From NCBI GenBank assembly GCA_018402235.1, contig JAGYJJ010000002.1, positions 249,251 to 313,250 on the forward strand: DNA of 64,000 nt. Direction: 5' to 3'. The position numbers and the translations under genes are program-made. Within the stretch, counting starts at the first letter, position 1. Each line of letters starts with the position of its first letter. Of this stretch, positions 1 through 64,000 are shown piece by piece. The notes beneath the pieces are model-generated. The model was not told the DNA's origin. It searched no databases and saw only the letters and a program-made list of their open reading frames with translations. The stretch is from Candidatus Nanopelagicales bacterium (GTDB taxonomy: Bacteria; Actinomycetota; Actinomycetes; S36-B12).

Positions 1-1189
1 TCACCACTCTGAATCGCTCAGCATCAGTCGCAGCAGCGAGGTACGTGGGCCGCAGCCAGGCTTCCAGGGATCGTCCCTCGTCCAAGGTGAGTGCGTGCAC
101 GAGTTCGGCGATCATGGATCGTTGCCGGGCGTATTCGGACTCAGCCCCTTCGCGGTTCATCACGTACTTCACGGTGATGGCCTTCATGACCGCTACTTCC
201 TGGCGGACTTCATCGGGCACCACGAGTTGGGCGCTGTATCGGGTGAGCCGACCGTCGCCGTATTCCATTTGCGTGGCGATCTGCGCAGTCACACAGAAAC
301 GACCGATGAGATAGCTCGTGAATCGCTTGAGTTCGATCATGTCCCGATGCGAGCCGGTGAAGCCGCTAGGCCAATAGTTCAGGCCACGAAGTCGATCGAT
401 TGCACTTTGCAGTTCCTCAGCTGACGCCTCGGGGAGGTAACGCTCACGCGCAATGGCGACGATCTCCTGGCGAACCTCTGCAAGGCCGAGCCACTCGGGT
501 TCCACGAGGCCCACATGCACGGCGTCTTCCACATCGTGCACGGAGTAGGCGACGTCGTCGCTCCAATCCATGACCTGCTCTTCCAGGCAGGTGTGTTCGC
601 CGGGTGCACCTTCGCGCAGCCAAGCGAAGACATCGGCGTCGTCGGCGTAGTAGCCGAACTTGACTTCCAGGCCAGGTCCGCCAGCGCCGCGCGGCCATGG
701 GTATTTACATGAAGCGTCCAAGCACGCGCGCGTGAGATTCAAGCCTGCGCTGCGATCGGCCACTACATCGAAGATCTTTGCTTCCAAACGGGTCAGCACG
801 CGCAGGGTTTGGGCGTTGCCTTCGAACCCACCAATGGAATCGGCGAGTCGATTGAGTTCGTCCTCACCGTTGTGGCCGAAGGGCGGATGACCGAGGTCGT
901 GCGCGAGCCCGGCAACCTCCACAACGTCCGGATCGCACCCGAGTGCCTCCCCGAGTTCGCGCGCGATCTGAGCCACCTCGAGGGTGTGGGTCAAGCGGGT
1001 GCGCGGGAAGTCGGCCTGCCCGGCCACCATCACCTGGGTCTTGGCCGCCAAGCGTCGCAGTGCCGAGGAGTGAAGAACGCGGGCACGATCACGGGCGAAC
1101 GGGCTGCGCACGCCCTCTTTGATGGGTTCAACCACCAGGCGCGCGGTATCGGCGTCGGTATAGCCGGGAACCTCGCGCGCGGTGCTCAC
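1..1189 (-). CDS. dgt: dGTP triphosphohydrolase-like HD protein (partial, 3' end outside window)
   Basis: Dgt-family HD-domain phosphohydrolase, which cleaves dNTPs to deoxynucleoside plus tripolyphosphate and helps control dNTP pools. About 396 codons are visible with no stop before the window edge, so the C-terminus is missing. The HD metal site is clear: RTRLTHTLEV near residues 63-72, AHDLGHPPFGHNGE around His97, and DWSDDVAYS near 208. The start is taken as the GTG at 1189 (MSTAREVPGY); no in-frame ATG gives the conserved N-terminus. It lies 20 bp downstream of the YdcF-like gene on the same strand, so the two are probably cotranscribed. The family assignment is firm; substrate preference cannot be read from sequence. 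Confidence 0.9.
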   Translation of the reverse strand, partial: MSTAREVPGYTDADTARLVVEPIKEGVRSPFARDRARVLHSSALRRLAAKTQVMVAGQADFPRTRLTHTLEVAQIARELGEALGCDPDVVEVAGLAHDLGHPPFGHNGEDELNRLADSIGGFEGNAQTLRVLTRLEAKIFDVVADRSAGLNLTRACLDASCKYPWPRGAGGPGLEVKFGYYADDADVFAWLREGAPGEHTCLEEQVMDWSDDVAYSVHDVEDAVHVGLVEPEWLGLAEVRQEIVAIARERYLPEASAEELQSAIDRLRGLNYWPSGFTGSHRDMIELKRFTSYLIGRFCVTAQIATQMEYGDGRLTRYSAQLVVPDEVRQEVAVMKAITVKYVMNREGAESEYARQRSMIAELVHALTLDEGRSLEAWLRPTYLAAATDAERFRVV

Positions 1190-1209
1190 ACGGTGACAGT
1201 ACCGAGGGA

Positions 1210-1968
1210 TCAGTTAGGGATGATCGTTGGCAAAGTCCACCGCGTGAATGCGTGATGCCTCAGAAGTGCCGCCACTTCCCGACCCACGTAGTCCGAAGTC
1301 AACGAGATGTTCGAACCACTGACCGTCGGTGAAACGTGCGCGTCTATACCAAGTCCGCTGGCAGTCGCCTGGGCCCGAGCTGCATGCGCGGGGTCGGTCA
1401 CGATGGTGGCCGACGTCCAACCCAGATCACGCATCACCGATGCCACCACGCTCAGCGGCCCCACGGTATCCACACCGGCATCGAATGTGACTACATCAAC
1501 TGGCGGTACGCCACGCAACTGCAGCGCACGGCGAGTGGGTTCGTGGGTTCGCGGCGGTCCGGTTACCACCACAACCGGAGCAATGCCATCGCGGTACAAC
1601 GTTGCGGCGTGATCAATGCGCGCGGCGCGCGTGGCTTCGGGGTCGCCCCACACCCGTCCCGGATCCAAGACAACGATCGCCTGAGTGGGGCTGCGGTCGT
1701 CAAGTTGGGAGGCCACCACTACCTGCACGGTGGCGCCGACGGGTATCAACAAAACGAGAACGAAGACGAGCGTGAGGACCACGGTGCTGGCCGCGCGGGC
1801 CGAGCCGGGGAACCATCTGGAGGGGGTGCGCGAGGGGGTGCGCGAGGGGGTGCGCGAAGGGGTGCGCGAGGGCGTCCTTTCCGGCGTTCGTGAGTAGCCG
1901 GAGGGAACGACGCGAGGACGAGATACCGGGCGCTGGGCAGGGGGTCGATCGAGCGCCGGGGAAGCCAC
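1210..1968 (-). CDS. YdcF/DUF218-family membrane-anchored protein with TPSR repeats
   Basis: 252 aa, GTG start. The first 55 residues are basic and disordered and contain five consecutive Thr-Pro-Ser-Arg tetrapeptides encoded by a 12-bp DNA repeat. One hydrophobic segment follows (about residues 60-86), then a DUF218 domain (from about 95) with the family's AIVVLDPG and VVVVTGPP strands and a downstream ATIVTDPAHAARA segment. DUF218 proteins (SanA/ElyC/YdcF) are linked in other bacteria to envelope maintenance; the reaction is unknown. It sits between ppdK and dgt on the same strand. The proline-rich linker probably spaces the extracytoplasmic domain from the membrane (inference). Confidence 0.75.
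   Translation of the reverse strand: MASPALDRPPAQRPVSRPRVVPSGYSRTPERTPSRTPSRTPSRTPSRTPSRWFPGSARAASTVVLTLVFVLVLLIPVGATVQVVVASQLDDRSPTQAIVVLDPGRVWGDPEATRAARIDHAATLYRDGIAPVVVVTGPPRTHEPTRRALQLRGVPPVDVVTFDAGVDTVGPLSVVASVMRDLGWTSATIVTDPAHAARAQATASGLGIDAHVSPTVSGSNISLTSDYVGREVAALLRHHAFTRWTLPTIIPN
1821..1880. repeat. 12-bp coding minisatellite (four full units plus a degenerate fifth)
   Basis: On the plus strand the unit agggggtgcgcg occurs at 1821, 1833 and 1845, then with one change at 1857, then a degenerate fifth unit at 1869. The length is a multiple of three, so it encodes the TPSR tetrapeptides of the YdcF-like protein on the minus strand. Copy number could change by slippage without breaking the frame. 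Confidence 0.9.
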
Positions 1969-2027
1969 GGCGCAATAGTCACACGAGTAACACCCGTATC
2001 AGGGCTGCCACTCCGGTTTGGGACGCC

Positions 2028-4737
2028 TTAGCGGGTGTCGCTGCCTTTGCCGCCCGCGCGCTCAATGGCCGACCGGCCGGCTTCCAGCCGCGCAACCGGC
2101 ACCCGGAACGGCGAGCACGAGACGTAATCCAGTCCCACCTCGTCGAAAAAGTGCACCGAGTCCGGATCGCCACCGTGCTCACCGCACACCCCACAGTGCA
2201 GACCCGGACGGGTGGCCCGACCCTTCTCGACGGCCATGCGCACCAGCTCCCCCACCCCCTGGCGGTCGATCGACTCGAAGGGTGAGACCGGGAAGATCCC
2301 CATCTCCAGATACGGACTGAAGAAGGCGGCCTCAACATCGTCGCGACTAAAGCCCCAGGTGGTCTGGGTGAGGTCGTTGGTTCCGAACGAGAAGAACTCC
2401 GCGGACTCGGCAATGCGATCAGCAGTCAGTGCCGCGCGCGGTAGTTCGATCATGGTGCCGATAGCAAGACCGAGCGGGCAGCCGTTCTTGGCCTCCACCT
2501 CGGCGAGCACGCGTTCGGCCTCAGCGCGTGTCAACTCGAACTCAGCGGCCGTGGCAACGAGCGGAATCATGATCTCTGCGCGCGGATCCTTGCCCTGTGA
2601 ACGCAGCGCGCAAGCGGCTTCCGCAATCGCCCGCACCTGCAGCGCAAACAGACCTGGCAGCACCAGTCCAAGGCGCACGCCGCGCAGGCCGAGCATCGGG
2701 TTCTGCTCGGCCAGTCGGTTTACTTCGTGCAGCACCTGCACCTTGGCTTCATCCACCTGCCCGCGCTCCTTGTTCAGCGCAACTTCCACCGCGAGTTCGG
2801 TGCGGTCAGGCAGAAATTCGTGCAGCGGTGGGTCGATTAATCGAATGGTGACCGGCAGGCCATCCATGGCGTCGAGCACGTCTATGAAGTCTGCGATCTG
2901 TAGCGGCAGTAGGGCAGCAAGAGCCGCCTCACGTTCCCCGTCGGTGTTCGCGAGGATCAGTTTTTCCACGTACGTCTTATGCTCGCCGAGAAACATGTGC
3001 TCGGTACGCAGCAAACCGATGCCCTGGGCGCCCATGCGCCGGGCACGAGCGGCATCGGGACCGGTATCGGCGTTGGTGCGCACACCCAATCGGCGCCGCT
3101 CGTCGGCATGACGCATGATCCGGTCAACTGCACGCACTAGATCAGCTGTGGGCTCATCGACGCCGGCGATCGCTGCGTCCAGTCCCTCTTCGAAGTAGCG
3201 GACAACGGGGCTTTGCACCACGGGCACTTCTCCGAGGAAAACCTCACCGGTGCTGCCGTCGATCGAGATGACTTCACCCTCGGTGATCTGCGTATCACCC
3301 ACCCGCATCACCTTGTCGGCAGATCGCACCTCGATGTTCTCCGCACCGCACACCGCGGTCTTGCCCATTCCCGCGGGCCACCACCGCAGCGTGCGAAGTC
3401 TTGCCACCCCGACTGGTCAAGATGCCTGTTGCGGCCACCATGCCCCCGAGGTCATCGGGATTTGTTTCGCGGCGCACCAAAATCACGTCTTCCCCACGCG
3501 CTGCCCACGCAACGGCTGTTGCCGAATCGAAGACAACCTTGCCCACCGCCGCGCCGGGAGAAGCATTGGTGCCCTTCGCCAGGAACTCTCCTTCGGAGTC
3601 GGTAGCGAACTGCGGGAACATCAACTGCGCGAGTTGCGCGCCGGTAACGCGCTCAACCGCCTCGTCCATCGAGATGACGCCCTCATCCACGAGTTGGATA
3701 GCGATACGGAATGCAGCGCCTGCGGTGCGCTTACCCACCCGCGTTTGCAACATCCACAGTTTGCGGCGTTCGATGGTGAACTCGATATCGCAGATATCGC
3801 GGTAATGGGATTCCAGCGTGGCCATGATCGACATCAGTGCGTCGTAAGCCGGCTTGTCGAGTTGCTCGAGATCGTGCAACGGCAACGTGTTGCGGATACC
3901 GGCGACCACGTCCTCGCCCTGCGCATCGGACAAATAGTCGCCGTACACGCCCTTCTCGCCCGACCCTGGGTCACGAGTGAAGGCAACTCCGGTTCCCGAT
4001 CCTTCGCCCACGTTGCCAAAAGCCATCGCCTGCACGTTCACGGCGGTGCCGAGGTCTTCGGGAATCCGCTCCCGGCGCCGATACAGCACCGCCCGCTCAG
4101 TGTTCCACGAATCGAACACCGCACGAACCGCGCGCAGTAGTTGCTCGTGAGGATCCTGCGGGAACGGCGCACCGGACTCGCGCGCGATCACGTCTTTGAA
4201 CTGACCGACCAACTCCTTCAGCTGTTCAGGCGAAAGCTCCACATCGGTCGCAACGGCGGCGGCTTCCTTCGCTGCATCCAGCCGCGATTCGAACTCCTCA
4301 CCATGGATGTCGAGCACCGTCTTGCCGAACATCTGCAGCAAACGCCGGTAGGCATCCCAGGCGAAGCGGGGATCATCGGCGACCTGCGCTAAACCTTCGA
4401 CGCTTTCGTCGTTCAAACCGATGTTGAGGACCGTCTCCATCATCCCCGGCATAGAGAAGCGTGCACCCGATCGCACGGACACCAGCAGCGGATCGCGCGA
4501 ATCACCGAGCCGGCGTCCCATCGCCTCCTCGAGGTTCGCCACATGCGTGGCGATCTCGGCTTCCAGTCCATCGGGGTTGCTGCCGTTCACTAAATAATGC
4601 CGACACGCCTCGGTGGTGATGGTGAATCCTGGTGGAACCGGTAGCCCCAACTTGGTCATCTCGGCGAGGTTGGCCCCCTTGCCGCCGAGCAGATCTGCCA
4701 TCGAGCGGTCGCCATCACGGAAGTCATAGACGTACAT
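2028..4737 (-). CDS. ppdK: Pyruvate, phosphate dikinase (reads as frameshifted near 3369)
   Basis: PPDK interconverts pyruvate, ATP and Pi with PEP, AMP and PPi in the cytosol. The N-terminal part (MYVYDF..., nucleotide-binding domain with GGKGANLAEM and RSGARFSMPGMMETVLN) is in one frame down to GGKTSHAAVVARG, which holds the phospho-accepting histidine. The PEP-binding TIM barrel (RTEHMF, SFGTNDLTQ, CGVCGEHGGDP) continues in another frame to the stop at 2028. One extra base at about 3368-3372 (the GGGAATG stretch on the coding strand) explains the break, and the span is 902 codons plus stop once one base is removed, close to the family length. I chose ATG 4737; an in-frame ATG at 4755 also exists. 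All catalytic motifs are present, so a sequence error is more likely than gene death. Confidence 0.88.
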
Positions 4738-4807
4738 GGCCCAAGGGCACACCATGCAAACGCTTCACCGCTAGCCGAAATCCACCCTGCGACACAAAAT
4801 GTTGGTG

Positions 4808-4820
4808 ATGTGGCCCACAT
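4808..4820. promoter_or_regulatory. 13-bp perfect palindrome upstream of ppdK
   Basis: ATGTGG-C-CCACAT, a perfect dyad about 70 bp upstream of the ppdK start in the ppdK-dusB gap. Its position fits an operator for ppdK. No regulator can be named from sequence. Confidence 0.35.
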
Positions 4821-4891
4821 TGGGGAATATTTGAGAAAACCCGCCCGTAAAGGCGTTTGCACGAGCGCGGCCCGGAGAATGCTTCGAGCGC

Positions 4892-6058
4892 TCAGCCACC
4901 GCTGACGGACAATTCGGCTTCGGCCACCACGCAGGCCGACTCGGCATCGATAAACGGGCTGTCCAGCCAGCCTTCAGGCAGCGTGGGGGCACGGCCCCCG
5001 GAGGTCCGACCGCGCGGACCGGTGCCTACGTCGTCGTTGAAGTCCTGATCGGCGTCTATCTGGGCCAGCAGCGCATCCAGTTCGGCCAACGTGGCTACCG
5101 TGCCAAGCGATTGGCGAATGGGTTGCGGCACCCGGAAGCCCTTCAAATACCAGGCCATGTGTTTGCGAATATCACGGCAGCCCTTCACCTCGCCGAAGTC
5201 CGCGCACAGCAACTGTGCATGTCGGCGCAGCGTGCGCAGCACTTCATCGAGCCGCGGTTCGACAGGTAGCGGATCACCGCGGAACGCCGCAACAAGATGA
5301 CCGAACAACCAGGGTCGTCCCAGGCATCCACGACCAACAACGACGCCATCGGCGCCCGTTACTTCGACCATGCGTAAAGCATCTGCTGCTGTCCAGATAT
5401 CGCCGTTACCCAAAACGGGTGTGCCCAACGGGGCAAGTTCTTCCTTCAACCGTGCGATCGCCTGCCAATCGGCCTGCCCGGAATACATGTCGTGCGCGGT
5501 CCGACCATGCAGGGCAACCCACGCAACACCGGCGAGCGCGGCGGTGCGCCCAGCTTCGAGGTACGTCAGGTGCGCATCATCGATGCCCTTGCGCATCTTG
5601 ACCGAAACAGGAACACGACCATCAGCGGCTTCCACCGCCGATTCCACGATAGAGGCGAATAGGTCCTTCTTCCACGGCAGCGCACTACCGCCACCTTTGC
5701 GCGTCACCTTCGGAACCGGGCAGCCAAAATTCATATCGATGTGGTCCGCGCGGTCCTCTTCCACGATGATGCGCACCGCTTTCGCCATCACCTGCGGGTC
5801 CACGCCATATAGCTGAACAGATCGCGGGGATTCGTCGTGGGCGAAGGCAACCAGATCCATCGTGGCCTCATTACGTTCCACCAAAGCCCGGCTGGTGACC
5901 ATCTCCGAGACGTATAAACCTGCCCCTGATTCTCGGCAAAGCCGCCGAAAGGCGCGGTTGGTGATACCCGCCATGGGCGCCAACACCACCGGTGGGTCGA
6001 TCACCTGATCTCCCACCGCAATCGGCAGCCGCTCCTGCGTGGTCATCACGTGGGGCAT
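4892..6058 (-). CDS. dusB: tRNA-dihydrouridine synthase (DusB-type)
   Basis: 388 aa FMN/NADPH-dependent enzyme that reduces uridines in the tRNA D-loop. The TIM barrel starts with VVLAPMAGITNRAFR (residues 24-38); the catalytic Cys113 lies in MNFGCPVPKVTRKGGG; ALHGRTAHDMYSG and LGNGDI form the FMN and phosphate sites. A proline/glycine-rich C-terminal tail follows residue 345. ATG 6058 gives MPHVMTTQER; Met5 is an alternative. A 93-bp divergent gap separates it from the MFS gene. The family is firm; the exact tRNA position is not. Confidence 0.9.
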   Translation of the reverse strand: MPHVMTTQERLPIAVGDQVIDPPVVLAPMAGITNRAFRRLCRESGAGLYVSEMVTSRALVERNEATMDLVAFAHDESPRSVQLYGVDPQVMAKAVRIIVEEDRADHIDMNFGCPVPKVTRKGGGSALPWKKDLFASIVESAVEAADGRVPVSVKMRKGIDDAHLTYLEAGRTAALAGVAWVALHGRTAHDMYSGQADWQAIARLKEELAPLGTPVLGNGDIWTAADALRMVEVTGADGVVVGRGCLGRPWLFGHLVAAFRGDPLPVEPRLDEVLRTLRRHAQLLCADFGEVKGCRDIRKHMAWYLKGFRVPQPIRQSLGTVATLAELDALLAQIDADQDFNDDVGTGPRGRTSGGRAPTLPEGWLDSPFIDAESACVVAEAELSVSGG

Positions 6059-6151
6059 TCTCCCAGGAGGACCTCAATACGGCAGACTGCACCGGGTTGC
6101 CGACGGAGTGTCGGCGAAAGACTACGGCGATGAAGTCGACGAGGGGCGAAT

Positions 6152-7804
6152 GTGACCACCACACGTGACCAGGTAGCGATGACCGGCAAGAAGCGCTGGG
6201 TGGCGCTGCTGTTCTTGGCCCTAGGCGTTGCCATGATCATCTTGGACGCCACGATCGTGAACGTCGCCATCCCCACGATGGTGCGAGATCTAAACCTCAG
6301 CACCAACGACGCCGAGTGGATCAACGCCGCCTACTCCCTCACCTTCGCTTCGCTACTGATCTTCTTTGGCCGCCTCGCCGACAGATTCGGTCGCAAGCTC
6401 CTGTTCATCATCGGCATCATCGCGTTCGTCAGTGCCAGCGTTCTTGTGGCCGCCTCAGATTCAGCCGCCACTTTGATAGGTGCCCGCGCTCTGCAGGGTG
6501 TCGGCGCGGCGATGATCTTGCCGAGTTCGTTGTCGGTCATCAACGCGGTGTTCGTCGGCAAAGCACGTGCGGTGGCGTTCGCCGTCTGGGGTGGCACCAT
6601 CGGCGGTATGGCGGCCCTCGGGCCGCTGGTCGGTGGCTGGCTCACCACCTACTACTCCTGGCACTGGGCTTTCTTGATCAACGTGCCGATAGGCCTCATC
6701 GTGCTCATCGGAGTGCTCCTCGTGGTTCCCGAAACGCGCGACGTGCATGGGCGAAAAGGCATCGATGTCCCAGGAACCATCTTGGTGACCGTCGGCCTAC
6801 TGGGCATCGTGTTCGCAATGATCGAAGGTCAGCGTTACGGCTGGTGGACACCCACGGCAACATTCACCTTCGGCTCGTGGGAGTGGCCATCTACCGCCAT
6901 TTCGATTGCTCCAGTAGCCGGAATCCTGGGCGTTATCGCGATCATCGCGATGCTGCTTGTCGAGAACGCACGATCCAAGGCCGGAAAGATCGTGATCTTG
7001 GATCTCAAACTCTTCAAGATCCGTTCCTTCGGTGCCGGTAACGCCGTTGCCGTGATCGTAAGCCTTGGTGAGTTTGGTTTGCTGTTTGCGATCCCGCTGT
7101 TCTTGCAGGCAACCCGCGGGTACGACGCGCTGCAAACCGGCGTGATCTTGTTGGCTCTTGCGCTTGGATCGTTCGTTGCTTCCGGTGCTGGCGCGAGTTT
7201 GTCGCAACGCTTCGGTCCGGTGCGTGTTCTGCAACTGGGTATGGCGCTCGAAGTAATCGGAATTTTTGGCCTGGGCATCATGTTGTCTACGTCCATCACC
7301 GGATGGCAGATGGCTCCATGGCTGTTCATCTACGGCATGGGCGTCGGTTTCGCCACGGCGCAGCTGACCGGCGTGATCTTGTCCGAGGTTCCGGTGGCCG
7401 AGTCTGGTTCCGCGAGCGCCGTGCAGTCCACTTCACGCCAGGTGGGTGCTGCCATCGGAACCGCGATCATCGGCACCACGCTGATCATCGGGTTGGGAAC
7501 GACCACAACGGAACTAGAGAACCGCGGCGTCCCCACCGAACAAGCCCAGCAGATCGGCGACGCCGTGGCTGGTTCAGCCGGTCAGGCGATCCCTGCCCTC
7601 GCCCAGCAACCCGACGGAGATGTGTTGGTCGAGGCCGCATCCCAAGGTTTCGCCAACGCGATCAAGACGGTTGCCTGGGTGGCAGGTGCCTTCGTGTTCT
7701 TGGGTCTTCTCGCCTCGTTCACTCTGCCGAGGAATGCAGCCCGGGTGGAGTCCGAGGGCTATGAGCCCCCTCGTGAACGAGAGGAATCTGGTTCTTCCCC
7801 CTAG
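6152..7804 (+). CDS. DHA2-type (14-TM) MFS drug efflux transporter
   Basis: 550 aa EmrB/QacA-like proton-driven exporter of the cytoplasmic membrane. It carries the early helix motif LDATIVNVAIPTM, the motif A loop GRLADRFGRK after TM2, and about 14 hydrophobic segments. The substrate cannot be inferred. The start is GTG 6152, preceded by a GAGGGG Shine-Dalgarno-like stretch. It is followed after 9 bp by the RCK membrane protein, so cotranscription is likely. No dedicated TetR or MarR regulator lies next to it. Confidence 0.88.
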   Translation: MTTTRDQVAMTGKKRWVALLFLALGVAMIILDATIVNVAIPTMVRDLNLSTNDAEWINAAYSLTFASLLIFFGRLADRFGRKLLFIIGIIAFVSASVLVAASDSAATLIGARALQGVGAAMILPSSLSVINAVFVGKARAVAFAVWGGTIGGMAALGPLVGGWLTTYYSWHWAFLINVPIGLIVLIGVLLVVPETRDVHGRKGIDVPGTILVTVGLLGIVFAMIEGQRYGWWTPTATFTFGSWEWPSTAISIAPVAGILGVIAIIAMLLVENARSKAGKIVILDLKLFKIRSFGAGNAVAVIVSLGEFGLLFAIPLFLQATRGYDALQTGVILLALALGSFVASGAGASLSQRFGPVRVLQLGMALEVIGIFGLGIMLSTSITGWQMAPWLFIYGMGVGFATAQLTGVILSEVPVAESGSASAVQSTSRQVGAAIGTAIIGTTLIIGLGTTTTELENRGVPTEQAQQIGDAVAGSAGQAIPALAQQPDGDVLVEAASQGFANAIKTVAWVAGAFVFLGLLASFTLPRNAARVESEGYEPPREREESGSSP

Positions 7805-7813
7805 CCTTGCCCG

Positions 7814-9133
7814 GTGAGCGGTCGCATTCTGGTCATCGGGCAAACCTCGGTTGGCCGTCGCGTGTGTGGATTGCTGCGCGAATCTGGCTTGACCACCAAT
7901 CATCTGGACCTACCGACCGACGCCGAACTTCGGGCAGCACTCACCCCAGATGTTGACGGCATCGCAGTGATGTTGCACGACGACATCAAGGCCTTGCGTT
8001 ACAGCCTTGCCGCGCACCACATCCGCCCATCAGCTCGGCTCTTCGTTGCGATGTTCGATCGCACGGCTCGCGAACAACTGCGCACCGCGGTGCCCACGGC
8101 TGTGGTGCTCTCCCCCGCCGCCATCAGCGTGCCGAGCCTCGTTGCTGCCGCCATCGATCCGCGCACCGCCGCTATTAGACGCAAGGACACGCAAGAAGAA
8201 GCGCGCTGGGTGTCGCTAACACCCGCAGGCGACCACACAAACGTCGCTGCCTACTCAACACCCGATGCCATTCGTCGTCCTGGCCGCATAGGCAGGCTCA
8301 CCGGTCAACTACGGGCGTACGACGCCGGCACCAAGGTGCTGCTCACCGGCGTGTTCGGTCTCATCACCGTTATCGCGCTGGACACGATCGTGGGGCTGCA
8401 ACACGCCAACTTCCTGCGTGCGATGTACGACGCAACCCGCACCACCGCGACCATCAGCGCACCCGCGCTCCCCGACGAACCATGGATCCTTATCTTTGCC
8501 ACGTTCGCCGCGCTCGCAGTACTCGCCTTCACCGCGATGTTCGCTGCAGGCCTGGTCAACTACCTAATATCCGGAAGACACGTGGCACTCATCGGCCGGC
8601 GCGTTGCCCCGCGAAGCGGGCACGTGGTGGTGGTCGGGATGGGCCAAGTGGGCCTGCGGCTCGCCGAGGAATTGCAAGCCCTCGGAGTTGCCGTCTTGGG
8701 CATCGAAGTCAACGCAACTTCCCGCTCACTGCAGATCGCCCGCGCCAAGCGCATTCCGGTGATCGTTGGAGATGCCGCATCGCGCGCCACGCTCAAGGCT
8801 GCACGCGTCGATCACGCATATGCAGTAGTGGCGGCCGGCTCAGCCGAGTGGGACAACATTGCGGTGGCTGTCTCATCATTGGCAACCGCGCCGGACACTC
8901 GGCTCGTCATCCGCGCCGGCACCGGCGATGCCATGGACGAAACCCGGTCGCTTTTCCATATCGGCGCGGTGGTGGATGTGAACGGCCTCACCGCATCCTT
9001 CGTTACCAGCGCCATGACAGGGCCGGCGCCCTACGCGGTTATCGCCGCCGACGATGCAGACCTGGCCATCGACGAATCAGGCGACATTCTCAACCGCCTA
9101 GCGCCTGGCACCACTCGCTGCGAGTGCCGGTAG
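7814..9133 (+). CDS. Two-TM RCK/TrkA-N membrane protein, K+ channel-like without a canonical filter
   Basis: 439 aa. Residues 1-115 look like a Rossmann/RCK lobe (RILVIGQTSVGRRV). Two hydrophobic segments (about 172-197 and 223-252) flank a short loop, and a second, clear TrkA-N domain follows at about 272 (HVVVVGMGQVGLRLAEEL, then VGDAASRATL). This order resembles prokaryotic RCK-gated potassium channels, but the loop where TVGYGD is expected reads TTATISAPALPDE. It may be a non-selective or non-conducting relative, or belong to the CASTOR/POLLUX-like group. GTG start 9 bp after the MFS stop, without a clear ribosome site, suggests translational coupling. Function unknown. Confidence 0.72.
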   Translation: MSGRILVIGQTSVGRRVCGLLRESGLTTNHLDLPTDAELRAALTPDVDGIAVMLHDDIKALRYSLAAHHIRPSARLFVAMFDRTAREQLRTAVPTAVVLSPAAISVPSLVAAAIDPRTAAIRRKDTQEEARWVSLTPAGDHTNVAAYSTPDAIRRPGRIGRLTGQLRAYDAGTKVLLTGVFGLITVIALDTIVGLQHANFLRAMYDATRTTATISAPALPDEPWILIFATFAALAVLAFTAMFAAGLVNYLISGRHVALIGRRVAPRSGHVVVVGMGQVGLRLAEELQALGVAVLGIEVNATSRSLQIARAKRIPVIVGDAASRATLKAARVDHAYAVVAAGSAEWDNIAVAVSSLATAPDTRLVIRAGTGDAMDETRSLFHIGAVVDVNGLTASFVTSAMTGPAPYAVIAADDADLAIDESGDILNRLAPGTTRCECR

Positions 9134-9147
9134 CCAAAGCGGATCGA

Positions 9148-9468
9148 TCAGCCACTCAGGGCCTTACGTCGAACCGCGGCCACATCCGTTTCCAGTCGGT
9201 CGAGTGCTGACTTCAAATCATCGACCGGTGAAATTGACTTGAGCACAAGCAAGCGAACGACCGTCGAGACGGGCAAACCCTGCTCTGCGGCGTATGCCGT
9301 CAGTTCCTCAAATTCATCGTCGCGGAAACGCACTTGGAGGTTCCTCGATCGCGATCCGCCGCGCGTGACCATGGTCCCCGCAGGGAGCAATGCACCCGCG
9401 TCAGCAGTTGCCTCTGCTGCTTCTGCAGCGAGCGCCTCTTGCTCCAAGATCTCGTCAATCCTGCCCAT
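9148..9468 (-). CDS. Ribbon-helix-helix antitoxin
   Basis: 106 aa. The N-terminal half is acidic and alanine-rich (MGRIDEILEQEALAAEAAE) and probably wraps the toxin. The C-terminal part has an RHH/CopG pattern: a basic strand NLQVRFRDDEFEEL, then two helices with GLPVSTVVRLLVL. An upstream in-frame ATG at 9507 exists, but AGGAGG ends 9 nt before ATG 9468, so I choose 9468. It overlaps the end of the toxin gene by 14 bp, typical of toxin-first pairs such as BrnTA. It likely represses its own promoter through the palindrome at 9761-9777. Confidence 0.72.
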   Translation of the reverse strand: MGRIDEILEQEALAAEAAEATADAGALLPAGTMVTRGGSRSRNLQVRFRDDEFEELTAYAAEQGLPVSTVVRLLVLKSISPVDDLKSALDRLETDVAAVRRKALSG

Positions 9469-9751
9469 TGTCCATCGCCTCCTGATAGATCCTGCGGTCT
9501 TTCTCATTGGATGGCCAACCGTTCACCCCGTGCGTGACACCGTCGTGCTCCAGCACGATCAAAGTGATCACCTCGCCGGCGATTAGCGAATAGCCGATGA
9601 TTCGCACGCTTCGTCCCGATGCGCTGGCGTAGTCAGGATCGATGACCACACGGTTGGGATCTGACAACACATCGTCGGCGATGTTCACGCTTACGCCGTG
9701 CCGCTCAAACATGTACTGGCCCCGCCTGGACCATTCCACGCTCTCGGGCAT
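9455..9751 (-). CDS. BrnT-like RNase toxin
   Basis: 98 aa. FERHGVSVNIADDVLSDPNRVVIDPD resembles the KHGVSFEEA...V(F)DDP...D start of BrnT toxins, which have a RelE-like fold and act as ribonucleases. The RSVRIIGYSLIAGEVITLIVLEHDG strands and the C-terminal NEKDRRIYQEA helix also fit. I place it there by pattern, not by a search. It is first in a two-gene operon with the RHH antitoxin, the BrnT-BrnA order. ATG 9751 lies 9 bp after the inverted repeat that probably autoregulates the pair. Confidence 0.6.
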   Translation of the reverse strand: MPESVEWSRRGQYMFERHGVSVNIADDVLSDPNRVVIDPDYASASGRSVRIIGYSLIAGEVITLIVLEHDGVTHGVNGWPSNEKDRRIYQEAMDNGQD

Positions 9752-9760
9752 GAACTAAGC

Positions 9761-9777
9761 GTAATGCAATTCATTAC
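9761..9777. promoter_or_regulatory. Inverted repeat, probable toxin-antitoxin operator
   Basis: GTAATG-N5-CATTAC, perfect 6-bp arms, 9 bp upstream of the toxin ATG on the minus strand. This is the position and size expected for an RHH antitoxin operator. It also lies about 100 bp from hup on the other strand. Confidence 0.5.
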
Positions 9778-9850
9778 CTTGAGCCCCGCCACGCCTGCGA
9801 GTGCCCCAAGGGCCTCGACTGACACCCTCCGCGTGCTACCTTCTTCTTAA

Positions 9851-9870
9851 TGACATTCATTTTCACTAAG
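9851..9870 (+). promoter_or_regulatory. Zur-box-like operator upstream of hup
   Basis: TGACATTCATTTTCACTAAG matches 18 of 20 bases of the site upstream of znuA at 14281-14300. It contains an imperfect 15-bp dyad (TGACATTCATTTTCA) resembling actinobacterial Zur boxes. It overlaps the start of the hup ribosome site (AAGGAG) and ends 7 nt before the ATG, so a bound repressor would block the 5' end of the transcript. Confidence 0.6.
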
Positions 9871-9877
9871 GAGATCC

Positions 9878-10156
9878 ATGAACCGCTCTGACCTCATCGC
9901 CGCAGCTGCCCAGCGCAGCGGACTTACGCCCCAGGCTGTGGACCAAGCACTCAGCGCCCTGCAATCCGTCGTCACCGAGTCTTTGGTCAAGGGCGACAAG
10001 GTGACGATTCCCGGATTCGTGTCCTTCGAAGCCGTGCAACGAAGCGCTCGCGAAGGCCGCAACCCCTCCACCGGGGAGAAGATGCACATTCCCGCGCGCA
10101 CGGCCGTGAAAATCTCGGCCGGCCAAGCGCTCAAGCGCGCTGTCAGCGGCGCCTAA
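9878..10156 (+). CDS. hup: HU-family DNA-binding protein
   Basis: 92 aa histone-like protein that bends and compacts DNA as a dimer. It shows the start MNRSDLIAAAAQ, a VKGDKVTIPGFVSFE core, and the DNA-wrapping arm REGRNPSTGEKMHIPA. It lacks the long basic tail of mycobacterial HupB. AAGGAG at 9868-9873 fixes the ATG start. A site nearly identical to the one before znuA overlaps the leader, suggesting zinc-dependent control. It is followed after 2 bp by a zinc-ribbon gene, so the two form an operon. Confidence 0.93.
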   Translation: MNRSDLIAAAAQRSGLTPQAVDQALSALQSVVTESLVKGDKVTIPGFVSFEAVQRSAREGRNPSTGEKMHIPARTAVKISAGQALKRAVSGA

Positions 10157-10158
10157 CC

Positions 10159-10359
10159 ATGCGCCCTGATCCGTTGGGTGTTGCCCTGCTCGATCAGCGG
10201 GGCATCCCCACCAACGAATGCCTGCATTGCGGCAGCAATGTCTTCGTCATCAAGGCTGTCTTCGAGGATTACGAGATCGCCGGTTACTACCTCGATGCAA
10301 CGTGCGCAGTGTGCGAGTGCCCTGTGACCGCACCGTGTCCTGTTGATCGACCGGACTAG
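10159..10359 (+). CDS. Small zinc-ribbon-like protein
   Basis: 66 aa with two cysteine pairs, CLHC near residue 22 and CAVC near 49, separated by an aromatic/acidic strand segment ([13 protein letters not shown]), as in a zinc ribbon; a third CP motif follows. The function is unknown to me. It starts 2 bp after the hup stop and ends by sharing CTAG with the convergent glyS stop. With the Zur-like site before hup, a zinc-binding role is a reasonable inference, but nothing shows what it acts on. Confidence 0.65.
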
Positions 10360-11735
10360 CAGGAAGGAAGCCGGGCTCCGAGCCACGCCACCAAAGAGTC
10401 GATACCGATCCGCTCTTGTGTCATCGAGTCGCGTTCGCGAACCGTCACAGCCTGGTCTTCGAGGGAATCGAAGTCCACGGTGATGCAAAACGGCGTTCCG
10501 ATCTCGTCCTGACGGCGATAACGGCGTCCGATCGCGCCAGCGTCGTCGAACTCCACGTTCCACTGCTTGCGCAGCATGGCCGCGACGTCCTTGGCCTTCG
10601 GCGATAGATCGGCGTTTCGAGACAGCGGCAGCACCGCAGCCTTAACCGGAGCCAGGCGCGGATCAAGGCGCAGCACCGTGCGCTTGTCCACACCACCCTT
10701 GGAGTTCGGAGCTTCGTCCTCGTCGTATGCATCGAGCATGAACGCGAGCACCGCACGGGTCAGTCCTGCGGCAGGCTCGATCACGAACGGCGTCCAGCGC
10801 TCGTCGATTTCCTGATCGAAGAAGGACAGGTCCACACCGGACTTCTCGGCATGCGTTTTGAGGTCGTAGTCCGTGCGGTTGGCAACGCCCTCGAGTTCGG
10901 CCCACTCACTGCCCGCGAACCGGAACCGGTACTCGATATCCACGGTGCGCTTGGAGTAGTGCGAGAGTTTCTCCGCGGGGTGCTCGAAGAAACGCATGTT
11001 CTCCGGATTCAAACCCAGATCTACGTACCAGTCCCAGCGGTTCTTCAACCAGTACTCGTGCCATTCCTCGTCGGTGCCCGGCTTGACGAAGAACTCCATC
11101 TCCATCTGCTCGAACTCGCGGGTGCGGAAGATGAAGTTGCCCGGGGTGATCTCGTTACGGAAGCTCTTGCCTGTCTGGCCGATCCCGAATGGCGGCTTCT
11201 TGCGCGAGGCGTTCATCACGTTGAGGTAGTTCACGAAGATGCCCTGGGCGGTCTCCGGACGCAGGTAGTGCAGCGCACCCTCATCCTCGACTGGGCCGAC
11301 CATCGTGCGCAGCATCCCGTTGAAGTTCTGCGGCTCGGTGAAGTTGCCCTTGGTTCCGCAGTTCGTGCACACCACATCGAGCAAGCCCTCCGGCGGCTCG
11401 TGCCCGTGCTTCTCGGCGAACGCATCGATCAACTGATCTGCCCGCCAGCGCCGGTGACACTGCTTGCACTCGGTGAGCGGATCGACGAAGGCATCCACGT
11501 GACCCGATGCCACCCACACCTGCGGGGCCAAGATCACCGAGGAGTCGATGCCCACCACATCGTCGCGCCCACGAACCATGTGCTGCCACCACTGCCGGCG
11601 CACGTTTTCCTTGAGTTCCACGCCGTTGGGGCCGTAATCCCAAGCCGAGCGGGTGCCTCCATAGATTTCCGAGGAGGGAAAGACGAAACCGCGTCGCTTC
11701 GAGAGATTGACGACGGCATCAACGCGATCGGCCAC
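10356..11735 (-). CDS. glyS: Glycyl-tRNA synthetase (class II, dimeric type)
   Basis: 459 aa single-chain glycine-tRNA ligase, the usual actinobacterial form. It starts [24 protein letters not shown], has four cysteines (CKQC and CTNC, residues about 88-135) of an inserted zinc module, motif 2 around [24 protein letters not shown], and the [12 protein letters not shown] segment. The C-terminal anticodon-binding domain contains [15 protein letters not shown]. Length and motifs are normal, with no frameshift. Confidence 0.95.
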
Positions 11736-11819
11736 AAGACGCTCCTATTCCGAAGCGCCCTGCGCGCTTCCACTCCGGCTGGCTGTCGGCGGATTGGCGC
11801 TGAGTCTACGAGCAGGCTG

Positions 11820-12077
11820 CTACTGCGGATCCTCCTGGCTCTGCTGCCGCAAGTGATCACGATCGTCCACTGCCTGCAAGATCTGATTCATTCGCTCCTC
11901 GCGACCATCGCGAATCATTTGGATGATCTCGGCGGTGCTCAACCGTGGGCCGTCTCCACGCAATGCGTTTAACTCTCGTTTCTCGCGTTTCCAACGTTCC
12001 CAGCGCTCGGCGAAGAAGCGTTCGTCGTCCCGGCCCTCATCGTCCGGCGTGACCGGCTCAATATCCATGACGCTCAC
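11820..12077 (-). CDS. Short acidic protein, possible stand-alone antitoxin tail (third gene of vapBC operon)
   Basis: 85 aa, highly charged, predicted helical, no known domain. It resembles the C-terminal half of the adjacent VapB: ERWERWKREKRE against QRWQRWQAGR, and TAEIIQMIRDGREER against PEEVLSWIRDSRAD. The DNA-binding N-terminus of VapB is absent. It starts 3 bp after the vapC stop, so it is cotranscribed. It may be a second toxin-neutralising peptide or the remnant of a duplicated antitoxin; this is inference. Met4 (12068) is an alternative start. Confidence 0.55.
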   Translation of the reverse strand: MSVMDIEPVTPDDEGRDDERFFAERWERWKREKRELNALRGDGPRLSTAEIIQMIRDGREERMNQILQAVDDRDHLRQQSQEDPQ

Positions 12078-12080
12078 ACC

Positions 12081-12464
12081 TCAAGAAAAGACGACAAGCC
12101 CTAGGGCTGTGGCGGCTCGCTGCATCTGTTTATCCAATGTTGCGACTGCATCACCCCGCTCCAGAGCGAGGGCAACGTACGTGGCATCGAACGCGCTCAA
12201 GCCGTGATCGAAGGCCATCTCCATCACCGAGTCGGTCAAGGCGGAGTGCAATGAATCGGGAAAGAAAAGCACTTGGTTCAAAGCCTGAAGCCCATCCTCT
12301 CGCGAAACCGCGCCTCTTCGAATTCGCTTGAGCACCGCGTTGCGACATTCATCGACGTACAGGGTTGGCGCAAGTACTTCTTCATTTCGCAGCGCATACA
12401 GGCGCTCACCACTTGCTTCTAGATACGCCTCGATTGCGTACGAGGTGTCCAGGACCACGTTCAC
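12081..12464 (-). CDS. vapC: VapC-type PIN-domain ribonuclease toxin
   Basis: 127 aa from a GTG at 12464. PIN pattern: VVLDTSYAIEAYL with the first Asp, YVDECRNAVLKR with the conserved Glu, LSAFDATYVALAL with an Asp, and AVATLDKQMQRAA with the last Asp. VapC toxins cut tRNA or rRNA. The GTG overlaps the vapB stop (GTGA), the standard coupling in such loci; an ATG at 12491 would overlap vapB further and adds nine unconserved residues. Confidence 0.82.
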   Translation of the reverse strand: MNVVLDTSYAIEAYLEASGERLYALRNEEVLAPTLYVDECRNAVLKRIRRGAVSREDGLQALNQVLFFPDSLHSALTDSVMEMAFDHGLSAFDATYVALALERGDAVATLDKQMQRAATALGLVVFS

Positions 12465-12760
12465 AGGTCGGCCCTGCTGTCGCGAATCCACGAAAGGACT
12501 TCTTCCGGCGATGGATCAGGATCGCCGAAAGCCTCCCGCATGATCGTTCGCCCTGCCTGCCAGCGCTGCCACCTCTGTTCCTTGCGCGCATCGTCATCGA
12601 GCATCGCTCGAGGTGTCTGCAGATGCGCTTCCGGAGCGACGATGTGGGCAACCGGCTTGCCATGCCGGGTCACCATCACGTCTTCCTCCCCGGACTCCAC
12701 CAGGGCGATCAAACGCGAGAAATCGGTGCGGGCCTCATAAATGCCGACATTGATGGTCAT
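12461..12760 (-). CDS. vapB: Phd/YefM-type VapB antitoxin
   Basis: 99 aa from ATG 12760 (an ATG at 12778 would add six residues). The Phd/YefM DNA-binding domain is clear: NVGIYEARTDFSRLIALVESGEEDVMVTRHGKPVAHIV. A charged C-terminal tail (DARKEQRWQRWQ...EEVLSWIRDSRADL) should bind VapC. A tandem palindromic element lies 19 bp upstream. It is the first gene of a three-gene operon. Confidence 0.83.
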   Translation of the reverse strand: MTINVGIYEARTDFSRLIALVESGEEDVMVTRHGKPVAHIVAPEAHLQTPRAMLDDDARKEQRWQRWQAGRTIMREAFGDPDPSPEEVLSWIRDSRADL

Positions 12761-12778
12761 GAACAGACCATACGCCAA

Positions 12779-12802
12779 TTCTGATCAGACTTCTAGTCAG
12801 AA
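12779..12802. promoter_or_regulatory. Tandem 12-bp palindromic operator of the vapBC locus
   Basis: Two adjacent 12-mers, TTCTGATCAGAC and TTCTAGTCAGAA, each close to a dyad (the first contains the perfect TCTGATCAGA). They sit just upstream of vapB and overlap the last codons of the phosphoribosyltransferase gene. Tandem half-sites like this fit cooperative binding of Phd/YefM dimers. Confidence 0.5.
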
Positions 12803-13368
12803 CTCCCGACCACTGCCTCGGCTTCCCCGGATTCACCAGCTTCTCCGGCCTCACCAGACTTGGGTACGCACTCGGTCACCCACCCGCGCTTCCACGCCTG
12901 CCGCTCCAGGATGAACCGCCCCATGTCATCGTCGATGGGATCGAACTCCTCGTAGTGCCAGGCCAGCGAGCGCCGAGCCAGTGGCCGGTCGATTGCGATG
13001 ACCTCATCAACCATCAGGTCCAGCCAGGCCTGCACTTCTTTGGGAACTACAGGCATCGCAACGAGCACCCGTGCCGCGCCTGCATCGCGCACTGCCTGCA
13101 CAACTGCCCGCGCAGCGGTTCCGGTTTCGATGCCGTCGTCCACGATCACCACCGTTCGCCCCTCGACCGGTGGCAACTCCGTGACCCGCACAACCTCACC
13201 TTCACGTTCGAGGAACGCAGCTCCCACATCCATGCGAGTTTGCTTGGCGATCCGGCAGGCAACCGCGATGCCGCTGGGCATGATCGCGATCAGCAGCGAA
13301 TCGCGCGGCAGATCAGCTAGTAAGGGTGCGAGCCGGTCCCCCGCATCAGCCAGGTTCGCGAACTTCAT
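12793..13368 (-). CDS. Type I phosphoribosyltransferase-family protein
   Basis: 191 aa. The PRPP-binding loop is VVIVDDGIETGTAA (residues about 72-85), preceded by the hood strands SLLIAIMPSGIAVACRIA. The last 20 residues are a Glu/Ala/Gly-rich tail. Substrate is unknown; many such orphan proteins are annotated only as phosphoribosyltransferase. ATG 13368 overlaps the stop of the upstream monooxygenase-like gene by 4 bp (ATGA), so the pair is translationally coupled. Confidence 0.78.
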   Translation of the reverse strand: MKFANLADAGDRLAPLLADLPRDSLLIAIMPSGIAVACRIAKQTRMDVGAAFLEREGEVVRVTELPPVEGRTVVIVDDGIETGTAARAVVQAVRDAGAARVLVAMPVVPKEVQAWLDLMVDEVIAIDRPLARRSLAWHYEEFDPIDDDMGRFILERQAWKRGWVTECVPKSGEAGEAGESGEAEAVVGSSD

Positions 13369-13787
13369 CGCTCAACACCACTAAACGATCCATGAATGGA
13401 TGCCACTGACGCAGCGGCAGCCGATCCCAAACCGACATCGCCATGATCGGCGGCCAGTCCGCTGGCGAAGAGTCGTTCACCGGTCTCATCGAGAACAACG
13501 ACGCATTCAAACGCGCTCGGCTCATCGACAGCCAAAGAAAGCAGCGGAATCACCTGCGCCTTCACTTCGAAACGGCTGAGCGCCTTGCGATACGCACCTA
13601 CGTTCGTCCACGAAGTGGATACGACCATCAAGTTGGCGTCGTCGGTGGCCTGCGCAATCTGACCGCGCAGAAAACCCGTCGATTCACCCAAGATCGCCAG
13701 CGCCGCGCGCATCTGTGCAAGCCACGAGGTGCGGTCAGCATCCACCCGGTACCGCGAGACCACCAGAACTGGGGCGGCCTCCCCCAT
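13365..13787 (-). CDS. ABM-fold (antibiotic biosynthesis monooxygenase-like) protein
   Basis: 140 aa from ATG 13787. The segment PVLVVSRYRVDADRTSWLAQMRAAL, then LRGQIAQATDDANLMVVSTSWTNVGAYRKAL, has the dimeric alpha-beta barrel pattern of ABM proteins. The longer reading frame from 13892 would overlap the divergent gene at 13870, and its extra 35 residues are not conserved-looking, so I reject that start. No cofactor motif is visible; the function is open. Confidence 0.66.
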   Translation of the reverse strand: MGEAAPVLVVSRYRVDADRTSWLAQMRAALAILGESTGFLRGQIAQATDDANLMVVSTSWTNVGAYRKALSRFEVKAQVIPLLSLAVDEPSAFECVVVLDETGERLFASGLAADHGDVGLGSAAAASVASIHGSFSGVER

Positions 13788-13869
13788 CGCACTAGGCTCG
13801 AATCCCACGACTTCCGACTCCACAGACCCGTCCACACCCGCGACGCTAATGCACCCCGAAGGATCCGCA

Positions 13870-14277
13870 ATGGCTGGAAAGAAACGCCCCAAGAAGGGTC
13901 AGTTGCCCCCAGGCGTGAAAGGCCCGGCGCCCCAGCCGAGTAACCAGCGTGCCAACAATCAACGACAAACCAACCCACCGGCCGGCACCCCCCGCGGCAA
14001 CGTCGAGCGCGCAAGCATCCCGATCCTGTCTCGGCTGCTGGCATTGCCGCGGTGGCTTCTGGTCATACTTATCGCCACGTTCTTGCTCTTGGGCCTGGCG
14101 CTAACGGGCCCACTGGCTCCACTGGCCGCAATCTTCTTGCTCATCGTTGGCACGTTCCTTGGCTGGCTCTTGATGCTCGCATGGCCGGTGCTCAGCCCTG
14201 GACGACGCATGATCCGCCTCGTTGTGGTGATGACCGTCGTCGGTCTCGCGGTTCTCAAAGCGCTTGGCCGTTTCTGA
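13870..14277 (+). CDS. Small two-TM membrane protein with basic N-terminus
   Basis: 135 aa. Residues 1-50 are basic and proline/asparagine-rich (MAGKKRPKKGQLPPG...). Two or three hydrophobic segments follow (about 66-90, 86-108, 115-132). Family not recognised. GAAGGA before the ATG supports the start at 13870. It is divergent from the ABM gene (82-bp gap), and its stop lies just before the znuA promoter. Confidence 0.68.
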   Translation: MAGKKRPKKGQLPPGVKGPAPQPSNQRANNQRQTNPPAGTPRGNVERASIPILSRLLALPRWLLVILIATFLLLGLALTGPLAPLAAIFLLIVGTFLGWLLMLAWPVLSPGRRMIRLVVVMTVVGLAVLKALGRF

Positions 14278-14279
14278 TA

Positions 14280-14308
14280 TTGACATTCATTTCCATTAAG
14301 CGCATAAT
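14280..14308 (+). promoter_or_regulatory. Sigma-A-type znuA promoter, probably leaderless
   Basis: TTGACA at 14280-14285, a 17-bp spacer, and CATAAT at 14303-14308. The predicted start of transcription is at or next to the ATG at 14315, and no Shine-Dalgarno sequence is present, so the mRNA is probably leaderless. The Zur-like site covers the -35 box and most of the spacer. Confidence 0.6.
14281..14300 (+). promoter_or_regulatory. Zur-box-like operator upstream of znuA
   Basis: TGACATTCATTTCCATTAAG, 18/20 identical to the site before hup. It overlaps the -35 element and spacer of the znuA promoter, where a repressor would exclude RNA polymerase. The zur gene is in the same cluster, which supports the assignment. 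Confidence 0.68.
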
Positions 14309-14314
14309 CCCTCC

Positions 14315-15475
14315 ATGCGTATTTCTCGACTCGCCCTGATCCCAGCCGCCGCCCTCGCTTTCGCTGCTCCGCTCGCCGCGTGTTCCAGCGACGATTCCGC
14401 GACCAACGCCACCACCGAATCGGCGGAGGTAGTCACCGAGGAGACCGCCGAAGAGACTGAGGCCACCAGTAGCGATTCCGGCTCCTCCCCCGTTCAGGTG
14501 GTTGCCACCACAACCATGCTCGGCGACGTCGCAGCCCAGATCGTCGCCTGCGCCAACCCTGAGTCCACCGCGACCACCTTGATGCCCATCGGCGCCGATC
14601 CGCACGACTTCGCACCCTCGTCTTCCCAGGTCGCCCAGATGGTCACCGCGCAGGTTGTTATCGCGAACGGACTTGGCCTCGAAGGCAGGCTCGGCGACGC
14701 CTTGGAGAACGCGGCGTCTGACGGCGCAACTGTTATCGAGATCGCCGACCTCGTCGATCCAATTCCGTTCGGTGCGGGTGGTCACGATGATCACGGCCAC
14801 AGCGATGCCAAGGAAGACGACCACGACGACCACGACCACGGCGACGATCACGGCCACGACGACGAGCACTCCGACGACGAGCACGGCCACGACGACGCCA
14901 AGGAAGACGACCACGACGACCACGACGACCACGACCACGGCGACGAGGACCCGCACTTCTGGTTCGACATGAACCGCATGGCAACGGCCGCGCAGATCAT
15001 CGGAGACCAACTTGCTGTCGAGAACGGTCAGGCCTACGCCGATTGTGGTGCGCAGGTTGCTGACGACATTCGCGCTGCCGAAGCAGACGTCCGCGCGTTG
15101 CTCGAATCCGTACCCGCCGACCAGCGCATCTTGGTCACCGACCACGACGCACTCGGATACCTCGCCGATGTGTACGGCTACGAAGTAGCCGGAACGGTAA
15201 TCCCGGCCGGCACCACCCTCGCCGAACCGAGCAGCGCAGACCTTGCCGAGCTCGTTGACGTCATGAAGGACGAGGGTGTTCGGGTGATCTTCGCCAATAC
15301 GGCCGACCCGAGTGCGCTGTCGGACGCCGTTGCTGCCGAGGTCGGGGGTGACGTTCAGGTGGTTCAGCTCTACGTGGGCAGCCTGGGTGAACCCGGTTCA
15401 GGAGCTGATTCCTACATCGGAATGATGCAGACCAACGCGCAACTCATCTCGAGTGCCTTGACAGCTCAGTCATAA
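14315..15475 (+). CDS. znuA: Zinc ABC transporter substrate-binding lipoprotein
   Basis: 386 aa. Lipoprotein signal peptide with lipobox LAAC (Cys23), so the mature protein is anchored outside the membrane. The cluster A-I solute-binding fold is shown by VVATTTMLGDVAAQIV and GADPHDFAPSSSQ. A long His/Asp-rich loop (about residues 150-213) contains two near copies of an AKEDDHDDHDHGD block, then DPHFWFDMN with a metal-ligand His. LVTDHDALGYLADVYGYEV follows. Such loops bind extra zinc. It heads znuA-znuB-znuC-zur, controlled by the Zur-like site at its promoter. Confidence 0.93.
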   Translation: MRISRLALIPAAALAFAAPLAACSSDDSATNATTESAEVVTEETAEETEATSSDSGSSPVQVVATTTMLGDVAAQIVACANPESTATTLMPIGADPHDFAPSSSQVAQMVTAQVVIANGLGLEGRLGDALENAASDGATVIEIADLVDPIPFGAGGHDDHGHSDAKEDDHDDHDHGDDHGHDDEHSDDEHGHDDAKEDDHDDHDDHDHGDEDPHFWFDMNRMATAAQIIGDQLAVENGQAYADCGAQVADDIRAAEADVRALLESVPADQRILVTDHDALGYLADVYGYEVAGTVIPAGTTLAEPSSADLAELVDVMKDEGVRVIFANTADPSALSDAVAAEVGGDVQVVQLYVGSLGEPGSGADSYIGMMQTNAQLISSALTAQS

Positions 15476-15515
15476 CAGGCAGGTCCTTCCCCGAGTACCT
15501 GGAAGACTGACGCCT

Positions 15516-16358
15516 GTGGAGTGGTTCACCGAGCCTTTCGCGCTCGCTTTCCAACAGCGAGCGCTGCTCGGTGGCGCGCTGGCCGCCTTGATGACTTCGG
15601 TGGTCGGCACCTGGCTGGTACTGCGCGGGATGAGCTTCTTTGGGGATGCCTTCGTGCACGGGGTTGTGCCCGGCATCGCCGCAGCGGTCGTCTTGGATAT
15701 CAACCCGCTGCTAGGTGCGACCGTGGCCGCAGCGGTCATGGTCTTCGCCATCGAAGTGGTCAACCGGCAAACCGTGCTCAGTGAAGACACCTCCATCGGT
15801 TTGCTGTTCGTGGGGATGCTGGCTCTGGGTGTGGTGATCATCTCCCGCCTCGATTCCTACTCCGGATCCTTGACCAGCATCCTGTTCGGCGACGCCCTGG
15901 GCGTGACCACCTCCGACCTTTACGGCCAGGCGATCTTGGCAATCATCGTTATCGCCGTCGCCCTCGCGCTCTACCGACCACTGCTGGCCTTGAGTTTCAA
16001 CGCAGAGAAAGCACAACTGTGGGGGTTGAACCCCAAACGCACGCACGCGGCACTGCTGGTACTTATCGCCGCAGCGGTGATTGGCAGTTACCAATCCGTG
16101 GGCACGCTCCTGGTGTTCGGTCTACTCGTCGGACCCCCGGCCACCGCAAGCCTGATCGCTCGCACCGTTCCGCGCATGATGATCTACTCGGCCGTCATCG
16201 CGCTGTTCTCCGTCTGGCTCGGCCTCACGCTCAGCTACCACCTGTCAACCGCCGGCTCGGCCACCATGGCGCTGGTGCCTATCGTGCTGTTCTTCATCGT
16301 GCTGGCCATCACTCGCTTGGCACCTAAGCGCGCACCGCAGGAGGTAGCGCATGCCTGA
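15516..16358 (+). CDS. znuB: Zinc ABC transporter permease
   Basis: 280 aa ABC-3 family permease with about eight hydrophobic helices. Typical segments are LRGMSFFGDAFVHGVVPGIA near the N-terminus and GTLLVFGLLVGPPATASLIA near residue 200. GTG start at 15516, 40 bp after znuA; the 3' end overlaps znuC by 8 bp. It forms the membrane channel of the zinc importer. Confidence 0.92.
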   Translation: MEWFTEPFALAFQQRALLGGALAALMTSVVGTWLVLRGMSFFGDAFVHGVVPGIAAAVVLDINPLLGATVAAAVMVFAIEVVNRQTVLSEDTSIGLLFVGMLALGVVIISRLDSYSGSLTSILFGDALGVTTSDLYGQAILAIIVIAVALALYRPLLALSFNAEKAQLWGLNPKRTHAALLVLIAAAVIGSYQSVGTLLVFGLLVGPPATASLIARTVPRMMIYSAVIALFSVWLGLTLSYHLSTAGSATMALVPIVLFFIVLAITRLAPKRAPQEVAHA

Positions 16359-17136
16359 TGCAGTTGTCGGCAGACATGTGGTGATCAGCCGCGGGGATCG
16401 CGTTGCTCTCAAGGACTCAGACTTCACGATTCCTCAGGGCGCGATCACTGCGATCATCGGACCAAACGGATCGGGTAAGTCCACACTGCTGCACGCGATC
16501 GCGGGGCTGCTGCCTATCTCCAGTGGGGCGCTCAGCGTCCTGGGCGCAACACCGGAACTGAGCCAGTCGCAGATCGCCTACGTGCTGCAATACACAACTG
16601 TTCCCGCCGGAACCCCGCTCACTGTTCGTGAAGCCGTGGGCATGGGCCGCTACCCGTCCCTGGGTTTCCTGCGTCGCCCGAGTGCTGAGGACAAGAAGCG
16701 CGTGCAGCAAGCAATGGAACGCCTCGACATCACTCACCTCGCTGATCGGCATCTCACCGAGCTGTCCGGCGGCCAGCGCCAGCGCGTCTACGTTGCGCAA
16801 GGGATCACCCAGGATCACTCGATGCTGCTGCTCGACGAGCCGCTCACGGGTTTGGACATCAACTCAGCGAAAACGATCGACAGCATCATTCACGACGAAC
16901 CAACGCGCGGTTGTTCGGTGATCCTTACCACCCACGACCTCGAGGAAGCCAAGGCAGCCGACCATGTGATCTTGACCTCTGGCTACGTGGTCGCCTCGGG
17001 CCCACCCGAGCAGGCACTCACGACCGACAACCTGGCAATCGCCTACGGGTTAGGCTCACTGCACGACAAGGACGACGATTCCCCGTTGTTCCCCACCGAG
17101 CACCACGAACCCCACGGACACGACCATGGCCACTGA
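16351..17136 (+). CDS. znuC: Zinc ABC transporter ATP-binding protein
   Basis: 261 aa ATPase. Walker A GPNGSGKST (residues 37-45), signature LSGGQRQRV (about 136-144), Walker B MLLLDEP (about 158-164) and the switch His in TTHDLEEA are intact. The C-terminal tail is His-rich ([12 protein letters not shown]) and may help bind zinc. It overlaps znuB and zur by a few bases, so all four genes form one transcription unit. Confidence 0.93.
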   Translation: MPDAVVGRHVVISRGDRVALKDSDFTIPQGAITAIIGPNGSGKSTLLHAIAGLLPISSGALSVLGATPELSQSQIAYVLQYTTVPAGTPLTVREAVGMGRYPSLGFLRRPSAEDKKRVQQAMERLDITHLADRHLTELSGGQRQRVYVAQGITQDHSMLLLDEPLTGLDINSAKTIDSIIHDEPTRGCSVILTTHDLEEAKAADHVILTSGYVVASGPPEQALTTDNLAIAYGLGSLHDKDDDSPLFPTEHHEPHGHDHGH

Positions 17137-17545
17137 ATCCAAGACGGACGCCAAGAGCGCCATCGGTCAGCGCTCCACCAAGCAGCGCACCGCCGTCATC
17201 ACCGCACTCGATGAACTCGATGATTTCCGCTCCACCCAGGAGATCCATGACTACCTGCGCCACAAGGGCGACACCGTGGGACTGACCACCGTCTATCGAA
17301 CCCTCACCGCGCTGGCCGAATCCGGCGATGTCGATGTGATCGTCCGCGAAGACGGCGAGAGCGTCTACCGCAGCTGCAGCGACACCCACCACCACCACCT
17401 GGTCTGCCGCGCCTGCGGCAAGACCGTGGAGGTGGACGGCCCGGCCGTTGAGCGCTGGGCGGACAAAGTCTCCGCTGAGCACGGCTTCACAGACGTCAGC
17501 CACACCCTGGAGATCTTCGGGCTGTGCGCGGACTGCTCACCTTAG
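17126..17545 (+). CDS. zur: Zinc uptake regulator, Fur family
   Basis: 139 aa repressor. The winged-helix N-terminal domain contains [13 protein letters not shown] and [20 protein letters not shown]. The dimerisation domain has the regulatory site [10 protein letters not shown] and a structural zinc site from Cys94, Cys97, Cys134 and Cys137. Placement at the end of the znu operon supports Zur rather than Fur. It probably binds the 20-bp sites before znuA and hup when zinc-loaded. Its 3' end overlaps the convergent uppS by 4 bp. Confidence 0.9.
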
Positions 17546-18351
17546 CCCAGTGGAGGGTTAGGGACAGCGCCACCGTAGCGCCGGTCCCGTGAGGCGTAGA
17601 TCTCACACGCGTGCCACAGATGCCGGCGGTCGAAGTCCGGCCACAGGGTGTCGAGGAACACCATCTCGGCGTAAGCGGACTGCCAGATCAAAAAGTTCGA
17701 GGTGCGCTGCTCACCGGAGGAGCGCACGAACAGATCGACATCGGGCATGTCGGGTTCGTCGAGGTACTTCGCGATTGTGCGCTCGTCGATCTTGTCCGGG
17801 TCGAGCTTCTTTTCTTGGACTTGCTTCGCGATCTTCTTCGCGGCCTCAGCGATCTCGGCGCGGCCGCCGTAGTTGACGCACATCGTGAGAGTGAGTGTGT
17901 TGTTGTTCTGGGTGAGTTCTTCCGCGGTTTCGAGTTCGTCGATGACCGATTTCCATAACCGCTTGCGTTGACCTGCCCAACGCACGCGCACACCGAGTTC
18001 GTTCATCTCATCGCGGCGTCGTCTGATCACGTCGCGGTTGAAGCCCATCAAGAACTTCACTTCATCCGGTGAGCGCTTCCAGTTCTCGGTGCTGAATGCG
18101 TACGCAGAGATATGCGTGATGCCCAGTTCGATCGCGCCGTGCACGCAATCGAGCAAACTGGCTTCGCCCATCTCGTGGCCTTTGGTTCTGGGCAGGTGGC
18201 GTTCCTTCGCCCAGCGACCGTTGCCGTCCATGACGATCGCCACGTGTTTCGGGATGAGTTCCGCGGGAAGTTTCGGCGGCGTGGCGCCGGAGGGGTGAGG
18301 GCTGGGATTACGCGTTGGCGTGCGCTGGGGTTGATTGGTTCGCCGGGCCAT
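17542..18351 (-). CDS. uppS: Polyprenyl diphosphate synthase, UppS family
   Basis: 269 aa cis-prenyltransferase making the polyprenyl diphosphate carrier for cell-wall synthesis (decaprenyl or undecaprenyl; chain length not readable). [12 protein letters not shown] holds the catalytic Asp, then [14 protein letters not shown], and near the C-terminus [25 protein letters not shown] with the pyrophosphate-binding Arg residues. A proline-rich 35-residue extension precedes the fold. recO lies 10 bp upstream on the same strand. Confidence 0.95.
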
Positions 18352-18361
18352 TGATCGATCC

Positions 18362-19117
18362 TTACAGGCCCTGGGCTTGGGAGTGCCAGGTCCGGTCGAC
18401 CAGGGGCAGCGATCTCAGTCCTCGTTCCAGGTGCCATTGGAGGAAGGCTGCCACCAGGCCGCTGGCCTCGGTGCGTTCGCGGTGACCGGATTCGTCGGCT
18501 ATCTCCCAGTCCCCCGAGAGCAGGGCTCCGAGCAGGGCGACGGTGAGCGGGCTGGGGGCCGCGCTGCCCGGCGGCCGGCACGCCGGACACATCATGCCGC
18601 CGGCTTGAATGTTGAAGGCGCGGTGCGGACCGGGCTCCCCGCAGCGGGCGCAATCGTCGAACGATGGTGACCACCCGGCCACCGCGAGGCTGCGCAGCAG
18701 GTAGGCATCGAGGATGAGGGTGGGCTCATGCTCACTGGCGGCCATGGATCGCAGGCCCGAGACGAGAAGTGCGTAGTGCTGGACGGTGGGTTCGCGTTCT
18801 TCCGGGGTGAGCCGCTCGGCGGTTTCCAACATGACCGTGCCGGCGGTCCATTTCGAATAATCGCCGGCGAGTTTGCCGCCGATCGCATCGATCGTTTCGA
18901 CCTGCGTCACGTTGTCCAGTGACTTTCCCTCGTAGCACTGCACATCCACGTGGTTGAACGGCTCCAGGCGCGCACCGATTCGACTCGATGTTTTGCGCAC
19001 TCCGCGGGCAACCGCCCGCACGCGGCCGTTGCTGCGGGTCAGGAGGGTGATGATGCGATCTGCTTCACCCAACTTCTGGGTGCGCAGCACAATTCCCTCA
19101 TCGCGGTACAACGGCAC
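18362..19117 (-). CDS. recO: DNA repair protein RecO
   Basis: 251 aa recombination mediator that loads RecA with RecR. The N-terminal OB fold begins [29 protein letters not shown] zinc finger is formed by CARCGEP and, 20 residues on, CPAC. The length is normal. It sits directly before uppS and after era in the reading direction, a common actinobacterial order. Confidence 0.93.
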
Positions 19118-19285
19118 GGTACATTCTCACCGGCAGGCAGCGATGCGCGTTGTGGGCGCGCCCGAGAGGCCTCTCAGGGGTCTTGATTGTGGTCTTGGAT
19201 GGAGGCTTCATATGGCTGAGGATCCGAGCCCCCCGGACGTGCGGGCAGGAGATCCCCCTCACCTGAGCCGCGGCGCTCGGTCCAG

Positions 19286-20350
19286 ATGGTGGCCTTGGAT
19301 CCGCGCTTCTTGCGGCGAACCATTGTTGTCATCCTGGTTGCCATCTTGCTGTTTCAGCTGTTCGAGTGGACAGCCGTTCGCTTGGCCGGATTCTTGTTCA
19401 ACATCCTGCTGGCCTGGCTGCTGGCGATTTCTTTCGATCCGCTGGTGACCGGGTTGGCGCGGCGCGGTATGCCGCGTGCGCTCGCGACCACGATCGTGGC
19501 AGTTGGTGTGACCGCGGCAATTGCCCTGTTCTTGTTCCTGTTCGGTGGAGCTTTGGCGAACCAGGCCACCGCCTTGGTGCTGAGCATTCCTTTCTTGGTG
19601 CTCGATGTGGTCGCGTGGTTGAACGGAACATTCGACGCCGGCATCAACCCGGCAGACATCACCGCGAATCTGACGTTGACCACCCAACAGGTGGCAGATA
19701 TAGCCGGCTCGTTAGCCGGCGGCATCATCGGCGTGGTCGCGAGCGTGTTCGGAGTGCTGTTCTCCTTCGCAACGATCCTGGTTTTCAGCTTCTACTTCTC
19801 CGCCGCAGCACCGAAGATCAAGCGATTCATCGCATCGTGGTTGCCGCAAGATCGCCAACTCGTGTTCATCAACGTGTGGGACATCTCGGTGCGCAAGGCC
19901 GGTGGCTTCGTCATCTCACGTCTAGCCCTTGCAGTTATCGCCTCAGCGGCACATGCATTCTTCTTTTGGATCATTGATGTGCCGTACTGGCTGCCGATGG
20001 GCATCTTCGCCGGCTTCGTCAGTCAGTTCATTCCTACCGTTGGTACCTACATCGGAATCATCGTTCCGATGCTGTTCGCGGCCTTCAACGATCCGTGGGA
20101 TCCGCTGTGGATCGTGATTTTCGCAACGATCTACCAGCAGATCGAGAACTACATCCTCACCCCGCGGGTTTCCACCGCCACGATGGACATCAACTCAGGA
20201 GTAGCCCTGGGCGCCGTCTTCGTGGGCGCGGCCCTGTTCGGCCCGATCGGGGCGGTCATCGGTATACCGCTGGTTGCCATCATCATCGCCGTGGTCGAGA
20301 CGTATGGCCGCAGATACGAACTCCACCCCGACCTCGACGAGAAGCTCTAA
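19286..20350 (+). CDS. AI-2E family (PerM) membrane transporter; true start probably 19212
   Basis: 354 aa as an open frame, with about eight hydrophobic segments and the family's FVSQFIPTVGTYIGIIVPML and NYILTPRVSTATMDINSGVA stretches; such proteins export small molecules or ions, but substrates are mostly unknown. ATG 19286 has no ribosome site. GGAGG at 19201-19205 precedes an ATG at 19212 in another frame; adding one C to the C6 run at 19229-19234 would join it in frame as MAEDPSPP... to the main body. I therefore suspect a one-base deletion and a 379-aa protein. The stop overlaps the next ATG (TAATG). Confidence 0.8.
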   Translation: MVALDPRFLRRTIVVILVAILLFQLFEWTAVRLAGFLFNILLAWLLAISFDPLVTGLARRGMPRALATTIVAVGVTAAIALFLFLFGGALANQATALVLSIPFLVLDVVAWLNGTFDAGINPADITANLTLTTQQVADIAGSLAGGIIGVVASVFGVLFSFATILVFSFYFSAAAPKIKRFIASWLPQDRQLVFINVWDISVRKAGGFVISRLALAVIASAAHAFFFWIIDVPYWLPMGIFAGFVSQFIPTVGTYIGIIVPMLFAAFNDPWDPLWIVIFATIYQQIENYILTPRVSTATMDINSGVALGAVFVGAALFGPIGAVIGIPLVAIIIAVVETYGRRYELHPDLDEKL

Positions 20351-20793
20351 TGCCACTTGCGCAACTCAATCTGGCTCTCGCGAAATACCCGCTGTCGTCA
20401 GATGACATGGCCGGCTTCGTGTCCATGGTCGCCGAAGTCAACGCTGCAGCCGAGGCAAGCGATGGATTCATTTGGCGGCTGCGCGATGACGGCGATGGCT
20501 CGCTCAGCGTTCGCCTATCTGCCCAGGGACTCGACGACGACGCCATGTTGGTGAACATGTCGGTGTGGCGCGACCTGGCGGCATTACGTGCCTTTGTGAT
20601 CGACGACCCCGGTCACCGCGCGGTGATGAAGCGCCGTGCTGAGTGGTTTCACCGGGCGATCGAGCCGATGACCGTGTGCTGGTTCGTGGACGAGGGCGAG
20701 TTCCCCATTGTGGCCGACGCCCAGGCGAAGTTGCTGGAGCTGCACCAATCGGGGCCTAGCGAGCAGTTATTCGAGTATTCCCACCGCGACTAG
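20350..20793 (+). CDS. DUF3291-family protein
   Basis: 147 aa, ABM-like single-domain protein: QLNLALAKYPLSSDDMAGFVSMVAEVNAAAEASDGFIWRL at the start and LVNMSVWRDLAALRAFV in the middle are the family pattern. Substrate and role are unknown. Its ATG shares an A with the stop of the AI-2E gene (TAATG), so translation is coupled. The upstream extension of the reading frame runs inside the transporter gene and is not real. Confidence 0.75.
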   Translation: MPLAQLNLALAKYPLSSDDMAGFVSMVAEVNAAAEASDGFIWRLRDDGDGSLSVRLSAQGLDDDAMLVNMSVWRDLAALRAFVIDDPGHRAVMKRRAEWFHRAIEPMTVCWFVDEGEFPIVADAQAKLLELHQSGPSEQLFEYSHRD

Positions 20794-20802
20794 AAGGCGT
20801 GC

Positions 20803-21750
20803 TCAAAAACCCAAGCGGCGCAGTTGCTTGGGGTCCTTTTGCCAGTCCTTGGCGAGCTTGACGTGAAGGTCGAGGAAGACGGGGGTGCCCAGCAGGGCTT
20901 CGATGTGGGGGCGGGAGGTGGCGCCGATCTCCTTCAAGCGTGAGCCCTTCTTGCCGATCACGATGGCCTTTTGGCTGTCGCGCTCGACGTAGATCTCGGC
21001 ACGGACGTCGGTGAGAGGTTTGCCCTCGGGGCGGTCTTCGCGGGGCACGATCTCCTCGACCACCACCGCGATGCTGTGCGGAAGTTCTTCGCGGGCTTCG
21101 GCGAGCGCGGCTTCGCGGATGTATTCGGCGATGGTGATGTCGATCGGCTCGTCGGTGATTTCATCCTCGGGAAACAGGCTTGGACCCTCCGGCATCGCCT
21201 CGATCAGCAAATCGGTGAGCGTTGGGACGTTCTTTCCGGTGGCGGCCGAGACGGGGATGATCTCAGTGAACTCAAAGCCGAGCTGTTCGGCAAGCACCTG
21301 GGCTTGAAGCAGTTGCTCGGCGATGCGGTCAGGAGTTGCGGTATCGGACTTGGTGATGATCGCGAACTTGATCGCCTTGGTCTTGGCTATCTGTTCAGCG
21401 ATGAACCGGTCCCCGGGCCCAATGTCCTCGGTGGCGGGCAGACACAGGCCAACCACGTCCACATCGCTGAGCGTTTCGTGCACCTGATCGTTGAGCCGCT
21501 CACCGAGCAGGGTTCGCGGGCGGTGCATGCCGGGGGTGTCGACGATGATGAGTTGGCCGTCGGGGCGGGACACGATGCCGCGGATGGTGCGCCGCGTGGT
21601 TTGCGGGCGATCGGAGGTGATCGCGAGCTTGGTGCCCACGATCGCATTCATCAGCGTGGACTTGCCCGCGTTCGGCCGGCCAACAAAGGTGGCAAAGCCG
21701 CTTGTGTGGTCGATCCTGCTGCTCGTGTTGTCACAGGCGGCCGGACTCAA
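20803..21750 (-). CDS. era: GTPase Era
   Basis: 315 aa GTPase for 16S rRNA maturation and 30S assembly. G1 GRPNAGKST (residues 24-32), G3 DTPG, G4 TKSD, and a C-terminal KH domain (ERDSQKAIVIGKKGSRLKEIG). The start is uncertain: TTG 21750 is the only usual start codon before the GTPase fold and overlaps the upstream HAD gene by 20 bp. Length is normal for the family. Confidence 0.94.
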   Translation of the reverse strand: MSPAACDNTSSRIDHTSGFATFVGRPNAGKSTLMNAIVGTKLAITSDRPQTTRRTIRGIVSRPDGQLIIVDTPGMHRPRTLLGERLNDQVHETLSDVDVVGLCLPATEDIGPGDRFIAEQIAKTKAIKFAIITKSDTATPDRIAEQLLQAQVLAEQLGFEFTEIIPVSAATGKNVPTLTDLLIEAMPEGPSLFPEDEITDEPIDITIAEYIREAALAEAREELPHSIAVVVEEIVPREDRPEGKPLTDVRAEIYVERDSQKAIVIGKKGSRLKEIGATSRPHIEALLGTPVFLDLHVKLAKDWQKDPKQLRRLGF

Positions 21751-22450
21751 CGGCGTCGGCGAATTCAGCCATAGAAGCGAACGTCCAGTCGGGAGTCACA
21801 TCGGCGTCGGGGTTGGGTGTTGCACCCCAGCCCGGATCGGCGTGCCGGCGATTGATCCACACCGTGGTCATGCCGCGGCCTTTGGCCGGAACGTGATCGT
21901 GGAACAGGCTCTGCGCAACGTGCAGCAGCTTGTTGCGCGGAACGCCCATGGTGTCCACATGGTGGTCGAGCGCATCGAAGTTGGCCGGCGACGGCTTATA
22001 GGAGCCGATGCTCTCGGCGGTGAGAATGGCGTCGAACTCCACGCCAAGTTTTTCGTTACTCGCGGCGAAGCCGTCGTTGTCGATATTGGACAAGATGATG
22101 AGCTTGAAGTGTTTGGCCAGGCGCTGCAGCGCGTCCGCGGAATCCGGGAACGCGGGCCAATCAGGCACCGAAATGGCCAGCGCGTGGGCATCGTCGTGTT
22201 TGACTTCTACGTTGAGCTTCTTGCCCAGGCCGCGCATCGCGCGCGAAAGTATCGACGGGTAGGGATCGGTCGGGTGATTGCGCTCGGCCAGCGCTTCCTC
22301 ATCGGAGTAGGCGACGAGAAGTTCCTCGGTGCTCATGTTCACATTGCGGCGATCGGCCCACTCGCGCAAGACCGAACCGATACCGGCTTCCCAGTCAATG
22401 AGGGTGCCGTAGCAATCGAAACTCAATGCCTCGAAATCGGTGATCTTCAC
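21731..22450 (-). CDS. Haloacid dehalogenase, type II-like HAD hydrolase
   Basis: 239 aa. Nucleophile motif SFDCYGTLIDW (Asp near residue 11), motif II IILSNIDNDG, motif III Lys in IGSYKPSPANFD, and the late acidic motif in a variant LLHVAQSLFHDHVPAKGRGM. The pattern is that of L-2-haloacid dehalogenase-like proteins, but the substrate could be any phosphorylated or halogenated small acid. It lies between the deaminase-like gene and era, overlapping both. Confidence 0.8.
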   Translation of the reverse strand: MKITDFEALSFDCYGTLIDWEAGIGSVLREWADRRNVNMSTEELLVAYSDEEALAERNHPTDPYPSILSRAMRGLGKKLNVEVKHDDAHALAISVPDWPAFPDSADALQRLAKHFKLIILSNIDNDGFAASNEKLGVEFDAILTAESIGSYKPSPANFDALDHHVDTMGVPRNKLLHVAQSLFHDHVPAKGRGMTTVWINRRHADPGWGATPNPDADVTPDWTFASMAEFADAVESGRL

Positions 22451-22785
22451 GATCCGACGATAGTCGAAGCCACTACGTCACCTTTCACCGAGCAAATGTG
22501 CACCGGGGTCGGCGTGGAGGATGAATCGGTGATCGGTTGATCGTCAATGTTGGTGGCGTTTGTGACAACAACGGCAGCTTCGATGTCGCGCGCACCGGCG
22601 GCGACTGCCTGCGCCACGGCGAGTTGCAGGGCCGTGAGTGAGGTGGAGGGAAGTTCGACGGTGGCGCCGCTATAGGAGCGGCCGGTGTCGTCGCGGACGG
22701 CGGCACCCTCCCTGGCTTGGATCCGGGCCCGGGCTTGTTTGGCGAGCGCAACGAGCTTGGCGTCTTCCTCGCTGAGGTCACTCAT
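22447..22785 (-). CDS. Cytidine deaminase-like protein without zinc ligands
   Basis: 112 aa. The fold pattern of small cytidine deaminases is visible (LVALAKQARARIQAREGAAVRDDTGRSYSGATVEL), but the catalytic His/Cys-Ala-Glu and the PCxxC motif are absent: TSLTALQLAVAQAVAAGA stands where the metal site should be. Actinobacterial genomes commonly carry such a gene next to a CBS/CorC gene (recollection). ATG 22785 overlaps the CorC-like stop by 8 bp. Role unknown; probably non-catalytic. Confidence 0.68.
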   Translation of the reverse strand: MSDLSEEDAKLVALAKQARARIQAREGAAVRDDTGRSYSGATVELPSTSLTALQLAVAQAVAAGARDIEAAVVVTNATNIDDQPITDSSSTPTPVHICSVKGDVVASTIVGS

Positions 22786-24130
22786 GGTCGTCGCTTTCGG
22801 GTTCGCCTTTGGGTTCGTCTTGGGGTTTGCTTTCGGGTTCGGGGGTTGTGATTCGGGTCGCGAGCACGGTAGCGATGCGGTTGCGGCGCCCGGCACCGCG
22901 CTCGGCGGTGAGTTGCCAGCCGTCCTCAACGATCTGCGCGCCGGGGATGGGGACGCGACCGAGGCGCTTGGCAACGAGCCCGAGCACTGTGTCCACACCC
23001 TCTTCTTCGCTATCCACCTCGATGTCGATGAGTTCGGCGAAATCATCGATGTTCATTCGCGACATGACTCGGTAGCGATCCTCATCGACTTGGACAACCT
23101 CGGGTGCTGCGGTGTCGTATTCGTCGGCGATCTCACCAACGATCTCCTCGAGGATGTCCTCGATGGTGACCAGACCGGCGGTGCCGCCGTATTCATCGAC
23201 CACGATCGCCATGTGGACGCGGGCGGCCTGCATGTCGCGCAAGAGCTCGTCGGCCGGCTTGGAATCGGGCACGAAGTAGGGCGGGCGCATGAGCGAGGAC
23301 ACCTGCTCTTCTTGCTCGGCCTCGCGCCGATCAAAGGTGCGCTTGACCATGTCCTTCAGGTAGACCACGCCCACGATGTCGTCGGCGCCTTCTCCGATCA
23401 CCGGGATGCGCGAGAAGCCCGAGCGCAGGCCCAGGCTCACCGCCTGACGCAGCGTCTTGTCCTGCTCGATGAACACCATCTCGGTGCGCGGAACCATCAC
23501 CTCCTTGGCAAAGGTCTCCGCAAGGTCGAATACCGAGTGGATCATCTTTCGTTCGTCGTCCTCGATGAGCGCATCGGCGCCGGCCTGATCCACCAAGTCC
23601 AGCAGCTCGGCCGCGGTATCGAAGGGTCCTTCACGAAAGCCCTTACCCGGAGTGAGGGCGTTGCCGATCACGATGAGCAGCGTGGTGACCGGGCCGAGGA
23701 TTGTGGCCAGGAACCGCGTGGGCCGCGCGGCGATGAGCGCGATGCGCTCTGCGTGCAGCCGGCCAAGGGTTCGCGGGGCAACGCCGAGGCCGATGTAGGC
23801 GACGACGACCATCACCGCGATGACCACCACGAGTGCGACTGCTGACGACCAGCCATCGCCGGTGCTGAGTCCACTGACCACCACGTACCCGATGAGGATC
23901 ACCGACGTGACGTTCGCGATGGTGGACAAAAAGAACAGGACGTTCACGTATCGCGCGCGGTCGTCGAGCAGCGCGAGCAGGCGGTCTACCTTCGCGGCAC
24001 TGCCGTTGCCGTCCTTCCGCATTTCCTCCAAGCGGGTGCGCGAGACGCGAGTGAGCGCGGTCTCGGCGGCGATGAGGAAGCCGGAGACGAATATCAGCGC
24101 GATCGCCAGGCCCAGCAGCCACAGGTTCAT
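22778..24130 (-). CDS. CNNM/CorC-like membrane protein (hemolysin C family)
   Basis: 450 aa. Order: DUF21 membrane domain with about four helices (residues 1-175), tandem CBS domains (about 205-330; [19 protein letters not shown] and [23 protein letters not shown]), and a C-terminal CorC/HlyC domain ([16 protein letters not shown]...[16 protein letters not shown]). Family members move or sense Mg/Co ions; they are not hemolysins in most bacteria. The C-terminus is rich in Lys, Pro and Glu repeats. It overlaps ybeY by 4 bp. Confidence 0.88.
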
Positions 24131-24588
24131 CGAGCGCTCCCCCAGCTGTCGAGAAGTTCGTCTTGCAGGGCAAACATCTGCGCGTATTCCTTTTCGGTGG
24201 CGTGGTCGTATCCCAGCAGATGCAGCAATCCGTGAACGGTCAGAAACTGCACGTGTTGGTCGAGGGTTCTGCTCGCTTCGTTCGCGTCCTTTTGGGCGAA
24301 CTCCGGGCAGATGACGATGTCGCCGAGGATCCCCGGGCCAGCGAGTTGATCGTCTGTTCCGGGGGTGATTTCATCGATCGGGAAACTGAGCACGTCGGTG
24401 GGACCGGGTTCGTTCATCCAGTCCTCGTGCAGTGTGGTGATGCGATCGATGTCCACGAGCGTGATGCCGAGTTCGGACTCTGGGTGGACATGCAGCAGCG
24501 TGAGTACGTGGCCGGCGAGATCCCTGAGGGCGGTGAGGTCGAGCGACGAGCCAGCGTCGTCGTCGACCGAGATACTCGGAAGCGTCAT
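24127..24588 (-). CDS. ybeY: Endoribonuclease YbeY
   Basis: 153 aa metal-dependent RNase of 16S rRNA maturation and ribosome quality control. Zinc site HGLLHLLGYDH near residue 120; DVLSFPID is also typical. The start ATG 24588 overlaps the phoH stop (ATGA) and gives the conserved length; the frame from 24678 would run inside phoH. The order phoH-ybeY-corC is a common operon. Confidence 0.93.
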   Translation of the reverse strand: MTLPSISVDDDAGSSLDLTALRDLAGHVLTLLHVHPESELGITLVDIDRITTLHEDWMNEPGPTDVLSFPIDEITPGTDDQLAGPGILGDIVICPEFAQKDANEASRTLDQHVQFLTVHGLLHLLGYDHATEKEYAQMFALQDELLDSWGSAR

Positions 24589-25565
24589 GGTGAGTGCTTG
24601 GCGTCGTAGCGGTCGTACGCTTCGACGATCCTCCCTACCAGTTTGTGGCGGACAACGTCGTGGGAAGTCAATCGGCAAAAGGCCACATCGTCCAGCCCTT
24701 CGAGGATTTCACTGACAACTCGTAGGCCGCTTTGCGTGCCACCGGGCAGATCCACCTGCGTGATGTCGCCTGTGACGACCATGGTGGAGCCGAAACCCAA
24801 GCGCGTGAGGAACATCTTCATCTGCTCGGCCGAGGTGTTTTGCGCTTCGTCCAAAATCACGAACGCATCGTTGAGCGTGCGCCCGCGCATGTAAGCAAGC
24901 GGTGCGATCTCGATGGTGCCGCTGGTAATAAGTCGGGGAATGGAATCCGGATCGATCATGTCGTGCAGAGCGTCGTATAGCGGGCGCAGGTACGGATCGA
25001 TCTTCTCGCTGAGTGTTCCTGGCAGGAAGCCCAGGCGTTCGCCGGCTTCCACTGCAGGCCTGGTGAGCACGATGCGGTTGATCTGCTTGGCCTGCAGCGC
25101 CTGAACAGCCTTGGCAACGGCCAGGTAGGTCTTGCCGGTGCCGGCGGGTCCGATGCCGAAGACGATGGTGTTGGTGTCGATCGCATCGACGTAGCGCTTT
25201 TGGTTGAGGGTCTTGGGGCGAATGGTCCGACCGCGGTTGCTCAGGATGTTGGCCGTGAGGACATCGCTGGGGCTAGTGCCGCTGCGCAGCAAACTGATCG
25301 ACCGCTCAACCGATTCTGATGTGAGCGCGTGGCTGGTGCGCAGCATGGCGAGCATCTCGGCTACCAGGGAGTCGATGAGACCGATGTCCTCAGCCGAACC
25401 ATCGATGGTGATCTGGTTACCGCGAACCAGGATGTCTACGTCCGGGAACGCACCCTCGATCAAGCGCAGGTACTCATCCCCCGGGCCCAAGAGGGCCACC
25501 ATGGGCTGGGAGTTTGGAACCTCGATCATGGTGCGCGTGTGCGCCTCGCTTGCTGGACTGCTCAT
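24585..25565 (-). CDS. PhoH-like ATPase
   Basis: 326 aa. Walker A FGIGPAGTGKTYLAV, Walker B AFVILDEAQNTS, and the sensor-like VVTGDITQVDLP. PhoH proteins are ATPases or RNA helicases linked to RNA metabolism, and in this context to YbeY. An N-terminal KH-like segment covers residues 20-90. ATG overlaps the HIT stop by 4 bp. Confidence 0.9.
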   Translation of the reverse strand: MSSPASEAHTRTMIEVPNSQPMVALLGPGDEYLRLIEGAFPDVDILVRGNQITIDGSAEDIGLIDSLVAEMLAMLRTSHALTSESVERSISLLRSGTSPSDVLTANILSNRGRTIRPKTLNQKRYVDAIDTNTIVFGIGPAGTGKTYLAVAKAVQALQAKQINRIVLTRPAVEAGERLGFLPGTLSEKIDPYLRPLYDALHDMIDPDSIPRLITSGTIEIAPLAYMRGRTLNDAFVILDEAQNTSAEQMKMFLTRLGFGSTMVVTGDITQVDLPGGTQSGLRVVSEILEGLDDVAFCRLTSHDVVRHKLVGRIVEAYDRYDAKHSP

Positions 25566-25903
25566 CCGGGCGGCCAGGTGAGGTCTCGCTTGCCCAACAC
25601 ATGGGCGTGCACGTGGAACACCGTCTGACCGGCGTCGGCGCCGGTGTTGAAGACCAGTCGGTAGCCATCACCGATGCCTTGGGCTTCGGCCACTTCCTTG
25701 GCTGCCTGCAGCACGTGGGCCGCCGTTTGCGGTGCCTGATTGGCCAACTCCCCCACGTTGGCGTGGTGCTCCTTGGGAATGACGAGCACGTGCACGGGGG
25801 CCTGGGGTGCGATATCGCGGAAAGCGATCACGTGATCGTTGGACAGCACGATGTCGGCAGGGATATCCCCCGCCGCGATCGAGCAAAAAAGGCAGTCAGC
25901 CAT
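25562..25903 (-). CDS. HIT-family nucleotide hydrolase (HinT-like)
   Basis: 113 aa. CLFCSIAAGDIPADIV start with two cysteines, then the triad HVHAHVLG (residues 98-105), the mark of HinT-like purine nucleoside phosphoramidases. SD-poor ATG 25903 gives the standard length; the long frame above it runs inside rsmE. It is coupled to phoH by a 4-bp overlap. Confidence 0.9.
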   Translation of the reverse strand: MADCLFCSIAAGDIPADIVLSNDHVIAFRDIAPQAPVHVLVIPKEHHANVGELANQAPQTAAHVLQAAKEVAEAQGIGDGYRLVFNTGADAGQTVFHVHAHVLGKRDLTWPPG

Positions 25904-25932
25904 CGACGCATCCTCCCATGGGTAGTTGATAC

Positions 25933-26676
25933 CTACCAGCGGCCTACTCGAGCCATGACCACACCAAGGGCGGCCACGCCGGCGGTGGAGGTGCGCAGCA
26001 CCGTTGTTCCCAGGCGAACCAGGTCCGCGCCTGCATCGGCAAACAGTGCGCGTTCGTTGGGGCTCAGTCCCCCTTCGGGGCCGATCACCAGCAGAACATC
26101 GTGGGCGGTGGAGTAATCGATGGAGGTGAGCGGTGTTGCAGACTCCTCGTCCAGGACAAGGGCCACACCGGCATTTGCTATCAGATCGGCCACCGCGGCG
26201 GTGGTGACCGGAGATTCCACGATCGGAAAGTGCGCACGCCTGGCCTGCTTGGCTGCCTCGCGCGCGGTTGCCTGCCATTTGGTGTGGTGTTTGGCGCCGC
26301 GTTCGCCGTCCCACTTTGCCACGGAGTTCTCCGCTTGCCACGGGATGATCACATCGATGCCAGCCTCGGTAAGCATCTGCACCGCGAGTTCACTGCGATC
26401 GCCTTTGGCGATGGCTTGCACCGCGGTAATGCGTGGACGGGGTTGCGCTTCGTCGTCGATGTTGTGGACTTCGACTCTGCAAGAGTCCTTGGTGGTCTCG
26501 ATGATGGTGCTGGTGAGGCGTCGGCCATACCCATCAACAAGCACGATCGCTTCGCCTGCGCGAAGCCGTTGCACGGTGGCCGCGTGCCGGCCTTCTGGGC
26601 CATCAAGTGCGACGATGCTGCCGGGGTTCGCGTCTTTGGCGATATCGGGATCGATCAGGAAAACCGGTGCGCTCAT
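25933..26676 (-). CDS. rsmE: 16S rRNA (uracil-1498-N3)-methyltransferase
   Basis: 247 aa SPOUT methyltransferase modifying U1498 of 16S r[18 protein letters not shown] at the start belongs to the PUA-like domain; [14 protein letters not shown] and [17 protein letters not shown] form the SAM-binding knot. ATG overlaps dnaJ stop by 4 bp. The order hrcA-dnaJ-rsmE-HIT-phoH is typical. Confidence 0.93.
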
Positions 26677-27824
26677 CGAGAAGTGAACGCGTCCTTCAAT
26701 TTGCCGAACAGGCCGCCACCTTCGGTTGCGCCTTGGGTCTGCACGGTGTGCACGGCCTCCTCACCGCGCAACGACGCAAACTCGCGCAGCAGTTCTTGCT
26801 GCCGGGCGTCCAAACTGGTGGGCACCTGCACATCTACGTGCACGAACAGGTCACCGCGACCACCACCGCGCAGCTTGCCTACTCCCTGACCGCGCAGGGT
26901 GACCGTGGCACCGCTTTGTGTTCCGGGGGTGATCGAGATGTCCTCGGTGCCATCGAGGGTGTCGAGCTTCACGCTGGTGCCCAGTGCTGCTGCAGCCATC
27001 GGGATGGAGACCACGCAGTGCAGTTCATCGCCGTGCCGTTCGAAGACCGGATGCGGGGAGACCACGATCTCGACGAACAGATCACCCACCGTGCCGCCGT
27101 TGGGCCCCACTTCGCCTTGACCTTGCAACTGGATGCGGGTGCCGGTGTCCACGCCAGCGGGGACCTTAAGGGTGAGGGTCCGCCGGGTTCGCACGCGACC
27201 TTCACCCGAGCACTCCGGACATGGATGCGGGATGGTGGTACCGAAGCCCTGACATTGCGGACACGGACGCGCGGTCATCACTTGACCGAGGAACGAGCGC
27301 TGCACCGACTGGATCTCCCCGCGGCCCTTGCACATCACGCAGGTTTCAAGTTCGCTGCCCTCGGACATTCCCGAGCCCTCGCACGAGCCGCAGGCGGCAG
27401 CCGTATCGACGGTGATGTCGCGCTCGCCACCGAACACCGCGGTGGGTAGATCGACCTGGATGCGCACCAGGGCGTCTTGTCCGCGGCGAGCACGGGTGCG
27501 TGGTCCGCGTTGGCGGCCGCCACCGCCCCCGCCGAAGAACGCATCCATGATGTCGCCGAAATCAAAGCCGGTGGCACCGAAACCGCCGAAGCCACCGGAC
27601 TGGCTGAGCGGATCACCGCCGAGGTCGTACATCTGGCGCTTGTCTGGATCGGACAAGACCTCGTAGGCAGCAGTGACCTGCTTGAAGCGCTCTTGGTGCT
27701 CAAGGTCAGGATTGACGTCGGGGTGAAGTTCGCGCGCGAGGCGACGGTAGGCCTTCTTGATTTCCTCAGGGGAAGCATCGCGAGCTACGCCCAGCAGGGC
27801 GTAATAGTCCGTTGCCACAGCCAC
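26673..27824 (-). CDS. dnaJ: Chaperone DnaJ
   Basis: 383 aa Hsp40 that delivers clients to DnaK. J domain with HPD ([10 protein letters not shown], near residue 36), Gly/Phe-rich region (residues 75-105), four zinc CxxCxGxG-type repeats ([32 protein letters not shown]), then the substrate-binding and dimer regions. It begins directly after the hrcA stop, so it is the second gene of the CIRCE-controlled unit. Confidence 0.95.
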
Positions 27825-28844
27825 CTACTGTCCCTTGAGCATCTTGCTGACGTATTGCGCGACCGCGTGCACCGCACTCATGGTTCCGGCGTAGTCCATA
27901 TGGGTGGGTCCCATGACCCCCAAGGACGCCACCGGTTCTTCGGAGCGACCGTATCCGGCGGTAACAACTGATGTCGATTCCAACCCCTGCACCTCGGTCT
28001 CTTGACCGATCCGGACGGTGACCGGACTTTCCAACGACAGCTCGCCCAGCAGCCGCAAGAGCACCACCTGCTCCTCGAGTGCTTCGAGCACCGGCTGAAT
28101 CGCCATCGGGAAGTTTTGTTGGTAGCGGGCCAGGTGAACGGTGCCACCGAGCACCACTCGTTCTTCGATGCGCTCGGTGACCGCCTCCAACACCGCGGAC
28201 ATAACCGCCTGCACCAGGCGTTGGTCTTTCTCCGCGAAGGACTTGTCGAGATCTTGCAAGGCGTCGGGAACGAATGCGAACGGCTTATTCGCAACAACCG
28301 CGTTGAGTTTGGTGCGCAAGTCCGCGAGGACGTCCTCAGACAATGGCGCGGAGCACTCGATCACGCGTTGTTCCACCCGACCGGTGTCCATAATCACTAC
28401 AAGCATCAAGCGCGTTTGACTGACCGCAATGAGTTCCACGTGACGAACGCTGCTGCGCTGCAAGGACGGGTACTGCACGAGCGCTACCTGTTGGGTGAGT
28501 TGCGCGAGCAGCCGCACGGTGCGACCCATCACATCGTCAAGGTCCACAGCATCGCCCAAGAAACGCTCGATCGCCTTGCGCTCGGCAGCGGTCATTGGCT
28601 TGACGTCGGAAATCTGATCCACAAAAAGGCGGTACCCGCGGTCGGTGGGAACCCGGCCGGCGCTGGTGTGCGGGTGGGTGATGTAGCCCTCTTCTTCCAA
28701 GGCCGCCATGTCGTTGCGGATGGTGGCCGGGGAGACACCCAGACTGTGCCGTTCGACCAGAGCCTTGGAGCCGACCGGCTCGTGGGTGGCGACATAGTCC
28801 TCGACGATCGCGCGCAGCACGGCGAGGCGGCGGTCTTCGAGCAC
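27825..28844 (-). CDS. hrcA: Heat-inducible transcription repressor HrcA
   Basis: 339 aa repressor that binds CIRCE with help of GroEL. The winged helix is visible ([30 protein letters not shown] and [18 protein letters not shown]). The start is GTG 28844 ([10 protein letters not shown]), because GGGAGG ends 5 nt before it; the open frame from GTG 28883 would begin inside the CIRCE element. dnaJ follows immediately. Self-repression through the CIRCE at 28877-28903 is expected. Confidence 0.93.
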
Positions 28845-28876
28845 GGCACCTCCCAGCGGCCTAGGACCGAGCACAT

Positions 28877-28903
28877 CTGGCACTCGGTGAGTCAGAGTGC
28901 CAA
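28877..28903 (-). promoter_or_regulatory. CIRCE operator of hrcA-dnaJ
   Basis: On the minus strand TTGGCACTC-N9-GAGTGCCAG, matching the CIRCE consensus TTAGCACTC-N9-GAGTGCTAA except at the outer third base of each arm, and at the last base. It ends 32 bp before the hrcA GTG and overlaps the last codons of the upstream vapC gene. Confidence 0.9.
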
Positions 28904-29290
28904 GTCTACGCCGAGATCACGGGCTCGCCGAGCGAGGCGCGAATCGAAGGTGACAACCGCCGATGAGGTCTGGCGCGCGGTATCCAGAACGCAGCAGTCG
29001 GGCAATCCCAGCCCCGTGGAGGCCCGAAGAGACGCCAACCGCCAGGGCTGCTCGTCATCCACCTTGGTCACATGCACTCCCAGGAAATCCCAGATCCTGC
29101 GCACTTGGTCGACGACCCCGGCTGCTGATGGGCGGATTGCGGCTTCCGCGACGTTGAACGGGTGGATCAGCAATGTTCGTCGAAATGTCGATCTGCGGAT
29201 GAACCAGGACGCATCTTCGTAATGGGGATCATCTTCGTCAGTCAACGCGATGAGCACGTTGGCGTCTAGCGTCACTAGTTCCCTAGGCAT
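28892..29290 (-). CDS. vapC: VapC-type PIN-domain toxin
   Basis: 132 aa. PIN acidic positions are visible: [15 protein letters not shown] at the start, [10 protein letters not shown] with a Glu, [11 protein letters not shown] with an Asp, and [13 protein letters not shown] at the end. ATG 29290 overlaps the antitoxin by 8 bp; the frame from 29371 adds unconserved residues. Its last codons form half of the CIRCE element of hrcA, so the hrcA promoter lies inside this gene. Confidence 0.8.
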
Positions 29291-29549
29291 AGCGGTCCCA
29301 ATCCTTACGAATGTCCTCCAAATAGCCCTTGGGGTAGTGGACGTTGAGCGCCGCCAATTCCTTGAGTGCAAGCTCCACGGCCAGCACGCGCTCGACCGCA
29401 GTGAGATTCAAGGCCTCCGCGCCCTTGAGGATCAATTCACGGATCACATCCGACCGACTGAGATCTGGCCATTCATGCAAGCCCGCCTCGACAGCGGCGG
29501 CGATGTCGTCTGTCTCGGTTACTTGGTGGCGGAGTCGGGTCGTGGGCAT
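29283..29549 (-). CDS. vapB: VapB-like antitoxin
   Basis: 88 aa from ATG 29549; the longer frame from 29708 runs through the promoter and divergent gene. DIAAAVEAGLHEWPDLSRSDVIRELILKGAEAL resembles a ribbon-helix-helix helix pair, and the C-terminal [19 protein letters not shown] probably contacts the toxin. It is the first gene of the pair and probably binds the direct repeats at 29556-29585. Confidence 0.7.
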   Translation of the reverse strand: MPTTRLRHQVTETDDIAAAVEAGLHEWPDLSRSDVIRELILKGAEALNLTAVERVLAVELALKELAALNVHYPKGYLEDIRKDWDRYA

Positions 29550-29555
29550 AAAGTG

Positions 29556-29585
29556 AAGTGTACCACCGAAATTAAGTGTGTCACC
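29556..29585. promoter_or_regulatory. Direct repeats upstream of the second vapBC pair
   Basis: AAGTGTACCACC at 29556-29567 and AAGTGTGTCACC at 29574-29585 match in 10 of 12 bases with starts 18 bp apart. They lie just upstream of the antitoxin ATG in the divergent gap to the TauE gene. Fits an antitoxin operator. Confidence 0.4.
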
Positions 29586-29640
29586 TAACCGCTGGGCGTC
29601 GTCATTGGCTTTTCCTAGTATTGTGATAGGAATAGTAGCT

Positions 29641-30543
29641 ATGGTCCCCCTCCTGCTCGTGGCGCTCGCCGGGTTCGGCGCGCAGATGGTCGATGGCTCA
29701 CTCGGCATGGGTTACGGGCTCACCTCGGCCACATTGCTGGTGGCGATCGGGCTTACGCCTGTGATGGCGTCGGCGTCGGTGCACTTTGCGCAGGTGGGCA
29801 CCGCATTTGTGAGTGGGTTCTCGCACGGCAAACTCGGCAACGTCGACAAAACGGTGCTGCGACGTATCGCGATCCCCGGCGGCATCGGCGCGTTCATCGG
29901 GGCGATGTTGCTATCGACCGTGTCCACCGCGCTCGCCCGTCCGGTGATGAACACAATCCTGCTGGTCTTGGGTGTGTACGTGTTGTTCCGTTACCTACGC
30001 CACCGGGTGGTGACGTTGCGCAAGGGCCGCCCCGGCAAACGCTTTTTGTCCCCACTTGGATTGATCGGCGGGTTCATCGATGCCACAGGCGGCGGGGGTT
30101 GGGGTCCGGTCACCACACCCGCGTTGATGACCACCGGCCGGATGGCGCCGCATCGAGTTATCGGAACCGTTTCGGCCGCGGAGTTCATCGTTGCGGTGTC
30201 CGCGAGTATCGGCTTCCTCGTAGGCCTGGGGCTGGCGGCGGTGGACCTGACGGTGCTGCTGCCACTGTTGATCGGTGGCGTGATCGCGGCACCGTTCGCC
30301 GCCTGGGTCGCCCGGCGGTTACCGATGCGGGTCATGGGCGTGGCTGTGGGCGGAATGATCATCGTGACGAACACGTTCTCGTTGATGCGCACGTTTGAGG
30401 TAGCCGGCTCGGTGATGGGTGCAGTGCTTGGGCTGATGGCCGTGGTGTGGATGTCACTTGTGGTGATGGTGACGGTTCAGCACTTCGCCGCGAAGCGCGC
30501 TTCGGGTGAGTTGGATGCGGCTAAGCAGCCAACGTCCGTATGA
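29641..30543 (+). CDS. TauE/SafE-family (sulfite exporter-like) permease
   Basis: 300 aa from ATG 29641, about eight helices. The family repeats are visible: GFGAQMVDGSLGMGYGLTS in the first half and GLIGGFIDATGGGGWGPVTTP in the second. The family moves sulfur-containing or other organic anions; substrate unknown. GTG 29578 is an upstream option, but it lies in the direct-repeat region and adds 21 residues. The 3' end overlaps the convergent hemW by 23 bp. Confidence 0.82.
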   Translation: MVPLLLVALAGFGAQMVDGSLGMGYGLTSATLLVAIGLTPVMASASVHFAQVGTAFVSGFSHGKLGNVDKTVLRRIAIPGGIGAFIGAMLLSTVSTALARPVMNTILLVLGVYVLFRYLRHRVVTLRKGRPGKRFLSPLGLIGGFIDATGGGGWGPVTTPALMTTGRMAPHRVIGTVSAAEFIVAVSASIGFLVGLGLAAVDLTVLLPLLIGGVIAAPFAAWVARRLPMRVMGVAVGGMIIVTNTFSLMRTFEVAGSVMGAVLGLMAVVWMSLVVMVTVQHFAAKRASGELDAAKQPTSV

Positions 30544-31671
30544 CGTAATCGGCGAGCAGCCGGCCCTTGCGCGTCAGGACGAGCCTTTGTTCGTTGTTGA
30601 TCGATTCCTGCTCGATGAGCTGTTGGTCGCGGAGTTCAACGATGGTTTGCTCGCTGCACGCGAGGTCTGTGCGCGCGATTCCGTCTTTCATGCGCATGCC
30701 CAGCATGAGGTTCTCGAGTGTGCGTTGCTCGAGCGTAAGAATCTCTTCGTCTTGCATCGGCGATAGATCTGCACTCACGCGTTGGGCGTAGCTATGCGGG
30801 TGTTTGACGTTCCACCAACGCCGGCCATGAAGGTGACTATGTGCACCCGGACCGATCCCCCACCAAGCTGAGTTGCGCCAGTAGGCGATGTTGTGGCGGC
30901 ACTCAGCGTGCGGCTTGGCCCAGTTGCTCACCTCATACCAGTCGAAGTCCGCTGCACTGAGGCGATCGTCGATCAGTTCGTAGCGGTCGGCGGCAACGTC
31001 GTCGTCGGGCATGGGCAGTTCACCGCGCTGCACGCGCCGGGCAAGAGCGGTACCCGGCTCCACGATCAGCGAATAGGCGGAAACGTGATCCACTCCGGCA
31101 TCGAGAACTTCGTCGAGGGAGCTTGCGAGGTCCTCGTCGGTCTCACCGGGGGTGCCGTAGATCAGATCAAGATTCACGTGTTCGAAACCTGCCGCCCGTG
31201 CGGCCTTCGCTGCTGCGCTGCTGGCACCGGGGGTGTGGGTGCGTTCCAGGGTGGCGAGGACGTTGGGTGCACTGCTTTGCATGCCAAGAGAGATGCGGGT
31301 GAAGCCACCTTGTTTCAGCGCTTCGAGCATCTCTTGGTTTATCGAGTCCGGGTTGGCTTCGGTGGTGACTTCTACATCGGCTGATACGTCGAAGTTGTCT
31401 TCAATGGCTGCTCGTAGCTGATTGAGCGCCGGGGCACCGAGCAGTGTGGGGGTGCCACCACCGAAGAAAACCGTGTCTACGCGGTGATCAGCGGCCAGAT
31501 GCTGCGCCGCTTGGCGGATCTCGGCGATCAGGTGTTCATGGAAGGTGTCGCGTCGGACGTTGTCGCCGAGTTCGGTGGCGGTGTAGGTATTGAAATCGCA
31601 GTAGCCGCAGCGACTCGCACAAAACGGAACGTGGACGTACAGCGAGAGCGGAGTTGGGGTTGGTATTTCAA

Positions 31672-31675
<4 letters not shown>
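30521..31675 (-). CDS. hemW: Heme chaperone HemW (radical SAM)
   Basis: 384 aa. Radical SAM CxxxCxxC at Cys19, Cys23 and Cys26 ([13 protein letters not shown]), then [10 protein letters not shown] and TEANPDSI. HemW delivers heme and is often mislabelled as coproporphyrinogen oxidase HemN; the short CASRCGYC form and the C-terminal domain fit HemW. ATG overlaps the lepA stop by 4 bp, so lepA-hemW is an operon. Confidence 0.92.
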
Positions 31676-33534
<1,859 letters not shown>

Positions 33535-33570
33535 GGGCTACCTCGGATGCTCGAGGCCCACTAGGGGCCA

Positions 33571-33590
33571 CCTGGGGGGTCTACCCCAGG
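33571..33590. other. Inverted repeat in the lepA-rpsT gap
   Basis: CCTGGGG-N6-CCCCAGG, perfect 7-bp arms. No T-run follows on either strand, so it is not a simple terminator. It could be an operator or leader hairpin for rpsT or lepA. Confidence 0.3.
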
Positions 33591-33679
33591 GTACGGGTAC
33601 TCTTGGGCGGCTGCAGAGCCCCGTGGCTCCAAGCGTTGACCTTAAGAAATTCAGCTGAGACGAAAGATCGAGGAAGTCC

Positions 33680-33940
33680 GTGGCGAATATCAAGTCGCAA
33701 AAGAAGCGCATCCGCACCAACGAGAAGGCTCGGTTGCGCAACAAGGACGTCAAGTCCTCGGTCAAGACCGCTGTGCGCAAGTTCCGCGAGGCTGCCGAAG
33801 CAGGCGATACTGCCGCCGCCACCGCCCTGGCCCGCGAGGCCACCCGTGCACTCGATAAGGCTGCCGGCAAAGGTGTCATTCACAAGAATCAGGCCGCGAA
33901 CCGCAAGTCCTCGATCAGCAAGCGCGCCGAAGCGCTGTAG
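33680..33940 (+). CDS. rpsT: 30S ribosomal protein S20
   Basis: 86 aa, basic, helical 16S rRNA-binding protein: [34 protein letters not shown] at the start and [23 protein letters not shown] at the end. GTG 33680 follows GAGGAAGT. It is convergent with holA (34-bp gap) and divergent from lepA, the usual actinobacterial setting. Confidence 0.95.
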
Positions 33941-33974
33941 TTAGTTCTCGTTCGCTCGGCACTGCAGGCCCCGG

Positions 33975-34976
33975 CTAGTCCCGCTTAGCCGCGGTACCCA
34001 CCACGAGCTTTTCCAATTGGTAGAGCTTCTGCTCGATCTCCAACGCGTGACCGCGTTCCAAACCGCCCTTCATCAACGCTTCGGCGTCGGCGAGTTCAAC
34101 GAGAGATTGTGCCAACCGTCGTTGGTCGCCACTCCAGCGTGACCATTGACGTTTGAGGGTTCCGACCTTCCACGGCGGCAATCCCAGTTCGCGCGCCACA
34201 TCGGCTTCGCTGGCACCCGGACCCATTCCGCCCACGCGGATGATGTCGCGCAACCCCGAGGCCATCGCGAGCACGCTCATGAGTCCTACCGAGGAGTCAT
34301 TACCGGTGGCCGCAGCGTGACGCACCGATTCAAGCGCCTGGGCGGGCATGCGATTCCACACCTGCTCGGCGATCTGCCAGCCGGCAACGTCGGCCACTCC
34401 GGCGAAGTACGAGCGCACGTGATCTTCGGTAATGGGATCGTCGGGCACGTCGGCCACCAACTGGCTCACCGCAGCGAACAGCATCGGCAGGTCATGACCC
34501 ACCGACTCATAGAGCACGTTCACCGCATCGGAGGTGGCACGCCGGCGGTGGCGGGCGAATTCCTTCGTGATCACCTCTATCGCTCGCTTGCCCTTTTTCA
34601 CGGCCAAGCACTCGATCTCGTTGGCACCCGCGCCGCGCAAAGCCTCCAGGAACTTCTTTCCACCGGCGGTGCCGTCGTGGTGGACGATGAGCCAAACGTT
34701 GTCCGGTTGGTCAGCCAGCACCTCCTGAAGCGCCTGCATGAATGAATCGTCCGCCGATTGCAAAGAAGTGATCAACACGATCATGTCTTCACCGAATAGT
34801 GTGGGTGCGCAGGCGTAGCGCAGATCGTTTGCGGCTTCCTCAACCGAGGCATCAACCGCGACGCGGTCGGCGCCCGGAGCGCTCTTGCGAATAGCGGCCA
34901 CCGTCGCGGCGATCGCGCGGTCCACAAGAGCCTGCTCACCACCGCGGGTGAGGGTTATGCGGGCTGGCGCGCTCAT
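33975..34976 (-). CDS. holA: DNA polymerase III delta subunit
   Basis: 333 aa clamp-loader subunit that opens the beta clamp. N-terminal AAA+-like domain without P-loop (ITLTRGGEQALVDRAIAATVAAI), the VIHHDG strand, and a helical C-terminal domain (LGLPPWKVGTLKRQWSRWS...YQLEKLVVGT). It follows comEC by 52 bp on the same strand, as in many Gram-positive chromosomes. Confidence 0.92.
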   Translation of the reverse strand: MSAPARITLTRGGEQALVDRAIAATVAAIRKSAPGADRVAVDASVEEAANDLRYACAPTLFGEDMIVLITSLQSADDSFMQALQEVLADQPDNVWLIVHHDGTAGGKKFLEALRGAGANEIECLAVKKGKRAIEVITKEFARHRRRATSDAVNVLYESVGHDLPMLFAAVSQLVADVPDDPITEDHVRSYFAGVADVAGWQIAEQVWNRMPAQALESVRHAAATGNDSSVGLMSVLAMASGLRDIIRVGGMGPGASEADVARELGLPPWKVGTLKRQWSRWSGDQRRLAQSLVELADAEALMKGGLERGHALEIEQKLYQLEKLVVGTAAKRD

Positions 34977-35028
34977 GATGGGCTCAGCATGTCATGTCGG
35001 TTTGACCTTTCGTTGGCCTTCGGTATCG

Positions 35029-37368
35029 CTACGAACCTCGCCGGGTCACCCAACCAAGATGGCCGTTCTCATCGCGAATCACCGCGATGTCCCCGTGGTG
35101 GTCGGTGCGCACGATCGTGGCACCGGCGGCCCGCCACTCCTCGAGCGTCTCAGCGTTCGGGTGACCGAAGGAATTGTCCGCACCGACGCTGACCAAGGCC
35201 AGATCCGCATCGGCCCAGGAGGCGAAACGCGGGTGCTGGTGGGGTGAGCCGTGATGAGGAACCTTCACAACATCGAAGGTGCCGGGCCCACCCACGATCG
35301 CTGCTTGGGCGGGTGGCTCAATATCCCCGGTAAGTAGCACGCGCAATCCGTGCACGCGCGCATCAATCACGATGCTCGCGTTGTTGGCGCGTGAACCCTG
35401 CGATGAACCACTCGAGGTGATGATGCGCCGGGGCCACATCACCCGGTACTCGCCGCCACCCACGCGAAAACTCACACCGGCGGTGAGTTCGCGCGACGCG
35501 ATACCTCGACGTTCGAGTTCGTATTGAACTCCAGCAGCTTGTTCCTCGGGCTCGTGGGCAATCGTGGTGAAGACAGCATCCACCTGCCGACCATCGATCG
35601 CTCCGGCTAATCCGTTCACATGATCGGCATGGAAGTGCGTTAGCACCAGCACCGCGATGTGATCGATACCCAAATCGCTCAGGCAGCGATCAATCGCGCG
35701 TGCGGATATTCCGGTGTCTACCACCACAGCGCCGGTACCTACCGATGGAGCGATCACCAGCCCGTCGCCTTGACCGACGTCGCACTGCACCAAAGCCCAG
35801 TTGCTTGGTGGCCAGGCTCGGCGATCCGGGGGCGCAATCACCCACACCAGGAGGCCAATCACAATCGTGCCCGCTGCTGCGATTCGCAACCTGGGCGAAC
35901 CGATTCGCCACAGCACGATGCTCACCGCGGTCACGACGACAACGACTGCAGCGATCATCGGCGATCCACGAATGCGCATCACGTCGATGGCAGCGGCATG
36001 GATTGCAACTTGGGCGATCCACTCGCCGGACATCGCACCAACCCACGCCACTATGTCGGCGAGCGGCGTCAGTATCGGAACAAGTCCGATGATCGCGGCC
36101 GCGAGTCCGGCCACCGTTATCAACGGGACGACCGGCATCGCCAACAGATTCGCGGGTACGGCCGATACCCCCACATAGGCGCCCATTGCCAACAGCACGG
36201 GTGCGGTTGCTGCCTGTGCTGCGAGGGTCAAGGATGCGGCGATCGTTACGGCTACGGGAATGCGCGACCCCCATTCGGTTTCCTCAATGCGCTTTTTGAG
36301 GGTGGGCGCCAACATGACTATCCCTGCGGTCGCGGCAACCGATAGGGCGAACCCCCAACTGACCGACAGTGACGGAACGATCACCACAAGCACCAAGACC
36401 GCAGTTGCCAGGATTGAAGGCCCTGGTCGTCTGCCACCCACCAGAAGCGAGAGCACCACCACCGCACCCATCACACCGGCACGAAGCACACTCGGTTCGG
36501 GGTGCACGACGATTGCGTAGAAGACCAGGGCTATCAGTGCAGCCACTATGCGAGCCACCATAGGTAGGCGCAATAGCCACGCCAGCCCGATCACCGCACC
36601 CACAACGATCGCCACGTTTCCTCCGGACACCGCGGTCAGATGTGACAGTCCGCTCATCCGCATCTGTTCGACCAGTTCGGGCGACATCGCGTTCTCATCG
36701 CCAATTGCAAGTCCGGCGACAAGTGCCGATCCCCCAGCCGGGCGTGCCGGCAAACTTGCTTGCAGTGCATCGCGGACCTGCTGCGCGACGCGGTCGATGA
36801 GACCGGGCGTTCCGGTGATCGTGAAGTCGTCGTCGGCTTGTAGGTAGGCGGCGGTGTGGACCGAACCACCCGCCGGGCGCAACCGGCCTTCGACCCGTAC
36901 CGGGGTTCCCGTGGTGGGCGCGCTGGCGAACCGCGGGAGGGTGACCGACACCGGCACCTCAATACCGATCGTCGCGGATGTCGTTGCGCTGACGTGACTC
37001 ATGGAGAAGCGGTTCGTGGATAGCGGGACATAGATAGCGCCCAGGGACTCGCGCGGCGGGCCGCTGATCACCCCTGAAACGGACACCTGCTCGCCCATGA
37101 AGGGGGTAAGCGCCGGGGCGCTCCAGGCCGATATCTGCATAGCGGCCGCAACAGCGGCGATGGCAACAGAGCTTGTCGTTACGACAATCCCGCTGCGGCG
37201 GCGCAGCACCACCATCACAACGAGCGTTGCTGCCACGACAGCCTGGATCAATCGAACTGCAACTTCGTGGCGCGTCTGGAGGGAATCGATCGAAGAAAGA
37301 CCAAGCAGCACGCCCGCACAGGCAGCCCAGGCGGCTAGCGCCGGAGCAACCAGCCGCAGATCGGTCAC
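35029..37368 (-). CDS. comEC: ComEC/Rec2 DNA-uptake channel protein
   Basis: 779 aa. About ten hydrophobic helices; the N-terminal DUF4131-like OB region (residues 90-190) is followed by the ComEC competence domain (MSGLSHLTAVSGGNVAIVVG) and a C-terminal metallo-beta-lactamase domain with THFHADHVNGL and VPHHGSPHQHP. In competent bacteria it forms the inner-membrane channel for single-stranded DNA. ATG overlaps the comEA stop by 4 bp. Whether this organism is competent cannot be read here; no type IV pilus genes are in the window. Confidence 0.92.
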   Translation of the reverse strand: MTDLRLVAPALAAWAACAGVLLGLSSIDSLQTRHEVAVRLIQAVVAATLVVMVVLRRRSGIVVTTSSVAIAAVAAAMQISAWSAPALTPFMGEQVSVSGVISGPPRESLGAIYVPLSTNRFSMSHVSATTSATIGIEVPVSVTLPRFASAPTTGTPVRVEGRLRPAGGSVHTAAYLQADDDFTITGTPGLIDRVAQQVRDALQASLPARPAGGSALVAGLAIGDENAMSPELVEQMRMSGLSHLTAVSGGNVAIVVGAVIGLAWLLRLPMVARIVAALIALVFYAIVVHPEPSVLRAGVMGAVVVLSLLVGGRRPGPSILATAVLVLVVIVPSLSVSWGFALSVAATAGIVMLAPTLKKRIEETEWGSRIPVAVTIAASLTLAAQAATAPVLLAMGAYVGVSAVPANLLAMPVVPLITVAGLAAAIIGLVPILTPLADIVAWVGAMSGEWIAQVAIHAAAIDVMRIRGSPMIAAVVVVVTAVSIVLWRIGSPRLRIAAAGTIVIGLLVWVIAPPDRRAWPPSNWALVQCDVGQGDGLVIAPSVGTGAVVVDTGISARAIDRCLSDLGIDHIAVLVLTHFHADHVNGLAGAIDGRQVDAVFTTIAHEPEEQAAGVQYELERRGIASRELTAGVSFRVGGGEYRVMWPRRIITSSGSSQGSRANNASIVIDARVHGLRVLLTGDIEPPAQAAIVGGPGTFDVVKVPHHGSPHQHPRFASWADADLALVSVGADNSFGHPNAETLEEWRAAGATIVRTDHHGDIAVIRDENGHLGWVTRRGS

Positions 37369-38141
37369 ATGCCAGCCAGGTCTCGGATCTGTTCGATCAT
37401 CGACGGACCGATTCCGGAGACCTCCATGAGTTCATCAATCGACGTGAACGGTCCGTTTTTCTCCCGCCACTGCACGATTCGTTCGGCTATGGCCGGACCC
37501 ACGCCAGGAAGCTCGTCGAGGAGGTCGACACTTGCTGAGTTGATCGAGATCTTCGATGGGGTGGTTCCGGCGACTGGCACGCCTACGAAGATCTGTTCAC
37601 CGTCTACCACCGGCCGAGCCAGGTTCACCGATTCCAGCGCCTTATCTTTCGTGGCTCCCCCGGCCGCTTCGATGGCATCTTGCACACGGGAACCGATCGG
37701 CAGTTCCACAACGCCGGGCTGGGCCACCTTGCCCACCACGTGCACCAACACCTGACCGGATACTTCTTCGAGGGCCAGTCCCGGATCAACCTCGTTACCC
37801 ACCTGGACAACATCGCCCACCGATTGAACCGGTTCGGGTTGACCACTCCACCACCACCAGGCAACCACCAACCCGAGGGCGGCGATAAGCGCGAGCGCCG
37901 CCTTGCGAGCACGTGGATCCCACGTTGTGAACCAGCGCGGCAGATGGCGGGCAGAGTCCTCGTCCTCGCTGCCAGTCGCGAACGCGGTGGGTGCAGCGTC
38001 CAGCAAACGGTGGCCGGTGCGCTGGGCAGGTGGTGCGTCGAACTGCGAACCTTCCCCATCGGCTGACGAGAACCCGGTGGTTGGCGGCGTTTGGGCCACC
38101 AGAGCAAGACGATCTTGGACGCGGGGATGCTTGGACCACAT
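37365..38141 (-). CDS. comEA: ComEA-like DNA-binding protein
   Basis: 258 aa. One TM helix near residues 82-102 (ALALIAALGLVVAWWWW), a SLBB domain (VLVHVVGKVAQPGVVELPIGSRVQDAIEAAGG), and two helix-hairpin-helix motifs at the C-terminus (INSASVDLLDELPGVGPAIAERIVQWR and SIDELMEVSGIGPSMIEQIRDL). It is the likely receptor for incoming DNA. Coupled to comEC. Confidence 0.92.
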   Translation of the reverse strand: MWSKHPRVQDRLALVAQTPPTTGFSSADGEGSQFDAPPAQRTGHRLLDAAPTAFATGSEDEDSARHLPRWFTTWDPRARKAALALIAALGLVVAWWWWSGQPEPVQSVGDVVQVGNEVDPGLALEEVSGQVLVHVVGKVAQPGVVELPIGSRVQDAIEAAGGATKDKALESVNLARPVVDGEQIFVGVPVAGTTPSKISINSASVDLLDELPGVGPAIAERIVQWREKNGPFTSIDELMEVSGIGPSMIEQIRDLAGM

Positions 38142-38288
38142 ACCTCGACGTTAAGCAGTGTTCGCACCGGAAAACAGATGCGAATTTGAGCTGTGGATAG
38201 CGATCACGCTGGCTGTGGATGTGTTGAGGGGTGGGTGCACTGAGGAGTGGATGTACTGAGGTGAATACGTACTTGCGCAGGAACAGCC

Positions 38289-40808
38289 CTACTCAGGAAC
38301 AACGTTGACGAGCTTAGGCGCGCGCACCACTACCGTGCGGATGCCTCGACCCTCGAGTGCTGCCGTCACGGCGCTCGATGCCAGCGCGAGTTCGCGCAAG
38401 TCATCCTCACCGATGTTCGGGGCAACCTCGAGGCGGTCCTTGACTTTGCCGGACACCTGCACCACACAGGTCACCGAATCCTCGACCAGCAACGACTCAT
38501 CGATCGCCGGCCAACCAACACGTGCCACGCTCGGCTCATGGCCGAGCCGTGCCCACATGTCTTCAGCGGTGTAGGGGGCAACGAGCGAGAGCATGATGGC
38601 GACTGCTTCGGCGCCCTCGCGCGCTGCAGGATCGTCGGGACCTGGACCTGAATCAATGGCCTTGCGAAGTACGTTCACCAGTTCCATCACGCGCGCAACG
38701 GCCACGTTGAAGCGGAATGTTTCAACCGCGAGGGATGCATCGTGCAGCGCCTTGTGCGTGGCCTTGCGAACGGCGAGGTCGCCGGTGGTGGGATCGACGC
38801 CTGGGGCGGAGGTGACGTCGCCGGACAACCGCCACGCGCGCGCCAGGAACTTGGTCGAACCGGCCGGTGAGACTTCGGCCCAATCGACGTCGTCCTCCGG
38901 AGGTCCGGCGAAAACCATGGACAGCCGAATGGCGTCGACGCCGTGCTCTCCGAGCTCATCGGACAAGCGCACCAGGTTGCCGCGCGACTTACTCATGGCC
39001 GAGCCCTCCATGATCACCATGCCCTGGTTAAGCAACCGGGTGAACGGCTCGTTGAAATCGACCAGGCCCATATCGTGCAAGACCTTGGTGAAGAAGCGGC
39101 TGTAGAGCAGGTGCAAGATCGCGTGGGTCACGCCGCCCACGTACTGATCCACCGGCAACCACTGCCCCACTTTCTGCGGATCGAATGCGGCGTTCTCATC
39201 GTGGGGATCAACAAAGCGCAGGTAGTACCAGGACGAATCGACGAATGTGTCCATCGTGTCTGGATCACGCGTTGCCTCACCCCCGCACTGCGGGCACGCG
39301 ACATTCGCCCACTCGGTGGCCGCACCGAGAGGCGATGTTCCCTTGGGTTTGAGGTCCAGGCCCTCGGCCGGCGGCAGCGTCGACGGGAAGTTGATCGTCC
39401 GGAACCGGGACCTCACCGCATGACGGGCAGTGAATGATCGGAATGGGTGTCCCCCAGTAACGCTGACGCGAGATGAGCCAATCGCGCAGGCGGTAATTCA
39501 CTGCTTCCTTGCCGGTGCCACGCTCGGCCAAGATCTCGATGATCGCGGCGATCGCATCGTGCTTATTCAAGCCATCCAAGGGGCCGGAGTTGATGTGAAG
39601 GCCGTCGTCGGCGGTAGCTTCCCACGTGACCGACGGATCCTCACCGGCATCGACCACCACGCGAACGGGCAGATCGAAAGCCTTCGCGAAATCCAAGTCG
39701 CGTTGATCGTGCGCCGGAACGGCCATGATCGCGCCGGTGCCGTAATCGGCGAGTACGTAATCCGACGCCCACACCTGAATGCGCTCACCGTTGACCGGAT
39801 TGATCGCATACCGCTGTAAGAACACGCCCGTCTTCTCGCGTGAGGAGTCGAGGCGATCCATTTCCGAGGTTTGCTTGACCTTGTCTAGGTACGCGGTGAA
39901 CTCATCTTGCGCGGGTGTGCCTTCTGCGAGTTCGGCAGCGAGATCGGAATCGGCTGCGACAACAAAGAACGTCGCGCCGTAGAGCGTGTCCGGGCGAGTG
40001 GTGTAAACCGTGACGGGCTCCTCGCGACCTTCGATCACGAAATCGACCTCGGCACCCGTGGATCGACCGATCCAGTTGCGCTGCATCAGCAGCACCTTCT
40101 CCGGCCAGGCGCCCTCGAGTTGGGCCATATCGTCGAGCAGGCGATCGGCGTAGTCGGTGATCTTCAGGTACCACTGCGTGAGCTTCTTCTTGGTGACGGC
40201 GGTGTCGCAGCGTTCGCAGAGCCCGGCAACCACCTGCTCGTTCGCGAGAACGGTCTGACACTCCGGGCACCAGTTGACGTTGCTGGCCTTGCGGTAAGCG
40301 AGGCCGCGCTTGAACATCTGCAGGAAGAACCACTGATTCCAGTGGTAGTACTCCGGATCGCAGGTGTTGAGCACCCGATCCCAGTCGAAACTGCACGCGT
40401 AGCGACGCATCGATGCTTTTGCTGGGCGATGTTGTCGTAAGTCCAGCGCACCGGATCCTCACCGCGACGGATCGCGGCGTTCTCCGCTGGCAAGCCGAAC
40501 GCATCCCAACCGATCGGGTGCATCACGTTGAAGCCCTGCTGGACCCAGTACCGGGCGATCACATCACCGAGCGCGTACGCCTCCGCGTGACCCATGTGCA
40601 GATCACCCGAAGGGTAGGGAAACATGTCCAGTACGTACTTCTTAGGCCGGTCATCGTCGGGCAACCCCGAACGGAAAGGCGCGAGCTCATCCCAAACCGG
40701 CAGCCAGCGCTCTTGGATCGCGGTGAAGTTGTAACGGCTGTCGTCGCTATCTGCGTTTATTGAGTCCGGTGCGTCGACTGAGTTGTCTGGGCTGGCTGGC
40801 GTAGTCAT
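38289..40808 (-). CDS. leuS: Leucyl-tRNA synthetase (reads as broken by two one-base indels)
   Basis: Three overlapping frames together give a full class I LeuRS of about 839 codons. The N-terminal frame carries [18 protein letters not shown] (HIGH motif HMGH). The central frame has the editing domain ([13 protein letters not shown]) and CPECQ...CERC and CPSCG zinc pairs. The last frame has AMSKSRGN (KMSKS) and the anticodon domain. One base is missing in the T-run at 40417-40420 (plus strand), and one is extra near 39381. The indels cancel and the total is a multiple of three. The gene is essential, so sequence errors are likely. Confidence 0.9.
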
Positions 40809-41551
40809 GGCCGGGCAAGACTACCCAGCACCTGCCCGAAGGCAGTTCCCACGGACGCGTGCGCAGCCCACGACCAATGCATTCCATCGGGGTTAGCGCT
40901 GCCGTCGCGTAGCCCGGGAAGCACGAACGGGCTCGGATCGACGAGGGGGACGTTCAGTCGATTGGCCAATTGCCGGGCAGCTGCGAGCGCGCCGGCGTGG
41001 TGGCGCTGGGCGGGGTAGTACGAGGAGTCGTACGGCGTGGGTGCCAGCAGCGCGATCGGGATCTCCGGGCGCACCGCGCGAATGGCTTCGATGATGCGGG
41101 TCAGGTAGCGGTCGGTGACCTGCTGCGGCACCTGCCGGAACGCGCCCTTGGTCGCGCGGATGATGGGTGGAGTGAGGTCGCGGTAGACCGCGCGCAGGCG
41201 TCGTCGTAATGCTCCCGGGCGCACATAGGGAATCGAGTTGCGCAACCACACCGGGATCGACGCAGGTAATTGATCCATGCCGCCAACACCGAGCAGTACG
41301 TAATCCGCGCGCGGCAAGTACACGCCATAAGCAACCGGATCCTTGGTGAGCGCCCACCAGCCATCGCGCGAGGTCCAACCTTCGCGGGCGAGCAGGTCCA
41401 CCTGGGCGCCCAGTTCGCCCGCGCATACCTGCGGGTACAGGCGGGGGTCGGTGGGAACCTCGATGCGCTCGGGCCCGTGGAAGGCGAGCGAATCGGCGAT
41501 CACCAACAGGTGGCGGGCCGGTTCATGACGAATCGGCTCGTGACGGGACAC
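40805..41551 (-). CDS. octT: Diglucosylglycerate octanoyltransferase-like SGNH protein
   Basis: 248 aa from GTG 41551. Nucleophile block [11 protein letters not shown] near the N-terminus, VGGMDQLP in the middle, and [12 protein letters not shown] with the catalytic Asp and His at the end. These and the length match mycobacterial OctT, which acylates diglucosylglycerate on the way to methylglucose lipopolysaccharide. In mycobacteria octT lies beside gpgP, rsfS and nadD; here those genes are 1.7 kb away. The longer frame from 41740 runs through the repeat array and is rejected. Overlaps leuS by 4 bp. Confidence 0.75.
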
Positions 41552-41577
41552 GGGTGCATCCTGGCACCGCCCCACCC

Positions 41578-41693
41578 CTGGCCAATCGGTGCACTTTCCG
41601 CCAGGGCCTGGCCGATTGACCGACTTTCCCCAGGGCCTGGCCGATTGACCGACTTTCCACCAAGGCCTGGCGGAAAGTCGGTCATTCGGCCAC
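41578..41693. repeat. Array of four ~30-bp-period palindromic repeats
   Basis: Units start at 41578, 41608, 41637 and 41667. The 27-bp core is bounded by CTGGC and GCCAG with a middle close to CGATTGACCGACTTTCC; the last unit is inverted. Spacers are 2-3 bp. The array fills most of the 160-bp divergent gap between octT and the DMT transporter. Related units occur at 43159-43234. It is not a CRISPR array, because spacers are only 2-3 bp. Confidence 0.8.
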
Positions 41694-41711
41694 GGCGTAC
41701 AGTGCGCCCTC

Positions 41712-42593
41712 GTGACTGCTCGGGGTTGGGCGCTGTTCATCGCGCTCTCGGTGCTGTGGGGAATTCCCTACCTGTTCATCAAGATCGCGGTGGAGACGCT
41801 GTCGCCCGCGATGGTCGTGTGGGTCCGGGTGGCCCTTGGCGCGGCGATCTTGCTACCGATCGTGCTCGCGCGCGGCGACATCAAGCGACTGAACATGACC
41901 GACTGGTCCTGGATCGTGGTGTTCGCCTTCGTGGAGATAGCGCTGCCGTTCGGCGCTTTGTCCTATGCCGAGATCCGGCTATCGAGTTCCACTACCGCGA
42001 TCTTGATCGCCGCCGTGCCGATCGTCGCTGCAGTGATTGGTTGGCGTATCGGCATCGATGATCGAGTGACCAAGTCCCGCGCTATCGGATTGGCCATCGG
42101 TGTACTGGGTGTGGCAACACTCGTCGGCATCGACATCCGAGGTGACGACTGGCTCAGCGTTGCCGCCTTGGGCATCACCGTGGTGGGCTACGCCTTTGGC
42201 CCGATGATCGTGGCAACGAAACTGTCTCGGGCTCCTGCACTGACCGTGATCACCATGGCCTTACTGATCAACACTCTCGTGTATGCGCCGCTGGCATGGG
42301 TGACCCGGCCAAGCGAGTCGGTTCCGGGCGAGGCGTGGTTGTCGGTGGTGATCTTGGGAGTGTTCTGCACGGCGCTCGCGTTCATCGCGTTCTTCGCTCT
42401 CATTGCCGAGGCCGGTCCTTCGCGCACGACCGTGATCACGTTCATCGCACCCGCCGTTGCGCTCATGCTCGGTGTGGCGATCTTGTCTGAGCCGATCACC
42501 TGGGGAATCGTCGTCGGCTTCCCACTCGTCATTCTCGGTTCTTATCTTGCAACGCGCAAAGGTCCCTCAGTTGAGGCCGAACCGCACGCGTAA
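41712..42593 (+). CDS. EamA-family (DMT) transporter
   Basis: 293 aa, ten hydrophobic helices in two EamA halves (LSVLWGIPYLFIKIAVETLSP near the start; GVFCTALAFIAFFALIAEAGPSRTT in the second half). DMT proteins export amino acids or metabolites; substrate unknown. GTG 41712 lies 18 bp after the repeat array. It is followed by a secreted chagasin-like gene. Confidence 0.85.
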   Translation: MTARGWALFIALSVLWGIPYLFIKIAVETLSPAMVVWVRVALGAAILLPIVLARGDIKRLNMTDWSWIVVFAFVEIALPFGALSYAEIRLSSSTTAILIAAVPIVAAVIGWRIGIDDRVTKSRAIGLAIGVLGVATLVGIDIRGDDWLSVAALGITVVGYAFGPMIVATKLSRAPALTVITMALLINTLVYAPLAWVTRPSESVPGEAWLSVVILGVFCTALAFIAFFALIAEAGPSRTTVITFIAPAVALMLGVAILSEPITWGIVVGFPLVILGSYLATRKGPSVEAEPHA

Positions 42594-42611
42594 ATGTGAT
42601 TGGGTGGGGCT

Positions 42612-43022
42612 ATGACTCACTGGACTCGCACGCTTATCGCCCTATTCGCCGCAATTGGCCTGACGCTCGGGCTCGGTGCCACCGCGCACGCCAAAAGCGA
42701 CGTCACCTTGATAGTTACCGAACTCCCCGGTCAGGTGCGCCTGATCCCCGGTGAGTCGATCGAGCTCGTCCTCGACACAAACCGCACCACGGGCTTCACC
42801 TGGAAAGCCCGGGAGCGCGGGGATAAGAAGGCGATCACCGTCGGAAAGCCCCGGTACACCGCGCCGGTGACTGAATTGGTGGGTGCGCCGGGCATCACCT
42901 CGTGGAGAGTGACGGCAGACCGCCCGGGCAAGGCCGTGGTGCGCATTGAAGCCACCCCGCCCGGTGGTGGCGATCCGATCGTCAGCAGGTTGACGGTCAT
43001 CGTGATGCAACCGCAAAAATAA
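42612..43022 (+). CDS. Secreted chagasin-like (I42) cysteine-protease inhibitor
   Basis: 136 aa from ATG 42612. Signal peptide with AHA cleavage site near residue 26. The mature part has the chagasin pattern: ELVLDTNRTTGFTWKA (loop NxTTGF/YxW) and, at the C-terminal side, GITSWRVTADRPGKAVVRIEATPP. I42 inhibitors block papain-like proteases. TTG 42600 is an alternative start. Overlaps neither neighbour; tRNA-Ala lies 8 bp downstream on the other strand. Confidence 0.72.
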   Translation: MTHWTRTLIALFAAIGLTLGLGATAHAKSDVTLIVTELPGQVRLIPGESIELVLDTNRTTGFTWKARERGDKKAITVGKPRYTAPVTELVGAPGITSWRVTADRPGKAVVRIEATPPGGGDPIVSRLTVIVMQPQK

Positions 43023-43030
43023 AAAATCGG

Positions 43031-43103
43031 TGGAGCTGAGGGGACTCGAACCCCTGACCCCCTCCATGCCATGGAGGTGCGCTACCAGCTGCGCTACAGC
43101 CCC
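43031..43103 (-). tRNA. tRNA-Ala(GGC)
   Basis: 73 nt without encoded CCA (CCG follows the discriminator A). Acceptor stem GGGGCTG/CAGCTCC, D arm AGCGCAGCTGGTAGCGC, anticodon stem-loop CCTCC-ATGGCAT-GGAGG with anticodon GGC, and T arm AGGGGTTCGAGTCCCCT. A T-rich stretch (TTTTTTATTTTT on the minus strand) follows and may end transcription. Confidence 0.95.
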
Positions 43104-43158
43104 GAAACGAGCGAATCGGAAGCATACCCCGGGGGAAACAAAGACAACGCTCCGCATC

Positions 43159-43234
43159 CTGGCGGAATGAGCATCGATTGACCAGCCACTGGCGAAAAGA
43201 CGGTCAATCGGCCAGACCCTGGCGGAAAGTGCGG
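43159..43234. repeat. Second palindromic repeat array (two units and a half unit)
   Basis: Units of the same family at 43159 and 43189, both 27 bp and bounded by CTGGC and CCAG, and a truncated unit at 43219; starts are exactly 30 bp apart. Located between gpgP and tRNA-Ala. A purine-rich stretch follows to 43255. Confidence 0.75.
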
Positions 43235-43259
43235 AGGGGAGGGAGGGAGGGGAGCGCGG

Positions 43260-43916
43260 TTAGCGGTCGTCGGCGAGGGCGGGCGTCGGTAGCGAGCCGG
43301 CGTTGTATTCCTGCAGGCGCCACGCGGGGCCATAGCCGGTGGTGTTCTCGGTGAGGATCGACCATGCGCAATTGCTCAGAACACCCAGGCATGCCCAATT
43401 CTCCGGCGGCAGTTCCAACAGCGCGCCGATGGCAGCACGGGCCGAGCCACCGTGCGTAGCCACCACGAGCGTGCCGCGGGCAGGTAGCTGGTCCACGCTC
43501 TCGTTAATGGCCTCGACCATTCGCTCGGCCACCTCGATGCGGGTCTCTCCACCTCCGGGGCGGGCGTGGGAATCCGAAGCCCAGCGCGAAACCTCATCAC
43601 CGAAGGTGTCGAATAACTCCGGACGACTAAGGCCCTCCCACTCCCCCGCGAATGTCTCACGCAAACGCTCATCGGCAACGACGTCGAGTTCAGTGAGCTC
43701 AGCGAGCGCCTGAGCGGTGGCGAACGCCCGCGCCAGATCGCTGGAAATCAAGCGGTCCGGGGTTAGATGCACCAACAAACTGGCCGCTCGCTGGGCCTGG
43801 GCGCGACCCTCGTCGTCGAGTTCGATATCGGACTGTCCCTGGAATCGTCGTTCGGCGTTCCAGGCCGTGCGACCGTGACGCCACAAAACGATGCGGCGTT
43901 CGTGGCGATCAATCAC
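43260..43916 (-). CDS. gpgP: Glucosyl-3-phosphoglycerate phosphatase-like histidine phosphatase
   Basis: 218 aa, histidine phosphatase superfamily. Phospho-accepting RHGRTAWNAERRFQGQSD near residue 14; second catalytic motif ATHGGSARA; ENWACLGVLSNCAWSIL resembles the NWPALGGMGNASW stretch of mycobacterial GpgP. GpgP removes phosphate from glucosyl-3-phosphoglycerate. Position directly before rsfS and nadD, with an octT homologue nearby, matches the mycobacterial setting. General phosphatase activity is sure; the substrate is inference. Confidence 0.75.
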   Translation of the reverse strand: MIDRHERRIVLWRHGRTAWNAERRFQGQSDIELDDEGRAQAQRAASLLVHLTPDRLISSDLARAFATAQALAELTELDVVADERLRETFAGEWEGLSRPELFDTFGDEVSRWASDSHARPGGGETRIEVAERMVEAINESVDQLPARGTLVVATHGGSARAAIGALLELPPENWACLGVLSNCAWSILTENTTGYGPAWRLQEYNAGSLPTPALADDR

Positions 43917-44307
43917 CGGTGGCCGGCCCTGCCGTTTGTCCAGACGTGACGGTCTTTGGAAGTTCGATCAGCGGGCAGTCCTTCCAGAGCCGCTCGATCG
44001 CGTAATGGATGCGATCCTCGGCCTGTTGCACGTGCACCACTACATCGCCGAAGTCGAGAAGAACCCAGTGGGTGTCCTTGAGCCCTTCCCGGCGGATCGG
44101 CTTGATCCCGCGGGCGTGCAGGTTCTCTTCGATGGCGTCGACGATCGCTTTGACCTGTCGTTCATTGGCAGCCGAGCAGATCACGAACACGTCGGTGATG
44201 ACGAGTTGCTCACTGACATCGATAGCAATGATGTCCGTTGCGAGTTTGTCCGATGCCGCCTGGGCGGCTGCGATGGCGGTTTCGACCGAGTCGGGTGCTG
44301 CCGTCAT
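43909..44307 (-). CDS. rsfS: Ribosomal silencing factor RsfS
   Basis: 132 aa DUF143 protein that binds L14 and blocks subunit joining when nutrients are low. [28 protein letters not shown] and [28 protein letters not shown] are the family signatures. It overlaps gpgP by 8 bp and nadD by 4 bp. Confidence 0.93.
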
Positions 44308-44891
44308 AAGGCTTCTTTTCTATAGAGGCGCTTTTTGCGGATCCACCGGGCCACCCCTTCGGGCACCAGGTAATCGATGGGTGTGTCCTCGCGGACCCGG
44401 GCACGGATGTCGCTACTGGAGATTGCCAAGGCTGGAATCTCGATCAAGGTCACCACGCCACCAGGAAGGCCTGGATCGGTCAGTTGGTGGCCAGGGCGCG
44501 TGACACCCACCAGATGGGCACGGTCGATGATGCCGTCGGGGTCGTGCCAGCCGACGATTTCCGCAAGAGCATCGGCGCCGGTGATGAAGAACCACTCCGC
44601 GGGTTGGCCAGGGTGGTGGGTGGCGAATTGTTCCTGCAGGTCGCGCAGGGTGTCGACGGTGTAGGTGGGGCCTTCGCGATCGATATCAACGCGCGAGACC
44701 TCGAAGCGGGTATCGGCAGCCGTCGCTATGACGGTCATGAGGTAGCGATCTTCGCCCGGGGTGGCGGGGCGATCCTTATGCCAGGGAACTCCCGTGGGGG
44801 TGAAGATCACCCGCTGCAGACCGAACCTGTGGGCCACCTCCGAGGCGGCGACCAGGTGGCCGTGGTGAATGGGATCGAAGGTGCCACCCAT
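44304..44891 (-). CDS. nadD: Nicotinate-nucleotide adenylyltransferase
   Basis: 195 aa enzyme making nicotinate adenine dinucleotide for NAD. Nucleotide motif [12 protein letters not shown] at the start and [10 protein letters not shown] near residue 155. The conserved RVGV before MGGTF lies upstream of the annotated ATG, so a CTG start six codons up is possible; ATG is used here. It is followed by rsfS. Confidence 0.92.
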
Positions 44892-44926
44892 AACACCGAC
44901 GCGCAGGGAGCTCTCTGCAGGGTTAT

Positions 44927-45082
44927 TCAGCGGTCGACCTTGATCATGGTGGTCACAACCAGCAAGCCGACGAGGATGGCGAAGGTCACCACGCCGAACA
45001 GCCAGGCCGGGGCCCCAGCTTCACCCGTGGCCTCACTGGCCAGGACAACGGCAGTGTGAGCACTGTGCACAGACGACGTCAT
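44927..45082 (-). CDS. 51-aa single-TM small protein
   Basis: Small gene between proA and nadD. The product starts [10 protein letters not shown], has one hydrophobic helix (about [19 protein letters not shown], residues 27-45) and ends MIKVDR. ATG at 45082; stop at 44927. Short TM proteins at this spot between proA and nadD fit an actinobacterial pattern I recall. Role unknown. Confidence 0.6.
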
Positions 45083-45099
45083 ACCGGAAGCCTACCTGG

Positions 45100-46383
45100 C
45101 TATGAGCGGGTGTGGCCGTGGCCGGTGACGATGTACGTGGTGGAGGTTAATTCGGTCAAACCCATCGGTCCGCGCGCATGCAACTTTTGGGTGGAGATGC
45201 CGATCTCGGCCCCGAAGCCAAACTCACCGCCGTCGGTGAAACGGGTCGACGCGTTCACCATGATTGCCGCGGAGTCGATGCGCGAGGTGAAGTGCGCGAT
45301 AGCGGACTGGCTGTCACTAATGATCGCTTCGGTGTGTCCGGAGGACCATCGGCGAATGTGATCGATCGCCTCATCGATATCGTCCACGAGGGCGGCCGCC
45401 AAATCCAGGGAGTAGTACTCCGCGGCCCAGTCCTCATCGGTCGCCTCGACGACCTCGCAGGCACCCCCGCGAGCAGCATCGGCGAATCGGTCCTCGGCGT
45501 GCAAAGTGACGCCGGCCTGGGCGAGCGCATTGAGGGCCCGGGGAAGAAACGCATCAGCGATGTCCTTATGCACGAGCAGCGTCTCGGCCGCATTGCACAC
45601 ACTCACCCGCTGGGCCTTGCTATTGACCACGATCTTCACGGCCTTGTCGATATCGGCATCTTTGTCGACATACACGTGGCAGTTCCCCACACCTGTTTCG
45701 ATCACGGGAACGGTCGAGTTTTCCACCACGCTACGAATCAGCGACTCACCTCCGCGTGGGATGAGCACATCAACCAGGCCCCGCGCGGTCATCAGGTGCT
45801 TCACTGACTCGTGTGAATCCCCGGGGACGAGTTGGATGGCATCGGGGTTGAGACCTTGTTCGATCAGCGCCGCGCGCATCGCTTTAGCAAGTGCGCGATT
45901 ACTGTTCATAGCCGACGACGATCCGCGCAAGAGAGCAGCGTTACCGCTCTTCAAACACAAGCCCGCCGCATCAACGGTCACATTGGGCCTGGCCTCGTAG
46001 ATCATCCCGACCACACCGATCGGAACTCGTATCTGGCGAACCTGCAGACCGTTGGGCAGTGTGTAGCCGCGGATCACTTCACCCACGGGGTCGGGCAGTG
46101 CAGCTACCTCGCGTAGCGCTTGGGCGATCGCGGCAATTCGGTCCGCGGTGAGGGTCAATCGATCGATCAGCGCATCGGAAGTGCCGTTCTCGCGGGCCTG
46201 GGCGATATCGGCGGCGTTCTCCTCGACGATCGCATCACAATGCCCCTCGAGCGCGTCGGCCATCGCCACAAGTGCCGCATCCTTCTGGTCGCGGGTCAAT
46301 ACCCGCAGCTCCTGGGCGGCTAGCCGGGCGCGCCTGGCGGTCTCGTGTACGAGTTCGCGGTCATCTCCCAGGGGCTCAAGCAT
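45100..46383 (-). CDS. proA: Glutamate-5-semialdehyde dehydrogenase
   Basis: 427 aa NADPH-dependent enzyme, second step of proline synthesis. [25 protein letters not shown] binds cofactor; the catalytic Cys is in [20 protein letters not shown] near the end is also typical. proB lies upstream on the same strand, separated by one small gene. Confidence 0.95.
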
Positions 46384-46424
46384 GGCAGCAGCGTACGCCG
46401 ATCAAGGGCCATGAACACGGGTAG

Positions 46425-46799
46425 TTACTGGAACGGCGCGATCCAACCGGCCTCGGGCGCCGATCGCATTGGTTCGCGCTGCAAGTAAGTCTGGCGATCG
46501 AGAACCTGCAGCCCCACCACCTCCCAGTCGGGAAGTTCGGCCGAACGTTCGTGGTCGTGCCACATGCGGCTCGCTACGGCAGTGGCGGCAACCATGTCCT
46601 CCGCCTCTTCCCAGTAGCGAAGTTCCGCTCGATCGGTTCCGTACCGAGCTTCGAGCAGGAACGGATGCAGATGACTGAGCCGAGTTAGGGCGTCGAAGAC
46701 TTGCGAAGGCGGCTCCTGCTTGCCCGCGACGGTCAAGGTGACGTGCCACATGCGCTGTGATCCCACCGAGGAATCCGGCGGAACGCTGCGCAGGACCAT
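46425..46799 (-). CDS. Uncharacterised 124-aa protein between proB and proA
   Basis: 124 aa, no signal peptide or TM helix. WHVTLTVAGKQEPPSQVFDALTRLSHLHPFLLEARYGTDRAELRYWEEAEDM suggests an alpha-beta sandwich (a ferredoxin-like fold is possible). AGGAGG ends four bases before ATG 46799, which fixes the start. Not recognised. Its place inside the proB-proA unit hints at a link to proline synthesis or simple read-through. Confidence 0.65.
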   Translation of the reverse strand: MVLRSVPPDSSVGSQRMWHVTLTVAGKQEPPSQVFDALTRLSHLHPFLLEARYGTDRAELRYWEEAEDMVAATAVASRMWHDHERSAELPDWEVVGLQVLDRQTYLQREPMRSAPEAGWIAPFQ

Positions 46800-46848
46800 C
46801 CGTCCTCCTCTCGCTTAGGCCTGACCTAAGTCCGCAGCTAGCACTCAA

Positions 46849-47976
46849 CTAAGAAATCGCCCACACGACCATGTCGTCGCGGTGCACGACTTCCCGCTCA
46901 TACTCAGGTCCCCGCTCTCGCGCTAGGTCCCGGGTAGAACGCCCGAGGAGTTCTGGTAACTCCCGTGCATCAAAGTTGACCAAACCTCGGCCAATTGCGC
47001 GACCACTTTGGTCTAATAGGTCCACCGGATCTCCTGCAACAAACGAACCATGCACCGCAGTGATACCCGCTGGTAACAGTGATGCGCGGCGCACGGTCAG
47101 TGCTTCCACTGCTCCGTCGTCCACCGTGATCGATCCTGTGGGTGTGGTTGCGTGCGCCAGCCACAGCAAACGCGTCGATGACCGATTGCCGGTCGCATGG
47201 AAAACCGTGCCGACATCGGCCGTATCCAACGCGGCGTCGGCAACCGACGACGCTGCAACGAGAGTAGGGATTCCGGCGGCTGTTGCGATTGTCGCGGCCT
47301 GCACCTTGGTGGCCATCCCGCCGAGTCCTAAGCCCGCACTTCCAGCACCGCCGAGGCGAACACCGTCGATTTCGCTCACGTGGTTGACCTCGCGGATCAA
47401 TCGCGCCTCCGGTTTGGTGGGCGGAGCGTCGTAAAGACCATCGACGTCGGATAACAAGATCAGTGCCTTCGCCTGAACAACGTGCGCAACCAGCGCGGCG
47501 AGTCGATCGTTGTCACCCAGCCGGATCTCATCTGTGGCAACTGTGTCGTTTTCATTGACGATCGGAATGACGCCGAGTTCCAGCAGTCGAAACAAAGTGC
47601 GTTGCGCATTGCGGTAGTGACTGCGCCGGGTCACGTCGTGGCTCGTGAGCAGAACCTGACCCACGGTTATGCCGTGCCCAGCGAAAGCGCTCGTGTAACG
47701 CGCCAGCAACATGCCCTGCCCCACGCTCGCCGAGGCTTGTTGGGTGGCCAGATCCTGGGGCCGACGACGTAATCCCAAACTCAGGAATCCTGAGGCGATC
47801 GCGCCACTACTGACAAGGACAACGTGCGTGCCGCGAGCATGTCGGGCGGCGATGCTGCGGGAAATGGCGTCCACCCGTGACTCATCGAGTCCCCCGCCAG
47901 CCGTGGTCAACGACGATGACCCGACTTTCACGACAATGCGATCGGCCGATGCGATCACAGACCGGGAGTCGGTCAT
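46849..47976 (-). CDS. proB: Glutamate 5-kinase
   Basis: 375 aa. Amino acid kinase domain ([10 protein letters not shown] at the start, [30 protein letters not shown]) plus a C-terminal PUA domain (about 280-360). It makes gamma-glutamyl phosphate, the first step of proline synthesis. ATG overlaps the obgE stop by 4 bp. Confidence 0.95.
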
Positions 47977-49436
47977 TGGTCGCCTTCTTTCCCGTCTGCA
48001 TGGTGAGCGGGAGCAGTGTCGGGAGTGGAGTCGGGAGTGGAGTCGGGAGCGGAGTTGGGAGCCCCGTTGAAAACCTCCTGATTCGAATCCTCGGCTACGT
48101 ACAGCCGATCGTCGCTACCGCGCGGGCCGATCGTGCCTGCGCCGATCACCGGTTGCCAGTCGAACACGACCGCATCATCCCCAGCACCGATCATCACAGT
48201 GGCGCCAGTCTGAGCACCGAGCTTGGCAAGTTCTTCTTCGACCCCCAACCGGGCCAACCGATCCGCTAGATAGCCCACGGCTTCGTCGTTACCGAAATCG
48301 GTTTGCCGCACCCACCGCTCCGGTCGAGACCCCAGCACCCGGAAACCCTCGGGTTCCTTGCGAACGGTAAAACCAGAATCATCGACCGGGGTCGGTCGGA
48401 TCACCACGCGTGGTGCCACCACCAGTTCCTGTTGGGCGCGGGCCTCCAACACGAGTTGACCCATCGCAAACGCCAGGGGTCGAAGTCCTTCCCTGCTCGC
48501 TGCGGACACCTCGAAAACCCGGTATCCGCGGGCTTCCAAATCCGGACGGATGAAGTCGGCGAGTTCGCGAGCATCGGGGATGTCGATTTTGTTCAGCGCT
48601 ACAAGACGTGGCCGCTCGGCCAACCCTCCGTAGGCCTGAAGCTCGGACTCGATCACATCGAGATCGCTGAGCGGATCGCGCATGGGCTCCATCGTGGCGC
48701 AATCAATCACATGCACCAACACGCTGCACCGCTCGACGTGCCGCAAGAATTCAAGTCCCAAACCCTTGCCTTGACTGGCACCGGGGATCAAACCGGGAAC
48801 ATCCGCCACGGTGAACACGATGTCGTCTGCGGTCACCACCCCGAGATTGGGAACCAACGTGGTGAATGGATAGTCGGCGATCTTCGGGCGCGCAGCAGAG
48901 AGGGCAGCGATCAGACTCGACTTCCCCGCGCTGGGATAACCCACGAGGGCCACGTCCGCCACCGTCTTGAGTTCGAGAACGAGATCACACATCTCACCGG
49001 GCTCACCGAGCAGCGCAAAACCCGGGGCCTTGCGCCGCGGTGATGCCAAAGCTGCGTTACCTAGGCCTCCTCGACCCCCACGCGCCAATACGAAGGTCTC
49101 GCCCGGAGCAACGAGATCCACGATGGGGTCGCCCTCAACTGTTGCAATCACGGTCCCTTGAGGAACCTTGACGACCACGTCCTGAGCTTCGGCACCGTTG
49201 CGATTGGAGCCCTGACCGGACGTGCCATTTGCTGCCGTCCGGTGCGGATGCCGCTGAATGTCCAAAAGCGTGGTGACCGACGGATCGACAATCGCAATCA
49301 CGTCGCCGCCCCGGCCACCATTGCCGCCATCGGGTCCGCCGAGCGGTTTGAATTTCTCCCGGTGAACAGACGAACACCCGTTGCCACCGTTTCCGGCCTG
49401 CGCGTGCACGATCGCCCGATCGACGAAGCTACTCAT
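47973..49436 (-). CDS. obgE: GTPase ObgE/CgtA
   Basis: 487 aa. Obg glycine-rich fold ([20 protein letters not shown]...GGRGGDV), G domain ([29 protein letters not shown]), and the OCT domain ([30 protein letters not shown]). AGGAGG upstream fixes ATG 49436. The C-terminus has an acidic tail with Asp-Ser-Thr-Pro repeats. Works in 50S assembly. Coupled to proB. Confidence 0.95.
48018..48060. repeat. 12-bp coding repeat in the obgE tail
   Basis: Unit gtcgggagtgga at 48018 and 48030, a variant at 48042 and a partial unit at 48054 on the plus strand. It encodes the PDST repeats near the ObgE C-terminus. Slippage here would keep the reading frame. Confidence 0.8.
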
Positions 49437-49500
49437 GGGGTCTCCTCCTGCGGCGCGTGCGTGGCCCGGCACGCGCGGGCCGCCTCGACCAGGAGTGTGA

Positions 49501-49755
49501 CTAGGCGGAGGCGAGGATGTTCACGACGCGACGACCGCGATGTGAACCGAATTCGACTGTTCCCGCTGCGAGCGCGAAGAGGGTGTCGTCCTTACCGCGG
49601 CCAACGTTGTCGCCCGGGTGGAAATGCGTGCCGCGCTGGCGGACGATGATCTCGCCGGCTCCAACTACCTGGCCACCGAAGCGCTTGACGCCAAGACGCT
49701 GAGCGTTGCTGTCGCGTCCGTTTCTGGTGCTGGATGCACCTTTCTTATGTGCCAT
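49501..49755 (-). CDS. rpmA: 50S ribosomal protein L27
   Basis: 84 aa. [29 protein letters not shown] is the standard N-terminus near the peptidyl-transferase centre. The order rplU-rpmA-obgE is conserved. Confidence 0.96.
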
Positions 49756-49781
49756 GACCGGATCCTTTTGTTGAGGCGCGT

Positions 49782-50096
49782 CTACTTGCCTGTTGCGATG
49801 TCGGTGACCTTGACCGCCGTCAACTCAGAGCGATGGCCCTGACGACGACGGTAACCGGTCTTGTTCTTGAACTTGAGGATGTCGATCTTGACGCCGCGAT
49901 GATGATCCACGATCTCCGCGGTGACCTTCACTTTGCCCAGTGCTGCCTTGTCGGTGGTGACGGCGGTGCCATCGACTACCAAGACGGCCGGGAGTTCCAA
50001 AGACGAGCCCGGCTCACCGGCAACCCGATCAACGACGAGGACGTCGCCGACCTCGACCTTCTCCTGGCGTCCGCCAGCTCGAACGATCGCGTACAC
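49782..50096 (-). CDS. rplU: 50S ribosomal protein L21
   Basis: 104 aa from GTG 50096. [24 protein letters not shown] start and [25 protein letters not shown] end are typical. AGGAG lies 8 nt upstream. rpmA follows after 26 bp. Confidence 0.95.
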
Positions 50097-50131
50097 GTGG
50101 GTACTCCTGTCGTGAAAGCCAAGTTATGGGT

Positions 50132-50149
50132 CCCGCCCGCGAGGGCGGG
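50132..50149. other. GC-rich hairpin in the rplU leader
   Basis: CCCGCCC-GCGA-GGGCGGG on the plus strand, perfect 7-bp stem, 36 bp upstream of rplU in the rne-rplU gap. Could be a leader structure of the rplU-rpmA mRNA or a block between rne and rplU. No U-run, so not a simple terminator. Confidence 0.35.
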
Positions 50150-50250
50150 GGCGCACGGGGCGCGAGGGGAAAGGTTACGGCATGCCCGAGCCGGGCTCCT
50201 CCCCCGCCCCCTTCTTCCCGGTTAGCTACTAGCAGCCTGCTGCTCGTTGG

Positions 50251-52500
50251 CTAGTCGTCGCTAGCGAACAGCGATTGGTCCGATGCGACTTCTGGCAGTT
50301 CGGGCAACTCGGAGTCGGTGGTCGTATCGGCGGACCCCTCATCGGCGGATCCCTCCGATGAACCTCCAGCCTCACGTGCTGCCAGCGCGCGCGCAGCCAC
50401 CTCGGCCGGATCCACCGCACCCGCAGGTCGGCGTGAGCGTGGCGCCGGCTCGTGCGCGTGCGCGAGTGACACTTTGACCCCTCGACCGTTGCAAACCTCA
50501 CAGGTTTCCGAGAAGGACTCCAGCAGTCCAGATCCGATGCGCTTTCGCGTCATCTGCACCAAGCCAAGGCTCGTCACTTCGGCTACCTGATGCTTGGTCC
50601 TATCGCGGCCCAGACATTCCACGAGCCTGCGTAGAACGAGATCGCGGTTGCTCTCAAGCACCATGTCGATGAAGTCGACGACGATGATGCCGCCAATGTC
50701 GCGCAGACGAAGCTGGCGAACGATCTCCTCGGCAGCTTCCAGGTTGTTCTTGGTGACCGTTTGCTCAAGGTTGCCACCGGAGCCGGTGAACTTGCCGGTA
50801 TTGACGTCAACGACCGTCATCGCCTCGGTGCGATCGATCACCAACGAACCACCTGACGGCAACCACACCTTGCGGTCCAGCGCCTTCATCAGTTGCTCGT
50901 CGATCCGGTAGTGGGCGAAGACGTCTTCCGGCTGCACCCAGTGATCCAGCCGCTCCAGGAGATCAGGAGCAACTGCAGAGATGTATGCATCAACGGTGCG
51001 CCATGCGGAATCACCGGCCACAACGAGTTTGGCGACATCCTCGTTGAACATGTCGCGCACGACCTTGATCGCGATGTCCGGTTCGCTATAGAGCAAGTCT
51101 GGCGGCGATGCCTTCGTGGTGGCGTCGTTGATGTCGGTCCACAAAGCTTGCAGTCGCTCGACGTCGGCCTCGAGGGCATCCTCGGAAGCACCCTCGGCTG
51201 CCGTGCGCACGATCACGCCGGCGTCCTCGGGCATCACTCGCCTGAGGATGGACTTCAAACGGCTGCGCTCGGTGTCGGGGAGTTTGCGGCTGATGCCGGT
51301 CATCGAGCCATCGGGCACATAGACCAAGAAGCGACCCGGTAGGGAGATCTGGCTGGTGAGGCGCGCACCCTTTTGCCCGACCGGATCCTTGGTGACCTGC
51401 ACCAGAACCGGATCACCGGACTTCAGCGCGAACTCGATCCGCTTGGGCTGACCATCTAGACCTGCGGCGTCCCAATTCACTTCACCCGCGTAAAGCACTG
51501 CGTTGCGTCCGCGACCGATGTCGACGAAGGCTGCTTCCATGCTCGGCAGGACGTTTTGTACGCGTCCGAGGTAGACGTTGCCCGCCATCGAGGTTGAAGA
51601 ACCCTTGGTGACGTAGTGCTCAACCAGGACGCCATCTTCAAGGACTGCTATCTGAGTGCGGTCATCACTTTGCCGCACCACCATCACTCGCTCGACCGAT
51701 TCGCGGCGCGCGAGGAACTCGGCTTCGCTCAGAATCGGAGCACGACGGCGTCCAGCCTCACGGCCTTCACGACGACGTTGCTTCTTGGCTTCAAGTCGCG
51801 TAGATCCACGCATGTCGTCGGACTCGCTGCGCCGCTCGCGCGGCGCACGTACCTTGACCACCGTGTCCGGCGGATCATCCGGCGAGGGCTCGTCGTCGGC
51901 CAAAGCCCCAGCACGGCGTCTACGGCGGCGGCGCCTCTTCGGGGCGGCGCCGTCGGAGTCGTCGGAGTCGTCGGAGTCGTCGTCGCTATGGGAAGTCTCA
52001 CCATCGGGAGCCTCACCATCGGAGGTCTCGCCATCGGAGTCATCCACCGCTGCATCGCCCGAGTCGCTGCCTGCACCACCGCCATCTGAATCGTCTTCAT
52101 TCGACTCAGGTGCGTCGGTGTCGTCGTCGGCCGCATCCGAGGACTTGCGCCGCCGACCCCGTCCGCCGCGTCGCCGCTTGCGGGGCGAAGCGTCGTCTTC
52201 TATCGGTCCGTCTGGTGAGCCGTCCGTTGGCTCCTCGGCTGAGCCGTCGGAGGTGTCGCCGGATGCGGCGTCCTGCCCCTTCTTCTCGCTCGGCTCGGAG
52301 TTTGCGCCACTGGCGTCGTTGCCTTTCCCCGACTCTGTCGAGGTCTCATCGCTTGGTTCCGGCGGGGCGGTCTTGCGGGTAGCCCGTCGACGCGTGGCCT
52401 TCTTGGCCGGGGCCGCCGGCTCGTCGGCTACCGGGGCTGCCGCTTGGAACAACGGCGAAGCGGGGATAGCGGGTGAATCCTTGTCTAACTTCTCGACCAT
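50251..52500 (-). CDS. rne: Ribonuclease E/G
   Basis: 749 aa endoribonuclease for mRNA decay and rRNA processing. The first 250 residues are low-complexity acidic and basic blocks (Asp/Ser runs, RRRRRR, RRREGREAGRRR). The catalytic core follows: S1 domain (VYLGRVQNVLPSMEAAFVDIGRGRNAVLY), the metal site GGIIVVDFIDM, and the zinc-link CEVCNGRG. Compared with E. coli, the disordered arm is at the N-terminus, as in other actinobacteria. Confidence 0.93.
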   Translation of the reverse strand: MVEKLDKDSPAIPASPLFQAAAPVADEPAAPAKKATRRRATRKTAPPEPSDETSTESGKGNDASGANSEPSEKKGQDAASGDTSDGSAEEPTDGSPDGPIEDDASPRKRRRGGRGRRRKSSDAADDDTDAPESNEDDSDGGGAGSDSGDAAVDDSDGETSDGEAPDGETSHSDDDSDDSDDSDGAAPKRRRRRRRRAGALADDEPSPDDPPDTVVKVRAPRERRSESDDMRGSTRLEAKKQRRREGREAGRRRAPILSEAEFLARRESVERVMVVRQSDDRTQIAVLEDGVLVEHYVTKGSSTSMAGNVYLGRVQNVLPSMEAAFVDIGRGRNAVLYAGEVNWDAAGLDGQPKRIEFALKSGDPVLVQVTKDPVGQKGARLTSQISLPGRFLVYVPDGSMTGISRKLPDTERSRLKSILRRVMPEDAGVIVRTAAEGASEDALEADVERLQALWTDINDATTKASPPDLLYSEPDIAIKVVRDMFNEDVAKLVVAGDSAWRTVDAYISAVAPDLLERLDHWVQPEDVFAHYRIDEQLMKALDRKVWLPSGGSLVIDRTEAMTVVDVNTGKFTGSGGNLEQTVTKNNLEAAEEIVRQLRLRDIGGIIVVDFIDMVLESNRDLVLRRLVECLGRDRTKHQVAEVTSLGLVQMTRKRIGSGLLESFSETCEVCNGRGVKVSLAHAHEPAPRSRRPAGAVDPAEVAARALAAREAGGSSEGSADEGSADTTTDSELPELPEVASDQSLFASDD

Positions 52501-52632
52501 GGGGTCGTACTCCTTTAGGGCTCAGCCACGGGTCACTGCCGGGGCGTACGAGCCGATCCATTCAAGCCTTCGGGTCACCGCTTGGTTCGCGCGCTGGGCG
52601 CTGCGTGGACGAAGCGGCCGAACGACGCCTGG

Positions 52633-53388
52633 TCAATCCCCACGGTCCGGGGCGAAGGGATCGCCCACGGCGTAGGTAGCTAAGTCGAGAGGCCCCTGGG
52701 CCAGCCGGGTCACCCGAGGGGGCACCGGCGGCTCGAAGTCGGCCTCTCGCCGCAGCGCGGCTAGTACGTCGTCGGGTCGGACGGACATCGTGACATGCCG
52801 AACGACCACCTCGAGTATGGCACACGGGGCACTCCCGGCCGGGGCGCCCTGCGGGTCGCGGACTTCCGCCAGCACCACAGGTCCACGCGCGTCGAACTTT
52901 CGAAGCCCGGATTTGGCCATGCGCTCGACCTCGATTGCCTCGGCGGCCCAGAAGGCGTCGCGGGCCTGCTGGAGGCCGGGGACGCTCACTTCGGGCAGTT
53001 CGATCAGCCAGTGGCTGGCCTCGAGGCGGGCTGCGAAGTCCGGTGTTCGCGCGACAACGGCGTCGACGATGTCCAACCCCGGGGGCAGGGCCGCATCGAG
53101 CTCGGCCAGGACGTGAACAGGATCGCGTTCATGCGTGAGACCAATTTCGACGTACTCGGCTTCACTGGCCGCCCCGGTGGGTGCGGAGTTCGCGTAGGAG
53201 ATCTTCGGATGCGGGGAGAAACCAGCGCTGTAGGCGATGGGGAGGCCGGCTCGCCTAATGGCGCGTTCGAGTGCGCGCTGGAAATCACGATGGCTGGAAA
53301 AGCGCAGCCGACCGCGTCGGGCGTAACGCAACCGAATTCGCTGCGCGACCGGCGCGATGTTGCGATCAGGTGGACGACGTGATGGCAC
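52633..53388 (-). CDS. DUF2344 (TIGR03936) radical SAM-linked protein
   Basis: 251 aa. RIRLRYARRGRLRFSSHRDFQRALERAIRRAGLPIAYSAGFSPHPKISYA is the family's conserved N-terminus. It is always encoded beside a TIGR03960 radical SAM protein, here 19 bp upstream. The function is unknown; a tRNA or protein modification has been suggested for the pair. Confidence 0.85.
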   Translation of the reverse strand: MPSRRPPDRNIAPVAQRIRLRYARRGRLRFSSHRDFQRALERAIRRAGLPIAYSAGFSPHPKISYANSAPTGAASEAEYVEIGLTHERDPVHVLAELDAALPPGLDIVDAVVARTPDFAARLEASHWLIELPEVSVPGLQQARDAFWAAEAIEVERMAKSGLRKFDARGPVVLAEVRDPQGAPAGSAPCAILEVVVRHVTMSVRPDDVLAALRREADFEPPVPPRVTRLAQGPLDLATYAVGDPFAPDRGD

Positions 53389-53407
53389 AGGGATGTTTCG
53401 TCGTGGG

Positions 53408-55420
53408 TCAGTTCGCGCAGGAGGGCAGGCCCGGCATCGGGAGGTCGGTCACGCCCGTGGGTCCGATCTGGATCTGGGTATCCATCTGATCGCACACGCC
53501 GCAGTCGAAGCATGGAGTCCAGCGGCAATCCTCGACGGCAACTTCGTCGAGTGCGTCCTGCCAGTCTTCCCAAAGCCATTCGACGTCCAAGCCGGAATCC
53601 AGGTGCTCCCATGGCAACACCTCGGAGCGGTCACGTTCACGGATGGTGAACCAATCGACATCCACAACCTCATCCTGCAAAGCCGCATCGGCGCTTGCCA
53701 TCCAGCGATCAAAGGAGAAGTGCTCGCTCCAGCCGTCGAAGCGCGCGCCATCACGCCATACCTGTTCGATCACTCGACCCACGCGGCGATCACCGCGCGA
53801 GAGGATTCCTTCAACGATCCCGGGCTTGCCGTCGTGATACCGAAGTCCGATCGCCTTGCCGTATTCACGATCTGAGCGGATCGCGTCCTTGAGTTTGGCC
53901 AGCCGGGCATCGGTGCTCTCATGGTCGAGCTGCGCAGCCCACTGGAAGGGCGTATGCGGCTTAGGTACGAAACCACCGATGCTCACCGTGCACTTGATGT
54001 CGCGGCGACCAGAAACCTCGCGACCAGCCTTGATCACCTCTTTGGCGAGCGTGGCGATCTGCAGGACGTCGTCGTCAGTTTCCGTTGGCAAACCGCACAT
54101 GAAGTACAACTTCACGTGCCGCCAACCCGCCGCGTAGGCCGTAGTAACGGTGCGAATCAGATCTTCTTCGGTAACGAGTTTGTTGATCACCTTGCGCATC
54201 CGCTCGCTGCCGCCTTCGGGAGCAAAGGTGAGTCCGCTTCGCCTGCCATTGCGGGACAACTCGTTGGCCAGGTCCACATTGAAGGCATCTACCCGGGTGC
54301 TCGGTAAGGACAACGACGTCTGTGAATCCTCATAACGATCAGCGAGGTTGCGTGCGATATCCGCGATCTCGGAGTGATCGGCGCTCGATAGCGACAGCAA
54401 ACCGACTTCTTCGAACCCGGTGGCTTGCAGACCGCGTTCTACGATCTCGGCAACACCGGTGATCGATCGCTCGCGTACCGGGCGCGTGATCATCCCGGCC
54501 TGACAAAAACGGCAACCGCGGGTGCAGCCGCGGAAGATCTCCACACTCATCCGCTCGTGCACTGTTTCTGCCAGCGGCACCAGGGGCTTCTTCGGATAAG
54601 ACCATTCATCGAGATTCATCAGCGTGTGCTTACTCACCCGCCAGGGAATGTCCGGGCGATTGGGCGCAACTTTGTGAATACGACCATCGGGCAGGTAGTG
54701 GACGTCGTAGAAGCGCGGCACGTAAACCGAGCCGGTTTGCGCCAGACGCAGCAGTAGACCTTCCCGACCTTCCGGGCGACCCTCGGCCTTCCAGGCCTCG
54801 ATCACCGCGGAGATGAGCAGGACCGCCTCTTCGCCGTCGCCGAGCACCGCGGCGTCGAGAAATTGGGCGATCGGTTCAGGGTTGAAGGCGGCGTGGCCAC
54901 CGGCGATTACCAAAGGTTCATCGCCATGTCGATCGGCTGAGTGCAGCGGAATGCCAGCAAGGTCGAGAGTTGTGAGCATGTTCGTATAACCGAGTTCGGT
55001 CGAGAACGAAATACCCAGGACGTCGAAATCACCCACCGCGCGGTGACCGTCAACGGTGAACTGGGGCACATTGGCCTGCCGCATCAATGCTTCGAGGTCC
55101 GGCCACACTGCATAACAACGCTCGGCAAGCAGATGCTCGCGCTCGTTGAGGACTTCGTAGAGGATCTGAACACCCTGGTTGGGTGCACCCACCTCGTAAG
55201 CGTCGGGATACATGAGCACCCAGCGGACGTTCGCCGCATCCCAGTCCTTGACCACCGAGTTGACTTCGCCGCCCACGTACTGAATTGGCTTGGTGACCTT
55301 CGCCAACAGCGGCTCCAGTCGATCAAAATGGGAGGCACCCGATGGCCGCCCTGCACGAAGCAGGGTCCGGGAATCGTCGGCTGGTTGTGCAAACGGGCGT
55401 TCAGTAACCGGAGCGCTCAT
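53408..55420 (-). CDS. TIGR03960 radical SAM protein
   Basis: 670 aa from ATG 55420. B12-binding-like N-terminal domain (ANVRWVLMYPDAYEVGAPNQGVQILYEVLNER), radical SAM cluster RGCTRGCRFCQAGM, and C-terminal Cys motifs CFDCGVCDQ. The frame from 55498 runs into rodA and is not used. Reaction not known. Confidence 0.88.
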   Translation of the reverse strand: MSAPVTERPFAQPADDSRTLLRAGRPSGASHFDRLEPLLAKVTKPIQYVGGEVNSVVKDWDAANVRWVLMYPDAYEVGAPNQGVQILYEVLNEREHLLAERCYAVWPDLEALMRQANVPQFTVDGHRAVGDFDVLGISFSTELGYTNMLTTLDLAGIPLHSADRHGDEPLVIAGGHAAFNPEPIAQFLDAAVLGDGEEAVLLISAVIEAWKAEGRPEGREGLLLRLAQTGSVYVPRFYDVHYLPDGRIHKVAPNRPDIPWRVSKHTLMNLDEWSYPKKPLVPLAETVHERMSVEIFRGCTRGCRFCQAGMITRPVRERSITGVAEIVERGLQATGFEEVGLLSLSSADHSEIADIARNLADRYEDSQTSLSLPSTRVDAFNVDLANELSRNGRRSGLTFAPEGGSERMRKVINKLVTEEDLIRTVTTAYAAGWRHVKLYFMCGLPTETDDDVLQIATLAKEVIKAGREVSGRRDIKCTVSIGGFVPKPHTPFQWAAQLDHESTDARLAKLKDAIRSDREYGKAIGLRYHDGKPGIVEGILSRGDRRVGRVIEQVWRDGARFDGWSEHFSFDRWMASADAALQDEVVDVDWFTIRERDRSEVLPWEHLDSGLDVEWLWEDWQDALDEVAVEDCRWTPCFDCGVCDQMDTQIQIGPTGVTDLPMPGLPSCAN

Positions 55421-55439
55421 GCGAGCAGGGTAACCGTCC

Positions 55440-56633
55440 TTAGACCTGGGAACGAAAAACGGCCAGTGAATGCAGCCGGACGGTCTGGAGCAAGCCAACT
55501 GCGATCCAGGTCGCCATCATCGATGTGCCACCGGCGGACACGAACGGCAACGGGATGCCGGTGATCGGCATGATGCCCAACGTCATGCCGATGTTCTCGA
55601 ACATCTGAAAGCCGAACCAAGCTGCCACGCCCGTGGCGACGAGGCGGCCATACATGTCGTCGGCCTTCCAGGCGATCATGACGGCGCGGAACAACACAAC
55701 CGCCAGCAGCGCGATCAACACGGCCGACCCAATGAAGCCGAACTCCTCCCCCACCACAGTGAAGATGAAGTCGCTTTCGTTCACCGGCACGAAGTTGCCT
55801 TGGGTCTGTGGTCCTTGGAAGAGGCCGTAGCCATCAATGCCACCGCCACCGATGGCGATGCGCGCCTGGTTGGCGTTATAGGCGCTCGCACTGAGATCGG
55901 ATTCGGGGTTGATGAACGAGGTGAGTCGCTCGACCTGATACTGCCGCAGCAGACCAGCCTGGATCGCCGCCAATATGCCCAGGGCCGCACCGCCGATGAG
56001 ACCGACGAGCCACCGTGTGCGAACGCCCGCCACCGCAATGATCGAGATAACCACCGCGCCCATGATCAATACGGTTCCGGTGTCGTTTTGCACCAAGATG
56101 ATTGCGGTTGGAATGGCCGCAATTCCCAACGAGTACAGGACATCGCGGCCGCTCGGTTCTTGTTCGATGTCGCGCGGCTCGGCCAACAGGGCCGCCATCA
56201 TCAAGATGACGGTGATCTTGGCAAATTCCGAGGGCTGGATGGTCAGACCGAGCGGTACGTTGATCCAGGCCTGCGCGCCAGCGATCGTGACACCCAAACC
56301 CGGAACGAATGGCACCAAGAGCAGCATCATCGAGGCGACATAGACAACCGGCGTATACGCGCGAAGCCACCGGTAATTGATGCGCGTTGCGATCACGAAC
56401 AGAACGAGCGCGACGCCCAGGTTGATGAGGTGGCGTTTCAGGTAGGACTGCGGGTCGCCTTCGGCCGCAAGGTCTGCCCTGCTGGCCGACCACACCAGCA
56501 CCGAACCCATGAGTGAAGCACCCAATGCGGCAATGATCACGACCCAATCGAGGTCGCGGAAGTAGCCACCACCACGATCGCGCGAGGGGGCAACCGCCGC
56601 GTCGGAGGATTTTGTGGGGAACATGCTCGTCAT
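55440..56633 (-). CDS. rodA: Rod shape-determining glycosyltransferase RodA
   Basis: 397 aa SEDS-family peptidoglycan polymerase with ten TM helices. Signatures are IQPSEFAKITVILMMAALLAE, FVPVNESDFIFTVVGEEFGFIG and GITGIPLPFVSAGGTSMMA-like stretches. Partner of the PBP2 encoded 27 bp upstream. Confidence 0.92.
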   Translation of the reverse strand: MTSMFPTKSSDAAVAPSRDRGGGYFRDLDWVVIIAALGASLMGSVLVWSASRADLAAEGDPQSYLKRHLINLGVALVLFVIATRINYRWLRAYTPVVYVASMMLLLVPFVPGLGVTIAGAQAWINVPLGLTIQPSEFAKITVILMMAALLAEPRDIEQEPSGRDVLYSLGIAAIPTAIILVQNDTGTVLIMGAVVISIIAVAGVRTRWLVGLIGGAALGILAAIQAGLLRQYQVERLTSFINPESDLSASAYNANQARIAIGGGGIDGYGLFQGPQTQGNFVPVNESDFIFTVVGEEFGFIGSAVLIALLAVVLFRAVMIAWKADDMYGRLVATGVAAWFGFQMFENIGMTLGIMPITGIPLPFVSAGGTSMMATWIAVGLLQTVRLHSLAVFRSQV

Positions 56634-56660
56634 GAGCTGCCTCCGCCGCCGCGGTCACGA

Positions 56661-58823
56661 CTACCGCCGCTGGCAACCACGTCCTGGCGCGCCTCGGGAA
56701 CTCCCGGAGTCCTTACCCAGTGGCATGACAGGGGTGCCGTCGGGGCGGATAACGGGCATCTGCTTCATCGGCTCACCGCCGATGAGCACGCTGCGCCGTG
56801 GGTCGATGTCCATTCCTCGAATTCCGAACAGCGCCTCGTAGATCTTGCGAACACTGGGTGCCGAAGTCTTAGAGCCCGTTCCGCCTTGCGTGACCATCAT
56901 CACGATGGCGTACTTCGGATCGTTTGCCGGAGCGTAGGAGGCGAACCACGAGGTGGCGGCTTTGTCGCCCGTCACCTGCGCTGAACCGGTCTTTGATGCG
57001 ACGGGGATCGTGCCCAGGGGGAACCCCGCAAAGGGTGTGCGTGCGGACCCAGTGGTGGTGACACCCGGCAGGGTGTCCTGCAGGAATCGGATCGCCCGCT
57101 GCGAACGCGCACCCGTGATCTCATTACTCGCCACAGGGGGGAGCTCGCGCACCTGCTTACCGTCGGCAGAGATGACCGCCTTCACCAATTTCGGCTCGTA
57201 CACCGTGCCACCGTTGGCAATCGCTGCGTAGACCATCGCCATTTGCAAAGGAGTAACAGTGGTGTCGCCCTGCCCGATAGCTGCGTTCAGCGCATCGCCT
57301 TCGCGCCAACGGAAACCATCAGCGCAATTCTCTTGATCAAGGGCCGTGAAGTAGTCGGCCAGTTCGGGGTCGGTCTTCCGTGTTTCCGGATAACCCTCGA
57401 TGGCGTTCTTGCACCAGGTATCGCGCTTGAGTTCCCAGTTTTGAGCCTTGAATTCCCTGCTGGCAACGCGACCGGCCGACTCGACCGGCAGGTCGATACC
57501 GGTGTCTTGTCCAAGTCCGAGTTGGCGTGCTGCCTCGGCGATCGGATCCGGGGCTTCCCGGCCGGCATCATCACCCCCAGCCTTGTCCCACATCTGGTCG
57601 GCAATGCCGTAGAAGACCGTGTTGCACGACACCTCGAGAGCGCGGCGCAGTGAGATGCGACCAAAGGCAGAGGATTCGAAGTTACGGAATACCTGCGTGC
57701 CCAAACGCACACGACTGGGACAGGCATACGAACCACCGAGGTTAAAACCTTCTTTAGCGGCAGCAAGGGTGCTGATCACCTTGTACGTGGAGCCGGGCGC
57801 GAACAGACCTTGCGTGGCATTGGACGCGAGCGACCCGGACTCCATCAGTTTGTCGAACTGCTTTTTTGTGACACCACCAATCCAGATCGAAGGATCGTAG
57901 GTGGGGTAACTCGCCATAGCCAGGATGTTGCCGTTGCGTACGTCCACCACAACGGCAGCTCCGGAATCACCCGGATACCCCTGCCGTTGCGCACGTTGGA
58001 CGGCACGCACGAGTTGCTCTTCCACTACCGACTGTAGATTCGCATCAATGCTCGAGACGAGGTAATCGCCTGGCTGGGGCGGGAAAGATTCGAGCGTTCC
58101 GGTCACGCGCCCTGCGGTGTCGACGGCCAGCGTCGTGACACCCGGCTTTCCGCGGATTTCGTCGTCGTAATACGCCTCGAGACCAGACCGACCCACCACG
58201 TCGGTACGTCGCAGTCGGTCGTACGCATCCGTGGAACCTTGTTCGTTGAGTTGTTCCTCGGTAACCGGGCCAAGGTAGCCGAGGAGGTGCGCGGCATTCA
58301 CGTTGAAAGGTGCCGGGTACTCGCGAATCGCGTCCAGTCGGGCATCGACCCCCGGGTACAACTGACCTTGTTCCATGATGGTGAGCGCTATTTGCGGATC
58401 AACATCCTGCGCGATCGGAATCGGCTGGTAGGGCGAGCCGTTCCAGCACACCGGCGGAGGCTTGGCGCCTTCGCTACCGCACGGCTTCAAGCGGTCTGCG
58501 ATGCGCTCGGCGGAGACATCCAAGATCGCGCCGAGGCGCTCAACGACTTTCGCGCCGTTCTCCGGCTCGCGTTCGAGGACAACTTTGTCGACCGTGATCA
58601 CAAGCGACGTCCGATTCGCCACCAGAGGGCGGCCAGCTTGGTCGAGGACCAACCCGCGCACCGCCGGTTCAACCACTTCGCGAACGGTGTTGTTCACCGC
58701 CGCCGTCTTGTACTGCTCACCGGTCACAACCTGCAGGTAGTACAACCGCCCGACCAAGGTCATCACTAGCGAAACGAGCAGGACGCCCATAACCAGCAGG
58801 CGGACGTTGGAGCGCTGGCTCAT
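56661..58823 (-). CDS. mrdA: Penicillin-binding protein 2 (elongasome transpeptidase)
   Basis: 720 aa from ATG 58823; AGGAGG lies 4 nt upstream, so the frame from 58865 is not used. One N-terminal TM helix (VRLLVMGVLLVSLVMTLVGRLYYLQ), PBP dimerisation domain, and transpeptidase motifs: FAPGSTYKVIST (SxxK), a SCN motif in the LEVSCNTVFYG stretch, and ASKTGSAQVTG (KTG). It cross-links lateral wall with RodA. A CRP/GlxR-like palindrome lies 45 bp upstream. Confidence 0.93.
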   Translation of the reverse strand: MSQRSNVRLLVMGVLLVSLVMTLVGRLYYLQVVTGEQYKTAAVNNTVREVVEPAVRGLVLDQAGRPLVANRTSLVITVDKVVLEREPENGAKVVERLGAILDVSAERIADRLKPCGSEGAKPPPVCWNGSPYQPIPIAQDVDPQIALTIMEQGQLYPGVDARLDAIREYPAPFNVNAAHLLGYLGPVTEEQLNEQGSTDAYDRLRRTDVVGRSGLEAYYDDEIRGKPGVTTLAVDTAGRVTGTLESFPPQPGDYLVSSIDANLQSVVEEQLVRAVQRAQRQGYPGDSGAAVVVDVRNGNILAMASYPTYDPSIWIGGVTKKQFDKLMESGSLASNATQGLFAPGSTYKVISTLAAAKEGFNLGGSYACPSRVRLGTQVFRNFESSAFGRISLRRALEVSCNTVFYGIADQMWDKAGGDDAGREAPDPIAEAARQLGLGQDTGIDLPVESAGRVASREFKAQNWELKRDTWCKNAIEGYPETRKTDPELADYFTALDQENCADGFRWREGDALNAAIGQGDTTVTPLQMAMVYAAIANGGTVYEPKLVKAVISADGKQVRELPPVASNEITGARSQRAIRFLQDTLPGVTTTGSARTPFAGFPLGTIPVASKTGSAQVTGDKAATSWFASYAPANDPKYAIVMMVTQGGTGSKTSAPSVRKIYEALFGIRGMDIDPRRSVLIGGEPMKQMPVIRPDGTPVMPLGKDSGSSRGAPGRGCQRR

Positions 58824-58867
58824 TTCACCTCCTGACGCTCGCGCGGACTGTCGCAGGGCCGGCAACA

Positions 58868-58885
58868 GTGTGACCTAGGCCACAC
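58868..58885. promoter_or_regulatory. CRP/GlxR-like palindrome upstream of mrdA
   Basis: GTGTGACCTAGGCCACAC; the TGTGA-N6-CCACA core has one mismatch to TGTGA-N6-TCACA. It is in the 151-bp mreD-mrdA gap, 45 bp before the mrdA ATG. Suggests cAMP-type regulation of the wall operon; unproven. Confidence 0.45.
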
Positions 58886-58974
58886 CCTTGGCAACGCCTA
58901 CCTCAGACGGTACGACGCAGGGTGGGTGGTGGTCGTTCCCACCCGCCCATTCGCGTCTATCTCGTCTCGTTCGC

Positions 58975-59491
58975 TTAATCGAGAAGCACCTCGGGGGCCA
59001 GCTTGCGCGTGAGCCACGCCAAGAGCGGGATCATCAGCGGCGCCAACAGGGCGCCATACAGGGCACTGGTGAGTGCGATCAGCGGGACCGAATCCCACAG
59101 CACCCGCGGGCTACCGAGCATCGCGTCGATGGCGGCGGTGCCGACGGCCGCCGCAGCGCAACTGATGGAAGCGATGGCGATCATTCCGGGGACCGTCCGA
59201 TCGCGGGTCATCCACCACGTACCCAGCCAGGAAACCGATGCCCAGGTACACAATCGAATTCACCCCCACCACCGTGTCGGCCGGTGGCGATACATCGATG
59301 ATCACGCCGGCCAAGAAGCCAGCGAACGCGCCTTGGATCGGCCCCATCGCCAACGCGACTGCCACCACCGACACCACCAGCAGGTCGGGAGTGGCCCCTG
59401 GCAATCCCAAACGACTCAGCAACGTGACCTGGATCAAGAAGGAGATAAACAACACCCCGCCGATGACAATCCCCTGGCGAACGATCATCAC
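58975..59491 (-). CDS. mreD: Rod shape-determining protein MreD (reads as frameshifted near 59205)
   Basis: Two frames join to about 171 codons. The first carries MMIVRQGIVIGGVLFISFLIQVTLLSRLGLPGATPDLLVVSVVAVALAMGPIQGAF...GFLAGYVVD; the second continues RDRTVPGMIAIASISCAAAAVG...LTRKLAPEVLLD. Removing one base from the GGG run at 59205-59207 gives VVDDRDRTVPG in frame. Four to five helices, as in MreD. Lies between mreC (4-bp overlap) and mrdA. Confidence 0.85.
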
Positions 59492-60477
59492 TGCTGCGTT
59501 TCAGTAGTAGCGCCATCATCTTCGGTGGGTTGCTCAGTCGTGTCGTCATCAACCACCGCGTCGTCGCTTTGTTGTTCTTGTTCTTGGGTTTCCGGCTGCT
59601 GACCTTCCCCTGGCTCCTGCGGGCGGGGTGGCAATACCGAATCGCGCGGGTCCTCCCGCGGCGGACGCACCACCACGCCCACCACACTCAAGCGCGAGAC
59701 GTTGGCGTACGGACGAATCGTGGCGATTCTGGTGAGTTGTCCGGCCGTACCCGTGATGTCCACGACCTCGCCGATGGGCACGCCCGGAACATACGGACGG
59801 CCGTCCCTGGATCCGAAAGTGACAAGAGCATCGCCAATAACGAGTTCCGCGAGTGGGTCGAGCAGTTGGAAATCAAGTGAGTCTTGGCGACCAGTTCCCG
59901 ACACGATGCCGATCTCTTCGGTGGTAGCAACACGTCCACCGACCGACGACGACGCATCCACCAACAAAAGCACCGTGGAATTGGTTGCATTCACCTTGAT
60001 GACGCGACCAACCAAGCCGTCGCCATTGACGACGCTCATGTCACGTTCCACGCCATCGAGCGAGCCTGCATCAATGGTGACCGTCCAGGCATAGTCCTGC
60101 GCCGGACCGACCGCGATCACTTCCGCAGGAGCAACCCGGTACCTGCCCACCGATGCAACGCGCAAGAGTGCGTCGAGTTGATCAGCTCGTGCTCGGGCAT
60201 TTTCTGATTCGCGCGCGAGCGTGCGTAGTTCGGAGTTTTCACGCTGCAGTTCTTCAATCTGGCTGGCCTGGTTTCGCCACGTGGACCACCAATCCCCCGC
60301 TGAGGTGATGGGCGAGAACACCGTCGCTGCGCCCTTTTGCAGCACGCCGGTTACCGCGGAAACCGCCGTGCGAGCGCTGGACATCGGGCCGTCGCCGCCT
60401 CGAAGGTCCAAAATCACGAACGTGAGGGACGCCACCACAAGCACCGCCAAGGCGATACGCGTGCGACGAGAAAGCAT
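59488..60477 (-). CDS. mreC: Rod shape-determining protein MreC
   Basis: 329 aa. N-terminal TM helix (RIALAVLVVASLTFVIL), coiled coil (ASQIEELQRENSELRTLARESENARARADQL), and the beta-rich periplasmic domain (GLVGRVIKVNATNSTVLLLVDASSSVGG). The last 60 residues are Pro/Glu/Gln/Asp-rich and probably disordered. Elongasome scaffold. Confidence 0.93.
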   Translation of the reverse strand: MLSRRTRIALAVLVVASLTFVILDLRGGDGPMSSARTAVSAVTGVLQKGAATVFSPITSAGDWWSTWRNQASQIEELQRENSELRTLARESENARARADQLDALLRVASVGRYRVAPAEVIAVGPAQDYAWTVTIDAGSLDGVERDMSVVNGDGLVGRVIKVNATNSTVLLLVDASSSVGGRVATTEEIGIVSGTGRQDSLDFQLLDPLAELVIGDALVTFGSRDGRPYVPGVPIGEVVDITGTAGQLTRIATIRPYANVSRLSVVGVVVRPPREDPRDSVLPPRPQEPGEGQQPETQEQEQQSDDAVVDDDTTEQPTEDDGATTETQQ

Positions 60478-60486
60478 GGACTGAAG

Positions 60487-61521
60487 TTAGCGGCGCGGTT
60501 CGGAAACCAACACCTGCTGCAATGCTTCGAATTCCTCGACGCATTTGCCGGATCCGAGGGCGACGCAGTCCAGCGGGCGCTCAGCGATGATGATCGGCAT
60601 ACCGGTCTCGTGACGCAGTCGCTCATCTAGACCGCGCAACAAAGCACCACCGCCAGTGAGCACGATGCCGCGATCCATGATGTCGCCGGACAACTCCGGC
60701 GGAGTGCGATCGAGGGTGGCCTTGACGGCGTCGACGATCGCATTGACAGGCTCGTCCATCGCGCGCCTAATTTCCTCAGCTGAGACGACGATGGTGCGCG
60801 GTAGACCGGTCACGAGGTCGCGGCCTCGAATTTCCGCATGCGGTTCATCGGGCAGCGGGAATGCCGAGCCGATGGCGATCTTGATCTCCTCGGACGTGCG
60901 CTCACCCAACATCAGGGAGTATTCCTTCTTCACGTACTGAATGATCGAGTTGTCGAGTTCGTCGCCACCAACGCGTACGGACAAGCTCGTGACGATGCCG
61001 CCGAGTGAGATGACGGCCACCTCGGAAGTTCCACCGCCAATGTCCACAACCATGTTGCCCGTGGGCTCGTGCACGGGAAGTCCCGCACCAATTGCCGCGG
61101 CCATCGGCTCTTCGATGATGAAAACTTTGCGAGCGCCAGCTGCATACCCCGCGTCTTTGACCGCGCGCTGCTCCACCCCAGTGATACCCGAGGGAACACA
61201 CACGATCAGCCGCGGCTTAGCCAGATGACGGCGACGATGCACCTTCTGGATGAAGTAGCGCAGCATGCGCTCGGTGGTATCAAAGTCGGCGATGACGCCG
61301 TCCTTCAGCGGGCGGATGGCAACAATGCTGCCCGGGGTGCGGCCGATCATTCGCTTGGCTTCTGAGCCCACCGCAAGAATTCCGCCGGTATTGTTGTTGA
61401 TGGCAACCACGGATGGTTCGTTCAAAACGATCCCGCGGCCACGGACGTAGACCAAGGTATTGGCCGTGCCCAGGTCCACGGCCATGTCGCGGCCGACGAA
61501 CGAGGTGCTGGCGGGCATCAC
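60487..61521 (-). CDS. mreB: Actin-like cell-shape protein MreB
   Basis: 344 aa. Phosphate 1 motif [34 protein letters not shown], and adenosine/phosphate 2 [16 protein letters not shown]. Filament that guides the wall synthesis machinery. First gene of mreBCD-mrdA-rodA. Confidence 0.95.
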
Positions 61522-61579
61522 GGGCCTTTCCGTCGGGGAAGTACTCAGGGGGAAATACTGCAGAGGCCAGACTACGCCG

Positions 61580-62929
61580 TCACCCGCCCCCTTCCACCAG
61601 GCGCGCCCTTTGGACCTCCAGCTCCCGAAGGCGCTGCTCCAGGCGATCTACCCAGCCATGGGTGGGGTTCCCCTGAGGCAAGGCCAACGCGAAGGCCTGC
61701 GTCACCACGGCCCCCAGGTCCGCCCGGTAATCGTGGCCCGAACTTTGAAAGTCGCCCGGGGTCACATCGGTGGCGTACACGGTGTCGACGAGAACCTGGG
61801 CCCAGGTGATGGCCGGCCGCCAGGTCATCTTCGCGGGAACGCCGCGTCCGCGGGGTTGGTCAACGCCGAGCCACTGTGGCCGAGCGTGCATCAAGTCAGG
61901 GCGAAAGCGCACCACGGGATCACCGTCGTGCTCGAGGAACCACACCCGCGGAGCCGATAGGTCGGATAACGCTCGCTCGGTGAGAACTCCCGAAATTTGT
62001 TCGGGCCGGTCCACAGTGATGGCCACGGATGCGAACATCCGATGGGAATGGTCGTGGTCCCGGCCACCGGGTGTGCCGACCCACACGGCGGCATCAATCC
62101 CCAGCCGATCGAGATCATCCACTCCGGCCGGCAGTGCGGCTTGCTGAACCTTCGCACCCAGACTCTCCCCGTACAACAGCAGTCGCGGAGGTTGATCATG
62201 AAGCGCGCATTCCGTAGCAATTGCTTCGAGCAGCGCACTTTGTGTTCGTCGGGCAATGTCCACACGATCAAGAGACAGGAAGCTCGGCAGCAGTCCGTAA
62301 GCGATCGCAACGGACGCGCAATCGCCGCGGGTCAACAACTCCATCACATCCACCGGCGTTGAGTTGGCGTAACCCGTGCCCGCCGGTGCTTGGATGAGCA
62401 AACACGATCGCTGGAAAGCTTGGGTTCGGCGTAATTCGGCGATTGCCAAACCGACCCGCTGCTCGATTGTTGTGGCTGCGTCGAGTCCCACGAAAACACG
62501 AATCGGAGATGCCACCGAAGGTTCACCCGTAACGAAGGCAACGTCGTTATCGGTTGTTGCGGTCCCGAGATACCGCGCACCCTCCCGACCAACGTCGCTC
62601 AGCCTCACCAGGGAATCTGGGCCTGTTGAAACAAGTGGACTATCCGGAGCTTGGGCAAAGCCAGGATCGAGTTCGCGCGCACCATCGCGAAGTTTGCGGA
62701 CGAAACGACGACGCGCCGTGCGCGCAGCAATTGTTGTCGCAGCTACCCCCGCAGCGCCCAAGGCGAGTGTCCGCATACGCGGCCCATCACCACGAATGAT
62801 CCGTGTTGCCACAGCGGTGGCCGCGATCGGCGCAGCCGCTAAGCCAATGCCCAGCGCGCCGATAGCGATCGGAAATACGCGTTGGGCTTTGTCCGGCCAC
62901 GGCATCAGGGACGGGCCGAAGATGCTCAT
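61580..62929 (-). CDS. Membrane-anchored alpha/beta hydrolase (Abhydrolase_9/DUF2319-like)
   Basis: 449 aa. Two hydrophobic segments near the N-terminus (about 19-45 and 55-70), then an alpha/beta-hydrolase fold. The nucleophile elbow is YGESLGAKV (Ser in GESLG); WVGTPGG and [12 protein letters not shown] follow, the latter with a candidate catalytic Asp. Family members are actinobacterial and their substrates are unknown. It sits between mreB and ndk on the same strand. Confidence 0.75.
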
Positions 62930-62957
62930 CGATGATGCTTCGGATTGCGGTCAGATG

Positions 62958-63370
62958 TCAGGCCAGACCGGGGAAGAACAACCCGATCTCACGTGCCGCG
63001 GAGTCAGGTGAATCCGAGCCGTGCGTCACGTTCATCTGGGTTTCGGTGGCGAGATCGCCGCGGATGGTTCCCGGAGCCGCGTTGGCCGGATTCGTGGCAC
63101 CCATCATGGTCCGCCACGAGGCGATCGCCTCCGGACCTTCGATCACCGCGGCAACGAGGGGCCCACCGGTGATGAAATCGACGAGATCACCAAAGAACGG
63201 CTTGTCCTTGTGTCTCGCCGTAGTGCTCCTGCGGCGATGGCACGCTCAAGCACGCGAAGTTGCAGGGCGACGATGCGAAAGCCCTTGCGCTCGATGCGGG
63301 AAAGCACCTCGCCGATGAGGCCGCGCTCAACGCCGTCGGGCTTGATCAGGACAAGGGTGCGCTCGCTCAC
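62958..63370 (-). CDS. ndk: Nucleoside diphosphate kinase (reads as broken by two one-base insertions)
   Basis: [46 protein letters not shown] is in one frame; [46 protein letters not shown] (active-site His in NVTHGSD) ends in another. Dropping one base near 63213 and one near 63229 restores [28 protein letters not shown] between them. The corrected length is 136 aa, standard for NDK. The enzyme balances NTP pools. Sequence error is likelier than loss. Confidence 0.88.
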
Positions 63371-63454
63371 GTGAAGTGTTCCTTTCGTTTCGGGCTTGCA
63401 GCTACTCGGGCTTGCTTCAGTCGCCAGCCTCGTGTGGCGCGAGCCTAGTGGGGC

Positions 63455-63799
63455 CTACAACTCACCCTCGGCGGCGCGTTGCGCGCGTAATGCATCCACG
63501 CGCGTGCCGTTGCGCACCGCGAAGAACCACAGTGCAACGAACACTGCTCCCACCACCCACATCGCCGGAACCCAGAAGCCGCCGGCAAGAACGAACAGTT
63601 GCAGCACCCACCCGAATGTGATGCCCACCACCGGATTGCGCAGGAGCCCTGCTCCCACGACCAGTGCCACCGCCAAAACACCACCGATGGTGAGGGCTGT
63701 ACCCATGCTGGCGGTGGCGCCGGTGCCACCGGCTACCAAGGCCGCCAGGAGAACGACGATGGCCTCGGAGATGAGCACCGACGTTCCCAATACGCGCAT
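63455..63799 (-). CDS. DUF4233 membrane protein
   Basis: 114 aa, four TM helices (VLISEAIVVLLAALVAGG, ALTIGGVLAVALVVGAGLL, VVGITFGWVLQLFVLAGGF, MWVVGAVFVALWFFAV), ending in an Arg/Glu-rich tail. Typically found between folC and ndk in actinobacteria. Function unknown. ATG overlaps the folC stop (TGATG). Confidence 0.85.
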   Translation of the reverse strand: MRVLGTSVLISEAIVVLLAALVAGGTGATASMGTALTIGGVLAVALVVGAGLLRNPVVGITFGWVLQLFVLAGGFWVPAMWVVGAVFVALWFFAVRNGTRVDALRAQRAAEGEL

Positions 63800-64000
63800 C
63801 AGTCCATCCTGTCGTCGAACTCATCAAAGGTAGGCATCTCCATATTGCGGCCTAAGTCCCGCGCGAACAACCGGAGCGCATCACCGATGAGCACGACCGA
63901 TCCGGTGATGAGAACGCCCGTTCCGCCAGCGTCGTCCTCGGCGTCGGCCATCGCCATCGCGAGATCCACCGCCGAAAGAAGGTCCTCTTCCACGTAGATG
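63799..64000 (-). CDS. folC: Folylpolyglutamate synthase, C-terminal end (partial)
   Basis: About 66 codons of the 3' end are visible; the frame is open to the edge. GTGVLITGSVVLIGDALRLFARD is the usual end of actinobacterial FolC, which adds glutamate to folates. The setting folC-DUF4233-ndk supports this. The N-terminal ATPase part is outside the window. Confidence 0.8.
   Translation of the reverse strand, partial: IYVEEDLLSAVDLAMAMADAEDDAGGTGVLITGSVVLIGDALRLFARDLGRNMEMPTFDEFDDRMD

What the first reader, a model, noticed from the sequence alone, without database searches (positions are those of the whole stretch)
11820..12760. VapBC operon with a third antitoxin-tail gene
The 85-aa protein copies the charged C-terminal segment of VapB but has no DNA-binding domain. 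A free toxin-binding peptide would change the stoichiometry and the conditional repression of the locus. I know of no standard three-gene form with this layout.
Basis: partly seen in the sequence, partly recalled or inferred. Interest (0 to 1): 0.5.

Follow-up and report, generated by a model that had tools for sequence, protein, structure and literature searches.

The report
Toxin operon with a second antidote
A bacterial toxin-antidote gene pair here carries an extra small gene that resembles only the toxin-gripping tail of the antidote, so the toxin may be held by two related antidotes, only one of which can bind DNA.

Summary
On the minus strand a Phd/YefM-type vapB (12760-12461) and a PIN-domain vapC (12464-12081) are followed by a third small gene (ATG 12068 or GTG 12077, to 11820). 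Its residues 14-58 align with the VapB tail (15/43 identical, BLASTP E 6e-5; 0 of 5000 shuffles reach the score). No DNA-binding domain was recognised in it. It keeps the anatomy of VapC clamps: a W-xx-W pair, then an Arg 30 residues on. "GR" ends all 21 filtered relatives' antitoxins and stands in the third protein, but reads "SR" in this VapB. Between two congeneric genomes the three genes have dS 0.04-0.15, against 0.54 in both neighbours, so they share a recent history. Most likely the third protein is a second, DNA-binding-less antitoxin, paralogous to the VapB tail. Binding, neutralisation and regulation are not shown; an AlphaFold proxy was inconclusive. The trio was found in two genomes of one actinobacterial genus. 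Three-component toxin systems, one with two antitoxins, are known (SpoIISABC, pasABC, HipBST); ten searches of an open-access library showed me no VapBC of this build.

The parts
12461..12760 (-). vapB: 99-aa Phd/YefM-type antitoxin, with a tail longer than in most of the relatives seen
   Evidence: PF02604 5.6e-10 at residues 5-44; phd_fam TIGR01552 2.1e-6; relatives' lengths from the Phd motif on are 75-80 aa
12467..12598 (-). VapB toxin-binding tail segment aligned to the third protein (RWQRW ... IRDSR)
12081..12464 (-). vapC: PIN-domain toxin, acidic residues D6, E39, D93, D111 present
   Evidence: PF01850 3.3e-9; the four acidic residues are invariant in 16 aligned sequences; fold search of the fused model: PAE0151 and PAE2754 (PIN proteins, recalled) first, then VapBC11, VapBC15 and FitAB
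11820..12068 (-). third gene: 82-aa protein (85 aa if the GTG at 12077 is used) without a recognised DNA-binding domain; proposed second antitoxin
11895..12029 (-). tail-like segment of the third protein, residues 14-58 (RWERW ... IRDGR)
12077..12082 (-). GAGGTG ribosome-binding site of the third gene, overlapping the vapC stop codon; 8 nt before the ATG
   Evidence: sequence; duplex energy -9.5 kcal/mol, against -5.7 for vapC and -7.5 for vapB; 5% of random 22-mers of the window reach -10.3 and 10% reach -8.8, so modest
12779..12802 (.). operator-like inverted repeat TTCTGATCAGA / TCTAGTCAGAA upstream of vapB
   Evidence: 11-nt arms, 82% complementary; kept but for one base in the second genome. 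No sigma-70-type promoter found
11813..13420 (.). block present in this genome but missing at the same site in four congeners; holds vapB, vapC, the third gene and a phosphoribosyltransferase gene
12793..13368 (-). phosphoribosyltransferase-domain gene upstream; a neighbour in the block, not counted as part of the toxin module
   Evidence: PF00156 1.3e-6; dS 0.544 against 0.04-0.15 in the trio

Best explanation
This is a VapBC toxin-antitoxin operon extended by a second, DNA-binding-less antitoxin. VapC is the PIN-type nuclease toxin. VapB binds the operator upstream of vapB through its Phd/YefM domain and grips VapC with its tail. The third protein is a paralogue of that tail: its W-xx-W helix docks on the side of VapC and its IRDGR arginine enters the acidic active site, as in solved VapBC complexes. 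It would neutralise VapC without adding DNA-binding units. It would thus act as a buffer that lowers free VapC and competes with VapB for it, loosening the toxin-dependent repression. Shown: gene layout, tail relation, clamp-like motif, shared recent history of the three genes. Inferred: binding, neutralisation, effect on repression.
For: Tail alignment well above shuffles; VapB is the best non-self match in the window and in the own genome. Clamp anatomy kept: W-xx-W and the clamp Arg 30 residues after the last W; 29 in VapB, 24-30 in the 9 of 21 relatives that have a W...W pair. The relatives' clamp matrix, built without this VapB, ranks the third ORF 3rd of 411. Published VapBC structures show aromatic anchors plus an Arg in the active site as a conserved mode of inhibition (PMC3384007, passages), and free VapB11 tail peptides (10-1000 uM) inhibit VapC11 in vitro (PMC6265470, passages). 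The trio has dS 0.04-0.15 against 0.54 in both flanking genes, and lies in the least-divergent 1060-bp stretch of a 10.3-kb alignment. Four congeners lack the block, with its edge within 10 bases of the third gene's stop. Start codon and ribosome-binding site kept in the second genome.
Against: No contact with VapC is shown; the fused model has block-mean pLDDT 32-57 over the third protein. Only two genomes carry it, so conservation is thin, and dN/dS of the third gene (0.016/0.040; 5 differences) does not demonstrate selection. In G004 an unrelated place outranks VapB as match to the third protein. Pairwise, the third protein is no closer to 21 relatives' tails than shuffles are (231 of 500 reach the best score), although this VapB's tail does little better (142 of 500). 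Two unrelated window ORFs outrank it in the clamp matrix. No sequence elsewhere was confirmed as a relative.
Confidence: 0.58

Rival explanations
1. The third gene is a relic: an antitoxin-tail fragment left by an old duplication of vapB (or of a tandem vapBC) that no longer does anything.
For: No recognised DNA-binding domain, found in only two genomes, dN/dS not informative.
Against: The reading frame, the ATG and the ribosome-binding site are intact in both genomes. The clamp motif is intact, and closer to the relatives' pattern than the clamp of this VapB. The divergence from VapB (about 35% identity) looks old, whereas an unselected frame would be expected to decay (inference).
Confidence: 0.2
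2. The third protein is an antitoxin for another PIN toxin (lost, or elsewhere in the genome), or an anti-addiction factor, and merely sits here.
For: The own genome has 13 PIN genes above the Pfam cut-off, and solo antitoxins are common (PMC2701414, passages).
Against: Its closest match in the own genome is the VapB of this very operon, and it shares its recent history with this vapBC.
Confidence: 0.1
3. The third protein is a pure regulator: it pairs with VapB or VapC to change operator binding but does not block the active site.
For: Added free tails would change the VapB:VapC ratio on which conditional repression depends (established knowledge of type II systems); the operator-like repeat is present.
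Against: The clamp Arg motif, expected to matter for blocking the active site, is kept.
Confidence: 0.07
4. vapC and the third ORF are one gene: reading through the TGA between them yields VapC with a built-in antitoxin tail.
For: Both are in the same frame, separated only by TGA GGT, in both genomes.
Against: Same frame is a one-in-three chance. The third ORF has its own ribosome-binding site. I did not search for signs of stop-codon recoding.
Confidence: 0.03

Closest known systems
VapBC type II toxin-antitoxin systems with Phd/YefM-type VapB
   Same: PIN toxin with four acidic residues, Phd/YefM antitoxin with a C-terminal tail, overlapping genes, operator-like repeat
   Different: Standard form has two genes; here a third gene encodes a separate tail-like protein, and VapB ends in SR where the 21 filtered relatives end in GR
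SpoIISABC of Bacillus (PMC4526809, abstract; PMC4803016, section 11)
   Same: One toxin with two antitoxins encoded at one locus, each able to bind and neutralise it (there shown, here inferred)
   Different: The toxin is membrane-bound SpoIISA, not a PIN nuclease, and each gene has its own promoter
pasABC of plasmid pTF-FC2 (PMC4803016, section 11)
   Same: Antitoxin, toxin, and a third component that appears to enhance neutralisation and to play no regulatory role
   Different: Other toxin family (recalled: RelE-like); the text read says nothing of PasC resembling the PasA tail
HipBST (PMC9325769, abstract)
   Same: Three genes, with the neutralising protein separate from HipB (HipB as the DNA-binding member is recalled)
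   Different: Kinase toxin; HipS corresponds to the N-terminal part of HipA, not to an antitoxin tail
paaR-paaA-parE and omega-epsilon-zeta (PMC4803016, section 11; PMC5086665, passage)
   Same: An antitoxin without a DNA-binding domain beside a DNA-binding protein
   Different: ParE or zeta toxin, and the regulator is not a second antitoxin; here the DNA-binding protein keeps a toxin-binding tail of its own

Membership tests
VapBC type II toxin-antitoxin | PIN-domain toxin with conserved acidic active-site residues | tested here: met
   PF01850 3.3e-9; D6, E39, D93, D111 invariant in 16 sequences; VapBC complexes among the fold-search matches
VapBC type II toxin-antitoxin | Adjacent upstream antitoxin with a DNA-binding domain | tested here: met
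   PF02604 5.6e-10 and 4-nt overlap with vapC
VapBC type II toxin-antitoxin | Antitoxin tail with Arg clamp for the PIN active site | tested here: inconclusive
   VapB has Arg in IRDSR but lacks the GR of the 21 filtered relatives; the third protein has IRDGR. Phd-type antitoxins beside more distant PIN genes (L072; L096) do not end in GR either
VapBC type II toxin-antitoxin | Palindromic operator at the promoter | tested here: inconclusive
   Inverted repeat 12779-12802; no sigma-70-type promoter match in the region
VapBC type II toxin-antitoxin | Toxicity of VapC and neutralisation by VapB | not testable with these tools
   Needs expression in a laboratory strain
Three-component system with two antitoxins (SpoIISABC kind) | Third gene product neutralises the same toxin | not testable with these tools
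   Inferred from tail similarity only; fused AlphaFold model inconclusive
SpoIISABC | Membrane toxin SpoIISA | tested here: not met
   The toxin is a PIN protein
paaR-paaA-parE / omega-epsilon-zeta | ParE or zeta toxin with a separate dedicated repressor | tested here: not met
   PIN toxin, and the DNA-binding protein is itself a VapB with a tail
HipBST | HipA-like kinase toxin | tested here: not met
   PIN toxin

The most novel reading that the evidence does not exclude
The two antitoxin jobs have been split between paralogues inside a VapBC operon. VapB, whose clamp has lost the glycine of GR that its 21 filtered relatives keep, now works mainly as the operon's repressor, while the small third protein with the intact IRDGR clamp is the main neutraliser. 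This would be a VapBC caught on the way to a regulator / toxin / antitoxin system of the PaaR or omega kind. (Odds lowered from 0.22 to 0.20 on checking, because two more distant Phd-type antitoxins, L072 and L096, also do without GR.)
Probability: 0.2. Interest if true: 0.6.

Novelty: new variant of a known kind. Interest (0 to 1): 0.42.

Why it matters
VapBC is described as by far the most numerous toxin-antitoxin family (PMC4803016, passage), and its control is usually explained by one antitoxin that both binds DNA and grips the toxin. A natural free tail, encoded next to the toxin, would separate the two roles in one operon and let one test how the toxin:antitoxin ratio sets repression and toxin release. 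It would also show how three-component systems can arise from two-component ones by paralogy of a tail.

Tried and rejected
Relatives of the third protein: none accepted beyond the two genomes. The genome-contig scan gave 83 pattern stretches and 1 relative, L012. At E<=0.1, 7 of 40 relatives rang; at E<=0.01, 5 of 166 order genomes. Two of those five are the known ones; I inspected the other three (G018, G071, G076): the hits lie in longer open frames (155-273 aa), not in small antitoxin-like genes, and I took them as chance. Of the weaker hits I inspected L006 as well; L007, L008 and L009 were not inspected. At E<=0.005, 3 of 394 class genomes rang, and a profile of both tails rang in 5 of 396 phylum genomes; apart from the own genome these lie in frames of 426 and 499 aa or cover only 22-27 profile positions, and I did not inspect them. 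No match in 72,556 plasmid or 50,697 phage records at E<=1, and none of 35 viral-contig stretches was confirmed. The AriB hit of the third protein in PADLOC (E 0.0026) and the designed helical-repeat hit in the PDB (0.0022 for the whole sequence, but 74 or worse for each stretch) were put down to charged helices.

Selection on the third gene: dN/dS is not informative. One search used a misplaced start that cut off most of vapB; one search replaces it.

Direct comparison of the third protein with 21 relatives' tails by Smith-Waterman fails to beat shuffles. The position matrix does better, but two unrelated ORFs outrank the third one there, and its score (10.58) is below the lowest leave-one-out score of the training tails (12.8).

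The GR count rests on a filter (Phd-like N-terminus and a following ORF with a D-[AST]-[SN] start pattern). Phd-type antitoxins that fell outside it, L072 and L096, do not end in GR; L062 has GR but far from its end; L094 has GR near its end.

Other three-gene forms in the own genome: of 13 PIN loci above the Pfam cut-off, the script listed 12 (L067 fell through its filter). By eye no other has a short antitoxin-tail gene next to it; my loose tail pattern also rang in ORFs at L062, L063, L068 and L073, taken as chance. The same listing for VapC relatives in other genomes came back cut, so I give no count for it.

A four-gene module with the phosphoribosyltransferase was considered, because the gene is absent together with the trio in four congeners, but set aside because its dS is that of the flank.

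Full report
WHAT IS THERE. On the minus strand, between a phosphoribosyltransferase-domain gene (13368-12793) and a gene with the class II tRNA synthetase core and anticodon-binding domains (11735-10356; called glyS, a name recalled), lie three closely packed genes. vapB (12760-12461, 99 aa) has a Phd/YefM domain confined to residues 5-44 (PF02604, 5.6e-10). vapC (12464-12081, 127 aa) overlaps its stop by GTGA and is a PIN protein (PF01850, 3.3e-9) with D6, E39, D93 and D111 invariant in 16 aligned sequences. The third gene starts a few bases after vapC. The ATG at 12068 (82 aa) is the better start because GAGGTG lies 8 nt before it (duplex energy -9.5 kcal/mol, against -5.7 for vapC and -7.5 for vapB; the 16S tail used was recalled). 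This is a modest site: 10% of random 22-mers of the window reach -8.8 and 5% reach -10.3. The third protein matches no Pfam, NCBIfam or PHROGs family at E<=1.

IS THE TAIL SIMILARITY REAL? BLASTP gives 15/43 identities, E 6e-5 for the single comparison. The Smith-Waterman score of 70 is reached by 0 of 5000 shuffles of the third protein, 0 of 5000 of VapB and 0 of 5000 of the VapB tail, all composition-preserving. Among 411 window ORFs of 60 aa or more, VapB ranks first after self with 70; the next has 50. In the six-frame search of the 2.2-Mb own genome the best non-self match is this same VapB, E 0.08. In the second genome, G004, its VapB appears with E 0.065 but behind an unrelated place with E 0.028. 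The genome-wide E-values are weak on their own; the argument is that the match lies in the neighbouring gene.

THE CLAMP. Antitoxins upstream of related VapC genes in other genomes of the family end in GR followed by 0-2 residues: 21 of 21 distinct sequences that passed my filter (some are near-duplicates). Phd-type antitoxins beside more distant PIN genes need not: L072 and L096, outside the filter, do not end in GR. The VapB of this locus ends IRDSRADL, while the third protein has IRDGR and then 26 more residues. A position matrix built from 19 of the 21 tails (two near-duplicates dropped, this VapB excluded) scores the third ORF 10.58, third of 411 ORFs, and this VapB 2.67; leave-one-out scores of the training tails run from 12.8 to 32.6. 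Both proteins keep a W-xx-W pair with the clamp Arg 30 (third) or 29 (VapB) residues after the last W; the 9 of 21 relatives with a W...W pair (spaced W-xxx-W) have 24-30. Against this, pairwise alignment of the third protein to the 21 relatives' tails is no better than shuffles (231 of 500), nor is that of the VapB tail by much (142 of 500). So the two tails of this locus are close to each other and far from the rest, which fits paralogy within the locus.

WHY A FREE TAIL COULD WORK. In Shigella VapBC, four aromatic residues of the VapB tail anchor on VapC, and Arg64 (with Gln66) enters the active site; the authors call this a conserved mechanism (PMC3384007, passages). In VapBC11, Arg62 contacts the active-site acids, and peptides taken from the VapB11 C-terminus alone (10-1000 uM) inhibit VapC11 cleavage of tRNA in vitro in a dose-dependent manner (PMC6265470, passages). 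A separate tail-only protein is thus mechanistically plausible. Whether this one binds is not shown. Because vapC and the third ORF share a frame with only TGA GGT between them, I folded them as one chain (table 4, five-row alignment) as a stand-in for a complex. Mean pLDDT was 59.4; ten-residue block means were 49-84 over the PIN part and 32-57 over the third protein. Two helices are predicted in the third protein (chain residues 148-168, 177-211), but no placement can be trusted. The fold search of this model put PAE0151 and PAE2754 first (PIN proteins, recalled), then VapBC11, VapBC15 and FitAB.

HISTORY. The full trio was found in 2 of 10 genomes of the genus: this one and G004, whose contig matches locus L012 in length and alignment, a MAG titled Actinomycetota bacterium casp15-mb.155. 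In four congeners with glyS and its upstream flank on one contig (L048-L051) the stretch 11813-13420 is missing, its near edge within 10 bases of the third gene's stop codon; in a fifth the contig ends at that point; three had no glyS match at E<=1e-50. This absent stretch includes the phosphoribosyltransferase gene, which was likewise found at full length in 2 of 10. Between the two carriers, synonymous divergence is 0.107 (vapB), 0.150 (vapC) and 0.040 (third), against 0.543 (glyS) and 0.544 (phosphoribosyltransferase). The least-divergent 1060-bp stretch of the 10.3-kb alignment starts at 11692 (37 differences; median 146.5) and covers nearly all of the trio. I read this as a recent exchange of the three genes as one unit. 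dN/dS of the third gene (0.016/0.040, 5 differences) cannot by itself show selection. VapC matches in other genera of the family (E<=1e-6) are at most 37% identical.

HOW IT MOST LIKELY WORKS. VapB represses from the operator-like repeat at 12779-12802 (no sigma-70 promoter match) and grips VapC. The third protein grips VapC too but brings no DNA-binding domain. It should therefore lower free toxin and draw VapC away from the repressor complex. That the third protein is a second antitoxin: 0.58.

WHAT IS KNOWN. Three-component type II systems are reviewed in PMC4803016 (section 11 read): pasABC with a third component that appears to improve neutralisation and has no regulatory role; omega-epsilon-zeta and paaR-paaA-parE with a separate regulator; SpoIIS with two antitoxins. 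SpoIISC binds and neutralises SpoIISA as SpoIISB does (PMC4526809, abstract). In HipBST the neutraliser HipS is a protein of its own (PMC9325769, abstract). My ten searches of the open-access library (listings, with passages of some of the papers) showed me no VapBC with a second, tail-only antitoxin; some listings were capped, and subscription papers and preprints are not held. This is a new variant of a known kind, in two genomes, with function inferred.

Noticed in passing
window 12083-12075: vapC and the third ORF are in the same reading frame, separated only by TGA GGT, in both genomes; readthrough would give a VapC with its own antitoxin tail.
   Followed up: partly
window 11692-12790: The vapB-vapC-third stretch is far less diverged from L012 than its flanks (dS 0.04-0.15 against 0.54), as if exchanged recently between species.
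   Followed up: yes
window 12793-13368: A phosphoribosyltransferase-domain gene is absent together with the toxin module in four congeners; it has a weak hit to the ShosT profile of PADLOC (E 0.00043).
   Followed up: partly
L015 and L016, downstream of vapC: A Phd-VapC pair is followed at once by another small antitoxin-like gene and a Fic/Doc-like gene (names recalled from the motifs), a tandem of two toxin-antitoxin modules.
   Followed up: no
window 28919-29272 (L063), minus strand: A second PIN gene in the window (E 8.2e-14) with no small upstream antitoxin by my filter; the gene downstream looks like the repressor HrcA (recalled).
   Followed up: no
G000, whole genome: 13 PIN genes above the Pfam cut-off in a 2.2-Mb genome, with small upstream genes that look like antitoxins of several types (read by eye).
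   Followed up: no
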